Shown in pieces: positions 1 to 64,000 of a stretch of DNA of 64,000 bases; position 1 is the stretch's first letter, and the number at the start of each line of letters is the position of its first letter. The stretch is from Acrasis kona (lineage: Eukaryota; Heterolobosea; Eutetramitea; Acrasida; Acrasidae): contig JAOPGA020000496.1 in NCBI GenBank assembly GCA_026419775.2, positions 1 to 64,000 on the forward strand, read 5' to 3'. The notes beneath the pieces were generated by a model. That model made no database searches, was not told where the DNA came from, and saw nothing but the letters and a program-made list of their open reading frames with translations. The translations under genes and the position numbers were made by a program.

Positions 1-1
1 G

Positions 2-844
2 GTTGCTTTATTTCTTTGTAGAGACCTTGAACGTGACAAACACATAGTAGTTGGTGATAAATGGTATGGCAACCTGAGTGTATCCACGGAGTTACAGAAA
101 GAAGGCATTGACTCTGTTTTGAAGTGTATGAATAACAGACCAACAGGCCTATGGGATCTTGTTCATGATTTACCATCCAATGAACATGGCGTCAAATGTG
201 GGGTGGCGAAGAACGATCTTAATAAGAACATTTTCTGTTACTCAACCGAGAGAACTGTTACATCTGAAGACAAAGAAGACACGGGAAAATATGAGAACCT
301 ACTGTCGACAGTTGATTTCAAAGATTATGTACATACAACAGTATTAACAGTTGACAAGACAAAGGAACGGGTTGAGAAAGAAGTCACTATTACTGGAGCA
401 TCAAACTTCTATAATGAGGTTTCTGGTTTTGTGGATGAGGCCAACCGCTCAATCACATCTGCGTTCTACACACATCGCATCTGTCACTACCAGACAAATC
501 TGTTTGTATTCTTCTTGTGTGTGCTTGGACATCAGGCACGTGTGCTGTATAATACTACAAACAACACAAAGCTCAGTCAAGTAGAATATTTTAGAAGGCT
601 TTCAAATGCACTCTGCCCAAGGCAGAAGAATGTTGTGAAGCATACATTCAAAAAACTGAAGGAAAAAAGGGGAAACTGTGTAGTATGCTACTGGTCGCAA
701 AAGAAACAAGGAGTTCCAGTTGAAAAAATTGTACGAGCAAGAAGCTGTTTTGGTTGTGATAAGTGTGGAAAATGTATGTGTAGGGCATGCTTTGATTCCT
801 TCAAGCATTGTGAATACGCAGATTCAATAAAACGTCTTGTGTAG
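2..844 (+). CDS. piggyBac-like transposase, 3' part only
   Basis: The reading frame is open from the left edge of the window, so the gene is truncated there. A VVGDKWYG stretch at about 47-70 matches the region of the second catalytic Asp in piggyBac (DDE_Tnp_1_7) transposases. A later SNFYNEVSGFVDEANRSI segment followed by a hydrophobic helix matches the conserved 'YN..MGGVD' block that carries the third acidic residue. The C-terminus has the Cys-rich zinc-binding tail typical of piggyBac proteins (CVVC, then CFGCDKCGKCMCRACF, about 677-800). The sequence ttctttgtag at about 11-20 could be an intron acceptor, so the first in-window exon may start near 21. The first catalytic Asp and the 5' terminal repeat lie outside the window, so I cannot say whether the element is intact or domesticated. 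Confidence 0.72.
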   Translation, partial: VALFLCRDLERDKHIVVGDKWYGNLSVSTELQKEGIDSVLKCMNNRPTGLWDLVHDLPSNEHGVKCGVAKNDLNKNIFCYSTERTVTSEDKEDTGKYENLLSTVDFKDYVHTTVLTVDKTKERVEKEVTITGASNFYNEVSGFVDEANRSITSAFYTHRICHYQTNLFVFFLCVLGHQARVLYNTTNNTKLSQVEYFRRLSNALCPRQKNVVKHTFKKLKEKRGNCVVCYWSQKKQGVPVEKIVRARSCFGCDKCGKCMCRACFDSFKHCEYADSIKRLV

Positions 845-1219
845 TCATGTTTTTGTTTGTTCCTTATTGGGATGCCAAAACATGAGTCGAATGACCAGTG
901 CTCTCGGAATCCATGAATCCCGCAATATTCTCTAGCTTGTCCTTTCGGGGAAACATGTCAAACTCATGATTTGTGAAGAAATAGGATTACCTAATAAGAT
1001 CATGGCAACTCACACCTCCCATAATGTATTTAAAAACTATACATCGTGTATATATAATTATAACTCACTTTGACCCCGACAAATGCTTATGATCTGCCTT
1101 TGTTGAGTGTCTGGCTAGTTCATTAATGTCACTGTCGTTTTAGATACTTGGATATATTTTCTCTGTTTTTCTACTTGTCTTTTTGCCAGTTTGAAGAAAC
1201 AAGTTAATAATAAAAGTCC

Positions 1220-1489
1220 TTAGTTTAATTTATATTTATTCATAAATTGCTTTTGAGGGTTGGGTTTTAACTTTTTTGTGGCAGCTTCGCCATTATGGTC
1301 AGAGTGGTAAGGTCGCTTGCTAGGAGAGTTTATTCTTGGTGTGTGTTGTTGTGGAGGTAGTGGACTTTCCCAAATAAATGTAGGTGTACGAGGTGTTGCA
1401 ATTTGCGGCGTATTAGCAGAACGTGTCGGTAATGGGTTGTGAGGATTTAATTCATCCAAATCTAATTGTTGAAATAGTTGTGGTTGCAT
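1220..1489 (-). CDS. Small Pro-rich basic protein, unrecognised
   Basis: An 89-codon frame with an ATG start and TAA stop, rich in Pro, Gln, Thr and Asn, with a basic nuclear-localisation-like C-terminus (SKRPYHSD, then KKLKPNPQKQ). It looks disordered and matches no family I know. It ends just after the transposase gene in convergent orientation and lacks the codon noise of a shadow frame. It could be a complete small gene or the last exon of a longer one. No splice junction was convincing upstream of the ATG. Confidence 0.4.
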   Translation of the reverse strand: MQPQLFQQLDLDELNPHNPLPTRSANTPQIATPRTPTFIWESPLPPQQHTPRINSPSKRPYHSDHNGEAATKKLKPNPQKQFMNKYKLN

Positions 1490-1604
1490 GAATGTGTTAA
1501 GTGTGGAAGTGTTGTGATTTCAAACAAATTTATTGATCTCTACATTTCATCATTCACCTCTCATCCTTCAACCGTCCAACCTGTAACTGCCTCTATATTT
1601 CTCT

Positions 1605-1776
1605 GTGCTCTCAACGTTGCTTCTAAATATTAATTAACGGACCCGCCGCTAACCCTGAAAGCTAAATTTTGGTGCCGCTTATGGTACCTGCCTTCTATAG
1701 TGCTACCCCTTATAGTATTTCCAGAGACTTAAATCCTCCGTGCCACCGCTATGGGAAAATTCAACGTTGAGAGCAC
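1605..1776. mobile_element. Possible foldback/MITE-like element
   Basis: A perfect 15-bp inverted repeat is visible: gtgctctcaacgttg at 1605-1619 and its exact reverse complement at 1762-1776. The 142 bp between them carry no reading frame. The element sits in a non-coding gap next to the transposase gene. I see no clear target-site duplication, so this is a candidate only. Confidence 0.3.
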
Positions 1777-1924
1777 TGCTGTCTAACGGTTCACTAACCA
1801 AACTCCGGCTTGCCAAATTTAGCAAAATACAAATCATAAATGCAAAATCCCAACAATACATTCTGGTTTGATGAAGTTAAAATGAACATTGGGAACACTA
1901 AAAAGAATGTTTAATGAATTATTT

Positions 1925-3273
1925 TTATACCCCCAACATTTCCTTGAACAGCTTAGACTGGCAGTAACGAGTAAACAAATGCGTTAGAACCTGACTTTGA
2001 ATATCCATAACTGCTTCATCAAATATTTCAAACAAAGGTCCCTCTCGCATAAAAACCTCTACTACTTCCTTCTTTATCGTATTACTGACGTTAATTTCTA
2101 GTATTGAATCTTGATTAAGAAAAGATTTAATAATCTTGTCTCCAATTATTCTTCTCTTATTCTCATCTTCTGTTTTCTTGTACTTCACGTTGACCTCTTG
2201 CCTATAATTACAATTGTTAAATCAACCAACACTATTTACTTACCAGAACATCACATTCTCCTGCGCGAACTCCCTAGATACAAATAAATGGAAAAACTTG
2301 GACATTCTCTTATCAAGTAATACTTTTTCAAGAGTCAAATTGGCACTATCAAACTCTGGTTCAATGTCCTTCGGACTCATAACGCACGATAAACGCTTTT
2401 TTTTATTGTCAGTTACTGTCAATACAGGAGTCTTTGGTGTTGTGGGTGTCGGGGATAGCGCATCGTCAGCGTCTTTACTCGGCATGGCACAATACAAACC
2501 ATCACACTCCAAATTATCTTTTGTGGCAAGTTCAAAATCAAGTGGACTTTCTGCATTGTCTGGATCGATTAAAATTCTTAGGTAATCAGCTCTTTCAGAG
2601 TGGACTTTGTGCCTGAACTCCCTCACAATTTTTGATTTTTCAATAATGAAGAGGGCTGGAAAAGTTTTGAAGTCCACGCCTTCAGGTCCAAACAAGTTAT
2701 CTTGATCTGAAATGTTCTTAGAACTGCGGGCGACCGCGCTTGGAAAATGCTTTAGTGGTGGGAAACCAGATTTTACTTTAAAAGCGTTAGATACGTGCTT
2801 CTTCTCGTCGTGTACTGAAAGCATGTTTTTGATGACATCATTATCGCCAGCGAACTAAAAAGTCAGAATGTTTTAAATAAAAATACTACCTTTTGGAGCC
2901 ACTCTGAAAAGTACTTTTTACTCTCTAAATGTACCAATACTGGTATGGTGTTATATTTCAACAATGACATGTAATTTGCTGCAATGTCCGAAATCGTTTC
3001 TTTACCTGTATGGAAATGTTAAACACTTTTAATAATAATAAAACTCATACATGTCCAGCAGTTTGTATGCCTTAAGAACATTAACAATACATTGTGTTTC
3101 ACGCTCAAGTCGGCAATCGACGAACCCTTATTGGTAAGCACATGATCAAGATATCCGTCCTCAATGATGGTGGTTACTTTGGGCATTTGAATGTCCCAAT
3201 TTTTGACATATGACAAAAAATTTGCGGCAATGGCCGTGCCAATGGGAAGGATTGGAAATAAAACGGTGGTCAT
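1925..3273 (-). CDS. Thioredoxin-like (AhpC/TSA-2 type) domain fused to an RGS domain
   Basis: Four exons (3273-3051, 3005-2890, 2854-2244, 2201-1925) join in frame to 408 residues across introns of 45, 35 and 42 bp. The N-terminus starts with a hydrophobic segment (TTVLFPILPIGTAIAANFL). A thioredoxin-fold region follows, with a FLRHTNCWTC motif like the peroxidatic Cys loop of AhpC/TSA-2 proteins; the Cys-x2-Cys is completed by the first splice. The C-terminal 150 residues are an RGS domain (FFHLFVSREFAQENVMFW, then EVNVKYKK, FDEAVMDIQSQVL). RGS domains speed up GTP hydrolysis by G-alpha subunits. The fusion suggests redox-sensitive or peroxide-linked G-protein signalling, which is inference. 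The 5' end is uncertain: an alternative exon beginning MRGSTEANQLL at about 3329 lies just upstream. Confidence 0.75.
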
Positions 3274-3451
3274 AAATACCCAAAAGACCAAGTGATCAAA
3301 AGTTGATTAGCTTCGGTTGATCCTCTCATGCTGAAGAATGCATTCATGCTATAGGAAGAGCAAATGTTTTTAAATAAAAGTCAGACATTGCATATTAATG
3401 TTTGTTTATTATTACGGGTCAATGATGTAATGTGGATGTTAAATAATACCA

Positions 3452-3942
3452 TTAAGAAGCCGACGGTAGATGTGCCGGTACCACAAAGTAACCTCCTCTT
3501 TTTGTTTTAGAATTTTTGAGAACTGATTTATAATCATTGCCTTCCGTAACCTCGTCTTCTCTACCTTTGTCCCATAGGTTATTATTTTGCACAGGTGAGT
3601 ACATCGGCTCAACATTTTCGTCTTCTCCCAAATCAAATTCTTTGATAACATTTAAAAACAGCAGCATGGAGGATACATCTTTTCGCACTTTATGCATGTT
3701 CTCAGGATCTATTTTAATCCTTGATAATTCACATAATTTCTCAAGTCTGTGCATAAGTAAAAGTTTTCTTCGAATGTTAAAACATGCCTCTGTTCTGAAA
3801 TTAGCTCATCGTGCTTGTGTACAAGTTCGTTTACTGAAAAGCAGTTTGACTGGCTTTTTAATAACTCCTTCTTGCTTCGAAGTGATTGCAAGCTAAGACA
3901 TTGTGTAGATTCTGCTAATTTTCTTCCCATCAGCCTCCTCAT
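3452..3942 (-). CDS. gatC: Mitochondrial Glu-tRNA(Gln) amidotransferase subunit C
   Basis: Two exons (3942-3788 and 3746-3452) give 149 residues. The body matches GatC: a helical start RLEKLCELSRIKIDPENM, then FDLGEDENVEPMYSP, then a tail with VLKNSKTKRGGYFVVPAHL. GatC bridges GatA and GatB in the GatCAB complex, which converts Glu-tRNA(Gln) to Gln-tRNA(Gln) in mitochondria. The Arg-rich start (MRRLMGRKLAEST) fits a targeting peptide. The only in-frame join I found uses a GC-AG intron (GCATGT...CACAG, 41 bp, 3747-3787); other joins hit a stop. A single sequencing error at T to C is the alternative. GatA and GatB are not in the window. Confidence 0.85.
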
Positions 3943-4156
3943 GATTACAATTCTTGATGATTACAATTACATAATTCTGGATAGTATTGAGAGGTTATGA
4001 TTTTTCGCCTACGCCAATATCACCGATAATGATCATTCACCACAGATAATGATATTAATATTCATACCAACAAAATCAAGAGATTTGTAATCTTCAAAAT
4101 GGGTTGGTGGACAACCGTATCAAATTTAAATGTCAAAAACACCAAGGTAATGTAAC

Positions 4157-6022
4157 ATGGTTTGTGATAAAAAAATATACTGCCAAATCACAAGAAATCA
4201 TCTTGGTTCACGAGAAATCCGCAAGAATGTAGATGCAACTGAAGAGGATGAACAACTTTTGTGCGTTTGTCACAAGCTACCTTACTATGAGAGATGTTAC
4301 GACTGTGACGCCTACATGACAATCAAGTCTTCAAGAGAACATATAACAAAAAACCCTCACCATGCAATAGAGAAGGTTTGTTCGTGTTGCAGTTCAGTGT
4401 TAGAAGTCGCGGGGAATACACTTTCAAACAGCTTCGACAAGCTTATTATTAAGGGAAATGATTTTGAAGCAGAGCAAAATAATGTAGGTCTTGATTTGAA
4501 AATACTCGTTGGGACCGAAGTTTTCTATACCGGAAGAGCAGTCGTATCAGATCACTATTCCGACATTATCAAAGAAAGTGTTCCAGTCTCATACATGGAC
4601 CATCTAACCACAATATGTGTGGATGCCCCAGCTGAAGTTTTTAAAACTATATTAAACTATTATGTTAGTGGGAAGCTAGAATTACTACAAAAACATGCTA
4701 TCGACACCTACTTGTACGCCAAATCCGTCGGTATACCAGTGGAAGATGGGATCTTGGCCGAAAACCTCGCCGCCATCGCCAGTAACAATGACGTAATGCT
4801 AGCCTCGGAACAATTGCAAAAGATTTCTCAGACCCAAATGTCGCCAGACATGAGCAAAGTGTTCGGTCCCCTATACGAGGTAATAGCACTTAACGCAGAA
4901 TCATTCTTCAACAGCAAATCTTTTCACACGGCTCCAAGAAATTTACTAGTAGAAATACTCAGGATGGACATGGACATTAGTGAGTTGGACCTCTTGAAGA
5001 AAGTAATAGAGTGGGGCGTAGTCAACTGTTGGAGAATAGAACAAAACCCAATCACCTTACCTACGATACCAGATCAGTTAGCAGAAACAAGAAAAACTCT
5101 TCCCATCGCCGACAAGGCAGGCTTCTCCATCATTGTTGAGGACGGAAACATTTATGTATGCGACCACAACAACAACAAAGTTCAATACACTCTGACCACC
5201 ACAAAACTCAGAAAATTCATTTTGGACCTACTACACTACATTCGTTTCGAACACTTGACGGTCGAAGTCCTTGTGGAAGAAGTGGAACCGTTCGACATTC
5301 TCATCAACAAGGAATTTGCTAAACTTTGTCATGCATCAATAAACGTTAGTGCAGGTCGACAGTACCAGGTACTAGGATCAACTTTCCAAGCCGGGGAAGC
5401 AAGGCCAAAGAGAATAGCACCTCCACCACTCACCATCACTCCACCACCTCCACCACCACCATTACCCAAAGAAATGTCATCTTTTGACACATCTCAGTCA
5501 CCACTCGCTACGAATGAGAAGAAGAGACCTTTCACCACGCATCAAGAACTTCAGGAAAACCAACCCGATCCGAAGCAAAGGAAGATTAAAGTAGAACCGC
5601 TTGTTGAGAGGTATAACCTGAGTTTAGCAGAGTTGAAAGAAAAAAAGAATCTTAACATTCGACCATTCACATATATGGGTTACGAATGGTATTTGAGGTT
5701 CCTGGTTCCCGTCGACGATCGCTTCTTGTCATTATATTTGTATAATAAAACTATTTCCGATACAGGTCCCCTACCGGTTGACCGTGCGTTGTCCACCAAA
5801 ATAACCTTTACTATTCATAATCAACAAAATGAGAATCTAAAACATGTGACTCGTTTTGAGAGGGTTTGGCAAAAAGCAAAAGCATGGGGTTTTGTAAACT
5901 GGATTGAGTTGAAGGACTTTGTGGACCCAAAGAATGGTTGGCTACTAGATGATGGAGAGGAAAGGTTGGATGTTTCTTGCGAGATTGAAAGTATTGACCT
6001 TCAACAACAGATTATAATTTAA
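4157..6022 (+). CDS. BTB/POZ-BACK-MATH domain protein
   Basis: A 621-residue frame. Residues 30-95 hold a Cys/His cluster (CVCHKLPYYERCYDCDAYM, then CSCC) that may bind zinc. A BTB fold follows (about 105-190, DLKILVGTEVFYTGRAVVSDHY) and then a BACK-like helical region to about 380. A poly-Pro linker at about 420-435 leads to a C-terminal MATH domain (FTYMGYEWYLRFLVP, then WGFVNWIELKDFVDPKNGWL). BTB-MATH proteins are usually substrate adaptors for Cullin-3 ubiquitin ligases, with MATH binding the substrate. Here MATH is C-terminal, the reverse of the animal MATH-BTB order. A possible upstream 17-nt exon (ATG at 4130) with a 48-bp intron (4147-4194) would replace the first 13 codons with five. 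Confidence 0.8.
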   Translation: MVCDKKIYCQITRNHLGSREIRKNVDATEEDEQLLCVCHKLPYYERCYDCDAYMTIKSSREHITKNPHHAIEKVCSCCSSVLEVAGNTLSNSFDKLIIKGNDFEAEQNNVGLDLKILVGTEVFYTGRAVVSDHYSDIIKESVPVSYMDHLTTICVDAPAEVFKTILNYYVSGKLELLQKHAIDTYLYAKSVGIPVEDGILAENLAAIASNNDVMLASEQLQKISQTQMSPDMSKVFGPLYEVIALNAESFFNSKSFHTAPRNLLVEILRMDMDISELDLLKKVIEWGVVNCWRIEQNPITLPTIPDQLAETRKTLPIADKAGFSIIVEDGNIYVCDHNNNKVQYTLTTTKLRKFILDLLHYIRFEHLTVEVLVEEVEPFDILINKEFAKLCHASINVSAGRQYQVLGSTFQAGEARPKRIAPPPLTITPPPPPPPLPKEMSSFDTSQSPLATNEKKRPFTTHQELQENQPDPKQRKIKVEPLVERYNLSLAELKEKKNLNIRPFTYMGYEWYLRFLVPVDDRFLSLYLYNKTISDTGPLPVDRALSTKITFTIHNQQNENLKHVTRFERVWQKAKAWGFVNWIELKDFVDPKNGWLLDDGEERLDVSCEIESIDLQQQIII

Positions 6023-6202
6023 TCTGTTAAGAAGAGAATAAACTGTATAAATTTAGATCATTCTATAAAAACATATATATTTCTTATTGTCGGGAACAAA
6101 AAATCGAAAAGCCAGACAATGTTAACAGAGCACCAGATACCCTCATATCAACACATCTCCTAAACCAAACTATTAGTAACCAATTAATTATGGACTCTTT
6201 TA

Positions 6203-6400
6203 ATGGTCATTATGAACAGCAGGTAAGTTGACCACAAGGATGATAAACTGACACGATATAGGGACCCTGTACTTTCGGCATTCATTAAGCAAATGTTCAG
6301 TCTCTTCACCAAGCGTATTGAGGAGACCGAAAGTAGATTGGCGGAGATCAACAGCAGATTTTATAATTTTCAGTTGCAAGTTCAACCTTGTCAGCCTTAA
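6203..6400 (+). CDS. Small coiled-coil protein, unrecognised
   Basis: Two exons (6203-6222 and 6262-6400) separated by a GTAAGT...TATAG intron of 39 bp encode 52 residues. The second exon reads as a heptad-like helix (VLSAFIKQMFSLFTKRIEE, then TESRLAEINSRFYNF). It resembles short coiled-coil subunits of the HSBP1 or WASH/BLOC type in general character only. Its 3' end overlaps the candidate minus-strand gene at 6348-7003. A diverged copy of the LAEIN segment appears on the plus strand at about 6668-6720, hinting at a local duplication. Confidence 0.4.
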
Positions 6401-7003
6401 CAAACGAATTTGTGATGTCTTCCCATTCACCTCCAAGATTAGTATTCTTCTTCGCTGTTTTTGTGGTGGGATTGACAAGCTTTTTTTCATTGTACAGATT
6501 CTTCTGATCACAGTGTTATTAAATAAATAAATCCTAAAATCTTTGTTTAAAAATCCCAGAAAATAAAACATAAATACACGCCAAGGTCTAACTACAAAGC
6601 AGACATCGACGTTAGGAATAGTTGTAAAATAACGGATGATCCACTGTTGTTGACACCTACTGATTGCTTGGCGGAGATTAACAACAACCTCAGGTACTCT
6701 CAACTCAACATACGAGGAAGAAGGCTGTTGGCAAGACAGGTTGGCGAGAGTTGGCAAGTGTGTTCAAAAAAACTACATTTTCATTCAATTTTTGAATGCT
6801 TCTGGATCAAAGTTTCAAGAACAACTATTTGATGACATGACCACACATATCAAGTACACAAGGTCATGAGCCAAAGAGGATCATGGATATATTACAATAA
6901 AATTTACTTTTGAAAGTGCCATCCCAGCCCCATTATGTTTTTCATCTGTTAGATACCCAATTTGAGGTTTTCTAAGATTGGGTACGTCCGGTACTGATGC
7001 CAT
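6348..7003 (-). CDS. Candidate multi-exon gene, unrecognised
   Basis: An ATG at 7003 opens MASVPDVPNLRKPQIG. Further possible coding stretches lie at about 6800-6700 (KLNENVVFLNTLANSRQPV), 6640-6590 (WIIRYFTTIPNVDVCFVV) and 6510-6348 (NTNLGGEWEDITNSFVKAD, then a TGA stop). Plausible GT-AG introns of about 54-150 bp link them, but the exact joins are uncertain. The protein matches no family I know. It is listed because several separate segments look coding on the same strand and the start is divergent from the gene at 7133. Confidence 0.3.
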
Positions 7004-7132
7004 TACTGTTTCTGAGACAAAGAAGAGGAAATTCGCCAACATTTACACAATGGAACTAAAACAAACTGAATACAAAACATTACCGTAAGATTTTATTCCA
7101 GATGTTCCTCCCCAATCAACGAAAAGGAGAAA

Positions 7133-7955
7133 ATGTCAACAACAGACCGGATCCTAGACCTTAAGTTCGTTAACAGAAAGAGCGCAGCAAGAGAGGTGTC
7201 GGAACAATTCTGTTCTGATTCGGACAAAGGAGTGACTGTGGGTATCTCTCAGCATAACGGATCTGGAAAACATCTTTTGTTGAAAAATTTAAAGAATCGA
7301 TGCAAGATCAGTGGGACGAAGTTGAAGCAGGTGATGTCCAAAGAAAGAAAAATCTAAAAAGTGCGGTTTACGTCAAACTCTCACTTGAACTGATGGGAAA
7401 AACAGGTAACAACTACGACTGATATATTAATTAAACCATTATAGGGAATATGATTCTGGACGTGGTTAAATTTACTGTTAGGCAATTAGAATCTTTGAAT
7501 CGAAAAGAAACATTTCTTGGAGAAGTTCAATCGATGTACAATTTCTTGAAAGTGTTTTCGTTCTCCACACAGTTTAAGGATTACTTTCACATCGTAACAT
7601 CAAAATCTGCCGCGATATCTCTTATAGGACTTAATTTATTCGCACACTTGGTTACACTTCTCCTGTTCCGTTTTGTTTGATTTTTTTGGAACCATTAGGC
7701 CTGTCCAACATTTCGGAAATCATCAAACGTTCTATTCGTTGCGCTACAAAAAAAACGGTTATAATTGTGTTACAGGATTTAAATATTCGAAACTTTGATT
7801 ATTTTGTGGAGAGGATCAAGATAGCAACTGGAGGGATTCTACGTATTCTTAGATACGCTCTTAATGCTATTGTAACACATAAACATTTAAGAAAGAAGAT
7901 GACTGAGCGGAGATCAATAACCAATTCTTTGATAATGTGTTATAATAGTCCGTGA
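7133..7955 (+). pseudogene. Decayed P-loop ATPase of RHS/Crinkler-like type
   Basis: The ATG-initiated frame reads into a P-loop (GVTVGISQHNGSGK, about 7232-7270). The conserved Thr and the following helix appear only in the next frame, exactly as if one A were missing from the aaaa run at 7268-7271. Downstream, a frame containing SAVYVKLSLELMGK joins across a GTAACA...TATAG intron (about 7406-7444) to a further 76-codon frame. A third frame (7677-7955) carries an FLEPLGLSNISEIIKRS and a TGGILRILRYAL motif, as in the C-terminal part of RHS-like ATPases. At least two frame changes are needed. It could be a pseudogene, or a live gene with sequencing errors in A-runs. Confidence 0.5.
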
Positions 7956-7961
7956 CTATAT

Positions 7962-10900
7962 TTATTCGAAAATGCGAATACAATGGATTACCTCTGCTCT
8001 GCAGATGGGACACACACCTCTCTCATACACTCTTTCCGCACATTCTTCACATACAACTTTATGTCCACATGGAGAGCAAGCATGACTCTTTGCTGCATCC
8101 ATGCAAATCACACACTCTTGTTGTTCATCTGCTCGAACAACTTCAACGCCTCCAAATAAATCTCTCATCTGCATGATATGGGATGCAGTCGGTCTATCCA
8201 CATCTCTTCTCTGCAACAACTTGATGACCAATTCAATCAAGGGTTGAGGATAAATTCCACTAATCTAAATGGGTCATCCAAAATCCAAAAGCATGATGTA
8301 ATACTCACGTTCATATCTTGTTTCAATTCACTTCTGAACTCGGACAGCCTTTCGTCGGCAATGGCTTCGAGATAATCGTTGGACATGTTCTTGTGTTTGA
8401 GGCTCATTAATTCATACAAGACACATCCGAAGGACCACATGTCGGTTTGGCCAGAATATGGTTTTTTGGATTTCATCTCAAAGCTCATGTAATCTTCTTC
8501 TCCAGCAATGATTATCTTGTTGTTGCTGCTTTTTGCGAGGCCAAAGTCCCCAATCACTAGAGATTCTCCCTCAGGAGTGAGGTAAATGTTTTTGGGTTTA
8601 ATGTCACGATGAATAATCCCTTTGGCATGGATCACTTCCAAGCCAGATGCTAATTGATGAGCGATGCGCAAAACGACCTACAAACAATGATAAATGTCGA
8701 ATCAAAAGTACATACGGGTGCGGGGATGTTTTGGTTTTGCAGTCTCGCTCTTGATAGTAGTGCGTCCATGTCGCCTCCTTGATAATGGGGGGTGACAAGA
8801 CAGAATCTTTGAAAGGTGGAGGTGTGTTCCGTAAAGTAATCCAAGATGGTAATCACATTTTGATGCTGGATGGATTGGACGGTGATGCACTACAAAAGGG
8901 TTAGCGTCAATGCGGTCATACTTACTTCCTTCATCCCCACTTGAATGTCGCTCGCAACAACAACGGTATAGGCCTTGACAACAACGCGATCTCGGTTGGC
9001 GTTTTCACACAAATAAACCTTTGCTTGAGCCCCATGCTGCAACTCTTCAATAATCTTGTAATCCCCAATCATGTTTGACTCCTGCCTTTGAATGCGTAGC
9101 TGATTGCGAACATTGGCGACGGATCTTGCATTGTGTTTCAGCTCCTCGGGCAAATGTTCTTGTTGGCCCGCTGCAAAAAATTCTTCCTCTTCGACTTTGA
9201 CTAATCGAGTAATCTTGTTGATTTCATTCCTCTTGATGGCTCGCTTCTTGATGGATTCGGATGGACTACTGCCCTCAAGTTCTTGTTCTTCAATTTCGAG
9301 ATTGATCGAAGATAATGCAATTTCGGCCGCTCTCAATTCACGTCTTGAAGAAATGACTTTTTGCTTGGCTTGTTCATAACGCGTGATGCTTTCCCTTTCC
9401 CTCTTCAGTTGCTCTTGATACTCATCAACTAGATGTTGACGTGCCTGAACGAGGTGGCTCTCTGGGTAATCTCTCTTGAACTCAAATAGACTGTCGGTGA
9501 TTTGTTCCAATTGTTGGTGGTCGATGATGGGACGGCTGTCAAGGGCATTGGATAGTTCTTCCACGACCACTTGGTGATCTTCCTCAGCAACATTCTTCTG
9601 GTTGATGATTTGTTGATCGAGTTGTTGACCGACATCACAACCTTGAATATGCTCTTTGAGTTGTGCTTTGGCTTTTTGAAGCTTATCCAAACTCTTTTCG
9701 ACTTGGGCAATGTTGGTCTGAATGGCTCTGGCCTTGGTTCGGTCATCGTTCAATCTCACAAGAGTCAAGCGCATCAAATCAGAAAAGGTGAGTTGGTTTT
9801 CAAAATCTTTTTTCGCTTGTTCACGTTGTTGTTCCTCAAGTTGCAGTTGCTCTCGTTGCTGTTGCTGTCTTTCTTTTTGAAAACATTCATCACACTAAAA
9901 AGTAAAACTTAATCAGTAGATAAAAACTTACTTGCTACAAATGTCAAATTATTGTGAACACTAAAAATTCACCCACTACAGTTTAAATGTATTTATGTTA
10001 GCGAAATGGTAGGTTATTTGTTACTTACAAACTATAACAACACAGTGTTAATGCTCGTTGTTGCTTATTTGTTACTTACATGCTATTATAACACAGTGTT
10101 AGTGCTATTTGTTGCTTATTCGTTACTTACTTCCTATAACAACACAGTGTTAGTGCTCGTTGTTGCTTATTTGTTACTTACAATCTACAACAACACAGTG
10201 TTAGTGCTCGTTATTGCTTATTTATTACTTACACACTATTATAACACAGTGTTAGTGCTCACTGTTGCTTGTTTGTTACTTACTTCCTATAATAACAGTA
10301 TTAGTGCTCGCTGTTGCTTATTTGTTACTTACTTCCTATAATAACACAGTGTTAGTGCTCGTCATTGCTTGTTAGTTACTTACATACTATAATAACACAT
10401 TGTTAGTGCTCATTGTTGCTTATTTGTTACTTACATACTATAATAACACAGTGTTAGTGCTGGTTATTGCTTATTTGTTACTTACTTCCTTATAACAACA
10501 CAGTGTTAGTGCTCGTTGTTGCTTATTTGTTACTTACTCCCTATAACAAAACAATGTTAGTGCTCGTTGTTGCTTATTTATTACTTACACACTATTATAA
10601 CACAGTGTTAGTGCTCGTTCTTGCTTATTTGTTACTTACATGCTATTATAACACAGTGTTAGTACTCGCTGTTGCTTATTTGTTACTTACAAACTATAAT
10701 AACACAGTGTTAATGCTCGTTGTTGCTTATTTGTTACTTACTCCCTATAACAACACAGTGTTAGTGCTCGTTGTTGCTTATTTGTTACTTACAATCTATA
10801 ACAACACAGTGTTAGTGCTCGTTGTTGCTTATTTATTACTTACACACTATTATAACACAGTGTTAGTACTCGCTGTTGCTTATTTGTTACTTACAAACTA

Positions 10901-11139
10901 TAATAACACAGTATTAATGCTCGTTGTTGCTTATTTGTTACTTACTCCCTATAACAACACAGTGTTAGTGCTCATTGTTGCTTATTTGTTACTTACCCCC
11001 TACAAATGTAATGATATATGAAACGAAGCATTTTGTTAGTTGGCATGCCTATTATATTCTACTTACACACTAAATGTTTAAAATCTTTTAGTATATCGTG
11101 ACGTACGCTTGTTGTTGGCGTTTCTTTTGTCCACGGCAT
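7962..11139 (-). CDS. Zinc motif, coiled coil, protein kinase, RING protein; 5' part in one-codon exons
   Basis: Every exon length is a multiple of three and every junction is phase 0. Exon 1 (11139-11107) starts MPWTKETPTTS. Twenty-two 3-nt exons follow (see the repeat entry), then 9894-8926, 8889-8716, 8677-8309 and 8264-7962, for about 637 residues. The long exon has a CDECF start and a Gln/Glu-rich coiled coil, then a kinase N-lobe (EELQHGAQAKVYL, VVVKAY). Next come HRDIKPKNIYL, IGDFGLAK and WSFGCVLYEL of the kinase C-lobe. The last exon is a C3HC4 RING of the MGRN/IAP type (CVICMD, CGHKVVCEEC, CPICRAEV). This suggests a Ser/Thr kinase coupled to ubiquitin ligase activity; substrates are unknown. 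The conserved 3' introns are 36-44 bp. If the array is instead removed as one 1,212-bp intron (9895-11106), the product is 22 residues shorter and still in frame. Confidence 0.8.
9932..11069 (-). repeat. Tandem array of intron-like units separated by 22 one-codon exons
   Basis: Seen on the minus strand: each 51-bp unit is GTAAGTAACAAATAAGC...CACTAACACTG...TATAG (48 bp) followed by a 3-nt cassette. Cassettes (highest coordinate first) lie at 11067, 10997, 10946, 10895, 10844, 10793, 10742, 10691, 10640, 10589, 10538, 10486, 10435, 10384, 10333, 10284, 10233, 10182, 10131, 10080, 10029 and 9932, each 3 nt long. They read CGGFCIGFHCG for the first eleven and EYYEECIEHFQ for the last eleven; none is a stop. 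Most introns are exactly 48 bp. The exceptions are 46 bp (10287-10332), 49 bp (10489-10537), 67 bp (11000-11066) and 94 bp (9935-10028). The donor is GTAAGT after every cassette (a GTACGT donor ends the ATG exon), and every unit ends in AG. Confidence 0.85.
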
Positions 11140-11209
11140 GGTCCAATCGAGTTTCAAAAAAATTGGTAGGTTGACCATCCAATTAATTTATATATTGTAA
11201 AACTGACCA

Positions 11210-11960
11210 ACCATTAGACTAGATAAAAAGCGTGTGGAGTACCTATGACCTGCCCATTGTTGTCAGCTTTGCCCAAAATCAATGCTTTAAGCAAACCGCG
11301 TACAAATATTTGAAAGAGATGAGATAAACATGCACATGGTGCAGATTGAACATTCAACAATCCCCGCATGATTCGATTTTGGATGGGAAGGGAAGCACCA
11401 AAATACACCTTTATCTAGAGGAATCATCAAGAAGAAAAAAGGTTCAATATTATTTTTGGTGAAGAATTGGACGCCTTGTAAAAGAATAATAGTTATGCGG
11501 CATCATCTGGTGTCGATTGGACGAAGGATTTTGGTCAAATATTTGAAAATTCGACTCTAGAAAATAGTTTGATCAAAGTCAACACAAAGAACATGATTAC
11601 TTTGTAACCCAAGTTGACTGACGTTCCTAAGAACGATTTAATAGAACAAGAAATTAAACGATTGGAGAGTCATGGGTGGGAATATTACATAAATATAAAC
11701 AGTTCTCAAAGATCTTGTACCGCCTTTCGAGGGTTGGCAGTTACGGTATTTCCGCTCCCCTTTCCAAAATGACTGATTTCTTATTTAGAATCAAAGAACA
11801 CTTGTTTCAAGGCACTGCATGCAAGGGCAAGATTGGATGCCGAACCATTTAAAGAGAGATTCTGATTCTGAGTTGAACACCTCGAGTATATCCATGGGGC
11901 CGGGGTCAGATGAAGGCACAAGCAGTACCGAGCAGGACATGATAGATTAGGTAGGATGTA
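11210..11960 (+). pseudogene. Decayed coding remnant, possibly RHS-like
   Basis: Broken frames on the plus strand give protein-like fragments interrupted by stops. Examples are LPIVVSFAQNQCFKQTAYKYL near 11250 and LIEQEIKRLESHGWEYYINI near 11650. Neither has a usable start or flanking splice sites. The composition and fragment style resemble the decayed P-loop gene at 7.1-8.0 kb, and the region leads directly into the P-loop frame at 12025. I treat it as the 5' debris of the same or a similar element. Confidence 0.3.
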
Positions 11961-12024
11961 ATGCATGCTTTAGGTGATTTCATCATGATTGTTTGTCGAA
12001 AACAGTTGGTGATAGTGATTATTA

Positions 12025-12855
12025 TTGCCAGTCATGCAGTTTGAACCTTTATGGAGAAAAAGGGGTTCTAATCTTGTTCCTATTATGTATGTCGGGCCTA
12101 GCGGAATTGAAAAAACCTACCAACTAAACTTAATCCAAATGGCTGTGAAATCAAAAGAAAAACAAAACATCATCATCAGACCTTCCACTGCTTTTGGGGC
12201 TGACGGGGCTGCGTTCTGGGAACACGATGGTTTGAATCAAATGATGGTCACGGCCAAGTGCCAGCAATCAGTGCTGGATTCAGAGACAACCATCAAGAAT
12301 AGGGATCGATTGTTCAACTTGTTTCAAAAAAACGATGCCAAAAATAGATTAGAACAGTACAAGAAGGCCATAAAAGATGTCAAAAGAACGCTCTACCTTA
12401 GTGTCGTTTATCCATTTGCCAATCGCATACATCACATTCGTTTATTTGACATCAATGGCGAGAATGACGCGTTGATCAATTTGGACAGAAGCAACCTTTG
12501 TTACCTGTTGGGAGAGGAAGTTGTCAAATTGATTGATAAGGCGAAAGGATACACATTTGATGCGAAGGAACTCAAAGGGTACAAATCAAAATATACGGAC
12601 GACCAAGTCAAAAAGATGAGATTCGATTATGAAGAAAAACAAAATAAAAAAAAGAAACAAGCAGAAAACATATCCTGACCCATTCTTGTAGATGAGCCAG
12701 ATTCGACCCCTTTTCCAATCACAAAGGCTGACAAGTTGGAGCAGTCACCAACCATAAAGAGGCTCAAGTACACCTACACTGATATAGTTAGCATGAGTGA
12801 CAAAGCGAGTTCACCCTATCAACTTCAGCTTCAGTTGCGAAAACTTTGGAATTGA
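12025..12855 (+). pseudogene. Degenerate P-loop NTPase with an in-frame TGA
   Basis: An open frame of 217 codons contains a degenerate Walker A (YVGPSGIEKTYQL, with E in place of the usual G or S) and a possible Walker B-like segment (HIRLFDINGENDAL). A Lys-rich helical tail follows. The frame stops at TGA (12676-12678) but then continues open and protein-like for another 58 codons (PILVDEPDSTPFP..., to TGA at 12853). This indicates a premature stop or the need for readthrough. The spacing GPSG.EKTY...LFDI..END is faintly reminiscent of kinesin-like P-loop proteins. TGA is a normal stop elsewhere in the window, so a pseudogene is the simplest reading. Confidence 0.45.
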
Positions 12856-13396
12856 GAAATATTTGGATTAAAAAATATTCTTCTTCTTTATTTTCATCCA
12901 GCGGTTCTTCTCGTTCTTTTGTTGTTGATAAGAGCATTCTATTCTCTGATGCAAGTTGATCGCAATCATGTGATTATGAAATCATTCGCGACGATATAGA
13001 TTTGTTTCGCCTTGATTGATAATGTATTAGGTGATTACAGCGCATTGCGTGTTGAGAGAGGCATCTACTTCACCAAAACTGTTCGTCTTAAGACTGCTTA
13101 AACTCAAATTAGGTTCAAAAAATGTTTATTCAATTACAGAACTTCATGTACGACTCTTCCACCTCAGAAGCAACGGTTATAGAAATAACAAACCCTTCAA
13201 ACTCACTTTCACGCTTTTTATTCTAGAAATTGTGTGTCTAGAATATTAATCCTCACACTACTAAGGTAGTCAATCCCAGCTGTACAGCGGCCGGTGGTGC
13301 ATGACCACATCTTTTTAAGGTAACTATATTACCGAATAAACCACAGTTGAGGATGTAATAATGTAGAACTAGAGCATGTGGTGGACCTGGAGCCAC

Positions 13397-13960
13397 TTAA
13401 GGTGTCATTGCAATTCCTGGATACGAATTAGGTGCGTTACGCACAACATTACCATCATGCCACCTATCGCTCAAGCTCAAGTTAGTGTAGGTTCTCTTAT
13501 AGGGAGTGAAGCGAAATATAGGGTGGTTTGTACTCACAATATGAAGTAGTGCAATGTGAGTAAAACTCTGATGAAAACTTGTATAAAGCATGATTCTTCT
13601 TGAGTTACTTGGGTTCGACACTTTCACCTTAATCATCCACGCCAGGGATCCTGCTGTTACGTCATTATTTAGGTCAAAAATACCTAAACGATCCTTGTCC
13701 TTGTAACTCAACGAAACTCGTGTTCTTTTTATTTTAATTAACACATCTAGGTGAAAGTAGCTGTTTATGTCATAGACTTGAGCAACATTGTTCTCAGATG
13801 CATTAGTCATTAGGAAATAGAGCTTGGCTGATACTATTTTATTTGATTTGATATGCGACTTCGGATGGTCATCCTCCCAGTCATAATCGTGTGACATATC
13901 AATGTCATGTTCATGAGCAAAACTTGATGTGTCAACCAATGATGATGTGTCAGTGTCCAT
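13397..13960 (-). CDS. Unrecognised 187-residue protein
   Basis: An ATG-to-TAA frame with an acidic Ser/Asp-rich start (MDTDTSSLVDTSSF, then DMSHDYDWEDDHPK). The rest alternates basic and hydrophobic residues, suggesting a beta-rich fold (AKLYFLMTNASENN, RRIMLYTSFHQSF, HIALLHIVS). No signal peptide, membrane segment or family motif is evident. The strand matches the next gene (14211-15405), but the gap is about 250 bp and no splice link is evident. It may be complete, or an exon of a larger gene. Confidence 0.4.
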   Translation of the reverse strand: MDTDTSSLVDTSSFAHEHDIDMSHDYDWEDDHPKSHIKSNKIVSAKLYFLMTNASENNVAQVYDINSYFHLDVLIKIKRTRVSLSYKDKDRLGIFDLNNDVTAGSLAWMIKVKVSNPSNSRRIMLYTSFHQSFTHIALLHIVSTNHPIFRFTPYKRTYTNLSLSDRWHDGNVVRNAPNSYPGIAMTP

Positions 13961-14210
13961 GAATACATGAGGTATATTTTGGATTTGTTAATAAAAAGTT
14001 AATTCCATCAATCAAGTTGCAATTCAAACTAATAATATCAATTAATATTCATGGGAATACTTTGATCGTGTTTCAAATTAATTTCAAATATTTGATTTAA
14101 ACTAACACCAATGCAAATGAAAGAGTTGATTGTTTATTGTGCATAATAACCACTTGTGAGTTTACAATAAAGACTGACAGAAAATAACCACTTTGTTTTA
14201 AATTCGAGTT

Positions 14211-15405
14211 TTATTGTATCTTGGCACCCTTCCCTGTTGTCCTTCGCTTGTGGGCAGGGTTAAGTAGGCTCTTTGGTGCTTTCCTCTTCAAAGTAGACGT
14301 CTTTTTTGCATTTTGAACGTCATCTTGTTGGTCATCTATAAACCCACCAACACCAACATCAAAATCATTGTTTTTGTTAATATCGTCGTTGTAATTAGCA
14401 TTGGGTTGGTACAAGGATAATCTATCGTTCGCATCCTGTAACTGATCCTTCTTCTCGTGTAATTGTCTTTTCAAATCCTCAATTGTATTTTTATCGTCTA
14501 AAAAGGTGAAAAGAATTGAAAAGAAAAAGTGTTACCTATCACTCTGGTGCGATAGAGATTTGAAGAGTATGTTGCAATGTCAAAAACTAGGGTTTGGATC
14601 TTGTTAGTGTAGTCAGTTGCGTCACGAACAGCGTATAACTGAAAAGTGTATTTTAGACGAATTTTGGGTTCGGACGAATCTTGAGGACCTATGAGGGGGG
14701 ACATGATAGTCACGTTTAAAAGATCCAACGACTCTGCATTTTCGTCGTCAAATTCTATGCGAACGTGTTCTTCCTCTTGATTATCCTCACTCTGAATAAA
14801 GTATAGAAATAATCCCTTATGTAAGTGTTTGAGGTAATCATTCCATGTTAATTTATCAAGGTTCATTTCTTTTCTCTAACTATCGTGAACAAAGAGTGAG
14901 AGGTTCAACTTACGTGTGCTGATAATTCATCAAAAGGTAGCTCACACTCGTACAACTCGTCCTTGATGTTTGAATATGTTAGCAAGATTCTAGGTGCCAT
15001 ATCTCTTTTGTTGGAATTGGCACCCTCCCTTACTACTTCGTTGTAGGTTAGTGTACCACTTAGTTGATGCATATTCGTTGTTATTCCAGCGAGCAGCGAT
15101 ACAGTATTAGCTGCAGATTTATGTGGTGCAGTCGGTCTCCCATCTGAAAATGTTTGGTTTGAGGTTGTTAAAAGTGCAGTTTCAGATGAAACAGGGTGCT
15201 TTACAGGAGTTACAACACGTAAAGACAACAAGTATGGTTTTGTCTTTGTTTTGTTCTTTCTACTATTTACTTTGTGTTGGACTTGTACAACCTTGTGTAT
15301 CGACTCCAACGTATTGATACAAGACAGATATTGTTTAAAATCTTGTTCGTCAAAGAAGCTTAAATCTCCGGCTTCATCCATATCACCCTCATCGAAACTG
15401 TTCAT
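14211..15405 (-). CDS. Unrecognised protein with XRCC4-like layout
   Basis: Three exons (15405-14914, 14875-14536, 14497-14211) join cleanly across two 38-bp introns to 372 residues. After an acidic start (MNSFDEGDMDEAGDL), two beta-rich blocks (RILLTYSNIKDELYECELP and KIRLKYTFQLYAV) are separated by a WNDYLKHLHKGLFLYF helix. Then comes a coiled coil (TIEDLKRQLHEKKDQLQD) and a basic nuclear-localisation tail (LKRKAPKSLLNPAHKRR). Globular head, coiled coil and basic tail is the layout of the XRCC4/XLF/PAXX/SAS-6 superfamily, with XRCC4 and XLF acting in DNA end joining. The sequence itself gives no decisive signature, so the family is a hypothesis. The ATG at 15405 is preferred; the frame is open further upstream without another ATG. 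Confidence 0.6.
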
Positions 15406-15456
15406 TTTGTAACGAGAGTTCAAACAAAAAAACAAGTCCAACTAAAAAGCATTATT

Positions 15457-16221
15457 TTATTCAACGGGTGTAATGACAGGGTATGTTTCGTTCTGTTCGA
15501 TGAGCCCATCATTTCTAATGTTCAATCTTGTAAAATTACTATTTGTATAAATGCAAATGTCCGCTGCAATCTTCATCGCTCTATTGGCAACATCTTCGGC
15601 CGACAGTTGTTCGAATTCCATTAGTGCTGTGGCAGCGGCAACGGCATATTCTCCACCACTTCCAATGCCCAAAACTCCAGTCGGTGGCTCCAAGACGTCT
15701 CCAGTTCCACTGATTAGCAGCGATTCGTCTTTATCTGCGACGACGAGGACTGCATCTAATTTTCTTAGATATTTGTCGGTTCTCCATTCCTTTGCTAGAT
15801 TTACACAAGCCCTTTTCAGTTGACCGGGGTGTGCATCGATTTTTTGCTCTAACTTTTCAAACAATGCGATGGCGTCAGCGGTTGATCCGGCGAAACCAGC
15901 AATTACTTTATTTCCAATTGTACGAAGTTTCCTTGCGTTGCCTTTAACTACACAATGCCCTTGGGTTACCTGTCCATCTGCAACGAGTGCGACTTGATTG
16001 TTCTTTCTTACACAAAGAACGGTTGTTCCGTGCATCTAAATAGGGTTAGAAAAATGTGTTAGATCAGGTACTTCTTTGAATTTGAACGATGTATTTGCGT
16101 GGAAGCTCCTGTTTTGTGTCTTTGGGGTTTGAAGGTTTATTTTGTTGCTTAACATCACATTGGATGTGAGTCCCAATGATCTTACGATCTGACTTGACGT
16201 CCCTCTGCACAACTTCAACAT
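15457..16221 (-). CDS. hslV: Mitochondrial HslV (ClpQ) peptidase
   Basis: Two exons (16221-16072 and 16035-15457) split by a 36-bp intron give 242 residues. Exon 1 encodes a basic, Ser/Thr-rich mitochondrial presequence ([18 protein letters not shown], ending SFKFKE). Exon 2 opens [11 protein letters not shown]; the Thr of the TTV motif is the expected N-terminal nucleophile after processing. The bacterial core is well kept ([52 protein letters not shown]). HslV forms two stacked hexamers and degrades proteins fed by the HslU ATPase. Eukaryotic HslV is found mostly in protist mitochondria; HslU must be encoded elsewhere. Confidence 0.93.
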
Positions 16222-16652
16222 TTTCCGATTTCCTGTTCAAGTTGATTGTTACAATTCGATTTCATGATAAAGCCATGAGGTACATAACGCAGTTTCTTGC
16301 CTTTACATGACACTGTTGTGTACAATTAATCTTGAAGCTTGAATCATTTGCAATTCGAAAAAACCTCTTCATTATTCTGAACCAAAAAAAAATATCAAAA
16401 CAAGAGTGATGTTTTCTGGACATCGGTATACCAAAATGCAGTACCTGTATCGATTTGCTTGTTTAAACACGCTGCCATTGCCTGTATATTGATGCTCATA
16501 AAATATCATCAACTAATGTCTTTTTTGTCTAAAAATCTCTTTCAACTTGAAACTTCTTTTGCTTTTTCAAGTCAAAAGGTGGGTTGTTACATGCCTTTTC
16601 AGACATACTCTTGTAAACTGATATCTTTTTTCGTAACGGTTCTTTGAAATAA

Positions 16653-18062
16653 ATGAATTTGAACGCAGGGGACAACCTGATATATCATAATGAGTTGTCT
16701 GGGCCATTTGGTTCGGTGAGGCTTGCATGCAAAACGCTTGAAGAGTTAGAACAATTAGTAGTGGTCATGATTAGTGCAGTCCGAGGAATGGCCTCTTATA
16801 AATCAAATCAAAAACTGACTTTCACACCTGAGCAAACTCATAAGATTCTAGAACAAACAATACACAATATACAAAAATCGATACCAGAAACTCCTTACAT
16901 TCAAACAAAAAATAACTCCAACGTAACACGAGATGCTTCGAGTTCTTTTTCAGAACAAGAGGTGCGCTCTCATATTTTCGAGCAATCTAGGACGGATAAC
17001 AACGGGTCAATCGAACAATCTTCATCACAACGCTCCTCAAGCTACATTCCCTCTGATCATATTGATTCTGGATTCGATTCTGGGTTTTCATCTCCGCCTA
17101 TGCTTTCCCCAGAGCATATTGAACGTAGCGTCAAGGCACCAGTTCATAGTAGCCCCACAATTCAAGTGTCAATTTTTTCGCAGCCAGACAATGTCGAAGT
17201 TAATTACGAGAGTAACGAGCAAGAGGTTGACTATAATCTTGATGAGGAGGACGAACAAATTGTAGGATGCATTGAAGGAAACGACGAGTTTTTTACAGGA
17301 GATGACCTTGATGACGAATACAACGAGCGCGAAGTTTCTTGTGAGCTATTTGATAGTGACGGGGAAGAGATATCTCAAGTGACCAACACACAAGAATCTC
17401 TTGGAAGCAACATACGGAGAAACATATCAAGACTAAGTGTATCTAGACAAACTTTTACTGAGAAGCCACATCAAGTCGAACAAAAAAACAATTTGACCCA
17501 AAACAAAACATCACATGACCTACATCAAAGTTTCGACCAGGAAAATCAATTCGAAGACTTTTATGTTGACGCGGGGGGATTTAGCAATATTGACTTTGAC
17601 ACAGAAATGAAAGAAAATGTGCAACAACAATCATCAGTAAATATAACAACAAAGAATCCTGCACATGCTAACTCTACGTTCACGTCACCTCTTTGGTGCG
17701 CTCATGAGAAGAATGTCAACGTTATAAATTATAGTATTAAAAGTATTCCGGTATCGTCGCCCTTACATTCGAGAAAATCATATACGGCGCTGTATCGGCA
17801 CCATGAGGCTTCCATGAGAAGAGATGTAAATAAAAAAAAATCGAATCCTTCTGACGACACTATTGAAGAGTTTTCTAGTCAAGAAAGAAGCGAGCTTATC
17901 TTAAGACGTGGTGGCTTTGCACAGTATAATAACTCCGTGCTTGACGTCACTGGTCAAATGTTTGATCAATCAAAAGATTGGTTGTCCAAGGTGAGGTCAA
18001 TGAAATTTGAAACACCCAAAGAACACCCTTCGCAGAAAAAGATTGTAAAAAATAAAAAGTAG
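16653..18062 (+). CDS. Unrecognised acidic Ser-rich protein (469 aa)
   Basis: A single frame from ATG to TAG. The first 75 residues look folded and helical (LACKTLEELEQLVVVMISAV). The rest is low-complexity: Ser/Gln-rich blocks and long acidic runs near residues 185-235 (NEQEVDYNLDEEDEQ). Short motifs such as FEDFYVDAGGF may be binding sites, and the tail is Lys-rich. There is no catalytic motif or membrane segment. The layout suggests a scaffold or regulatory protein. A preceding exon is possible, since the sequence before the ATG includes a cag just inside the frame (gaacgcag). Confidence 0.6.
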   Translation: MNLNAGDNLIYHNELSGPFGSVRLACKTLEELEQLVVVMISAVRGMASYKSNQKLTFTPEQTHKILEQTIHNIQKSIPETPYIQTKNNSNVTRDASSSFSEQEVRSHIFEQSRTDNNGSIEQSSSQRSSSYIPSDHIDSGFDSGFSSPPMLSPEHIERSVKAPVHSSPTIQVSIFSQPDNVEVNYESNEQEVDYNLDEEDEQIVGCIEGNDEFFTGDDLDDEYNEREVSCELFDSDGEEISQVTNTQESLGSNIRRNISRLSVSRQTFTEKPHQVEQKNNLTQNKTSHDLHQSFDQENQFEDFYVDAGGFSNIDFDTEMKENVQQQSSVNITTKNPAHANSTFTSPLWCAHEKNVNVINYSIKSIPVSSPLHSRKSYTALYRHHEASMRRDVNKKKSNPSDDTIEEFSSQERSELILRRGGFAQYNNSVLDVTGQMFDQSKDWLSKVRSMKFETPKEHPSQKKIVKNKK

Positions 18063-18454
18063 TACCATAGCAAACAGCGCAACCTGTATCATTTGATCTT
18101 ATCTGTAGGTTTGAAGTTGGCCAGTTGTTCTTCTGTTTCGGATGTTTTGATGCACGTCCTGAAAAATATGTCAGTATTGTCACCACCCTTGTTGTGTCAG
18201 TAAATTGTATTTTGCTTAAAACCGGTGTCATGTTCTCATGGAGTTTTATGCGCACCCCTCACATCTTCATCTAGATTCGTTATTGCACAGCGACCCTAAC
18301 AGGACAAAAACAAGTAACCTAGAACATTACATTATTACAAAAGTGATGAAAGTCTTTTATAATAATCGTCAGGATAAATAAATAAAATACGCTTTTACGA
18401 AGTTGATCCCTTGGTCTATTTGAGAATTGTGCTTTTCGTTTTTGTCCATATTTT

Positions 18455-21400
18455 ATGCAATTGGACTGTATCGAGATGACAATTACAATCAACAATTCCT
18501 ACGACATGTCCAACCACCCCACGCAGCCTTATGACGTCGTAAAGGTCCTGCACAAAAGTAGACACTCGGCAGTGTTTAGAGCGAAGTATAACGAGGAGAT
18601 GGTCATTATAAAAACACATCCGAACAAGTTTGCGTCAACAAAGGAAGCAGAGTCATTAAAGAAGGAGTTTCAAATAGGAAAAAAGATTTGTGCCAACTCA
18701 AACCACGTACCGAAATATCTTCAGCTTTTGGAAAACTCGTTCGATAATAATGTAACGGTAGCATTCGTTATGGAGGATAGGGGTGGCGAAAATTTATCAC
18801 ACTCCATTCCACCAAAAGGATTTCCTATACCGAACTTTTTAGACGTTGCGATACAATGTTCACTTGCACTTCAAACAATACACAGGAACAACATTACACA
18901 TAAAGACATTAAGCCTTCCAACATCCAAGTATGTGAGGAAGGCGACATTATAATTTATGATTTTGGTTGTGCAACCTCACTGCAGGAGGAATCAGAACAA
19001 GCATCTGCGAAACTAAATAAAATGTATGGTACTTTGGCGTACCTTAGCCCAGAACAAGTATGTCATCCTTCCACGTCTTTTTCCATTAATATTCAATTAG
19101 ACAGGGAGGATAAATAGAAACACTGACTTTAGAACCGACTTTTATTCATTGGTAATAAAACATTTTTGTTGTGTCTCACGCATACTTTATAGGGTGTCAC
19201 ATTTTTTCAGATTATAAGCAACACCCTTCCTTTCGTAAGCAGTGATGTCTTGGAGTTGATTCACTGTCATTTGGCTGTTGCTCCCCCTCCTTTGCCCACA
19301 TCTGTGCCTCCGGTCATACAAAGTATAATTTATAAGCTCATGAAGAAGGACGCCGCCGATAGATATCAATCGTGTCAAGGCGTCATTCACGATCTTCAAC
19401 TATGTAAATCATATCTGAAATGGGACGAAACACTTGGCGTCTACACAATAAAGAACTTCACTCTAGGAAACAATGACTTTCAAGAGCGGTTTGTAATACC
19501 AAAAAAATTATATGGAAGAAAAGAAAACTTTGAAAAATTAGATCTTGCCTACAAGAGAGTGTTGCATCAAGGTAACTCAATCACTCATCATCCTTCTAAC
19601 CCTTTTGTAGGCAGCACCGAACTTGTATTAGTGAGCGGTTATAGCGGCGTTGGAAAATCAACTTTCGTAAGAGAAATACAAATGCAGAACCTTGGATACT
19701 TCACTTTTGGTAAATTCGATCAACTAGACAAAGGAGTCGCATACAGTGCGATCGGACAAAGCATATCTCACCTACTCAAACAATTAGAAGCACAGAGCGA
19801 AGACGTCATTGCGTTGTGGGTGCAGCGACTGCTTGGTACTTTGAATGGATACGGACAATTGTTACTTCCCTTCGTGCCCAACTTGGAACAATTCATCGGC
19901 CCACAACCACACATTCAAAACTTGACACCGACTGAGAGCAAATCAAGACTTAAGCACCTCATCACCAAATTTATCATCGAGTTCACATCAAAGACATCAC
20001 CGCTCGTCTTGTTCCTTGATGACATTCAGTGGGCCGATCTGGAGAGTTTGGATGTGTTAAAATCATTTCTAAGCGAAAGACACGTATTATTGATTTGCGC
20101 CTATAGAGATAACGAAGTTCATCCTGGACACTGCACCTATAACTTTATACAAGACGTGTGCGAAAGCATGAAGGTGACCGAAATACATTTGAACCCATTA
20201 TTGTTGGAACATGTGACCGAATGGACATGTGACACGTTACGAATTACCGATCCAAAATTAGTGTTGGATCTGTCCAATTTGTTGTTCGCGAAAACAAATG
20301 GAAATCCATTCTTCATGAAGATGTTTTTACAAAATTTACATAGCGAGGGATTGTTGGTTGCTGTCGGTAAGCAATGGACGTGGGACATGGATAGGGTGAG
20401 CAGCATGAGCGCGACCGATAACGTTGTGGATTTGATGACATCGAGGATCACCAAATTACGCGGCAAATCCAAAAAGTGCATCCAGTACGCTAGTTGTCTG
20501 GGCAATCGATTTTCGTGCAAACATTTATCAATCATCTTGGATCAATCGGATCAGTCAACCAGAGAAGATTTGTATGAATCCATGGATAATGGATTGTTGA
20601 TTCGCATTTCCAACGAATACCAATTCGTTCACGATAAGGTACAAGAAGCAGCCTATGGTACGCTGAGCCAACAAGAAAAGGCAGAAATGCATTTCTTGAT
20701 CGGAACAAAGATGAGCGAATGGTGCGAATCTGATTCTAGATTATTCTGCGAAACGACCGATCACCTCAACAAGGGCATCAGCACCATTCGTGGAGACGAT
20801 AACGAACAAATATGGACCTTCATCGCCAAGAGTAATTTCAAAGCATGCAAGATTGCAGAAAAGGCTGCTTCGTTCTCCACGTGCTTAAAATATTGCTTGA
20901 GCGGAATCGACGCCTTCGAGAGCATCGGACCCAATCCATGGGAAACTCATTACGAAATTGGTCTCGAACTATACCTACAATGTGGATTCTCTCACCTGAT
21001 ATTAGGCGAAATCGACAAGAGCAGCGTCGTGTTTGATTTGTTGCTACAACATACCAAACGCATACAAGACACTGCCAGAGTCTACTTGTACAAGGTGCAA
21101 CAAAGAGGATTATGTAGCGACATTTTGGGTGCCGTTGAAATTGGTTGTTATGCGGTGAGCCACCTATTCAACATTAACTTGCCCCAAGAAAAAGAAGAGA
21201 TACAAAAAATGTTGGACTTGGAAATGGATAAGGTCATTTCGTTAGTCAGCGCTATGAGCCTCAAAGATTCACAACTAGTGGTGGATCACCTGCTCGATAG
21301 AGAACACGATGCCGAACAAAAGGCATTAATTCAATTACTATCCGAAACCACAACCACTGCATATCAAGCCAATCCTTTATTATTTCGATTGATCGACGTG

Positions 21401-24343
21401 TTGGCAGTAAACACAATGTTTGAATTTGGATTAGATGCCTCCAGTAGTTCGTGTAGCATTGGTTGGTTGGCTGTCTCTTTATTCAGCATGAGCGCACATT
21501 TAGGAGATTGTAAAGTGTTTCGAATTGCAAAACTATTGAGCATGTTATCGCTCAAGTGTTGTTTGGATTACTTTCCACATAACGTACCCGAGAGAACTCG
21601 CTCTCATCACTTATTCGCTCTGTTTCATAGTTGTTGGATGAATCCAATCGAGCAAGTATTTAGCGTTGCTGCAAAAGTAGTCGCTTGGGGATTAGAAAGC
21701 GGAGAGTTGCTCTATGCAATGTATTCTTACGTAACATCGTGTCCAGCCATGTTATATACCGGAAAAAACATTCAAAAATCACTAGAGTATATCGATCGAT
21801 GTAAATTGGTTGCTCAAAAGTATAATAATCAAGTAAGCATTCATTGCATCGATAGCATGTCCATTATATTCATGTACCTTACCAAAGACGCGAGAGCTCC
21901 TCAAGAAGAATCGAGATTAGTGAGCTTGTTGCTATCTAGCAGCGACATGTACGTGTACACTCAATTTAATGTTTTAAAAGTCATGGTGAATTATTTACTA
22001 AGCGATGACTTGATATTGGATGCTGAACAAGTAGGTATTCAACTCAACGAACAGTTCGATCATTTGGATGATTTGCTTCAATTCGTGACCAGTCAGTTCA
22101 GTACCGCTTACTATGCTCTATTCTGTTGTTTACACTGTTTAAGAGTAATCAAACAAATCGATAATCACGACTCGCCAGTTTACATTCAATTACTGAATCG
22201 ACTAAACGTGAATAAGGCAAAGTTATTGGGGTGGAGTCAAAATTGCGAAAGTAATTTTAAAAACAAGTACCTGATGGTGGAGGCCCAAGTACAGGCCTAC
22301 ATCGAACAAAAGGGTTATGCAGCGCTGCAACTCTTCGAAGAGGCCATTAGTGCCAGCCAACACTTTCCACACGAACAAGCCATTTGTTATCAATTGGAAG
22401 CTTATTTCCTGTTGAGCATGAATAATCAAAAATTTGCAAAGGCTAGCATATCATGTGCTTATCAACTCTTTTCAGAGTGGGGCGCTCATGCAAAATGTGA
22501 GCAATTGGATGATCGATTCGGTCCCTTCATGATCACGCCACAAGACAACGGTAACAATAGCATCCGCAGCCAATCATCTTCGAACAGTCACACTTTATTA
22601 ACGACCAGCACCATCGTAATGCCCAACGCATCGTTCGATATCGAGAGCGTATTACGCACCAGTCAGTTAATATCCAGCACGATCGACATGGACGACTTGT
22701 TGTGCAACAGCATCAAAATCATCATGGAAGCTGCAGGAGCAACCAGCGCCACTATTGTGTTGGATGACATTGTGGTGGCCACTCACCAAAACGACGTCAC
22801 TTCCTTACCCAACATACCCATTAGCGAATGGAACCAACACTTGTTGTTGATCGAACACGTCAAAATGACAAGAAACAGCGTGGTCAGCTTGAATTGTGAA
22901 ATGGACAATAGACCATTCATAGCTCACAAGAACGAATGTAGGAGTTTATTGTGCATGCCAATCATCCATCAGTCCATTCTCAAGGGCGTCCTATTGGCAC
23001 AAAACAATTACTTATCCAATAGTTTCAAACCAGATTGCGTGGGCGTGATTAGCGTTTTGATCAACCAAATTGCAATCAGTTTGGAAAATTCGAAATTTTA
23101 CATTTCGCAAATGAAGAACATGGAGGAACTCACCAGAGTACAAACAAGAAGGGTCCAAGAAGAACTGAATTATACCAGAAAACAAGAAGAATTCATCGAT
23201 CGAATTTGTCACGAGATTCGTAATCCCATTCAAGGCATTTTGGGTAATTGCGAATGGATGACCACCTTGTTACAAGAAGAAAGACCAAACATCGACATTC
23301 TACGGGAATGTATCAACAGCATAAGTGTTTGTGGTAAATACCAAAAAGTAATCACCGACGACGTGATCACATTGAGCAAATTAGAATTCGGAAAGATCAA
23401 ATTAGTAAACACTCAAACCACAGCTTCGCAAATCATGGATGACTTGTCGGTCATGTTCGCCAACGAAGCGCGACTAAAGAAATTAACTTGGAAATGTGAA
23501 TGTGATTCCGAATGCGTCGACAAGGTGGTGGAAGTGGATGCCAACAAGGTGATCGAAGTCATGACCAATCTAATCACCAACGCAATCAAATTCACATCTC
23601 ATGGCACCATTCAAATTTCCTGTAACCTGACCGAACTATCCACACAATCGGTTCGTTTGCAATTTCAAGTGAAAGACACTGGCTGTGGCATCGAAGAATC
23701 AGAGCTAGAAACCATTTTCGATCGATTCTCGCAGGCCACTCAACGAACGTTTAGTGATTATGGCGGCAGTGGTCTCGGACTGTTCATTAGTAAAATGTAC
23801 GCTAATCTAATGGAAGGAACCATTAGCGTACAAAGCAAAAAGTGGAGCGGCAGCACCTTTAGCTTTAGCATCAAGTGTAATGTGGTGCGCGCCGAGCCCA
23901 GTGCAGCGGTACCAACCGCGGAGGTCATTACGCCGGTGGAGGTGCCCAAACTAAAGGTGTTGGTGGTGGAAGATAATAAAATCAATCAGCGGGTGTTGGT
24001 TAGAATGTTACAATCTTGTAATTGTGAATATGTGATTGCGAACGATGGCGTGGAGGGACTGGAGAAGTTCAGCGAACAAGAATTTGATCTGATTTATATG
24101 GACGTGGCGATGCCTCGTATGGATGGATTCGAGTGCACTAGAAAAATTAGGCAGATGGAGCAGTCGACGGGCGTGGACAGGGGCGTGTTGATTGTTGGGT
24201 TGAGCGGTAATGCTAGACAGGAACATGTTGACATGAGCAAGGAGGCTGGTATGGATTTGTATCAAATCAAACCTTGCTCGTCCAAGGATGTGAATCATGT
24301 GATTGAAAATTATAAAACTTTATCAAGAAGGAGGAGTTCGTGA
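18455..24343 (+). CDS. Giant hybrid histidine kinase: Ser/Thr kinase-like, AAA ATPase, GAF, HisKA/HATPase, receiver
   Basis: Three exons (18455-19057, 19101-19151, 19193-24343) with 43- and 41-bp introns give 1,934 residues. The N-terminus is a kinase-like domain (HKDIKPSNIQV, YDFGCA, then TDFYSLGVTFFQI restored by splicing). An AAA/STAND ATPase follows with Walker A SGYSGVGKSTFV (about 19,640) and Walker B LVLFLDDIQWAD, and then a long helical, TPR-like stretch. After a GAF region (about 22,650-23,080) come the H-box FIDRICHEIRNPIQGIL, the N-box NLITNAIKF, and the G boxes DTGCGIE and GGSGLGLFI. The receiver has VVEDNKINQ, phospho-acceptor Asp in YMDVAMPRMDG, and Lys in QIKP. This architecture is known from fungal Chk1/Mak-type sensors for oxidative or osmotic stress. 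No membrane segment is visible, so it is probably cytosolic. Confidence 0.95.
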
Positions 24344-24416
24344 TATTTTGTAAAAATAAAAAAATAGATTTTGACAAAAAGAATTTTGATTGTTCCTTCA
24401 AAAGTATATTACAAAA

Positions 24417-24854
24417 ATGAGCGCATTAGGACCGAATGATGTTGAGCTGCAGTCGACCGAACAAAGACCTCTCCAAAATGCCTCAGCGCCAATTGTTTCG
24501 AATGTTACAGTAACGCAAGTGGAACAGGAGCCTAATCTAGCGGACGAACACCCCGACGAACCTGAAGTTAGTAGGTTTGAAGCCACAAGGGATAGAATCA
24601 GAAATACCATCAAATCATTCGGCACCACAACAAAATACTTTATTCACCACAAGAGCAAAAAAGACAAGAGAAATTATTACTGTGGAAATACTTGCCATGG
24701 ATGGGCAACCCTCTTCATCTATTATTTGTTGTTCTATGCTGTACTGATTGGGTTCTTTGTGGGTTTGTATTTCCTCGCATACTACATTATGCCATTCCCC
24801 AAACAAGCAGCATTATGGCAAAATCCATCAGCACCATACTCCCTACCACAATAA
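24417..24854 (+). CDS. Single-pass membrane protein, Na,K-ATPase beta-like
   Basis: 145 residues from the ATG at 24417; the frame is open upstream without another ATG. An acidic cytosolic N-terminus (about 85 residues) leads to a basic patch (HHKSKKDKRNYYCG). One transmembrane helix follows (WATLFIYYLLFYAVLIGFF, then VGLYFLAYYIMP), and the tail is short and extracellular. The helix and its flanks look like the start of the Na+/K+- or H+/K+-ATPase beta subunit, which chaperones the P-type ATPase alpha chain. The large disulphide-bonded ectodomain is absent, as in the minimal beta-like proteins of some protists. The assignment rests on one helix. Confidence 0.55.
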   Translation: MSALGPNDVELQSTEQRPLQNASAPIVSNVTVTQVEQEPNLADEHPDEPEVSRFEATRDRIRNTIKSFGTTTKYFIHHKSKKDKRNYYCGNTCHGWATLFIYYLLFYAVLIGFFVGLYFLAYYIMPFPKQAALWQNPSAPYSLPQ

Positions 24855-24898
24855 ATCATTAAAAATTAAGAAGAAATCATTTAGAAATTGTACATGTT

Positions 24899-25668
24899 TT
24901 AATCTTGTTTTAGTTGAAGAGTTTCGTACTTGATGCCCTCTTGAGTAATGATGGCAATTTCGACGGAATCTCCAGTGTAAATGTCACGCTCTCCAGCACT
25001 TGTAAATGAGTCCTTCACCAAAGATAATGCCCTCTCCAAATCAAGCTCCTTGCTGGGTACTAATTGATGGTTCTTGTATGCAACTTGATTGTCTAATAGT
25101 GGTTGGATCAGCGATTGACCCGTTCCCATGGCTCCAACCTCAACCGATTGATATGATCCGATGGCATCATAACCATAAACAACGCCTTGTCCTTTTGAGT
25201 CAATTCCAGCAACAAGATTAAAAGTATAATATGGGAAGAAACGACGTCCATATAACATGTTTGATAGCATTTGTCCGATTGCTTCGGTGCTCATTTGTTT
25301 TCCGTGGGCATGTTCGTAATGTACTAGACGCGCATGCATGGTCTTGTGTAATGTGCTTGCATCGCTTTGCATTCCAGCCGTTACTATCACGCACTTGTCG
25401 GTCCTGTATTATGATCAGAAAATGCGAGAGAAAAATCACATACAATTGGAATACTTTTGATGATTGTCTTGTGTGGATGGAGTATCCTGTGCTCAATCTA
25501 GTGTCACCAGCTGCAATCACGAAGTCTTTTCCGGGAATGGCCAAAGTTGTCCTTGAAGGGGTTAGATTAAAATGATTCAAAAACATACCCTCCATTGTTA
25601 ACGTATGGTTCAAATTTTCCATGTTGAGTTCCTGAGGAAGCCATTTGAGGTGATATGTGTGTCGTCAT
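24899..25668 (-). CDS. PSMB1: 20S proteasome subunit beta 6 (beta type-1)
   Basis: Three exons (to 25589, 25551-25444, 25403-24899) split by 37- and 40-bp introns. They encode 222 residues from the ATG at 25644, or 230 from the in-frame ATG at 25668. The proteasome beta fold is clear: GGTTLAIPGKDFVIAAGDTR, TDKCVIVTAGMQSDA, YTFNLVAGIDSKGQGVVYGYDAIGS (in pieces), and RDIYTGDSVEIAIIT. The pattern GKQMSTEAIGQMLSNMLYGRRFFPYY is typical of beta 6 (C5). This subunit is not proteolytically active and is structural in the beta ring. Confidence 0.93.
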
Positions 25669-25763
25669 GTTCTACGATCTCTGTTTGATTTAAATTCCGT
25701 GATTCTCGATTGACTTGATCGAGCTATTAATAATGAACTTCCTTAATGGTTGAGTGATACAAA

Positions 25764-26892
25764 ATGTCTGGTTCAAACAACCCTCCAGAAGTTTCACAAC
25801 AGGCTGTTCTAGTGAAATCAGATGATTCCATTATTAACAAGGACAATATAATAAGAGGATATGATTTCAACAATGGTATTGACTATGACAAGCTTTTTGA
25901 ATCGTACAAACACATTGGCTTCCAGGCTAGTAACTTGGCGTTAGCTATTGAAGAAGTCAACAAAATGGTACATTTACATAATACTCACACAATCTAATCA
26001 TCAGATAACTTGGAGACTTAGCGACGAACCAGTTGCGGAGGGTGAAGACGAAGACATGCTTACTTTTGAAGCAAGGAACAAAGTCAAATGCAAAATCTTC
26101 CTTGGTTACACCTCAAACTTAATAAGTGCTGGTGTAAGGGAAATTATCAGGTACTTGGTTGAGCATAAAATGGTTGATGTGATTGTTACTACTGCCGGGG
26201 GAATAGAAGAGGACTTTATCAAGTGCATGGCGGATACTTACCTTGGTGCCTTTGACCTAAAAGGTGAAATGCTTAGAAGTAAAGGAATAAATAGAACTGG
26301 TAATCTTCTTGTCCCTAATGATAACTATTGTAAATTTGAAGACTGGATCATGCCCATCCTCACTCAAATGTTGAAGGAACAAAAGGAGAATGGCACATTA
26401 TGGAGTCCATCAAAAATGATTGATAGATTGGGAAAAGAAATCAATCACACCGACTCTGTTTATTACTGGGCTCATAAGAATAACATTCCTGTCTACTGTC
26501 CAGCACTGACTGATGGATCATTGGGAGACATGATCTATTTCCACTCTTTCAAACACCCCGGGTTGATTGTTGACATTGCGAGCGACATTCGTAGCATCAA
26601 CATGCAAGCCGTACACGCCAAGAGAACCGGAATGATTATTTTGGGAGGTGGTGTTGTGAAGCATCACATCAACAACGCCAACCTGATGAGGAATGGAGCG
26701 GATCACACAGTGCTCATTAACACCGGACAGGAATTCGACGGAAGCGACAGTGGAGCTAGACCAGACGAAGCGGTTTCTTGGGGTAAAATTCGTTTGACAG
26801 GGTCGTCGGTCAAGGTATACGCTGATGCATCGTTAGTGTTCCCTATTCTTGTTTCACAAACATTTGCAAAGAACATCAACAAGTACCAATAA
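25764..26892 (+). CDS. DHPS: Deoxyhypusine synthase
   Basis: Two exons (25764-25968 and 26006-26892) with a 37-bp intron give 363 residues, normal for the family. The enzyme transfers the aminobutyl group of spermidine to one Lys of eIF5A, the first step to hypusine. Signature regions: [50 protein letters not shown] (NAD site), [14 protein letters not shown], and [22 protein letters not shown] with the Lys that forms the enzyme intermediate. The tail has [19 protein letters not shown]. The product is cytosolic and probably essential. Confidence 0.96.
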
Positions 26893-26917
26893 TAAATTTT
26901 TTATTAGAATGTATTTT

Positions 26918-27418
26918 TTATGGTAGACTTTCGAAATCAATGACAGCCTTGATGAAACTATTTTTTTTAAGTCTTGTGTTGAAAATGATTTAAAACTTAC
27001 CTGTAGAGGTAGAAGCCGAAGAGGGAAATATAGTAGACAATCTTGATGATGGACTCCCTCTTCTTGCTCTTGATCTCCTTATAGAGTTCGGTTGGATCAA
27101 GTTCATACGACTTCTCCACAAACAACTTGATGTGATATAAAATGATGGGTGCGTTTAGTAGCAGCGCCAACCATGTTTTTTTAACAAAGATCAAAAGAAC
27201 CAGATTCAAAACTAGGTGTGAAATGTACTCGACCTTAATCATAATGTTGATGTTTTTGCACAGCGTCATACTGCTAATGTGGTTGTGTTCATATTCCATA
27301 AAAGTTATGAGCTAGGTTATTAAGTACAGGTCGCGTGGTGGTGACTTACATAGATTCCGTTCAAAAATGGATGAACGATTGAGAACAACCATACAAGTAG
27401 CCATAGTATGAATATCAT
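26918..27418 (-). CDS. Cornichon (Erv14) ER export cargo receptor
   Basis: Three exons (27418-27350, 27311-27001, 26957-26918) with 38- and 43-bp introns give 139 residues, the usual cornichon size. It opens with a membrane helix (MIFILWLLVWLFSIVHP). The family signature is LNLVLLIFVKKTWLALLLNAP with IKLFVEKSYELDPTELYKEIK. The third helix is KIVYYISLFGFYLY, and the last exon adds SFIKAVIDFESLP. Cornichon proteins load transmembrane cargo into COPII vesicles. Ignoring the last intron would give an in-frame TAA right after YLYR; the splice is preferred because it restores the usual C-terminal length. Confidence 0.88.
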
Positions 27419-27495
27419 GTTTTCTTCGTGGAATAAATTTTGGACAACTGGAAATCTTTTATTAAACTGATCAACCACGATATCGTTATAAAAGT

Positions 27496-27672
27496 TCAAA
27501 ATCGTGTATTCCTCTTCATGGCAGTTCTCATAAAGAATGCAACGTTTCTTATGGTTTTATTCCCTTCTGCATCCAATCTTCCGTAGAACTGATGACATTT
27601 CTCACAACATGTGGGATATAACGAACATTCCCACTCCTGAGGCGAAAGTATAGAAGGTGTTGGATCGGTCAT
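27496..27672 (-). CDS. Small Cys-rich protein, unrecognised (58 aa)
   Basis: A short ATG-to-TGA frame that looks coding: MTDPTPSILSPQEWECSLY, then PTCCEKCHQFYGRL. The four Cys and one His within about 16 residues could bind a metal, and the C-terminus is basic. It sits 78 bp upstream of the cornichon gene on the same strand. It might be an upstream exon of a different gene, but I found no in-frame splice to cornichon. Confidence 0.35.
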   Translation of the reverse strand: MTDPTPSILSPQEWECSLYPTCCEKCHQFYGRLDAEGNKTIRNVAFFMRTAMKRNTRF

Positions 27673-28177
27673 CAAGAATATCTTTAAGAAAGAATAACAA
27701 ACAAACGGAGTAACGTTTTTTTATTAATGCTACATTTAGCTTCTACTTCAAATCAGAATTATTTGAATGGTTAAATGGTTTGTTGCATAGCGATCAAATT
27801 CAACAAGAGCATTTCACTTTTAGTTTAAACAGAACTAGTTTGAACAAATGCATTGAATAGGATTCTCTAACGGTTGAGGGTGAACAAGTTAACTACACGA
27901 AGGTTTTGGACGGAATATGTCGGCACTTTTATAAATTGGATGAAGGTGTAGATCTACAATTCCAATAAAATCTAATTTTATTACATGATCTGTCAAATAG
28001 ACAATTTCATTGCTGTATGAATTTCATTTATTTATAGTGATGCTGAATGTGAACTCGAATAATCGCTTCGTGTGAGTTCAACTAGAACGTCTTTGGAAGG
28101 ATTACAAGTCTAAAAATAAATTCAGCTAATTATAAAAAGAGATTATTTTAAGCGACTGGACAAAAACAAAATAAAAA

Positions 28178-29314
28178 ATGAAGACAGCATTCATCAAAGC
28201 GACCAACAAGATACAAGGCAAAAAATACAGCCAAAATGTGGACCAGGACTACGATCAGCTACACAATACCGTTGATCAAATGTCTGTACACTCCAGCAAA
28301 CTATCGCATAACCTACAAGCCCTAAACGTTAACATGAAGGCGGTCAGTGATTGCTTAACAGAGGTCGGAAGAAATTTTGAGAGCATTTACAGCCTACAAG
28401 AGTTAGGTGTTGATCAAGTGGATCCAAACATCATAAGCCTAGTCCATCAATTAAGGAGAATGAGTTCAGAGTTTGCCGACACCACGAATCTAGTAACGGG
28501 CAGAATACAAAGCAAGGTCATTGCACCATCCAAAGAATATAGCACATCATACCTCAAGTTCAAAGACTTGCACAAGAAGAGGAAAGCCCTACTCTTAGAT
28601 TACCAATACACCAACGACAAGTTCGAGCGTCATAATCTCAAACAAACCAATAACCAAAAATACTTCCAAGAGTTAGAGATGTTACAACAAAAGACCATAC
28701 ACAAACGCAGAGAATATGAAGAACTCACCGAGATCTCCAAAGTGGAACATCGCACAATCCTACAACAAACATTCCCCATTTATGACATTGTGCTCCATAA
28801 CCTCATATTAGAGCTGAAGGAATTTAGCCATGCATTCACAAACACAACCAACCAATTCATGTTAACGTCGATGAATCTTCACAACGCTCCTGTAGTGGTC
28901 GCACCCACCGCAATCGTTTCGAAAAATCTACCGCCCGTCCCTGTAATCAGAAGACCAGCTACAACAGAACAAGTCATCTCCACCGTCACAACCGTTGCCG
29001 AGCCAGTGGCTGTCGTTCAAGAAATTCAATACGTTGAGCAATCACTACCAGTCGTCGAGGAACAACATGTGGAGAGAACTTTTGTTGAACCATTAGTAGA
29101 AGTGCAACAACCTATACAAGCTGAAACTCAATATATGCAGGAAATCCAACAACCTGTGGAACAAGTACAAACCTATGAGTCGACTACTTTGGTTAAGCCT
29201 CAACATGTAGAGACAACACCTGAGATCGTACATCAAGTACCTGTTAATAGCCACGTTCAGCATCCAATGGGAACAAGTAGAGAGGAGTCAATTATTCCAT
29301 TAAATTATGTTTAA
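28178..29314 (+). CDS. BAR-domain protein
   Basis: A 378-residue frame. Residues 1-235 form a BAR-type three-helix domain (TAFIKATNKIQGKKYSQNVD; LSHNLQALNVNMKAV; YLKFKDLHKKRKALLLDYQY; IYDIVLHNLILELKEF), close to amphiphysin/Rvs161. BAR dimers bind and bend membranes in endocytosis and vesicle traffic. The C-terminal 140 residues are Val/Gln/Pro-rich repeats (VEQ, VQQP, EIQQ) without an SH3 domain. Its neighbour on the opposite strand is SCAR/WAVE, which also acts at the actin-membrane interface. The genes are convergent, so they do not share a promoter. Confidence 0.85.
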   Translation: MKTAFIKATNKIQGKKYSQNVDQDYDQLHNTVDQMSVHSSKLSHNLQALNVNMKAVSDCLTEVGRNFESIYSLQELGVDQVDPNIISLVHQLRRMSSEFADTTNLVTGRIQSKVIAPSKEYSTSYLKFKDLHKKRKALLLDYQYTNDKFERHNLKQTNNQKYFQELEMLQQKTIHKRREYEELTEISKVEHRTILQQTFPIYDIVLHNLILELKEFSHAFTNTTNQFMLTSMNLHNAPVVVAPTAIVSKNLPPVPVIRRPATTEQVISTVTTVAEPVAVVQEIQYVEQSLPVVEEQHVERTFVEPLVEVQQPIQAETQYMQEIQQPVEQVQTYESTTLVKPQHVETTPEIVHQVPVNSHVQHPMGTSREESIIPLNYV

Positions 29315-29672
29315 ATTGAAATCATGTTTAAAAACTTTTATGCTTCTATTAACTTCACATCGAACAAGACGAAATACTTGTGATGTAACGTCTGTTCAGC
29401 ACGACTTTGTGTTTTTGAAGGTATTAGGTAAGGCTATGAATATTCAAGATGATAGAGACATTCACGACTGCTCTATGGACTAGAGTGAATAGGTGGCATC
29501 GTAGTCATGAGGATGACAACACTGGTTAGAAAAAGAACTATCAATTCCCCAGAAGGTATGGATTGAAGATTGGAAATTATACACGGAGAATCTATTATTC
29601 CAACCTCTTGTACAGCAATCGAGGCACTTTTGACAAACAAACAATAAAAAAAATAACAATTTAAATTTACAT

Positions 29673-30986
29673 TTAATCATCCCAATCGTCATCGTCCTCA
29701 TCATCAGAATCGTCGTTGACAACGCTTGCGAACTTTTTACTCAAAATGTCAGCCACACTGGTTGGCTCAGGATCAGCTGCTTTGACTGGTTCTGGTACCT
29801 TTCTCTCAGACGCCTTCTTCAACTCCTTACCTTGTCTAATTTGTTCTAACAATGACATTGTCTTTGGTTGTTCGACTTGCTCTCTCTTCTTGAGTGCTAC
29901 ACCTGCACTAATCATGTCGTGTAGCGATGCACCAGAAGATTGTGCGGCCACAGGTGGTCCTCCAACAGGTGGCGGAGGTGGTGGTGCAAATCCTGACATG
30001 GGCGGTGGAGGAGGTGGGCCAGGTGGAGGTGGTGGAACGAAACCGCCACCGGCTGGTGGTGCGGCAGGAGCAGCAGGTATTTTGTTGGCAGGAGCACCCA
30101 TTGGTGGTGGTGGACCTGGTGGCGGTGGTGGAATGCTTGATCCATTCATTTGTGACATTTCTACAGAGTAGGAGCGCTCGGGTGGTGGGGGTATGAAGTT
30201 ATCGTCATCCATGTCCGGCGGTGGACCTGGTGGTGGTGCTATGTATTCATCGCTAGAGTTCTGGTTAGGATTGGGAGTCACCGACGACTCAGTGCCCGGA
30301 GTGAGGATGAGTTCTCCGTCCTTGTTGTACTTTTGATGATGGAGTGAGATCTTTTCGACTTTCCTGCTCTTCTTTGGATGCGACTTTGGTTTCTTCTTGC
30401 GCTTCTCGCGAGCTTCTCTGGCTTCCTTGTTCTGTTTGGCGATCTCATTCTCGGCCCACTTCTCGAAGAAGAATTTTGGATTCGAATAGACACGTATGCA
30501 CTGCTTTTTGGTATCGAGTTCGTTTAGTTCGGGTGAGAATTGTGGTAAGGCAACACAATTGGTCTCATACTGCCAACCTAGGGCTGGGGGCTGGTTGCCA
30601 CGTTGTATCATCTGACTGTCTTCTTTGTTGAGAATACGGCGTGATTCTTCTCCAAAGTGATACCCGCTAGTGGTCAAAAGTAACTTGTCGTTATTGTTCT
30701 TAGTGTATTCTTCGGCTTCCGTCAACTTTACGCTAGCAGTTTGGATTCTCTCCTTGAGTTTGTTTACTCGTTCAAAAGTTTCAACGCTTTGTGCTAAAAT
30801 ACCATCGAATATTTCTCTGGCGATTAAGGAAAGGGAAGATAACTGAAAAAGCATTCCATTCATGGAGTTCATCGCTGAACCCTGAAGAGTCTTGCCACAA
30901 ATATGGCCGGTGGTTATTAGCTCATTACCTCCATTTCTCAATCCAAGAGTATCATAATGGGCCAAAGGTCTCTTTGTCACCACCAT
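29673..30986 (-). CDS. SCAR: SCAR/WAVE actin nucleation promoting factor
   Basis: A single-exon 437-residue protein. The N-terminal SCAR homology domain (residues 1-170, TFERVNKLKERIQTASVKL) recruits the WAVE complex. A basic region (EKRKKKPKSHPKKSRKVEK) and long poly-Pro runs follow at about 250-345. Two WH2-like actin-binding motifs are SLHDMISAGVALKKRE and SLLEQIRQGKELKKA. The tail is acidic with the key Trp (DEDDDDWDD), which contacts Arp2/3. This is the full set for Rac-driven lamellipodial actin assembly and argues for an amoeboid, crawling cell. Confidence 0.95.
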   Translation of the reverse strand: MVVTKRPLAHYDTLGLRNGGNELITTGHICGKTLQGSAMNSMNGMLFQLSSLSLIAREIFDGILAQSVETFERVNKLKERIQTASVKLTEAEEYTKNNNDKLLLTTSGYHFGEESRRILNKEDSQMIQRGNQPPALGWQYETNCVALPQFSPELNELDTKKQCIRVYSNPKFFFEKWAENEIAKQNKEAREAREKRKKKPKSHPKKSRKVEKISLHHQKYNKDGELILTPGTESSVTPNPNQNSSDEYIAPPPGPPPDMDDDNFIPPPPERSYSVEMSQMNGSSIPPPPPGPPPPMGAPANKIPAAPAAPPAGGGFVPPPPPGPPPPPPMSGFAPPPPPPVGGPPVAAQSSGASLHDMISAGVALKKREQVEQPKTMSLLEQIRQGKELKKASERKVPEPVKAADPEPTSVADILSKKFASVVNDDSDDEDDDDWDD

Positions 30987-31208
30987 GATTCTGAACTTTT
31001 ATTGAAAGATGACAGTTGATTGATTAGATATTGTAAAAGACACTTCAATCAACAACAAATATTCAAGGCGAGCATTTTGTTCTGCTTGCTTAACGATCGT
31101 GCCATGCTATAACAATACATTGGCAAATGGTGAGACCAGGTGCTATCATTCAAATTTCTATTAGGTCAACCGATGTAAATTTGAAAACCTCCTTCAATAA
31201 TCTATTCG

Positions 31209-32564
31209 ATGCCGGTGTATTCAGATGAAGTAACTCATGATGAGGATGTTCACACAAAATACAAAAGCCATTCAACATATGCATTGTTGACTTTATTGAC
31301 AACTGTGATCGCAACATTTTCAATCACACTCGCGATGATAGTAATAACGGGGGGTACAAAGAAGAATACCAACATTCAAACCGATTCTAGAACGAACAAA
31401 ACCGTGATACTGATATCAATTGATGGTTTTAGATGGGACTTTTTTGAGAAATATTCCTCATCCTGCCCAAACATGCGAGATAGAATATTTAACGGAAAAA
31501 ACAAACAGAATCGAAAGGGTGTTACTACAACTAAAATGGTTCCAGTTTTTCCATCTAAAACCTTCCCCAATCACATTTCTTTAGTTACAGGAGTTTACCC
31601 CGAAGATCACGGTATCGTATCCAACAACATGTACAATCCAATGGACAAAAGCTCCTTCAGCATGTCAACAAAAGATACCAAATGGTGGGGAATGGGCAAC
31701 GCGGAGCCCATATGGGTGACGTGTGAAAAACAAAACGTCACCACGGCGACATTCTTTTGGCCAGGGTCAAATATTAAAATAAAGGGTTACACCCCAACAT
31801 ATTTTGAAGAGGATTATAATGGTGGCATAAAGTATTCGGCCAGAGTTGATAAATTATTATCCTATCTATCGCTCGATAAAAGGCCTCATCTTCTTTTGAC
31901 GTACTTTGAGGGCGTGGATTCAGCAGCTCACACCTATGGTCCAGATGCTGACCAAGTATCCACCGCAATTAAGCTGGTGGATGACGCCATCGGTAGACTG
32001 TTGGACGGTCTAGACGAGAGGAATGTAGATGCCAATATAGTTGTCGTGAGCGACCATGGTATGGCATCCATGGATAAACAAAACACGGTTCTTTTAAGTG
32101 AATTCTATCCTGATATCATGAAATACAAAGTCGTGAACGAAGGTCCTTTGATGGACATTTTCACAAACGATAGCAGTGTCAAAGATGTGTATGATGGTAT
32201 CATGAGAGCAAAGAATGACTACAACTTGACTCAAATTGAAGTTTACCTAAAAGAGAGTATTCCACGCGAGTATCACTATTCGGATAACGATTTGATTGCT
32301 CCCATTGTTATAGAGGCGAAAGTAGGTTGGAAGGTGTTGAGAAGCAGTAGGAGTTATAGTACCAAAGGTGATCATGGGTTCAATAACACCGCTCCTGAAA
32401 TGGGTGCCTTCTTCCTCGCTAATGGTCCTTTGTTGAGGAATGATGGCTCTGTACAGAGACAATTTGATAATATACACTTGTATTCCTTGTTGGCAAAAAT
32501 GTTAAATGTGACTGAATCCCCGACAAAAGGAAGTTGGAGAAGTGTGCAATATCTATTAAACTGA
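31209..32564 (+). CDS. Ectonucleotide pyrophosphatase/phosphodiesterase (type II membrane)
   Basis: 451 residues. A signal-anchor helix at residues 24-47 (ALLTLLTTVIATFSITLAMI) puts the catalytic domain outside the cell or in the secretory lumen. Zinc ligands and the nucleophile are intact: Asp72 in ISIDGFRWD, Thr118 in FPSKTFPNH, GVDSAAHTYGPD, VVSDHGM and KGDHGFNN. The alkaline-phosphatase-like ENPP family cleaves nucleotide phosphodiesters or phospholipid head groups. Several N-glycosylation sites are visible (NVT, NDS, NLT). No nuclease-like or somatomedin domains are present. The substrate is not predictable from sequence alone. Confidence 0.93.
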   Translation: MPVYSDEVTHDEDVHTKYKSHSTYALLTLLTTVIATFSITLAMIVITGGTKKNTNIQTDSRTNKTVILISIDGFRWDFFEKYSSSCPNMRDRIFNGKNKQNRKGVTTTKMVPVFPSKTFPNHISLVTGVYPEDHGIVSNNMYNPMDKSSFSMSTKDTKWWGMGNAEPIWVTCEKQNVTTATFFWPGSNIKIKGYTPTYFEEDYNGGIKYSARVDKLLSYLSLDKRPHLLLTYFEGVDSAAHTYGPDADQVSTAIKLVDDAIGRLLDGLDERNVDANIVVVSDHGMASMDKQNTVLLSEFYPDIMKYKVVNEGPLMDIFTNDSSVKDVYDGIMRAKNDYNLTQIEVYLKESIPREYHYSDNDLIAPIVIEAKVGWKVLRSSRSYSTKGDHGFNNTAPEMGAFFLANGPLLRNDGSVQRQFDNIHLYSLLAKMLNVTESPTKGSWRSVQYLLN

Positions 32565-32628
32565 TGTAATTTGTTATATAATCGTTTTGTTCTTGTGTCT
32601 GTTAATCTTTATTTTTTTATAGATTACA

Positions 32629-33114
32629 ATGACTCAACCAGAGGCCAAGACCACACAAGGTGAATTAAATATAGAAGAGGTGGAACCTAAAACCCAAACA
32701 TTATGCTTTACCGATCAACATTTAGAATGCGCTGTTCTATTTAATATCATAATTATGCGAAATAATGAAGAACAAATACAGTCGGATGACAAACCTGATA
32801 GTTGTGTCTGGGTATACATTGGATCACCTGGGTCACCTGTGTTCAAATCGCTATCGGTCGCAATGAATACAAGATTTGTATGTGCAGCAATGTACTCTGA
32901 TTTTTAACTTGTTTAGAGCAAAAAGCCAATGGGAACAGATATAATCGGATGGAATTCTGGCGCCGACAGGGTAGCGAAAACTTTTGCTGAGAGGTTGGGC
33001 ATCAAGTTTAAGAAAACCATCTTCTATGTTAGTTATAATATCGACAATGAGTTGAGTCTTCAATCTTTTGCCGAAAAGCGCGTACATGCAACTTTAAAAG
33101 AACTGCTTCAATAA
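32629..33114 (+). CDS. PSMG4: Proteasome assembly chaperone 4
   Basis: Two phase-0 exons (32629-32877 and 32917-33114) with a 39-bp intron give 148 residues. The core follows PAC4: CVWVYIGSPGSPVFKSLSV, AMNTRF, then ADRVAKTFAERLGIKFKKT and FYVSYNIDNEL, ending in an EKRVHATLKELL helix. PAC3-PAC4 assists early alpha-ring assembly of the 20S proteasome. The N-terminal 25 residues are acidic and disordered. Confidence is good because strand order and the SYN motif match, although this family is weakly conserved. Confidence 0.8.
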
Positions 33115-33293
33115 AAATGTAGAATAATCTCTCAATAATTAAACAGTTATGGTGTTTTCAACAATAAAAAGCACATGTATAATGGCAGGCACGATAGGCG
33201 TACAGTGTATATTCATTTTCCTTGTCCTTCCGTCTCATGATCATAAATAACGTTCGTTTGAACTTTTTGTCAACTTTGTAAATAAAGGCGCAT

Positions 33294-34262
33294 ATGAACC
33301 AGTATAGAAGAAAACCTGCAGCCGACATACTTTCAAGTAGCAAGAACAACAATGTCTCAATAGAGCAATCAGCACCAGTCACACCAAAAGCTCAAAATCA
33401 GAGATCGAAATTTGATGAGGTCAATCAAAGAATAGCTAATGTGAGTATATCAGAAATAAAGCAGAAACCAGTGTTTTCATCTCCTGATCACATTCCACAA
33501 ATACCCATACTTCCAAGGGACATTGTCAACGTTCATAGATATGTAGCCGATACTGTCAGTCTAAATCCCCATCTTCAACCAACAAGTAAAGGATACGAAA
33601 AGAGATTAAAACAATTTGAACAAGAACAGTTGTTCTTCGCTCAACAACTTGAACAAGAGGGAGACTTCCACGATGGTAAAATGTTCAAACGCATTGAAAA
33701 ACCTTCAGAGATTGGTTCCGACGAAGAAGAAGACAATTCTCCAAGCATTTTAGGACCAGAGGAATTGGAAGAAGACGAAGATGAAGGTTTTGATGGTGGT
33801 GATCCTGGTGTTGCCTTATTACGTCTTTTGAGCATGCACAAGAAGCTTCCACCAAGTAATGTAGAAATGATACCGTTCAATTTGTTCAAAGATTACGAGG
33901 AGAAGGATGACGACGACACGGTGGACAATGCTTTTCCAACCATACCCACGTTCCAAATCTCAACAAGAGAAGACATTGAAAGGCTGAAAAGAAAATCGTC
34001 CAATTACATTGATGACCTCCAAGATATGATGGACAAGATGTTTGACCAAGAGCCAGGAGAATATGTTGTATATTATTCAAAAAAACATGAATGGTTGAAT
34101 CCAAAAGTAGAATCAAAAAAGAAGAGTTACAAAAAGAAGGTTGACGACGCCAAGCAACCAACTACTATTCAATATTTGAATGCACTTCAAAAGGCGAGTG
34201 CGGTAATTGAAGAAGTAGAAAGGTCTCGTCTGGAGAGTAAAATGAAGGCTAAATTAAATTAA
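33294..34262 (+). CDS. Unrecognised acidic protein (322 aa)
   Basis: One exon, ATG to TAA. A basic Asn-rich start (MNQYRRKPAADIL), a helical segment (YEKRLKQFEQEQLFFAQQL) and acidic runs (SDEEEDNSP, EELEEDEDEGF) are followed by a Lys-rich C-terminal helical region (VIEEVERSRLESKMKAKLN). No family was recognised. It is convergent with the next gene (34269-35258); the stop codons are only about 6 bp apart. Confidence 0.6.
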   Translation: MNQYRRKPAADILSSSKNNNVSIEQSAPVTPKAQNQRSKFDEVNQRIANVSISEIKQKPVFSSPDHIPQIPILPRDIVNVHRYVADTVSLNPHLQPTSKGYEKRLKQFEQEQLFFAQQLEQEGDFHDGKMFKRIEKPSEIGSDEEEDNSPSILGPEELEEDEDEGFDGGDPGVALLRLLSMHKKLPPSNVEMIPFNLFKDYEEKDDDDTVDNAFPTIPTFQISTREDIERLKRKSSNYIDDLQDMMDKMFDQEPGEYVVYYSKKHEWLNPKVESKKKSYKKKVDDAKQPTTIQYLNALQKASAVIEEVERSRLESKMKAKLN

Positions 34263-34268
34263 AATATT

Positions 34269-35258
34269 TTACAATGGCGTGTTTGATCTTATGCTAATGC
34301 TAGACGAGCTTCTCTTTGAAGGATTTAAATTCTTTTTAAGTGCCGACCTCTCTTTATCTGTAACTGCACCTCTTTTTGCAGCTGTTTTTACTTTTAATAA
34401 ATCCAACTGCTGCCGTTCGATTTGTTGTTTTGCTTGCTTTTCAATAGCGGGCGAATCATAAACTTTAGAAAATGCTTGAGCTTCCCTCAAAACATCAATC
34501 TTTGAGCTTTTAGGCCTCCCTTCGCTGGATGTGCTCTGTCTAATCATTTCCACTACCTTCTTGTCGCTCAATTGTGCGTCTTCAGCGCTGCTCGGTCTAC
34601 CAGACGAAGACATTAAACTAGTACGCATCATATCTATTAGTTGCTTCTCAGTCATGCTACTGCTGACAAGTCCAGATCTTGATGTGCGACCATCCTGGTC
34701 CTCAATACTTTTAAAAGCTTGACTAGTTTCGTCGCTGAAACCAGCGTCAATAAAAGTAACATTGTCTTGTTGGTCGTGGAATTGTTTGTAATTAGGATCT
34801 GTAAGCTCCCTTTGATGCTCTCTAATTTGCTCTTTCAACTCCTTTAGCCGCTTTATAGCTTCTTCTCTCCTTCTACATATTTTTTGGTTCTCTCTCAGCC
34901 ATATATTATATAATTGTCTCGCTTCTTCAACGGTGGGTATGCGAATTTGATCTTTTGGATTGCGTAAATCTTCCTCCTCATTCTTTTTTTCAATTTGAAG
35001 AGGAGAAGGTGGCCTGGGCGTTTCTTGTTTATTTTCAACCGCGGTTTCCTCAACACCACCACCATCATCATCGTCGTCATCATCTTCAATCAAGTCATCA
35101 TCCAATTTGAGTTGCGTCAATATAAACTTGTGGGGAGAGATCCAATCCCCATCCTCATCTTGTTTGAATTCGTCAATCTCCTGCACATTGACCAGCACCT
35201 TGTTATGATTCGATTTGTTGTTGGTGGTGGACGTTTTATGAAAAGTCTTGTGATTCAT
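34269..35258 (-). CDS. Unrecognised coiled-coil protein (329 aa)
   Basis: One exon. An acidic stretch with eight consecutive-type Asp residues (LIEDDDDDDDGGG) precedes a long helix (EARQLYNIWLRENQKICRR, then REEAIKRLKELKEQIREHQ). Ser-rich, probably phosphorylated linkers follow, and the tail is basic (KKNLNPSKRSSSSISIRS). There are repeated short motifs of the type EKQLIDMMRTSL / DKKVVEMIRQST, which look like two copies of a peptide-binding helix. An exact TTTGGCGC (E2F-type) site lies 16-23 bp upstream of the ATG. Confidence 0.6.
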   Translation of the reverse strand: MNHKTFHKTSTTNNKSNHNKVLVNVQEIDEFKQDEDGDWISPHKFILTQLKLDDDLIEDDDDDDDGGGVEETAVENKQETPRPPSPLQIEKKNEEEDLRNPKDQIRIPTVEEARQLYNIWLRENQKICRRREEAIKRLKELKEQIREHQRELTDPNYKQFHDQQDNVTFIDAGFSDETSQAFKSIEDQDGRTSRSGLVSSSMTEKQLIDMMRTSLMSSSGRPSSAEDAQLSDKKVVEMIRQSTSSEGRPKSSKIDVLREAQAFSKVYDSPAIEKQAKQQIERQQLDLLKVKTAAKRGAVTDKERSALKKNLNPSKRSSSSISIRSNTPL

Positions 35259-35273
35259 TAATAATATAAAATG

Positions 35274-35281
35274 GCGCCAAA
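35274..35281 (-). promoter_or_regulatory. E2F/DP-type site (TTTGGCGC)
   Basis: Exact match to the TTTSSCGC consensus on the minus strand, 16-23 bp upstream of the ATG of the coiled-coil gene at 34269-35258 and just after the MTR4 stop. A second exact copy precedes the centriolar gene at 50690. The site may occur by chance. Confidence 0.3.
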
Positions 35282-35291
35282 ATTTTTATTT

Positions 35292-38200
35292 TTACAAGTA
35301 CAAACTGGACGAGAACACGATATCCCTCTTCAACTTTGTCAAACCATGCATCAACTTTTGTTCCAGCGCCTCATCTCCAATACTCGTAGCAGCAACGCAC
35401 ATTTGTCTAATCAACTCCTCCAATCTCCTCATCACCCTCACGATACTTCCCTCGAATGCCTCCGTCAACTTACACACCTCAATAAACTTGCTTCCATTAC
35501 ACCAAGCATACGTTGCTTGCATCAAATCAGGATTAAACTGAGAAAAGTACTTTTCCTTATCCAGTTCCACCTTGCTATCCTCCGACACCTTGTGCACCCT
35601 CTCCACAGCCTTCATCAACTCTCTGTAAGGTCCCCTCAGGTCCTTATCCAAGCTGCTCTCCGTCGTCGTGGATTTACCTTCGCCAAAAGTCAAACAACTC
35701 AACACGCTCACGCACTGCTCCGACGTCAAATCGTTCAAGCTGCCGTTAAAGATCATCTCCGTGCACACCAGCTCGTCGCCGGCGCTAATCTCGCATGCTA
35801 CTCTACCCTTGGTAGTGATGACGTTATCAGCAGATATGCAGTTCAACCTCCTCAACACTCTCATTCTCTTCTTCAAATCATCCTTGAGAACGATCTGACC
35901 AGCGTTTTTAATCTTTGACTGTAGTTCGAATTGCTTGGTGATCAAATCTTGTTTCTCCACGTAACGCGCCATCTTTTCTTGTGAATTTGGATCATTGTTC
36001 ATCGGATGCTTCTTTACAGCCGCTTCACAAGTCTCACAGCTCAATAACAAGGTCGGTAGTTCCTTTGATTTGATTTTTACATCTTCGATTGGATCCAGCA
36101 CGGGTATGCAATCGCTATTTGTAGATGGCTGTTGATCTTTGGAAGAGAATCTCTTGTTCACTTCGTCCATTCTGGCCATACATGCCTGTCTGCTCTCCAG
36201 CGTTTTGAGCTGATGATTCAAATAAATCTTTACGCTACTAAAAGAATCGATTAGCGATAGTTCGATGGGTATGATGTTTGCTTGAGGTGGTTCGTTGCTG
36301 TTGGGCACGTATGGTTTGGGCTTTGCCAAATCGCCCTTCACGATGGGAAGCGTCTTTAGCAACACGTCCACCGTGTATTCGTTGGCCCTGTGTTTTGCCA
36401 ACTTGGTGGCATCTGTGGTTTTCTTTCTCTGATAGTTCACAATCATGCCCCATCCCCAATCAGTAAATCCCTCCCTCACTTTTACTAATCGACCTGGTTG
36501 TATATAAGGAACGGCATACACTGGCTGAGTGGTCAATTCTCTAATTTGATCCTTGACCTTGATCCACTCGTGCAGTGCGTCGTGATACTCCTTAATGTTT
36601 GATTCGTCAGGTAGATTCAAATCAGCAACGCGTAGCGATAACGCATCCAATTCTTGCTGATAATGAGGTTTTAGTTTCTCCGATTGATATTGGAAGAAAC
36701 TCCTTTCCATAATGTATTCTGGAGTGATTTCTTCTACTCTTAGTAGATTCAACACCATGTAGTAACTCAGATGGAAACTACTGTTGAGTACATCTGGCAC
36801 GCCGCTCATCATGTGCTTGGCCACCTGCATTTCCATCTCTTCTTCCATCATCATGACGACGATACCACGGTCGTCTATTCCTCTTCTACCTGCTCTTCCG
36901 CTCATTTGAATGTATTCACCGGAGGTGACTTTTCTCGTTGATTCTCCGTCGAATTTATCTACGCTGGTGAACACTACGGTACGCGCAGGCATGTTCAGTC
37001 CCATGCTAAATGTTTCGGTGCTGAAGAGCACCTTGACGAGACCTTCTTGGAACAAGATTTCAATCACCTCCTTGATGATTGGTAATAGCCCAGAGTGATG
37101 GATTCCCACTCCCTTCTTTAGTAGAGGTAGCATGTGTTCCACCTGTGGTAATTTGCGATCGTCCGGTCCTAATTGTTCGATGGCGTTCGTGAATACTTCG
37201 TGCACTAATTCTTGTTCTTGTTCGTCGTTGAGGTCCATCTTGCTGCATTGGAGCGCATGTGCTTCGCAATCCTTTCTGCTGAATGAAAACACAATGACGG
37301 GCTGTAAGCTCTTTTTGATTAACATTTGTACGATGCGCATCACGTTGTTGGAATTGTTCTCCATGGCACGCTTCTTCTTTTGCGAAGAATCGCTTCCTTG
37401 TGCTGCTTTTTTGTTTTGTAGATCCAAGATGGCCTTGTTCCAATTCTCCTCTCTGAATTTGGCCTTTTCGTCCACTACGAGATGGATTCCATCTCCGCCA
37501 CTAGGATATACGTAATGTTGGAGCGGAGTAGGTCTGTAATCGGTATACACGACGTGCACAGGTTGACCTTTTAATTTTGCAATCCATGATGCGAATTCGA
37601 GCGCGTTGGGTATGGTGGCGGACAAGAAGACGTAACGAACGGTGTTGGGCAACAAGATTAGCGTTTCTTCCCACACCACTCCTCTCTCCTTATCTCTCAT
37701 GTAATGTACCTCGTCAAAGATGACCCATGCCACCTCGTTCAAGAGCTCGCTACCTCTGTACAACATGCTCCTGAGAATTTCGGTCGTCATGACCACGCAA
37801 CTTGCATTGGGTGACATGGTGACGTCTCCGGTCATCAAACCTACGTCCTTGAACTCTTCGGTCAGCTCTCTGAATTTTTGATTGCTCAGTGCTTTGATTG
37901 GACTTGTGTAGACCACTCTTGATTTCGCTCTTAATGAGGTGGCGATGGCGTATTCGGCCACTGCGGTCTTACCAGCAGAAGTGTGTGCAGAAACGAGTAC
38001 GCTTTGTCCTCTGTCTATGGCCTTTACTGCTTCTTTTTGGAAGGCATCTAGAACGAATGGGTATTCCTTTGCGGGCGGCCGGTCTGGCACGGGCATGGTT
38101 AGTGGATCTTCTCCGCTATAGTCTGGTGGCAGTGCTACGTCGTGTAGACATTGTGTATTTGATGTTAACTTTCCTATTATTTTTGGGAGATCTTTATGAA

Positions 38201-38405
38201 GCTGTACTCCTTCTTTTTCGTCGAGGACAACCTCTTCTTCTGTTGAATTCAGGTCAATGTTACTTTCTTCCGTCTTTAGTCTTTTTGCCTCACGCTCCAA
38301 CTCTTCTTGTTCTCTTACACGTTCCTTTAATGATCTTTTCTTTTCATTTTCTTTTGGTTTATCGAATACACTGAACAATCCAGCGTCCGCGAATGGATCT
38401 GACAT
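35292..38405 (-). CDS. MTR4: Mtr4/Ski2-family exosome RNA helicase
   Basis: An intronless 1,037-residue protein, the normal Mtr4 length. Helicase motifs: Walker A SAHTSAGKTAVAEYAI, motif Ib YTSPIKALSNQKFREL, DEVH box WVIFDEVHYMRD, motif III FLSATIPNALEFA, and the C-terminal motif YIQMSGRAGRRGIDDRG. The KOW/arch region (YIQPGRLVKVREGFTDWGWG) is present, which separates Mtr4 from plain DEAD-box proteins, and a DSHCT-type C-terminus completes it. It feeds RNA to the nuclear exosome in the TRAMP complex. Tandem genes flank it in the opposite orientation. Confidence 0.95.
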   Translation of the reverse strand: MSDPFADAGLFSVFDKPKENEKKRSLKERVREQEELEREAKRLKTEESNIDLNSTEEEVVLDEKEGVQLHKDLPKIIGKLTSNTQCLHDVALPPDYSGEDPLTMPVPDRPPAKEYPFVLDAFQKEAVKAIDRGQSVLVSAHTSAGKTAVAEYAIATSLRAKSRVVYTSPIKALSNQKFRELTEEFKDVGLMTGDVTMSPNASCVVMTTEILRSMLYRGSELLNEVAWVIFDEVHYMRDKERGVVWEETLILLPNTVRYVFLSATIPNALEFASWIAKLKGQPVHVVYTDYRPTPLQHYVYPSGGDGIHLVVDEKAKFREENWNKAILDLQNKKAAQGSDSSQKKKRAMENNSNNVMRIVQMLIKKSLQPVIVFSFSRKDCEAHALQCSKMDLNDEQEQELVHEVFTNAIEQLGPDDRKLPQVEHMLPLLKKGVGIHHSGLLPIIKEVIEILFQEGLVKVLFSTETFSMGLNMPARTVVFTSVDKFDGESTRKVTSGEYIQMSGRAGRRGIDDRGIVVMMMEEEMEMQVAKHMMSGVPDVLNSSFHLSYYMVLNLLRVEEITPEYIMERSFFQYQSEKLKPHYQQELDALSLRVADLNLPDESNIKEYHDALHEWIKVKDQIRELTTQPVYAVPYIQPGRLVKVREGFTDWGWGMIVNYQRKKTTDATKLAKHRANEYTVDVLLKTLPIVKGDLAKPKPYVPNSNEPPQANIIPIELSLIDSFSSVKIYLNHQLKTLESRQACMARMDEVNKRFSSKDQQPSTNSDCIPVLDPIEDVKIKSKELPTLLLSCETCEAAVKKHPMNNDPNSQEKMARYVEKQDLITKQFELQSKIKNAGQIVLKDDLKKRMRVLRRLNCISADNVITTKGRVACEISAGDELVCTEMIFNGSLNDLTSEQCVSVLSCLTFGEGKSTTTESSLDKDLRGPYRELMKAVERVHKVSEDSKVELDKEKYFSQFNPDLMQATYAWCNGSKFIEVCKLTEAFEGSIVRVMRRLEELIRQMCVAATSIGDEALEQKLMHGLTKLKRDIVFSSSLYL

Positions 38406-38526
38406 TTGCTTGAAAGTTTCACACTGGGTGTGTTAACTTGAATATTGTAACCTAAAATTAATTGAACTTCAACGTTGAACACAAGCTTCTTCAATCATGT
38501 TTGGACCTCATTGATAAAATCCTAGT

Positions 38527-38781
38527 ATGACAGCCGGTGTTCTAGTAGGAAAACAATTCGTCATTTTGCATGATATATGCTACATCAAGGATGTTCGAAT
38601 TGGTAATCAAAGAAACGGTGTAAATTTTCAGTATGCTTCGGCTACTTCAATCCAATGGATATATCACCCGGAAAGGAAGATTATGATGGTGATACCTTAC
38701 TTGCAAGAAAATCAAAAGGGTCGAAGTTCAAAAACCAAACGCATTTTGTTATATGGGCGACAGAATTATGTACAGATGTAG
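38527..38781 (+). CDS. Small unrecognised protein (84 aa)
   Basis: An ATG-to-TAG frame with a balanced, folded-looking composition (MTAGVLVGKQFVILHDICYI, then SATSIQWIYHPERKIMMVIP) and a basic end. It starts about 120 bp from the MTR4 start on the other strand, so a shared bidirectional promoter is likely. No family recognised. Confidence 0.45.
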   Translation: MTAGVLVGKQFVILHDICYIKDVRIGNQRNGVNFQYASATSIQWIYHPERKIMMVIPYLQENQKGRSSKTKRILLYGRQNYVQM

Positions 38782-39379
38782 GCCTAATAGATACAGTAGA
38801 TAGATGTAAATATTGAAACCATAAAGTGTACCGGTTAATTAAAGCAAATATACATGTACATTGATATTTGTTTTCTGACATGAGTGGTTGCAAATCACTG
38901 ATAAACCTCAGAAGTATACACACCCTTGAAATTGTTGATTGCGAACAAACCACTGACAAAGCATGTGTTCATGCCAAAGGCACAATCTTGACATGAGTTC
39001 ATTCAAGCAGTTATACTCAAAATATTACTCATTATTTACACAAAATGTTTGAAGAATCTATGTGTTGTGACAATCAAAAAATAGAGAGGAACAACAAATT
39101 AATAAATTTCATTTATTTGATTTAAATATCTAATAGTCTCTTGCTTCTTGTTTGGTTACATCATCAATAAAACAAAATCTTCTCAAGTCCTGATTATTAC
39201 ATTAGGATTGTTTGTTTTAAACTTGACGGAATTTCACGGAAAAAATCTGGCTTTTAGATGTTCCCAAGAGGCGTTCAGAAAAGCATTAATATGGTAATTT
39301 GATAGTTGACAGCTCTATTTTAAGACATTCTACTTTTCAAGAGACGTCCAACGAAAAGTCCACAAAAAAAAGTAAAATT

Positions 39380-39977
39380 ATGTCAATGTTGAGTAGCCCT
39401 GATGAGGAGGAGTACAATCCTCTGTCACGAGAACAAGCGCAGAGTATATCCGTGGCTTACAGAATGAAGAGCTTCACACAAGAGAAGTTGCATTGCTATG
39501 GAAATATAGAAGAGCTGAGTGATGACTTGTTTGTGTTTCAATATCTGATGAACAAAGAAAGACATGATAGGTATGCAATTTGGTTGTATCACAAACTAAT
39601 GTTGTAGGCTGTATGAGTTTATGAAGAATGAGGGGAACGAACATATTATAAACATGTACGATTTACTGCACTCTGCACATGGACTTGCTGACATCAATGC
39701 TGTTTCGAAAATATTTGGTGAATTGTACACAAGTTATGTAGCGGAGAGTAGTGCAAAAAAGATTTCACTACCAATTCTTATAAAGGAGAACATTATGAGG
39801 TTTGCAAGAGCTACTAAGAAGTTTGAAACTGTTGATGTTGAAGTTGTTGTTCAATCAATTGATGGTTACTTACTCCCTAATTTGAAAAAATCTCAACAAC
39901 GTCTGGAGATTGAAAACAAATCTCTCTTAAATACCATAAAAAATATGTTGAAAGATAAAAAAACTAGGCAGGTTTGA
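39380..39977 (+). CDS. RGS-domain protein
   Basis: Two exons (39380-39570 and 39608-39977) with a 37-bp GTATGC...TGTAG intron give 186 residues. The splice joins KERHD to RLYEFMKNEGNEHIINM, restoring the 'LxxFLxxEfxxENlxFw'-like centre of an RGS fold. AVSKIFGELYTSYVAESSA and IKENIMRFARATK follow, then a final helix bundle ending in Lys-rich sequence. RGS proteins switch off G-alpha signalling. The match is looser than in the fusion gene at 1.9-3.3 kb, but the helix order and the intron support it. Confidence 0.6.
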
Positions 39978-40146
39978 CGAATCATTGTACAAAAAATAAA
40001 CTAATTTTTTAACAATCCTTGTTAGATGGGTATTGTCAAAGAGAGGAGAGATTCTGAAGCAAGCTAATTGTGTTCCACGTGATCGTTTCAAAAATTAATT
40101 CAGAATTTTGTATGTTGCGACTAATCAAGATAGGGAACTGGAGGAA

Positions 40147-40251
40147 GCAGAAGAGTGCGGTCTAAAGCTTAATCGCTCTCCCCGACCACCAGAAGGTGGC
40201 CACTCTCAGTGCCGAGACACTTCGAGTATCACATCAGACGGCTCTTCCTGC
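40147..40251. ncRNA. GC-rich structured element, possible non-coding RNA
   Basis: In an AT-rich intergenic gap, about 105 bp are GC-rich and can fold. gcagaagag at 40147-40155 pairs with ctcttcctgc at 40242-40251 (one bulge). An internal hairpin ccacc-agaa-ggtgg occupies 40186-40199, a GNRA-free tetraloop on a 5-bp stem. The class, and even the strand, is not identifiable: no box C/D, H/ACA, tRNA or Sm motif is evident. Confidence 0.3.
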
Positions 40252-40367
40252 ACAACGTAGTAGTGTCATCATAGATAACCAAGCCGAAAATAATCTCAGT
40301 ATCAAATGACCGCGTAGAAAAATATTCCACTTATGGGTGATTACAACAAAAAATTAATAAAATTATT

Positions 40368-41405
40368 TTATTGCATAAGATATTTAAAGAACTCATATGT
40401 GGGCAGCCCTACCATGGCTCCAACACCGTTTTTGAGAATCCTGGCAGATAATCCAGAATATAATGCACCGACACTTTAAATTTGAAAAAATACTCAATTT
40501 AAGAACATACCTCTCATGTCTCGCGATATATGCAATGCCCTGTATTGTTCCAGTGATTTTATTGTTGACCTGATCTGATTTCTGCATTCTTGTTTTAATG
40601 ACATCAACGGGTGTGTTTAGAATTGTACCAGAAACACCTGCAAGAAATCCCGCGAACAATAATGGCACCATTGGAAATGGCAAAAGTTGAGCGAACAAGG
40701 GCTTAGAATATAGATAGGAAATGAAATAAGCAGTGGTAAATAAGATTTGACGAAGACATGTTGGAAGAATTCCTGCATACAAACCTTTGTAACCATTTTT
40801 TTTGTAAATTTTCTTTGCACAGTTCCACAAGCCGTTATAGTGACGTTCCTAGGTGAGTGTAAGTATGAAATTTTGAATGTTTATTACAATTCTATCTCTA
40901 TCTGCTATTAGGGCGACTTTGACGACTTCGAATGGAGTAATTACAAGTGCCTCTGAAATTCCAACCCCAACACCAGCTACAATATTAAGAAAGAAGGTCG
41001 CTTCTGATGGATGACCTCCAGTAAGTAGATTCTTTAGTAGTGCATACATGAAGAATCTGACGCTCCTCCAAGGCACGACTTTTAATATCTCGGGCTCAAG
41101 CCCAGTGTATAAACCTGATATACCTTGTTTGTTGATGATCTCCGATGCGATTTGAGTGTTTGTGAGCACAGTTTCGCTTGTCTGAACGTTAGTTTTCAAT
41201 GTATCGGTAAGATCTCCCAAACCTGTGCTTTTGTTTTGATGACTTCAAATGGTTGAGTAATCAGTATCTCTATTATGCTCGCCATAGCTCCCGCTAATAA
41301 TTCTTTCCATTCTGACGTTTTTTTTGTGCTTGGATTTGATGTTGAAGCTGCTAAGATACTCTCTATAAGCAGAAACAAGCAAAATACTAACAGAGGGTTG
41401 TTCAT
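40368..41405 (-). CDS. Mitochondrial carrier family (SLC25) transporter
   Basis: Four exons (41405-41223, 41181-40888, 40848-40511, 40473-40368) with introns of 41, 39 and 37 bp give 306 residues, the standard size. Three repeats carry the carrier signature: TQPFEVIKTKAQ, ITPFEVVKVALIADRDR and NTPVDVIKTRMQ. GLYTGL, GLYAGILP and ALYSGLSARI follow in each repeat. The PFEVVKV second repeat and overall motifs are closest in style to the 2-oxodicarboxylate carrier, but substrate contact residues cannot be assigned with certainty. It is an inner mitochondrial membrane protein. Confidence 0.9.
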
Positions 41406-41505
41406 GGCAAACTAAAAGTCAACCATTCATTACAAATACATTATCACAAAAAACATCCCATCGTCATTACACATTTAGAACAAGATTATTTAATAAAAGT
41501 AATGT

Positions 41506-42501
41506 TTATTTTGAATGTTGACTTCCATCCGTGGTTTGAGGTACCACATTGTCGGCCAAATCCTCTTGATACTCTTGTGACACACGATCAATAAACTGGC
41601 GGAAATGTGCATCCTCATCTTCTTTAGAGTTGGTACCAATAAGAAGATCTTGATTGTTGTACATCAACATTGAACATACCGTTCCAAACAATGCTCCAAC
41701 GAAGAAAATCATCAAATAAATGGTTCTGCTTCTCCTACTTTCCAGTTCTGATTGCTTTGAGACATTAATTAGAAAGTCAACATTAAAGTTCTTACTCTGT
41801 GCATAAGCAATTGTGAAAGTGCGGCAACGGTCACAGAATCATTAAATAAGTAATCACCTGAACTACCCTTTTGTAATTCCTCATAGAGCCTTCTTGGGTT
41901 CCACACTTCTGGCAAGAAATTATTCTCAGATTGAAACTTTTTCAATTCTTCGTCTGTTTTTGGAGAGATGCGAAGCTTTCGTGCGGTATAGACGTACGTA
42001 ACATCTGAACTGACTTCGGGTGAGCTATAGATTTCTGACATTGGTTGTATTTCGTCCGGAATGAACCCTGTCCCATTTATAATGAGTTCTTGTATTAGCC
42101 CTGAGGGATCCTTTTCTGCATCACTATTCTTTTTTGTTGTTGATGCAACTGCTGTGGTGGGGGGTGCGGGAATGTAGATTCTTGGTAATTGTAGCGATAC
42201 CAAAGGATCTTCTCTTCCTGCAGCCTGCTGTATAGGGAAAGTCTTTTTAAATAAAATCACATTTTCATGTTGATCCTAAATGATTGAGAGAAAAGATACC
42301 AGTAGATCATACAAACGTAATTACGGCGACGCTTATACCGCGTTTCGTAAACACCTCTCCCGTCTTTGAATCTTTTAAAACTGATACATTTTTATCTTTA
42401 TAGAGAGATATAAGCGATTCTGTATGTTTTTTTGGTATATCTGAGTAAAATCTTGATTTAGGTACACAGGTGTGAATTCTTTTTGAGACAAACTTCAGCA
42501 T
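41506..42501 (-). CDS. Mitochondrial membrane protein, unrecognised
   Basis: Three phase-0 exons (42501-42313, 42275-41796, 41754-41506) with 37- and 41-bp introns give 305 residues. It starts with a basic presequence (MLKFVSKRIHTCVPKSRFYS). A Pro/Thr-rich stretch (IYIPAPPTTAVASTTKK) and a helical region (DEELKKFQSENNFLPEVWN) follow. One membrane helix (LMIFFVGALFGTVCSMLMY) near residue 240 precedes an acidic tail. The layout suits a single-pass inner-membrane or assembly factor. I cannot name the family. Confidence 0.65.
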
Positions 42502-42582
42502 TGTTTTTTTGTAATAGTTACAAAATACTGAATAGCAACAATATAACAAAAAAAGAATACTTATCAACAACAAAAAATTTAA

Positions 42583-44759
42583 TCAACCAGCAAACTCTCT
42601 AATCTGTTTGATAATGTATCTTCCATCACTCATATACTTTAATTCCAAGTCTAAACTCTTCTTCTTCTCTGATGTTGGAGTGTACGGTACGTATTCACAA
42701 TTGCGTGACCATTTCCCATTTTTAGCATGACAATAAGAAATTTCAAGATGCTTTACAAGGTCAACCGTGTCTATTAATTGTTGATCAGATAGAACACGTT
42801 TATCAAGAGGCGGACCACCTGCTTTTGGGACAGCATGTCTAATGGTACTAAAACTTATATATTCGTCGCTCTCGGCTTGAATGCTCCATGTCATCTCCGA
42901 CAAGGTACCCCTGTCAGGATTGGTCACCAACAAATTATCAATTTGAGAAGCAATAGTATAGCCGATTAAATCGCCTTGGACAGCTTCCTGGACTTTTGTA
43001 ACAACAACAGAATTTGCGACAACTTTATTATGTTTTGATGAATAAGATGGAACGACGGCAATGGCCATGGATATACCTCCAGAGATGTGAGCATACTTTC
43101 TCTCTTCCAAAGCTCTAGCGTTATACAAGGATGCGTACACTCCTAGAATTGCACAGTCAACTCTTTTCGGTTTCATTTCTTCCGTTTCCCTTATAAACTT
43201 ACATTCGCCCTTCTTCTTGTTGTGGATTTTGGCAGCAAATGATGTGTAGAGACCGGCACCGTCGAAACCTTCAATGTCTTCTGCTGAAGCGGATGATCTG
43301 AATTTTAATTTAATGTCATCATCGTCGTCATCATTGTTGGATATTTGTTTTTCTAATTGATGGATGGCGTTCCATATACGATCCAAATTCTCTTGAGGTA
43401 TGGTTGCTTTGTAGAATAATTCTTGTACTTGTAGGACTGCTTGGTGTAGTTGTGCCTTTGTGAGTTTGCCATGATCCGTGTCATTTTGTAATTTTTGAAT
43501 GGCTAGTTTGAGGTCCTTGTTGTCTTGGTGATTAATTAGATCGTCATAATGTGCGAATGGTATGGAGAAGCCTATTGGTGATAGGTCATATCCAAAATGA
43601 TTTGAAGGTGTGTTGGGATCATTCTTGCGACCTAGTGAGACAGGTAGTGATAGGAAAGCTAAATTGGCGCTCTGTCGTTTGTTAGTGGAAACAAAACAAA
43701 AAGACTCACTTTTGCTCCAAATGTAGATTTTTTTTGTAGACACTTGTTAGCATCTTCGATGGAAGTTGTTCTGTTGCACATTTGATCGTAATGAAGGATA
43801 TCTCTCGTTTCGGTGTCATATACCATGATGATGGGATCTTTTTTCTTTTCCTTGTGAAAGTTTATGACTTGTTCATCCGTACTTTCCACCAAAATGACTC
43901 TTGTTGAGGTCACGTTCATCATGACTGGTTTGTCAATTAGAGACGCTAGGATATGGTCGTGCACAGCATTTTTGTAGTAACAATCTGGAGTACCTCTTTC
44001 TCTGCTCTTTAGAGATACATGTGAACTAGGGTCTTGGAAGGTGGTTGTAATCACACCACTGACAACTGATAGATACAAAGGAAGATCTTTGAGCACAACA
44101 ATATCTAATTCAGTTTCGGACTCATCCTCAGGGAACAATCTTAGGTATCCATATGTCACACCATTTACTACTCCACTATATTCAATGTCACCAAGAATGT
44201 CTTGGAGTGAAAGAGCAAGGATGTTTAGGTTTTTAAAATCCTCTAGTGTATGTGTGACTACCTGTTGATTGCCAGTTGCAACAAAAGACAACTGAACATC
44301 TAGTTTAATTGTGCTCTTTACTATTTTTGCAGCGACGATTACTGTCTTTTCGTGCATGACATCTTGAGGATAAAACTGGAATGCTAGAATTTTCTTTTCT
44401 TGATAAGTGTAGCTCTGTAGTGTTCCCGCGAAGAAGAGTTTCTCCTGAGTGAAATAGGTAACAGAATTAAATTCTTCCAAACTCAAGTTAAACTTGGGCA
44501 CGTACTTTTCAGCAAAGTCAAAGTGGTATTTTTGAGAGTCACCATCAAGGTTTGAGTTAATGTAGTAGATGGTTGGATTGTTAGTCCTGCAATCAATGAG
44601 AAATTTTGTTGCTGGGCCAAAGTTTGATGTGAACTCTGTTGTTTTGGATATAGATGTAAAGTTCTCCGCAGTGTATATTACATTTACATAACCTTCCTTA
44701 ATACCATATGTCACATTGCATAGAAAAGCAAACACGACAGCTAAGAGTATTGTAGTCAT
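42583..44759 (-). CDS. Secreted PEP-synthase-like (pyruvate/PEP dikinase ATP-binding) protein
   Basis: Two exons (44759-43710 and 43671-42583) with a 38-bp intron give 712 residues. It starts with a clear signal peptide (MTTILLAVVFAFLCNVTYG). The first 330 residues are beta-rich with several N-glycosylation sites and match nothing I know. The C-terminal half resembles the nucleotide-binding N-terminal domain of PEP synthase/PPDK: FGAKSANLAFLSLPV across the splice, RSSASAEDIEGFDGAGLYTSF, and AIAVVPSYSSKHNKVVANSV. The phospho-His and PEP/pyruvate domains are missing, so it cannot be a complete dikinase. Secretion of such a domain is unusual. Confidence 0.75.
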
Positions 44760-44827
44760 CTTATCAATTCGCAGGCTGTTACTTACTTCCGGAGTTGAAA
44801 CAAACCTACTTACCCGAATAAAATTTT

Positions 44828-45097
44828 ATGAAGTCCGGACACTTACAAACAACCTTACATGATAACCAGAACATACAAACCCATGGCTGGAAATACTCAC
44901 TTCAAAAGTTTGCATTCGTAAAAGTATTTAATACATTGTTGCCTCCTGAATGCATTGGAATACCAGTCGATGCAGTGAACCATGGTTCTGTAAAGACTGA
45001 GGAACTTGTAACCATCGGCAACGCACTCAAGTTTGGAAAGGAAACAGACATACCTGCCGAAAAGAAATCGAAAAAACAAAATTATAACCCAGGTTAA
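44828..45097 (+). CDS. Small unrecognised protein (89 aa)
   Basis: An ATG-to-TAA frame. It is divergent from the secreted PEP-synthase-like gene, with about 70 bp between start codons. The composition looks coding (KYSLQKFAFVKVFNTLLPP, then TEELVTIGNALKFGKET) with a Lys-rich end (AEKKSKKQNYNPG). No domain recognised. Confidence 0.4.
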   Translation: MKSGHLQTTLHDNQNIQTHGWKYSLQKFAFVKVFNTLLPPECIGIPVDAVNHGSVKTEELVTIGNALKFGKETDIPAEKKSKKQNYNPG

Positions 45098-45520
45098 CAA
45101 CCAAATGCAGTTTTGGCACAAATATGAAACATTATAATTGCTCTATCTCTTCCAAGGTTGAATTCAATTTACAAATGCGGTTCAATAGTCGGTGAAACAA
45201 GTTTTCTGATAAAATCGATAAACTATTGGTCTATTGTACAAGTCTCAGAGCAGAGACACACTCAATACTAAAGAGACAATCACAACTCACGCACCAATTC
45301 AATCAAAGAAAAAACTTTCTTGATGAGAAATAAAAGGAAGAATAAACACTCAACGACGTTATTTTGTCGTGCCAAGAACTCAAAATTCTTTTTATATGCA
45401 CATCTTTATTATTTGGTTTTCTCCACAAGATGCTCTTTTTACTTTTGTCTGGGTCGACAGTTTTCCGACAAAAGTCAAGGTGGCCTTTCGTGATTTCAAA
45501 AAAAATAAGGTTAACGTTGA

Positions 45521-45808
45521 GCAGTCGAAGAATTAGTAAGTGAAGAATCAAAAATCATTGGAGATGAGAGAAATGCTGGTGGCGAGAGGTGCGACGAGAT
45601 TGATAAAAGATTCGACAACACTTTATTGATCAGCGCGGTCATTGGAGGACTGTCCATGGACTATGGATGTTTTATTGAGAAGCAGCACCTATCGAGAAAT
45701 CAAGCATATATCAGTCTTGATAAACGAGCATATACTAGCCTTGATAAACATAATATTGACGCGCTGGTTGGCGAACAAATTAAAGAAACGATTACCCTAA
45801 TTAAATAA
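45521..45808 (+). other. Open frame without start, possible decayed exon
   Basis: The frame reads acidic then hydrophobic sequence (AVEELVSEESKIIGDERN, then NTLLISAVIGGLSMDYG) and a short near-repeat (QAYISLDK / RAYTSLDK), ending at TAA. It has no ATG near its start and no flanking donor/acceptor I could join. The wider stretch 45,100-46,000 holds no other gene I can support. Confidence 0.2.
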
Positions 45809-46019
45809 ATGATTATAAGTTAGATCATCGAAACTGCAATTTAACCATAATAATTCTTGAAGTCCGAATTAAATGTTATTGAATAATTTGTTTTCTTGCT
45901 GTAAGTACTGAATACTATTCATCACTGTATAATCAAATGATAATAGAGTATTCACTGGTAATAGATGTCCGCTCGAATGGTGTTGAACATCAGAGTTGAC
46001 CATTGTTTCCATTTACAAC

Positions 46020-46600
46020 ATGAACAGCAAACACTCGCCTATTTTTCCAAAGAGACTTCAGACTCCAACAGATGATGATTATAATGTTATATGCAAGATG
46101 CGTGAAGAAGCTGGATGGAACAAACATCTCGTTGGTAAATGGATGTCAGACGTGGAGAAAAATGATTTAGTATTTTGGATTTTTTACGAAGACCATACCA
46201 TGCAAAAAGCTGTTGGAAGTAGTGGTATCGACTTAAATGGGTTAGACAAAGATCTAAGCGACCCACAATCTTTGAAGGCATGTATTGCCCACACATTCGT
46301 CTATCCGTAAGTTCTTGGAATGTCATTTAAGGAATAAATATGATATGTAGTGAACACCGAGGTAAAGGGTACGGAAGAGAGATCGCATTAACATGCATCA
46401 ATTATGCGTTCCAAGAGTTGAATTTGAAGGAAGTGACAGTCTGTATTGCAGCACTTAATGTCGCTTCGCTAAAATTGTTCCTTAGTTTGGGATTTGAGGA
46501 ATTTAAAAGAAAACAGATGAATTGGGCGCCTCAGAAGCCATATGATGCAACAAACTGGAATGCATTAGCAGTTTTTATGAGAAAATATCGAACAGAATAA
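46020..46600 (+). CDS. GNAT-family N-acetyltransferase
   Basis: Two exons (46020-46306 and 46351-46600) split by a 44-bp intron give 178 residues. After the splice the acetyl-CoA-binding motif A is intact (VYPEHRGKGYGREIALTC). The typical motif B follows: VCIAALNVASLKLFLSLGFEEF. The N-terminal half carries the acceptor-side fold (AVGSSGIDLNGLD). The acceptor is unknown; RimJ/RimL-like or small-molecule acetylation are both possible. Confidence 0.88.
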
Positions 46601-46824
46601 GAAAATTCCTACCACAAAATGGTTTTTAGACTAGCGCCTTGATTTCACTAAATTATTTCTTAATCAAGTATTGAATGAATTATACATATAAAAGGCTTTT
46701 TCTTTTCGAGGTGAATTGCTCTTGTAGGTGCTTTTTTCTCTATTTCTCACTCAACGTTTATAACTGTGTTGAGCACTTGGTTACTCATATATATTGTAAT
46801 AAAGTCAACCAACACAAACGCAAG

Positions 46825-47269
46825 ATGTCTTCGCATTTAGAGTACTCGCATCACTTCATTTTGAATTATTATTTACAAAATAACAAGGTTGGAAACAGAA
46901 AGGAAGGCGAAAGAGAATCTGTCTAGAGCATCAATATATGAAACACTCACATCTTCTGGCGAAAAAGATAAAATTAAGGAGCTTTTACGAAAAAGATTAA
47001 TAGAGTGTGGTTGGTGTGATGAACTTAAGGAATATACAAAAAGTAAGTCGCCAATCACAAACATTTTCTGATTAGTGCAGAATTAGTTAGGGGAAAAGAG
47101 TCTGTTGAAGATTTAACAATTGATGGTTTGGTTTCAGAAATAACACCAAAGGCCAGAGGTAACTTACTTTTTGCTCTTTTATTAATATCCTTCAGAGGCT
47201 GTCCCTGATGATATCAAAGTCGAAGTCCTACAATCCATACGTTCATTTATAGAAAAGAATGATTATTAA
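46825..47269 (+). CDS. ENY2: ENY2/Sus1, SAGA and TREX-2 subunit
   Basis: Four exons (46825-46841, 46888-47042, 47081-47158, 47196-47269) with introns of 46, 38 and 37 bp encode 107 residues, the normal ENY2 size. The protein follows ENY2 closely: SSGEKDKIKELLRKRLIECG, CDELKEYTKK, then LTIDGLVSEITPKAR and EAVPDDIKVEVLQSIRSFI. ENY2 links the SAGA deubiquitinase module to mRNA export at the nuclear pore. Three introns in 445 bp is dense even for this genome; yeast SUS1 is also unusually intron-rich. Confidence 0.92.
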
Positions 47270-47277
47270 AGTACTTT

Positions 47278-49292
47278 TTAATTTAATACATTAATGTGTT
47301 GTATATGAGAACATTTTTCTAAAATCTCTTGAATCAATTCATTGGGAATGGAATCCTTGCTACTGAATGTGAGTGATGTAAGCGACATGTTTTTAAACAC
47401 GTGCCTCATTCCTTTCGCACTAATCTTGTTGTATGCTACATTTAGTTTCTTGAGTGTGTCATTCTCTAACATCATCACCTTCATTCCTCTGTTCATAATG
47501 TCGTTACCAGAAATGTTCAAATCTGTCAAGGTCCAATTAAACTTGAGCAGTGCGACCGATTCATCAGTCACTTTATTTGAAGTCAGGTCCAATGTAGTTA
47601 GGGTGTTGCTTGAAAACAAAATTTTGGCAGACTTATCAGTGATACTACACCTTTGAAGCGACAGCTCTGTTAGATCTGTGCACGATTGTAATAAACTAAT
47701 GACACACTCATCATTGGTCAACAAACTATCCCCGAGATGCAATACCTTCAACATTTTACAATTATCTGCAATCATCTTGATGGCCTTGAGATCACAATTA
47801 GCCTTGCTTATCTTTAAAGAGATCAAATTCTTACATAAATTCGTTTGATTAAACAAGATAGCGTACATCCTGGATGATATTGGTTCCATCTCCAACACTC
47901 TAATGGACTGGTTGGCTGCAAGTTTTAAGAAACTAGAATCAGGAATACTAAAAGCATTATCAATGCGGAGTTTTGTCAAATGAGTGCACGTCTGTAGGTG
48001 CTGTAAGCCATTGGCTGTGTTGCCCATCAACCTGCCATCCATCACCACACTCTTAAGATTATTGTAACTAGAAAACATTTGGTTCAAAAGAAGCGTTTGC
48101 GAAGGTAAGCAGTGCCTAATGTTAATTTGCTTTATGGAAGGAGACAACAACAAAGTAGCGGTGGACGAAGGTGTGGCATTATCAATGTTCGTACAGTGCT
48201 CAAGAGTTAAAGTCTTTAAATTAGTCAACAAAGGCAAGTGAGAAATTAAAGTTTGAGAAGAAATTTTCGAAGCATTTTGAATGCACAATTCAGTAAGGTG
48301 AGGTAATTTGCTGACAATGTTTTTGAACTTTTCGTCATCAATGCTCTCATCTCCCAGATCCAACTTTTTCAGGTCATACTCCACCACTTGCTCTAACGCC
48401 TTGCTAATGTTGCAGGTCGACGAGTGGATGGATTTAATGTTGACGTATTTGAGTTGAGTGCAGTTGGAAAAAATGTTTCCTAATTGTTCTCCGGTAATCG
48501 TGAAGCCGTGCAGATCCAAACTGGTGAGCGATGTAAATCTGGTGAGTAACTTGGGACTACACTGACTCAAATTAACGCTGTAGCTTTTGAAACCTAACGA
48601 GCGGGTTCCCTCCGTCGGCAAGCACAGTTCAATGATTCTTTGTAATTCCCTTCCCTCCGTGTTGGTATTGCGCTTTATTGTAGGAAGGTATCTACCGTGC
48701 TCGTGTCCTTGCATTTCAATGTTCGAGAAGACCATTTGTACGTTGCGCTGCGGATCGTCCAAAAAGAACCCGTAAAACATTTTTGATAAGCATGTTGCGA
48801 GCTCGAGCGGTACTTGTCTTCTAGATAATTTCTCGGCTGCTTTTCCGAACCAATGGTAATATCTTTGTAGGGGTAATTCATAAAACTCCAAAACTAGAAA
48901 TATAATGTCGATGGGTAGATCTCTGTGGGAGATGCGTGGCTTTTGTGCTTGTACCAGGGTCTTATATTCCAAGTACCGTCTCTTGTTGTCCTCTAGCTCT
49001 TGTATCCGTAAATCTTGAGCCTTTAGAGCTTCATCGTCAACCTGTATGATTGAAAATGTTTTTTCGAATTCAATGTTTTGTATTTCATCGTCGAAGAATT
49101 TCGTACGGTCGACGTGTATGTGCTTATCGGATAAATCTTGTTTAACCTCGAGAGGCTTCGATTCCTCCTCTACAATTAACGGGTCTAGTTTTGTTTTTTT
49201 TGATGTATCATCATCCTGGTCATCTGAATCTTTACACGAACATGATAAGCACACAACAAGAACAAAAACTTACATTCCCTGGACCTCTTCAT
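47278..49292 (-). CDS. Leucine-rich repeat protein (RNI/AMN1 type)
   Basis: Two exons (49292-49274 and 49229-47278) with a 44-bp intron give 656 residues. Splicing gives the start MKRSREYSDDQDDD; without it the frame would begin at an internal ATG. An acidic and coiled N-terminus leads to a possible F-box-like helix (LPIDIIFLVLEFYELPLQ). At least twelve LRRs follow (SLTSLDLHGFTITGEQL, TLTTLDLTSNKVTDESV, TLKKLNVAYNKISAKG). Such F-box/LRR proteins usually choose substrates for SCF ubiquitin ligases, but the F-box here is weak. The stop is only 8 bp from the ENY2 stop, in convergent orientation. Confidence 0.88.
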
Positions 49293-49324
49293 CAACTCGA
49301 TAATAAAATATTGTAATCAATTTA

Positions 49325-50476
49325 TTAAACAACCACAACCATGGTGTGGTGACTACCACAAACAATCTCAGACACATTCTTCCCTTCGAGTCCGACCACC
49401 TCTTCGGGCACCAAGCTCTTTTCGTTATTGGATACACCTCTTTGCCCCTTCTCATTCCTTCCACATGCAAAAATCTTTCCACTGTTCAACTTGACGAAGA
49501 AATGCGAAGAACCTGAATTGCCCCAAACTTTTTCTACCGGTTCGGGTAATTCAAGTCTTGTTGGAACATTTCTATTGGTTCTATCATCGAGCGACAGTTC
49601 GCCCTGAGCATTTTGACCACAAACAAATAATTCTCCACCCTCAGTGACACATAGTGTGGAGTTGCCAGCTGCAATAATGTCTTTGACGCTGAGGAACTCG
49701 AATGTAGGCGAGAAATTATTTTTCACCATTGATTTGTCTTTATCGCCCAGACCAAGTTGTCCTTGTCTATTGTACCCTGTACCATGCACCTTTCCATCTT
49801 GTGTCAAGTACAAACAATGTCCGCTTCCTGTTGTAATCTTTTTGACGTTTTTATTGGAAAGCTCTTCGATCTTTGTTGGAACTCTCTTCTGGTCGCTATT
49901 TCCAATGCCGAGAGCTCCGTTGTTCGCACCCCACCCATAGTATTCCCCGTCCACTTAATTATTAAATCAAACAAATTTCACATTGAACGAACCTGTCTCA
50001 ACAATGTTATAATATCCCCCAACGTGAATGTTTTTAACGCTCTTTTCTATGTTTATAACGGTTGGTACGTCCCTCATAAAGTCGTCGTCAACTCCTTGCG
50101 CGAGTTGTCCGTACGCGTTGTCGCCGAATCCCATCAATTTACCCTCATCTTTGATTGTTATTTACTTCTTAATGTTGTACTAACCTGTTAAAACCAAAGA
50201 ATGTAGTTGTCCTGCCGCGATTTGAACTCCTTTAACACCCTCAACTAAAGTTGGGGTGCTCCTATCCTCTGTGTTTCCTCCTCCAAGTTGTCCATTGTTA
50301 CCATATCCCCAAGCATAAACTGATCCATCTTCCTTGAGGGCTATATTGTGGAAGCCACCAGAGGATATTGATTTAAATTTGTGTTGTGGAATGGTGAAAG
50401 ATAAATCATTTCTTTGTTGTTGATCTCCTGATCCAAGCTGTCCTTTCTCGTTCGCACCAAATGTAATGACATCCAT
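49325..50476 (-). CDS. RCC1-repeat protein
   Basis: Three exons (50476-50185, 50148-49993, 49953-49325) with 36- and 39-bp introns give 358 residues, a single seven-bladed propeller. The repeats are obvious: VITFGANEKGQLGSGD, VYAWGYGNNGQLGGGN, LMGFGDNAYGQLAQG, YYGWGANNGALGIGN, VHGTGYNRQGQLGLGD, LFVCGQNAQGELSLDD and IFACGRNEKGQRG. Both donors deviate from GTAAGT (GTTAGT and GTTCGT). RCC1 propellers may be Ran exchange factors or other adaptors; nothing here identifies the partner. Confidence 0.92.
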
Positions 50477-50643
50477 GGTTGAATCAAAAATTGTAAAGTT
50501 CAACAATATAAAAAAGACTTACCTAGCTTCGAACAATTTGTGTTATTGTTTGAGAGTTTTGAGCAATTGACTTTTAACTCAGAGTCAATTAATTATACTG
50601 CTATCTGTTTTTGTAATAAAGGCGCCACTTCCAATAGTATTGG

Positions 50644-50651
50644 GCGCCAAA
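50644..50651 (-). promoter_or_regulatory. E2F/DP-type site (TTTGGCGC)
   Basis: Exact TTTSSCGC match 39-46 bp upstream of the ATG at 50690; a second GGCGCC lies at 50621-50626. It matches the site before the coiled-coil gene at 34269-35258. Centriole genes are often cell-cycle controlled, which fits but does not prove a role. Confidence 0.35.
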
Positions 50652-50689
50652 CACCATCGTTTCGAAAACTTTCTGCCGCCAAACAAACC

Positions 50690-52315
50690 ATGGACCCATC
50701 TCTAGACTTTGATTATGATGACGAAATTTTAGAGCATGCAGAAGATAATACAGACTACAGAAGGGTTAGGTTTGTTCAGGAGAAAGTCATATCCACCGAG
50801 GAGCAAGTAAACTTATCAGAAGATGATCAATCCACACCACTACATGATAATCTATCACATGCAACTAGCTACACAACATCGAATTATCAAAACATTCCTG
50901 CACCAGTAACGCATCAGACAATACATAGCGTACAAACAACGACAACAAAATACCAACAGCCAACAACAGTCTATAACTTTGAACCTCAACCTCAATATCA
51001 GAATCATCAGAATATACCTCAAAACTATCAGCAACAGTACCAAAATGTGATGCAAACCCAACAGGTTCAAAATGACTCTCCACGGCAGTTGCTTGCTAAC
51101 ATTCTATCGGAAGGCGAGGAGAGCTTAGGAAGCTCTGGTCGCTCCGATAAAGATGTCGCTAACCTGACAGATAGGCTCAGTGAAGTTAGTAATTATCTTC
51201 GAAAGGAGGTCATGTCACAATTTTTTGATGTAAAAGAGAGATTGAACAAGAAGCTCCAAGAAAAAGTTAATGAGATGCAAGCAGATAGACAACAAATCAT
51301 TCTTGACTATGAGACTAAGTTGGAGAAAATGAGAGAAAACATTGCAAAGAGGGACTATTATTTGGTGAAGTTTAAAAATCTCACGCTCAAAATGGCGGAC
51401 CAGATTGCTCATGTCAGAGAGGTCGATAGGAATAAAATGACGTTGCGATTAGCGCTTGACGCATGGAAGAAGTATATTGCTGACAAGAAGAGTAAAAGGC
51501 ACAAGTTGAGGATAGCTAGAAGACATTATCTAATGAAGCAGTGGAGAAGAGTTTTGTGTGGGTGGTACCTTTATATCGCTCACAGTAAACAAAGTTCTTC
51601 TGATTCCCTCTGGTCCTCAAGGCTGCAGTCTGAGACTGCGGAGCTCAAAAATAACCACGAATTAAAGGTAGAACAAATGAGATTAGACATGGACGTTATA
51701 AACAGCAAGCTGCAACACGAACTCAAGGAAAAGCAAGTACTACAGGAAAATCTTAGAAAAGCTTTAATGAGGGGTGTGTGTGCCATGAACAATAAATTTT
51801 TGGAGATAATAAAGGATACCCATGACAGCAATAATGCAGTAAATGTAATGATGGGTATGGGCGAGAGAGATTTAGAAGAGGCAATAGAGCAGGATATGAT
51901 GAGCGAAGAAGAACAAAACCCAGTGAATCCAAATGTACTGGCTTTTGTTCAGCAGCAGCAACAACAGTTTGTGCAAAGTGGTATACCACAACCTCATATG
52001 CAGCAGCCAATACCTTATCAATATCAACAGCCAACAAAGAATCATAGAGAGCAGACGCAGCAGTTATTTCGAATGATGAATAACAACGGTGTTCTTGGTA
52101 ATATGGATGCTGGTGAAATAGTTACCGCTCAGAGCAGCGTAAAGGTTCAAAGGGAGGCTCCAAGGGTAGCGTATCGGCCCCCTAAATTTGCAAATTATCA
52201 ACCAAATCTTGAAGTTGTGAGTAGGCCAACATCCGCTAAGAGGACAGTGAACGTACATGCTGCAAACCTCATAACTCAGAAGAAGACAAGTGTAACAGTG
52301 ACAAAAGCTAGATAA
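50690..52315 (+). CDS. Centriolar/centrosomal coiled-coil protein, POC5-like
   Basis: 541 residues from the ATG at 50690 (MDPSLDFDYDDEILEHAED). The N-terminal third is Gln/Asn/Thr-rich. A long coiled coil (YETKLEKMRENIAKRDYYL) is followed by Sfi1/POC5-type centrin-binding repeats: LALDAWKKYIADKKSKRHK and IARRHYLMKQWRRVLCGWY. A second coiled coil and a Gln-rich tail complete it. POC5 and Sfi1 proteins bind centrin and build the centriole or basal body, so the organism likely makes flagella at some stage. The exact orthology (POC5 versus another Sfi1-repeat protein) is open. Confidence 0.65.
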   Translation: MDPSLDFDYDDEILEHAEDNTDYRRVRFVQEKVISTEEQVNLSEDDQSTPLHDNLSHATSYTTSNYQNIPAPVTHQTIHSVQTTTTKYQQPTTVYNFEPQPQYQNHQNIPQNYQQQYQNVMQTQQVQNDSPRQLLANILSEGEESLGSSGRSDKDVANLTDRLSEVSNYLRKEVMSQFFDVKERLNKKLQEKVNEMQADRQQIILDYETKLEKMRENIAKRDYYLVKFKNLTLKMADQIAHVREVDRNKMTLRLALDAWKKYIADKKSKRHKLRIARRHYLMKQWRRVLCGWYLYIAHSKQSSSDSLWSSRLQSETAELKNNHELKVEQMRLDMDVINSKLQHELKEKQVLQENLRKALMRGVCAMNNKFLEIIKDTHDSNNAVNVMMGMGERDLEEAIEQDMMSEEEQNPVNPNVLAFVQQQQQQFVQSGIPQPHMQQPIPYQYQQPTKNHREQTQQLFRMMNNNGVLGNMDAGEIVTAQSSVKVQREAPRVAYRPPKFANYQPNLEVVSRPTSAKRTVNVHAANLITQKKTSVTVTKAR

Positions 52316-54536
52316 AAGTATCAATGTATTTCTGTACAGGCCTAAATAAATGCACAAAATTGATTAGAAGGAGGTAGTTCTTTCGTTTTTCTAAAAAAGG
52401 TCAAATCCCTAAAACTTTTTTACTCCATTTTCGGTCCGACTTTTAGCACCCCGGATAGCACTAAAAAGTACAATACAGGATTAAACAAAATGGCAGTTTA
52501 TTGAACGATTTTCGCACAAAGTCATTTTGGAGCTGTGGATCTCTAAAATGGCTCAAGCACATTATAGCCCTTTAATGGCCTATTTTGTACCACCTTGCTG
52601 CCACTTTCTACTGCTCTTCTTGCCACACCTGCCCTCATCTCTTTGACCACCAGTCTAAGCATCATTCTTGCTACTTCTTTTCTTGCCACTCTTTTCGTCA
52701 CTTATGTTACCGCTCTTGTCACTTCTAATACTGCCATTCTTGCTGCTCTTTTTACTATCGAGGATGGGACGTTGATTGCTGTCTTGTCTAGGCTTCTTTT
52801 AGTGTCGCATTCTTTCTTCTAGTCACTTAACTTATAGATCAAAGATGTGTAACATTTTCTACGGATCCCAGAACCAGATTCCTTCTTCATGATTTAATCA
52901 CGGATGCCAAATTGAGCGTGTCGCTCTTCAAATCAACATGTAAAGGCAGCGATAATTGGATGATATGATTACTCTGTAAAAAAATATAATTATCATCAAT
53001 GTATAAAATCTTACTGCAGTAGGAACCTTGGTTCGCACACCTCAAAAACTTGTTCAAAGATTAGTGTTTGCAGGAGGTATTCTATTTTTTGTATTAGTAT
53101 GCGCTAATATGGAAAAGTTACACTACCTTTGTTTTTGAGATCAAACAATTTCAGGATTCGCATTGCGAATTGATTTTCTGGAGAAGAGCTGTTGTGCTGT
53201 GGTCCCTAGCACGCTTGCTTGCTGCTGTTTGAATATTACATGTTCGTTTTCTTTGATGCAGACAAGCCTCTTATTGCCTCTAAATGGGACCCTCAATTGT
53301 GAGGGCACTATCTCATTTTCTTGTAGGGATGCCGATCGTATCGGGCAGCTACCTAGGTTGAGATAAGTACAAATATCATCCTTAAGCTTAACCCCTTAGA
53401 CTCTGCTTACACTGTTTCGGCGGTTAATGTTTTTGGTTCATTTGGTGAAATTAGGTTGACTATACTTACAATCTTTTGTTTGAATACCTCACTTGTTAGG
53501 GTTACTTAGGGTTGCTCTAGCACAGGTAAAAATTGTTGCCAATATATCTTCTTTTCTGGGTGGAAGAAATGGACCTGAGCAATCCTGTGCTACACCGCTA
53601 TTGCCATCGTCTCAAGAAAGTCAACCAAACAAGTGGAACACACCGTGACCTTAGAAAGATAATCGTTCATAGTCTATAAAATCATTTTGCTAATGTGAAC
53701 CTGTTCAGAAAAGAGCGGCAATGTTGCTAGGGAATCTGATTCATAAAATTACAATTAATGATCTGAGCACTTGAGTTTGACGTTGTATATCGCGCACAAG
53801 GAGCATGACGAAGTAAAGAAATTAAGAGAGAATAACTAAGTTGTGCATAATCACTTTTGAGAGTGAGACATGTAATATAAGAGGAAATGATACGATGTAA
53901 AAAGGAGAGCAGATTTTTCGCCCCACGATATCTGCATAAATCGCTGCAATAAATAAAAAAACAATTTAGTATGGGCTTATTGTTCGTTTCCATTATGGTT
54001 GCATTTGGTCCTATTATCGAAGGAAGTACAAAAATCAATACCACCAAAAACTAAACGATAATACTTGGATTTATTATTTGAGGGTGCTCTGTGTATTGAC
54101 GACACAACGTATTCGATTAAAGTTTTGATACCCAACCAAGTCCCATTATTGCGTCTTTTAGCGCCATTCTTGANTTTTTCGATTTCAGGATTGACCCAAA
54201 ATTGCAATAAAAAGTTTTAGGGATAATAAATGTTTGTTTTATTGTGTATTAGATGGCGGTTTGGAAAAATGTATTTGAGTATATGCCAGTAACCTATCCC
54301 TTATGGCAGTAACTTGCGATATTGTCGTGTTGTCGCAGTCGGCTGAGTGTTGTCGAGTGACTTCCTATTGGATAGTTACCACGTGCCCAAGTATGTATCA
54401 TATCTCAATTTAATTTTTATTTTGCCTTACTGTCGGTTAACGAACACAAACAGATGGTCTTTCCATGATGTAGGTCATTTGCCAAAACAATCATGCGATC
54501 AGCATTTTGATCTTGCCTTACTGTTCGAACTAACGA
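52316..54536. other. Gene-poor interval with decayed exons and one N
   Basis: About 2.2 kb. 52,590-52,760 is a pyrimidine-skewed low-complexity stretch (repeats of the type cttcttgccac and ctgctctt). One ambiguous base lies at 54174. The only coding signal I can support is the spliced minus-strand candidate at 52887-53205. The rest (53,230-54,530) shows stop-rich frames, no RNA gene and no clear repeat. Confidence 0.4.
52887..53205 (-). CDS. Possible 3' exons of an unrecognised gene
   Basis: Three minus-strand segments (53205-53127, 53081-53015, 52971-52887) join in frame across introns of 45 and 43 bp; the first intron has a perfect CATACTAATAC branch motif. The 76-residue product includes FAMRILKLFDLKNKEYLLQT and FEQVFEVCEPRFLL, ending in LNLASVIKS. 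The LFDLKNK element is EF-hand-like but no full loop is present. No start exon was found; upstream frames near 53,390-53,160 look protein-like but are out of frame. It could be a decayed gene. Confidence 0.3.
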
Positions 54537-55754
54537 GTGGTCAACCTAATGGGTTGTAATCGTTATAATATCGTTGAGATGTACTACCAGACATTTATAC
54601 TCAGCAAGATTAATGACACTCCGAGGAATACTTTGATAAATCAGAGGAAGACAGCAGATAAAAATAATATGACGAGCATCGTTGAACGAGATTTAATGGT
54701 AAACAAAATGGTGATACTACCACATACGAAAACACAAATCACGAAAACGGAGATGAAAAAACCTAAAAAAATACAACCTCCGTCATCTTGGAATAAGATT
54801 CATCATAAAGACACCAATAAAGAGCAAATGCACAACATACTAGACTTCATACAGCGCAAAAAACAAGAGGAAAGATCTGCTGCTAAGTCAGGGTCCCAGA
54901 CGCAAAGATCTAGAAACGATTCTCCTCCAACTGAATTAACAATGATTGAGCAGAGCTATACTACATCACCAGCTCACAACCAACCGCCATTGTCAGCAAG
55001 AACTCACAGAGAGCTAAAAAAAAATGTATCTGCCAACAACCAACCTCTTTCTAAACTACCGGTTCCTCCTGGATATTTCGCGGATGGCGGAGCAAAAAAA
55101 CTACAAACTGTTTTATTTTCAGCACGTATGATTCCATTCGAGAAAATCACTTGCCACATCGGCGATATTAAACACCAAGTCAACATCTCTCAAGACGGAT
55201 TTAATGAGATGGATTTGCAACGAGCATTTCAATTTGATGACAAACATTTACTATACATGAGCATTATAGGCATTAGGCAAAAAAACAACGATTCATCGGT
55301 TCAAGTCATACCATTTAAAAATAGTAAATATGTAAGAGGGCTACGCGAGTTTGATGGTAGATATACATCCAAAATAGAAGAAAAATCAGAGTACGAAATA
55401 GTATTTGAGGACCTGAGGGTCAAACAAATCGACGATTTATCAGATGCACAAATCAACACAATCAAAAAAGAGTTTGATGAGTTAGATGTAGATAAGGATG
55501 GATTTCTTAAAGCTATCGAAGTAAGACGATATTTCGATCAAAGAAGAGATACTTGCATAAGGGAGATGCAACAAGATATTGACTTTATGCAGTCATCTCA
55601 TGTAAAATGGCTGACACTTCGGTCTCAACAACTCAAGCACTTTTTTGATGCTAAAGCGCGCATCATGATTGAAAGTAGCACGGGTCCCAACGGCTCCATT
55701 TCATTTTCTCATTTTATATATCATCAAGGTATGGAGATGATAAAATCACAATAA
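54537..55754 (+). CDS. EF-hand calcium-binding protein with long basic N-terminus
   Basis: 405 residues. The first 150 are basic and low-complexity (TEMKKPKKIQPPSSWNK, RKKQEERSAAKSG). A folded region (VLFSARMIPFEKITCHIGD, DLQRAFQFDDKHLLYMS) follows. The C-terminus carries an EF-hand pair: a canonical loop DVDKDGFLKAIEV after the helix IKKEFDEL, and a degenerate second loop near SSTGPNGSISFSHF. It probably senses calcium through the first loop only. The first ATG may be too early: an internal ATG at MTSIVERDLMVNK is possible. Confidence 0.7.
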   Translation: MVNLMGCNRYNIVEMYYQTFILSKINDTPRNTLINQRKTADKNNMTSIVERDLMVNKMVILPHTKTQITKTEMKKPKKIQPPSSWNKIHHKDTNKEQMHNILDFIQRKKQEERSAAKSGSQTQRSRNDSPPTELTMIEQSYTTSPAHNQPPLSARTHRELKKNVSANNQPLSKLPVPPGYFADGGAKKLQTVLFSARMIPFEKITCHIGDIKHQVNISQDGFNEMDLQRAFQFDDKHLLYMSIIGIRQKNNDSSVQVIPFKNSKYVRGLREFDGRYTSKIEEKSEYEIVFEDLRVKQIDDLSDAQINTIKKEFDELDVDKDGFLKAIEVRRYFDQRRDTCIREMQQDIDFMQSSHVKWLTLRSQQLKHFFDAKARIMIESSTGPNGSISFSHFIYHQGMEMIKSQ

Positions 55755-55777
55755 AATACAAAAAAACAACAATTTAT

Positions 55778-56635
55778 CTACCATGGCAATTCGCTACCAT
55801 CCCAAGCGTAAAATTTTCCGTTGTCAGATAAGCGTATATTCTTCATAATTGTACATAACTGCTGTATGGCTAATTCAACAGTAAACAACTTTTCTTTTTT
55901 AATGTTTTTTTGAAATGGTTTGCTCAAATCAGTGTCAACAGTCCCGGGGTGTAGAGAAACACAAACAACATTTTTACGATTTAATTCAATTGCACAATTT
56001 TTTGTGATCATGTTTAAAGCAGCCTTGCTTGCACGATAGGCAGTCCACCCACCAATCCTATTGTCCTGTATGGACCCTACCTTTGCACTAACATTTGCAA
56101 GAATTGACAACGGTGCTCCTTGTTCAAAAGTCAATTCTGGATCATTGCTTGTAGATTTTTTATGTAACATTGCTTGAAAGTGCTTCGCTACAAGTAGAGG
56201 GCCAATAGTATTAGTTTGAAAGGAATCCATCAAATCTTGCCTGGTGACGGTTCGTATGGATGTGTCTGGCTTGAGTATACCTGAAACATTTAATAAAACA
56301 TCAAGGCGATCAGTTTGCTGGGCCACTTGCTTCTGGGCTTCCTAACAATATTTTATTACTAGAACTTGCTTTTTGCAATGACAAACCTTGATTGATTCCT
56401 CGTCGGTGGAATCTAGCTTAACTAAAGTAATTTTATTTGCAAATTCTTGCTTTAAATCTATCAACTCTGAACACCTGCAATTAATGTTATTCAATTCAAA
56501 TTATTTATGTTACTTTGATGGACTCCTACATGCGGCAAACACGTGATCAACATTTGGCATAGAATTTAGCATATACTTCGTAAATCCCAAGCCAAGACCT
56601 CTACTCGCACCCTGTATCAGCACTAGTCTTCCCAT
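55778..56635 (-). CDS. Short-chain dehydrogenase/reductase (C-factor/sniffer type)
   Basis: Three exons (56635-56514, 56474-56387, 56341-55778) with introns of 39 and 45 bp give 257 residues. The NAD(P) motif is in exon 1: LVLIQGASRGLGLGF. LNVSGIL (the NNAG-like motif), the catalytic Ser region (LSILANVSAKVGSI) and WTAYRASKAALNM (YxxxK) follow. HPGTVDTDLSKPF is the signature of the C-factor/sniffer SDR subgroup, which reduces carbonyls or quinones. The substrate is not predictable. Confidence 0.92.
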
Positions 56636-56736
56636 TAAAAAGTTGAGAAAATAGGCAGAAAGGCAAAAATACTAAAAATAGACTGGACCTTGATTTAAGA
56701 AATTAACATAGTTCTAAGGATAGCAATTTTGCAACT

Positions 56737-56817
56737 GTGTTCGTGGCCGAGCGGTCAAGGCGGCAGACTAGAAATCTGTTATCGAAAGATGCGCAGGTTC
56801 AAATCCTGCCGAACACG
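56737..56817 (+). tRNA. trnS-AGA: tRNA-Ser (anticodon AGA)
   Basis: The acceptor stem gtgttcg (56737-56743) pairs with cgaacac (56810-56816), with discriminator G at 56817. The D-arm has ggccgagcggtcaaggcgg; the anticodon arm cagact-AGA-aatctg places AGA in the loop. A long variable arm (ttatcgaaagatgc) marks it as Ser, and the T-arm is gcaggttcaaatcctgc. The A and B box promoters fit the usual internal consensus. No intron and no encoded CCA. Confidence 0.95.
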
Positions 56818-56962
56818 TAATTTTTGTATCTCCAGATGTTTCATTTTAGACCTTTTTCACACAGAAGACTTTTATTCCAGTTCGTATGGGAATGTGAAAA
56901 AGGTCGTCTATTGCACGAGGTGTCTCTTTCGTAGTTTCCAGTCAACCCAAATTACAACAAAG

Positions 56963-57961
56963 ATGAACAAAAAGAAGGTATTATCTTTCCGACCATTAAT
57001 ATTCCTTGAGCCATACAAAGAGAAGTATGACATAATCTTGGTAGAACCAGACTCAGTCAAAGAGGATAAAAACCCGCATCAATACATTATTGATCAAATC
57101 AACAAGCACAAGCCACACGCTATTTATCTCTCCCACTTCACTTTTCAATTCAAGGAGGAGCAGTCGTTCCCACATCAATTTATCAATAACAACCTATTGT
57201 CCAAAATTGATAAAACAAACTTGAAGGTGATAGCAAATCATGGTGTTGGTTATGATCACATTGATGCTCAAGCATGCAAAGATCACAACGTTATAGTGAC
57301 CAACACACCAGACGTTCTATCAGACGCCACTGCAGACACTGCAATGTTTTTGATACTGAATGTGGCAAGACGATTTACAGAATTTGAAAAGAGGTTGCGT
57401 GACGGCAAATGGCAGGGTACACCCTCTGTATTTGGTGTTGACCCAAAGAACAAAACTCTTGGTATTGTTGGTCTCGGTTCCATCGGTAATAAGCTTGCTG
57501 AGAGAGCCGAAGCTTTTGGGATGAATGTAATCTATCACAACAGAAATAAAAAAGATGTTGACTTTGAGTACTGCAACAAATTAGAAGATTTGTTGTCAAG
57601 ATCAGATTTTGTGTCTTTAAACTTACCCTTCTCTCCACAAACAAAACATCTACTTGATAAAAGTAAACTTGATCATATGAAAAAAGGATCGTATTTGATT
57701 AATACCAGCCGAGGTGCTATTGTTGATGAACAAGCACTTGTTGATAAATTAAAAAGTGGTGATTTGTCGGGTGCTGGTTTAGATGTGTTTGAAAAGGAGC
57801 CAAGCATTCATCCTGATCTTTTAACGCTACCTAATTGCACTCTTTTACCTCACGTTGGATCTCAAACATCCGACACGAGATTAGAGATGGAGAAGTTAGC
57901 TTGGGACAACATTGATGCAGTTTTATCAGGTAACGGACCAATTACACAATGTAACAAATAA
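56963..57961 (+). CDS. D-2-hydroxyacid dehydrogenase (glyoxylate/hydroxypyruvate reductase-like)
   Basis: 332 residues from the ATG at 56963. The frame stays open upstream through the tRNA gene, so an earlier start would overlap the tRNA and is unlikely. Rossmann motif: TLGIVGLGSIGNKLAERA. Catalytic residues: Arg in LINTSRGAIVDEQAL, Glu in DVFEKEPSIHP and His in LLPHVGSQTSD. ANHGVGYDHIDAQAC is typical of GRHPR-like enzymes, which reduce glyoxylate or hydroxypyruvate with NAD(P)H. No targeting peptide is clear at the chosen start. Confidence 0.9.
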   Translation: MNKKKVLSFRPLIFLEPYKEKYDIILVEPDSVKEDKNPHQYIIDQINKHKPHAIYLSHFTFQFKEEQSFPHQFINNNLLSKIDKTNLKVIANHGVGYDHIDAQACKDHNVIVTNTPDVLSDATADTAMFLILNVARRFTEFEKRLRDGKWQGTPSVFGVDPKNKTLGIVGLGSIGNKLAERAEAFGMNVIYHNRNKKDVDFEYCNKLEDLLSRSDFVSLNLPFSPQTKHLLDKSKLDHMKKGSYLINTSRGAIVDEQALVDKLKSGDLSGAGLDVFEKEPSIHPDLLTLPNCTLLPHVGSQTSDTRLEMEKLAWDNIDAVLSGNGPITQCNK

Positions 57962-58027
57962 ATTTATTCTTTTGGTTCATTAATGTGTCAACCAATTTAG
58001 ATCAAAAAGATATAAATACACTTTGTA

Positions 58028-59022
58028 ATGCTACAATATTTCACTGATGAGCTTGAAGTCGCGTGCAAGCAGACGCAAGCATATCTCGAAGAAATTAAAA
58101 TACAAAGAAACCTAGATGTTAGGGATGAGGTAATTGCATTGCTTCAATTCAACATTTAGAACATTCAGATGATAGATAATTGTATGGAAAAGTTGAAGAA
58201 TGCAGCTATTCTTGTTAAAAAAATGAAAGCTCACATCAGAAATGAGGTGGATGGCGAACAAAAGAAGAAGTTTAAAAAGGTATGGTGTTATTTAGACGAT
58301 AGCTAACTACAAAAAGATCAAAGATGACTATAGAAATACATTAAAGAAGCTACTTGGCAGTCTAAACGATCTACAGAATAATAGAGATGAAGTCGTAATA
58401 ACAATAGAAAAGGAAGGAATAGATGATAAGCTGAAACAGAAAGGTATTGACTAGTTTTCAGCATCGCAATTATACTTGATTTAGAAAAAGAAGAAAAGAT
58501 GAAGCGAAGGCAAGAGGAAGAAGAACAAAAGAAAAAGGACGAAACAGTAAAAGATCAGCAGATGGAACAAGAACTGTTTGCTGAAATTTTTGAAAATGAA
58601 AAAAAGAGTGAAGAGATTATAGAACGTTTGATTTTGAAATCTGAACAGACTAAGCAGGTAATAAATAACAATAGAATAAATTGTTACTCTTTCAGCTTGC
58701 GGTTGATTGTGGCGAAGTAATCAAAACTCAAAACGAGCAATTGGAAAGAATTTGCAAGAAATTAGACGATCTCGGATCTAACACGGACAGAGCCAAAGAA
58801 GAACTCAAGAAATATGTCAACGGATTGAGGAAGGATTACTGTCTTATTATATTTGTGTGCATCATTATCATCCTCGTAGCCGCTGTTATTGGTTGGAGGT
58901 TGTTTGGGTCCCAAATCATCGAAGCAGCCAGAAATACAAGAGCACCTACAACAGCACCTACCACCACTTCAGTACCAGTCACAACCAAAACGTCATTAAT
59001 AAAATCACTAATAATACTCTAA
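58028..59022 (+). CDS. SNARE-like tail-anchored protein
   Basis: Five exons (58028-58129, 58169-58279, 58317-58443, 58485-58657, 58696-59022) with introns of 39, 37, 41 and 38 bp give 279 residues. Nearly the whole length is coiled coil (EKMKRRQEEEEQKKKDETVK, EQELFAEIFENEKKSEEII). It ends in a SNARE-like heptad block (CGEVIKTQNEQLERICKKL, DDLGSNTDRAKEELKKYV) with a central Gln. A C-terminal membrane anchor (YCLIIFVCIIIILVAAVIGW) and a Thr-rich short tail follow. This is the layout of Q-SNAREs of the Sec20/Use1 type. The motif is short and the charged N-terminal coil is unusual for a SNARE. Confidence 0.6.
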
Positions 59023-59065
59023 ATATAATTTCGATCATTTATTTTAAACTGCTGTCACTCAACTT

Positions 59066-60149
59066 TCAAAGATCAGCAAACTTATCGGTTGCCTTAATTA
59101 ACTCATCAATAATTCCAGATTCCTTGCAAGAGTGACCTGCATCAGCAATTACATAATACTCAGCGGTTGGCCATTGTTTATGTAAATCGTAGGCCGAAAT
59201 AGCTGGACAAACAACGTCGTAGCGCCCTTGTACAATTACACCGGGAATCTTATTCTTCTCCAAAACGTCTTTTGCTTCTGCAATCAACTGACCTTCGTAA
59301 TCAAAGAATCCACCGTTTACAAAGTAGTGACATTCAATTCTGGCAAACTTGAGAGCAAAGTCTTCATTCTCTCCTCTTTCTATTGTTTTTTGATCGACGT
59401 GTAATCTTGAGGTGGTCATTTCCCATGTGGTCCATGCTTTCGCACACTTGATCTGAGTGTCACGGTCCTTGTCATTCGTGAGGCGTCTGTAGTAAGCACT
59501 CATCAAATCGAATCTCTCTACTTCGGGAATGGGTGCCATGTACTTTTCGAAAGCCTCAGGGAACAAGAATGAAGCACCCTCTTGATAGAACCAAGTTAAT
59601 TCTTTTCTGCGTAGGGTGAAAATTCCCCTAAGGACAAGAGCCTTCACACGGTCTACGTGTTTGTTTGCATATGATAGGGCCAAGGTTGATCCCCAAGAGC
59701 CTCCAAAAACAACCCACTTGTCAATGTTCAACTTCTTTCTCAAGAGTTCAATGTCCTCCACAAGGTGCCAGGTTGTGTTGTCTTCCAAACAAGCTGATGG
59801 AGTTGATTTTCCTGATCCACGTTGGTCGAACAGAATGATGCGATACTTCTTGGCATCGAAAAACTGTCTGTAGAATGCATCACATCCACCACCAGGGCCT
59901 TTCAATTTTAATAAGAATACTTGAGTCATACTTACCACCGTGCAAGACAACTACAGGCTTACCTTCTGGGTTGCCTGATTGCTCGTATGAGATTGTGTGA
60001 ACGTCAGATACTTTTAGAGTTCCTTCGTCGTAGGTGTCAATTGGTGGATACAATTCTCTGAGTGGCGTGGTCATTTTGATTGAAATAAATCTTGATGGTG
60101 TTTGGAATAGTGGTACTCTTTTGTATCGAGTCAACCAACGTCTAAACAT
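59066..60149 (-). CDS. PIP: Proline iminopeptidase (peptidase S33)
   Basis: Two exons (60149-59936 and 59898-59066) with a 37-bp intron give 348 residues. A basic presequence (MFRRWLTRYKRVPLFQTPSR) precedes the second Met, suggesting mitochondrial targeting or two start forms. The alpha/beta hydrolase core is typical: VVLHGGPGGGCDAFYRQFFD (joined across the splice), LFDQRGSGKSTPSA, and nucleophile Ser in VVFGGSWGSTLALSYA. Catalytic Asp is in VQGRYDVVCP and His in DAGHSCKESG. It removes N-terminal Pro from peptides. Confidence 0.95.
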
Positions 60150-60284
60150 GGTAGGTGAATTTTGTTCTCAAGACGCCCACAATCACACTTGTGAGTTAAA
60201 CGAACTTCTGTAGAAGTATGAGAATCCTTTGTGTTTAGATAATAATAGCATATCATATTTTTACAAAAAAACGTCACATACCTC

Positions 60285-62085
60285 ATGAATGATGACTCAC
60301 AATCAACGGACGTTGAACTAGTTACGGTTCAAATGGAGGAGCTCCACCCACATACTCAGAGAAGAGCGATGGATGTGCCCCGAAGCGAACTCGATTTTTT
60401 ACCTGATAGAACCTTCAAAGAAAGAATGCAAATGTACGCACGTAACTTTAGATGGAAGGACAGGTATTACTTCTATATACACATTATTTATATAGTAGTA
60501 ATGACATTTATCGGTTCATTCATAATTTTTGGCATTTCGCACAAAGAGGTCTACTACTTGGATGCTCTTTTTATATCGACGTCATCGGTATGCATCACCG
60601 GTCTGTACACTGTACCACTTCAAAGCATCAGCATACCCAGTCAAGTCATTATTCTCCTGCTCACTGTAAGCATGCTCTGCTACTGTATCTAATTTTGATA
60701 GATTGTTGGTGGACTTCCATTTACCACGTTACCACTGCAAATATACAAACTAATAAAGCACTACAGGCTGTGGAAGAAATGGGAGGGCGAGAGAGTAAGT
60801 TCGCATAGGCGCGAGAGTAAGGATGAACAAGTATGCGTCGACGAAATGATTTTTAAGTCAAAATTACTCATTTTAATTGTGGTCTTGTCGACCTTTTTTG
60901 TTGTTGTTATGGCTTTTTTCATCATTGTTGGCATCTATCTCCAATTATCTTATTCTGTTTTGAATGGACTGAGCCCTTGGTGGTTCGCCCTCTTCTTAGC
61001 CATAGCCGGATTCAACAACGTTGGTTACTCTTTTTATTCTGGTCCATTTACACTGGATGTGTTTATGAACATTGCAATCATATTGCTTGTAACCATCGGC
61101 AATTGTTATTTCCCTTTTGTGATTTGGTCGATCATAAAAACAATGAAGAGGATTTGCTCATGCATACCTCGTCTCAAGAACAGTTTGGGAGATGTTTGTG
61201 AGTTTGCACTCAATAATCACCATCATCTCTCATTGCACTTGTTTCCCGCTTTACAAACACGTCTGTTCATGTTTGTGAATATCTTTATATTGATAGTTGG
61301 TACGTTTACTACTCTGGGACTCGAGTATAACAATGAAATACTGGCGCAGTACAACGGAGGGCAGCGATTTATGATCATGTTGTTTCAAGCAGTCAACACA
61401 AGATCTTCTGGTTTTGGAACCGTAGATTACACGAGGTTTTCGAATGCCACGTTGATAGTGTACATTATTATGATGCGGATCAAACCTCAGATGTGGTGCA
61501 ATCTAGAGGAGGGTGTTTACAATATTCAAAATATTAACGAAAAAGAGGACATCCGCCGATCTAAAAGGATAATGGGCTTCCTTCCTCCATTTCCTCCGCC
61601 GCAGCGGGTTAATACGGCCACTATCGTAACATCCACGTCTGTTCATAGTTCTCTGTCTGCTCTTGATGATGAACAAAAGATACCATACATTTACAACTTT
61701 TTTAAAAGACTAAAAAGAAAATTTGATGCTATTTTTAAGAAAAGTACTGCAGAACACAATCTATCTCTTGTCTCAAAACTATGTTTGGATTATTTTGATT
61801 GTATTTATTATAACTGCTGCCGAAAACTACTTGTTGGTTGATCAACCTCAATACTTTAATGTTACTAGAATATTGTTTGAAGTGATATCTGCGTTTGGTA
61901 ATGTAGGTCTCACGATGGGATTGCCTAACAGGGATCCATCTCTTTCTGGCTACTTTGGTCCTGTTTCTAAACTATGCATCATTGTGACAATGATTCATGG
62001 CAGACACAGAGGATTTTACGGGTCCATGAAGGATCAAGAAAAACTTTCCAGTGCAAGGACTAACATTGCTTATACTGTACAATGA
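60285..62085 (+). CDS. Trk-type K+ transporter with one frameshift
   Basis: Exon 1 (60285-60665) and exon 2 (from 60702) are split by a 36-bp intron. The membrane helices and pore loops of a Trk/HKT transporter are present: STSSVCITGLYTVP (first pore), FNNVGYSFYSGP (second), AVNTRSSGFGTVDYTRFSN (third) and SAFGNVGLTMGLPN (fourth). A fungal-type MIHGRHRGFYGSMKDQEK end follows. The frame breaks at about 61738-61741, where removing one A from an aaaa run would restore IFKK into the last membrane helix (NYVWIILIVFIITAAENYL). Either a sequencing error or a recent frameshift is possible. All four G-containing filters are intact, which favours a live gene. Confidence 0.85.
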
Positions 62086-62131
62086 TCTGTATTAAATTCA
62101 TTTTATTAACAATAATGTACAATATAATATA

Positions 62132-63589
62132 TCAAGCGGTTGAACCTTCCCCCTCTGAAAGTTCATCCTTATTTTCCTTTTCCATGGCACTTTTCATTGC
62201 ATTTAATCTATTAAAAGACGACCTTTTGATGTCCTTCATAAAATCAACTTCAGCATGCTTTTGAACAATGTTATCGAGGTCCTCCTTCGACAACTCCAAC
62301 ACATCACAAAATGTCACGGTCCTCACACTAGCTGTTCTTTTACCATCACCCAATAGGGCCATCTCGCCTATATAACTTCCAGCACCGAGCGATATAATGA
62401 AATTGCCACCGCCCGTTGTAATTTCGACTTGTCCTTTGTTTACAAAGAACATTTTATCTCCAACTTCACCGCACGTGAATATATATTCATTAGGAGCAAA
62501 CACTCGCTGTTTTAACTTTATAATCAACTCATGCAACAACTTGTCGGAGGCCCTTCGTAAAAAGGGTACTTGAGCAACGAGATTTTTATTTGTGTGCAAA
62601 ATAATTTCAGATTTCATGGAGTCGGGTAGGTCGTTCAAAATCTTGCTTTCTTCTTCATTTTGGTCATGATATATTTTGTACTCCATATATTCACAAACCC
62701 TTTTTGTTAACTGAATGGGAACTTTTTTACGGCGTAGATAGTTATGCAACTTTTCAATTCTTTCCTGTGCAATATTGTCCCTTTGGTTGGCCATAGATAG
62801 GATGGAAGAGCTTAATGAACCAATGATAGACGCATAAGAAGTTATACTTGCAAGACTAATGAACACAACAAAAACACGTTGAGTATGAGTTTGAGGGGAT
62901 CCTGTTCCTGTATCAGCCCCACTCATTTTGCCTATTCCCCAGAATAGAGCATAAGCATAACGAATCAATAATGGTTCCTGAGCCCATTCGACGCCCATCA
63001 CAAAGTCATCAGATCCATAACCTTGCACGATGCACATCAAGGACCATGCACATCCAATCCAATGAGTTAACATGAATATTAATAAAACTTGTGAAAAGAT
63101 GTGAATGTATGTTGGATTGAGGTATGAACTTAATCGTACTGCTGTTCTGTTCATGGCCTGCACTAACCTAACAAAGTGTAGTAACTTTGGCATTCTCGCC
63201 ACCATACAAAATAATTCCAATAAAACTGCATTCTCACGCGTGTGTTGCATTTTGGCCCAGACTTCTACAAATGTATCCAATGGGAGACTGCAAAAGACAT
63301 CAAGATAAAAGTCTGCTGCGACATATCTCTTCTTCAATTCAACATAATCTGTAATAAGTTCACCCTCATAATACCGAGCAAGTCTCGGTTGAATATATAC
63401 AGTATTTAGGAACAGAATCAAGTCCGTCGCAAAATCAAACATCTCATAAGGTGTGTTTGAGTACTCTGGAGCAAATCCTGTTTTGAACGGTACAATAAAT
63501 AAAACGTGTATCCAAGATACGCAGAGCATGTATTTCCACGCCTTTGTGTACGGGCTATTCGGTAGCAGTATTGTTGTGTTCTCCTTCAT
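62132..63589 (-). CDS. Cyclic-nucleotide-gated ion channel (CNG/HCN/EAG class)
   Basis: 485 residues from the ATG at 63589, single exon. Six membrane helices: MLCVSWIHVLFIVPF, the S4 region FCMVARMPKLLHFVRLVQA (few Arg, so weak voltage sensing), and the S5/S6 segment IHIFSQVLLIFMLTHWIGC. The pore sequence reads ALFWGIGKMSGADTGTG instead of a GYGD filter. A C-linker (YLRRKKVPIQLTKRVCEYMEY) and a cyclic-nucleotide-binding domain follow (AGSYIGEMALLGDGKRTASVR), with the Glu-Met-Ala and Arg-Thr-Ala positions that contact cNMP intact. It is probably a cation channel opened by cAMP or cGMP; ion selectivity is unclear because of the odd filter. Confidence 0.92.
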   Translation of the reverse strand: MKENTTILLPNSPYTKAWKYMLCVSWIHVLFIVPFKTGFAPEYSNTPYEMFDFATDLILFLNTVYIQPRLARYYEGELITDYVELKKRYVAADFYLDVFCSLPLDTFVEVWAKMQHTRENAVLLELFCMVARMPKLLHFVRLVQAMNRTAVRLSSYLNPTYIHIFSQVLLIFMLTHWIGCAWSLMCIVQGYGSDDFVMGVEWAQEPLLIRYAYALFWGIGKMSGADTGTGSPQTHTQRVFVVFISLASITSYASIIGSLSSSILSMANQRDNIAQERIEKLHNYLRRKKVPIQLTKRVCEYMEYKIYHDQNEEESKILNDLPDSMKSEIILHTNKNLVAQVPFLRRASDKLLHELIIKLKQRVFAPNEYIFTCGEVGDKMFFVNKGQVEITTGGGNFIISLGAGSYIGEMALLGDGKRTASVRTVTFCDVLELSKEDLDNIVQKHAEVDFMKDIKRSSFNRLNAMKSAMEKENKDELSEGEGSTA

Positions 63590-63592
63590 CAA

Positions 63593-64000
63593 TCTTTCTT
63601 CACTTGTAATAATAGATTAATGTTATTTTTGGCATTATTGGAATCTATGAAAACATCTTGAAAAAAGTTACAGTACCTGTAGAGTTGTAAAACAAGGAAA
63701 AAATTGGGATGTATTTTTGGTGTGGATAATTTTATGATACTTTTATAAAAGTCTAAGTCCAGCTCATGCTATATATAGCGCTCTCTGTGCTTCGTTTATT
63801 GCCAACGCGCTCACGAAAAGTCATTTTACAGATACAAATTTCTTGAACGCACTGTTAACATGTTGGTCAATGAAATCTGCATTTCCTGCTTGCATACACT
63901 GTTTTGAAAAAGTGTCCGGAGTTTTACAACTCCTATGGGAAAGTACGCGATAGGTCCATTATAGAGTTGACCAGATGTCTATCCTCACGTCTTTTTATGG
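63593..64000. other. Intergenic, no supported gene
   Basis: AT-rich upstream region of the channel gene. A TATA-like ctatatatagc lies near 63,770. A few short frames occur on the plus strand after 63,860, but none is long enough or motif-bearing enough to call. Confidence 0.4.

Follow-up and report, generated by a model that had tools for sequence, protein, structure and literature searches.

Putative one-codon exons between near-identical short introns in a kinase-RING gene of Acrasis kona

Gene organization at the locus

Acrasis kona is a slime-mould-like, deep-branching amoeba, and the gene described here belongs to a multi-copy kinase-RING family. It lies on the minus strand of the window, the 64,000-nt stretch of contig JAOPGA020000496.1 that was analyzed. 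A large exon (8926-9894) contains the CDECFQKER.. region and the start of the kinase domain. It is followed by an intron (8890-8925) and by the remaining kinase part (PF00069) and the C-terminal RING domain (PF13920) at 7962-8889, which are interrupted by introns at 8678-8715 and 8265-8308. The deposited protein AKO1_007921 begins with MRLTLV at an internal Met of the large exon (9772-9774) and leaves out the array described below.

Upstream, a predicted exon 1 of 33 nt (11107-11139) consists of an ATG and ten further codons (MPWTKETPTTS), and another in-frame ATG is located nearby (11176-11178). The initial ATGCCG and the 33-nt length are kept in paralogue C614; the exon is 32 nt long in the C317 fragment. 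Intron 1 (11070-11106; GTACGT..TTTAG) is not a repeat copy and is 37 nt long here, in C614 and in C317. It is followed by the cassette TGT (Cys; 11067-11069), the same codon in C614 and the C317 fragment, by intron 2 (11000-11066), not a repeat copy either, with 67 nt here and 68 nt in C614, and by the cassette GGG (Gly; 10997-10999), which is GGA in C614.

The next segment (10029-10996) is an array of 19 units, each comprising a 46-49 nt intron and one codon; arrays are present in paralogues too. The array codons read, in order, G F C I G F H C G E Y Y E E C I E H F. One unit (10486-10537) contains an extra A, giving a 49-nt intron that ends in AAG (10489-10491) before the cassette GAA; this base could be either a real variant or a sequencing homopolymer error. 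Beyond the array are a 53-nt intron (9976-10028), unit-like in its first 15 bases and mostly of its own sequence in the remainder, the cassette TGG (Trp; 9973-9975), a 38-nt intron with the donor GTGAAT that is not a repeat copy (9935-9972), the cassette CAA (Gln; 9932-9934) and a last intron of 37 nt (9895-9931) before the large exon. Both TGG and CAA are identical in C614, C757 and C849. The TAG acceptor of the last intron shares the reading frame of the codon that follows it.

Anatomy of the array

From exon 1 to the large exon, 24 GT..AG segments of 37, 67, nineteen of 46-49, 53, 38 and 37 nt alternate with 23 three-base cassettes (69 nt), and all junctions are in phase 0. The first-pass annotation had proposed 22 consecutive one-codon exons (66 nt); the run itself was recovered, with the count corrected to 23. 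Its 11-codon ATG exon, which splicing of the cassettes would join to the kinase exon in phase 0 and which a 37-nt intron adjoins, was found as described. Nineteen of the 23 cassettes lie in the 51-bp repeat, and TGT, GGG, TGG and CAA adjoin non-repeat introns. All of them are 3 nt long, contain no stop codon and encode C, G, F, I, H, E, Y, W or Q. Among the repeat introns, 17 of 19 are 48 nt long, one is 49 nt and one 46 nt. Two splice sites count against an intact array: one acceptor is AAG, which departs from YAG, and one donor is GTGAAT. An in-frame stop is present within 22 of the 24 introns.

Tandem Repeats Finder reports a period of 51, with 19.3 copies and 87% matches. A 25-base unit core has 18 matches in the window at ≤3 mismatches, compared with a maximum of 0 across 100 shuffles. 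The window was also scanned for intron-like segments of 30-70 nt with a YAG end that follow one another at an exact spacing of k nt. Chains with 3-nt spacing reach 12 in the array, where the AAG acceptor splits the run of 24, and chains in the rest of the window are ≤2 at every k from 1 to 12. Genome-wide, all 30 listed matches to GTAAGT..TAG-NNN-GTAAGT..TAG fall in three arrays of the kinase-RING family (reversed-pattern controls, 1 and 5), while the same pair with a 4-nt gap has one match (controls, 6 and 12). The repeat finder and these counts confirm the earlier description of a minus-strand 51-bp unit with donor, branch motif, acceptor and 3-nt cassette.

At the DNA level, the region shows the many consecutive internal exons well below 30 nt that define a microexon-rich gene. 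A recursive splicing site is a zero-nucleotide exon, in which an acceptor abuts a donor; here, in contrast, the gap between acceptor and donor is 3 nt at 23 of 23 junctions.

Sequence variation among units

Variability was assessed in 30 standard units out of the 32 in three arrays, two units differing in length. GTAAGT, the branch TAA and the acceptor TAG vary in none of the 30. The three cassette columns have heterozygosities of 0.67, 0.65 and 0.49, whereas intron columns average 0.08, and 3 of 20,825 sets of three columns, one of them the cassette, reach this variability. Variation in a neutral minisatellite would ignore splice sites and codons, whereas here it is concentrated in the cassette, bearing out the earlier remark on variable cassettes within constant introns. 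Stop codons are found in 0 of 32 repeat cassettes, a result matched by 13 of 20,000 column shuffles; stop avoidance is nevertheless weak evidence, its probability being about 0.36 when the 10 different repeat cassette types alone are treated as independent.

Short introns in the A. kona genome

In the genome, a short-intron motif is matched 380 times at a length of 27-72 nt, array units included, and 74 times at 89-134 nt; of these 74, 27 span array units and 47 lie outside arrays. As reversed-pattern controls exceed both counts (483 vs 380; 449 vs 74), the short and long classes were compared with each other instead. Among the 100 matches listed, the 85 non-array rows have a median of 39 nt and a range of 30-57 nt, with 11 of 85 at ≥48 nt. 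The published range for A. kona introns is 9-95 bp (PMC11589745). The repeat introns, at 46-49 nt and with GTAAGT and CTAAC-like motifs, resemble A. kona spliceosomal introns; intron 2 (67 nt) exceeds the listed 30-57 nt but falls inside the published range.

A genome search for one-codon exons with CTAAC on both sides and GTAAGT gave 23 matches, 22 of them in arrays (controls, 1 and 1). With GTRNGT there were 26, of which 22 were in arrays and 4, two of them identical, elsewhere (controls, 2 and 4). Matches outside arrays are thus at control level. A two-codon version gave 2 matches in the genome (controls, 1 and 4).

Paralogous copies and apparent coding constraint

Arrays are present in C614 (4 units) and C757 (at least 9 units, cut by the contig end), and both keep donors, acceptors, 3-nt cassettes and phase. 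C614 yields an open protein of 623 aa, and C757 one of 611 aa from CDEC on. Intron lengths vary (46/48/49; 67/68; 38/39; 37/36) and cassette lengths never do; constant cassette length is not strong evidence alone, because the cassettes offer a small indel target.

The 40 codons 5' of the deposited ATG show Ka/Ks of 0.08-0.36 in six paralogue pairs, noisy values based on 14-20 synonymous sites. C849 reaches 0.78 against the window copy (C237) only, with 0.23 against C614 and 0.21 against C757; it has no exon 1, lacks the greater part of the array and carries an in-frame stop. Large exon lengths in four copies are 969, 969, 990 and 927 nt, each divisible by three. The 40 codons that precede the deposited start look protein-constrained, and an upstream spliced exon would therefore be needed. 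The coding region appears to continue 5' of that start, as far as the acceptor, whose own TAG is in frame. Exon 1 differs at 11 of 33 sites and intron 1 at 5 of 37, and the faster change of exon 1 is not significant (p 0.085).

Growth of the array

C757 contains a six-unit duplication: at an offset of 6, three unit pairs differ by a mean of 1.0 intron differences. In the 17 standard units of C237, a 5-of-5 association between cassette and intron end has a chance of 1 in 6,188, with the ends chosen by eye. Linkage is confined to these ends; Mantel tests in C237 gave r=0.10 for cassette and whole preceding intron (301 of 2000 permutations as high) and r=0.004 for cassette and whole following intron (952 of 2000). 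Growth by tandem duplication of intron plus codon, one of two earlier proposals, is supported by the recent duplication in C757 and by this linkage of cassettes to neighbouring intron ends. In C237, cassette repeats gave offset 4 as the best higher-order period, but 597 of 5000 shuffles did as well, so that it lacks significance.

The other proposal, repeated introner insertion, was not supported. Introners are near-identical introns dispersed over many unrelated genes, and near-exact motif searches of the genome place this unit solely in the kinase-RING family, with counts that are lower bounds. A 20-base unit motif (≤2 mismatches) has at least 32 matches, 32 of 32 on C237, C614 and C757, and a spaced unit motif has at least 25, 25 of 25 inside the family. 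An exact match to the unit core was not found in viral contigs. In most units, an intron has different cassettes on its two sides, a pattern unlike that of a fresh target duplication.

Interpretation

We consider it probable that this region is a true array in which 23 one-codon exons and 24 short spliceosomal introns encode an N-terminal segment, in agreement with the first-pass annotation. This reading is supported by the conservation of splice signals, 3-nt cassettes and frame in paralogues, by coding that appears to extend upstream to the in-frame TAG acceptor, and by repeat introns that match other short introns in length and motifs. We infer that the introns are spliced and the codons included in the mRNA. 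Each intron of 37-67 nt would be recognized by intron definition through the donor, branch site and acceptor that it carries, and adjacent introns would be removed sequentially, since two spliceosomes cannot flank 3 nt simultaneously. Every unit would insert one residue between MPWTKETPTTS and CDECFQKER, and the predicted spliced words include TGTGGG directly after the last bases of exon 1, and TTTTGGCAATGTGATGAATG. Published A. kona RNA-seq covers growth, aggregation and germination (PMC11589745); read aligners readily overlook exons of this size unless the junctions are supplied. Retention of most introns would halt translation. Tandem duplication would enlarge the array while splicing constraint holds intron signals fixed and codons diversify, and the outcome would be an N-terminal stretch differing in length and sequence among paralogues.

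The main competitor is a single 1,212-nt intron (9895-11106), removed singly or recursively without the cassettes, so that the array would be an intronic minisatellite with splice-like ends arising by chance. Phase 0 between exon 1 and the large exon holds whether or not the cassettes are included, a direct joint would be predicted to read into TGTGATGAATG, and tandem duplication would copy splice-like ends at no cost. An ab initio scan for window introns by open frames and codon bias also placed this span among its long candidates; it was too noisy to yield a distribution of intron lengths, and spaced motif counts were used instead. However, such an intron would be about 13 times the longest in the published range (PMC11589745), and the 89-134 nt class is already thin. 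It also leaves unexplained the cassettes as the most variable columns, the exact 3 nt of the four cassettes beside non-repeat introns, and the persistence of the layout in three copies, and we regard it as improbable. Transcripts could instead join different subsets of cassettes, a variant that overlaps with the one-codon-exon reading in probability and would make splicing itself the generator of diversity. Since every cassette is exactly one codon without a stop, any skipping, and thus any ordered subset, stays in frame, and unit donors and acceptors are nearly interchangeable; introns spanning two units (about 97-100 nt), however, exceed the 30-57 nt of the listed non-array matches, which leaves variable inclusion a minority prospect.

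It is very unlikely that translation starts at the deposited internal Met, as in AKO1_007921, with the array being untranslated or promoter DNA: the low Ka/Ks upstream of that Met, the four large exons divisible by three, the in-frame TAG acceptor that closes the large exon 5' and the in-frame stop in C849, the copy with no exon 1 and little of the array, all stand against it. An assembly artefact, with the repeat collapsed or falsely multiplied, is similarly remote. The assembly combines 454 and Illumina reads in MIRA (PMC11589745), and the C757 array runs off a contig end, but three contigs with differing unit variants and numbers share the layout, and the non-repeat introns with 3-nt cassettes require no repeat assembly. 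Because of this read mixture, it is uncertain how many units the 1-kb array has, and the assembled number may be wrong. A 17-residue repeat protein on either strand was rejected on account of stops and frame breaks: 51 is divisible by three and the stretch has a 187-codon antisense open run, yet stops number 17-49 in each of the six frames across the 1,212 nt, and any repeat frame would be broken by the introns of 49 and 46 nt.

If the mRNA carries the codons of the one-codon-exon array, the splicing machinery removes 24 consecutive introns across 3-nt exons, which, if confirmed in RNA, would be gene splitting of an extreme kind. One short natural substrate, of which the same genome offers 4-, at least 9- and 19-unit versions, would then allow direct tests of ordered splicing, intron definition and minimum exon size. 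Tandem duplication would raise intron number along with coding sequence, each added amino acid costing 51 bp of DNA, and the deposited annotation would be missing an exon class along with the protein N terminus. More speculatively, the segment could be a codon-per-exon diversity generator: every amino acid would have an exon of its own that can be duplicated or skipped, unequal exchange between units and variable splicing would both write new in-frame N-terminal peptides, and selection would favour new codons while introns stay fixed; we hold this to be possible but rather unlikely.

Comparison with known systems

No gene with a comparable one-codon exon array was found in the portion of the literature searched. 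Single microexons of 1 or 3 nt are described in Arabidopsis APC11, plant VPS55 and Fusarium CYP621A, and show that 1-nt exons are spliced; for the microexons of APC11 and further plant genes, sequential removal of the flanking introns is proposed (PMC4674806, PMC8831610, PMC12940212). Unlike the A. kona gene, the genes in the literature covered have one such exon, or two or three longer adjacent ones (rice, 5 and 12 nt; human RPS24), not arrays.

The Schistosoma mansoni micro-exon genes (MEGs) similarly contain 10 to 20 very short exons per gene, mostly multiples of three, and are hard to annotate automatically (PMC10526429). Their exons, given as 6-81 bp in the text and 3-81 bp in the abstract of that paper, alternate with introns of 0.1-5 kb, whereas the A. 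kona array has 23 exons of 3 nt and introns of 37-67 nt, 19 of 24 introns near-identical, and a kinase-RING product. Aphid bicycle genes share long runs of small exons in the same phase, with about 17 exons on average and more than 100 microexons in megacycle, but they encode effector-like proteins and their exons are in phase 2 (PMC9168663). Near-identical introns are likewise multiplied in genes by introners and introner-like elements, and tandem duplication can create introns, as outlined in PMC4457414 and PMC4974935. In contrast to introners, the A. kona unit was found at one site in one gene family, with a codon carried along.

Gene and array organization

The window covers the beginning of contig C237 (181,095 bases) of the heterolobosean amoeba Acrasis kona. 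The product of the gene 3' of the array shares 100% identity with A. kona AKO1_007921 over 93% of the query (564 aa). It contains a protein kinase domain (PF00069, E 2.4e-41), a C-terminal RING finger (PF13920, E 4.3e-11) and, N-terminal of the kinase domain, a region that appears coiled by eye. The deposited protein starts at an internal Met (9772-9774), so exon 1, the array and the first 40 large-exon codons are missing from it. Elsewhere, a large open frame at positions 19250-24343 combines the domains of an AAA_16 ATPase, a histidine kinase and a response regulator, in agreement with the abundance of hybrid histidine kinases in A. kona described in excerpts of the genome paper (PMC11589745).

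On the minus strand, 24 GT..AG segments alternating with 23 three-base cassettes separate exon 1 (11107-11139) from the large exon, which runs downward from 9894 and opens with TGTGATGAATG. The run of one-codon cassettes noted in the first-pass annotation is thus present, but it numbers 23 rather than 22. The cassettes encode, in order, C GGFCIGFHCGEYYEECIEHFW Q. Intron lengths in order are 37, 67, nineteen of 46-49, 53, 38 and 37 nt. Copies of the 51-bp unit (a 48-nt intron plus a cassette in its standard form) account for the nineteen introns of 46-49 nt only; the 53-nt intron has the first 15 bases in common. These unit numbers depend on an assembly described in the same excerpts as 454 plus Illumina (PMC11589745).

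Paralogues in the A. kona genome

Searches with the first 323 large-exon residues, the array 3' end, and exon 1 plus introns 1-2 found 7, 4 and 3 places, respectively, the window included in each. Layouts were compared for contigs C614, C757, C849, C317, C996 and C394, with C263 left out. The C614 copy (L009), with 4 repeat units, spells C G D K G Y W Q in its cassettes and would encode an uninterrupted protein of 623 aa. The C757 copy (L010) has cassettes C G K F E G C G R F W Q; the contig end falls inside its array, and its reading frame is open for 611 aa from CDEC, the first residues of the large-exon protein region. C849 (L027) keeps TGG, CAA and their introns, with other DNA upstream and one in-frame TAA in the large exon. 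In C317 (L028), exon 1, intron 1 and TGT are kept, and other DNA takes over within intron 2. The kinase on C996 is 5'-truncated and that on C394 is divergent; no array was found within the stretches examined of either. The kinase-RING family (window 7962-9894; L009, L010, L027, L028 and the C996 copy, L030) contains several copies, of which those on C849, C317 and C996 are truncated or broken, suggesting that duplication and decay have occurred repeatedly.

Frames matching mobile-element proteins adjoin two of these copies. On the minus strand of the C317 stretch L028 (2467-3398), frames matching reverse transcriptase (PF00078, E 1.5e-11 and 4.9e-5) adjoin the exon 1 fragment, so a retroelement may lie close to the breakpoint. 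On the minus strand of the C996 stretch L030, a DDE_Tnp_4 transposase frame (2505-3083; PF13359, E 1.8e-29) adjoins the truncated kinase, and a short GAGTAACTT-like repeat seen by eye at about 2390-2470 separates the two.

In C614, an in-frame TGA one codon ahead of ATGCCG (GAT TGA ACC ATG) supports ATGCCG as the putative translation start. The window copy has TGG in place of this TGA and an extra in-frame ATG 13 codons upstream (11176-11178), so its start could be either one.

Variation of introns and cassettes

Variability was analyzed in the 30 standard units among the 32 of three arrays (C237, C614 and C757), the remaining 2 differing in length. No variation occurs in GTAAGT, in the TAA of the branch site or in TAG. 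Heterozygosity is 0.67, 0.65 and 0.49 in the cassette columns vs an intron mean of 0.08, bearing out the earlier observation that cassettes vary while the intron parts are nearly constant. Three of 20,825 three-column sets are as variable as the cassette, which is itself one of the three. All five unit pairs with identical introns differ in their cassettes. Two recent segment duplications, picked by eye for likeness (C237 units 1-3 vs 5-7; C757 units 1-3 vs 7-9), differ at 5/288 intron sites vs 3/18 cassette sites (p 0.008). With invariant splice motifs and differing cassettes, the introns are therefore held while the codons change. AAGCAA and the near-palindrome AACACTGTGTT adjoining the branch site also vary little among the repeat introns in 10029-10996.

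None of the 32 repeat cassettes across the three arrays is a stop codon, as first noted for the window, and 13 of 20,000 column shuffles were equally stop-free. Since the units are related by duplication, and by our arithmetic the stop-free chance is about 0.36 if the 10 distinct cassette types are independent draws, stop avoidance is suggestive only. Length changes are seen in introns (46/48/49; 67/68; 38/39; 37/36 nt) and in no cassette, cassettes being a small target for such change. The four cassettes flanking non-repeat introns are also exactly one codon. TGT is kept in all three copies reaching that site (C237, C614 and C317), GGG/GGA in two with a silent difference, and TGG and CAA in four. 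The one-codon size of these four is the point that we weigh most for splicing as the probable cause.

Growth of the array

The C757 array contains a six-unit duplication: at offset 6, introns differ by a mean of 1.0 and cassettes are identical in two of three comparisons, the third being AAA/AGA. The first-pass annotation had proposed growth by tandem duplication of intron plus codon or by introner insertion. This duplication favors the former; the latter is disfavored because near-exact motif searches of the genome, whose counts are lower bounds, located the unit within the kinase-RING family only. Among the 17 standard units of C237, ATAATAG is the intron end ahead of all five TGT/CAT cassettes and of no other, and among 18 adjacent pairs GTAAGTAAT follows all three TGTs and no other cassette. 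Codons thus move together with the intron ends next to them. Over whole introns, a Mantel test gave no cassette-intron linkage, which suggests exchange within units since duplication.

Relation of the array to the gene

Across six pairwise comparisons among four paralogues, Ka/Ks is 0.08-0.36 for the 40 codons from the acceptor to the deposited Met (30 codons with C849 as partner), based on 14-20 synonymous sites in a repetitive Q/E-rich alignment. Large-exon lengths in the four (969, 969, 990 and 927 nt) are all multiples of three. The acceptor TAG ahead of the large exon is in frame with these codons, so their frame must be entered by splicing. Over the rest of the large exon, Ka/Ks is 0.24-0.33 among the three array-bearing copies, and for C849 it is 0.78 vs C237 (Ks 0.036), 0.23 vs C614 and 0.21 vs C757. 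The value of 0.78 is consistent with C849 having lost its 5' end and recently decayed, and the values of 0.23 and 0.21 are averages over longer time.

Entry by a single 1,212-nt intron across the array is an unlikely alternative. Such a length would be far beyond the 9-95 bp reported for A. kona introns, with a mean of 1-2 per intron-bearing gene, in the genome paper excerpts (PMC11589745). GTAAGT-CTAAC-TAG has 380 matches genome-wide at 27-72 nt, array units included, and 74 at equally many spacings of 89-134 nt, 27 of which span units of these arrays. Reversed-pattern controls gave 483 and 449 matches, both above the motif itself; because the reversed string has another base rate, weight is placed on short vs long spacing. 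Non-array matches (85 of 100 listed, including alternative acceptors of one donor and copies of one gene) have a median of 39 nt and a range of 30-57 nt. Among the matches listed, further short introns are identical or nearly so across contigs (C10, C129, C207, C279 and others; e.g., GTAAGTAATTCATCACGACAGCTTAACTAAC..) and are probably gene-family copies. These counts cover 37.35 Mb in 1,021 contigs; the published genome is 44.02 Mb (PMC11589745, excerpts), so the assembly searched may be without some small contigs.

Proposed splicing and comparison with known systems

The layout and conservation of the array are observed in the DNA, and from them we infer splicing of its introns. They would be cut out one at a time by intron definition, neighbours in turn. 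For a 1-nt exon, the available text of one study considers exon definition unlikely and simultaneous removal of both flanking introns very unlikely (PMC4674806), and that of another reports apparently consecutive removal of plant introns flanking microexons (PMC8831610). An in-frame stop lies inside 22 of the 24 array introns, so intron retention would be visible to translation; cassette skipping would be frame-silent. The weak donor GTGAAT is preceded by TGG, and the 32 repeat cassettes ahead of GTAAGT end in A or T. The final G of an exon can pair with U1, and that of TGG could do so at the weak donor. If spliced, the 24 array introns and 3 more would surpass the maximum of 21 given in the genome paper excerpts for one A. 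kona gene, AKO1_015466 (PMC11589745). A role of the N-terminal stretch in recognition or regulation is speculation.

The literature searched, with subscription journals largely outside it, yielded no gene in which one-codon exons follow each other in a run, in keeping with the first reading that no run of about twenty was known. By the descriptions available, the schistosome micro-exon genes (MEGs) and the aphid bicycle/megacycle genes are among the nearest known systems. On these grounds, the array gene would be placed among microexon-rich genes, with codon-sized exons and duplicated mini-introns as its own predicted features.
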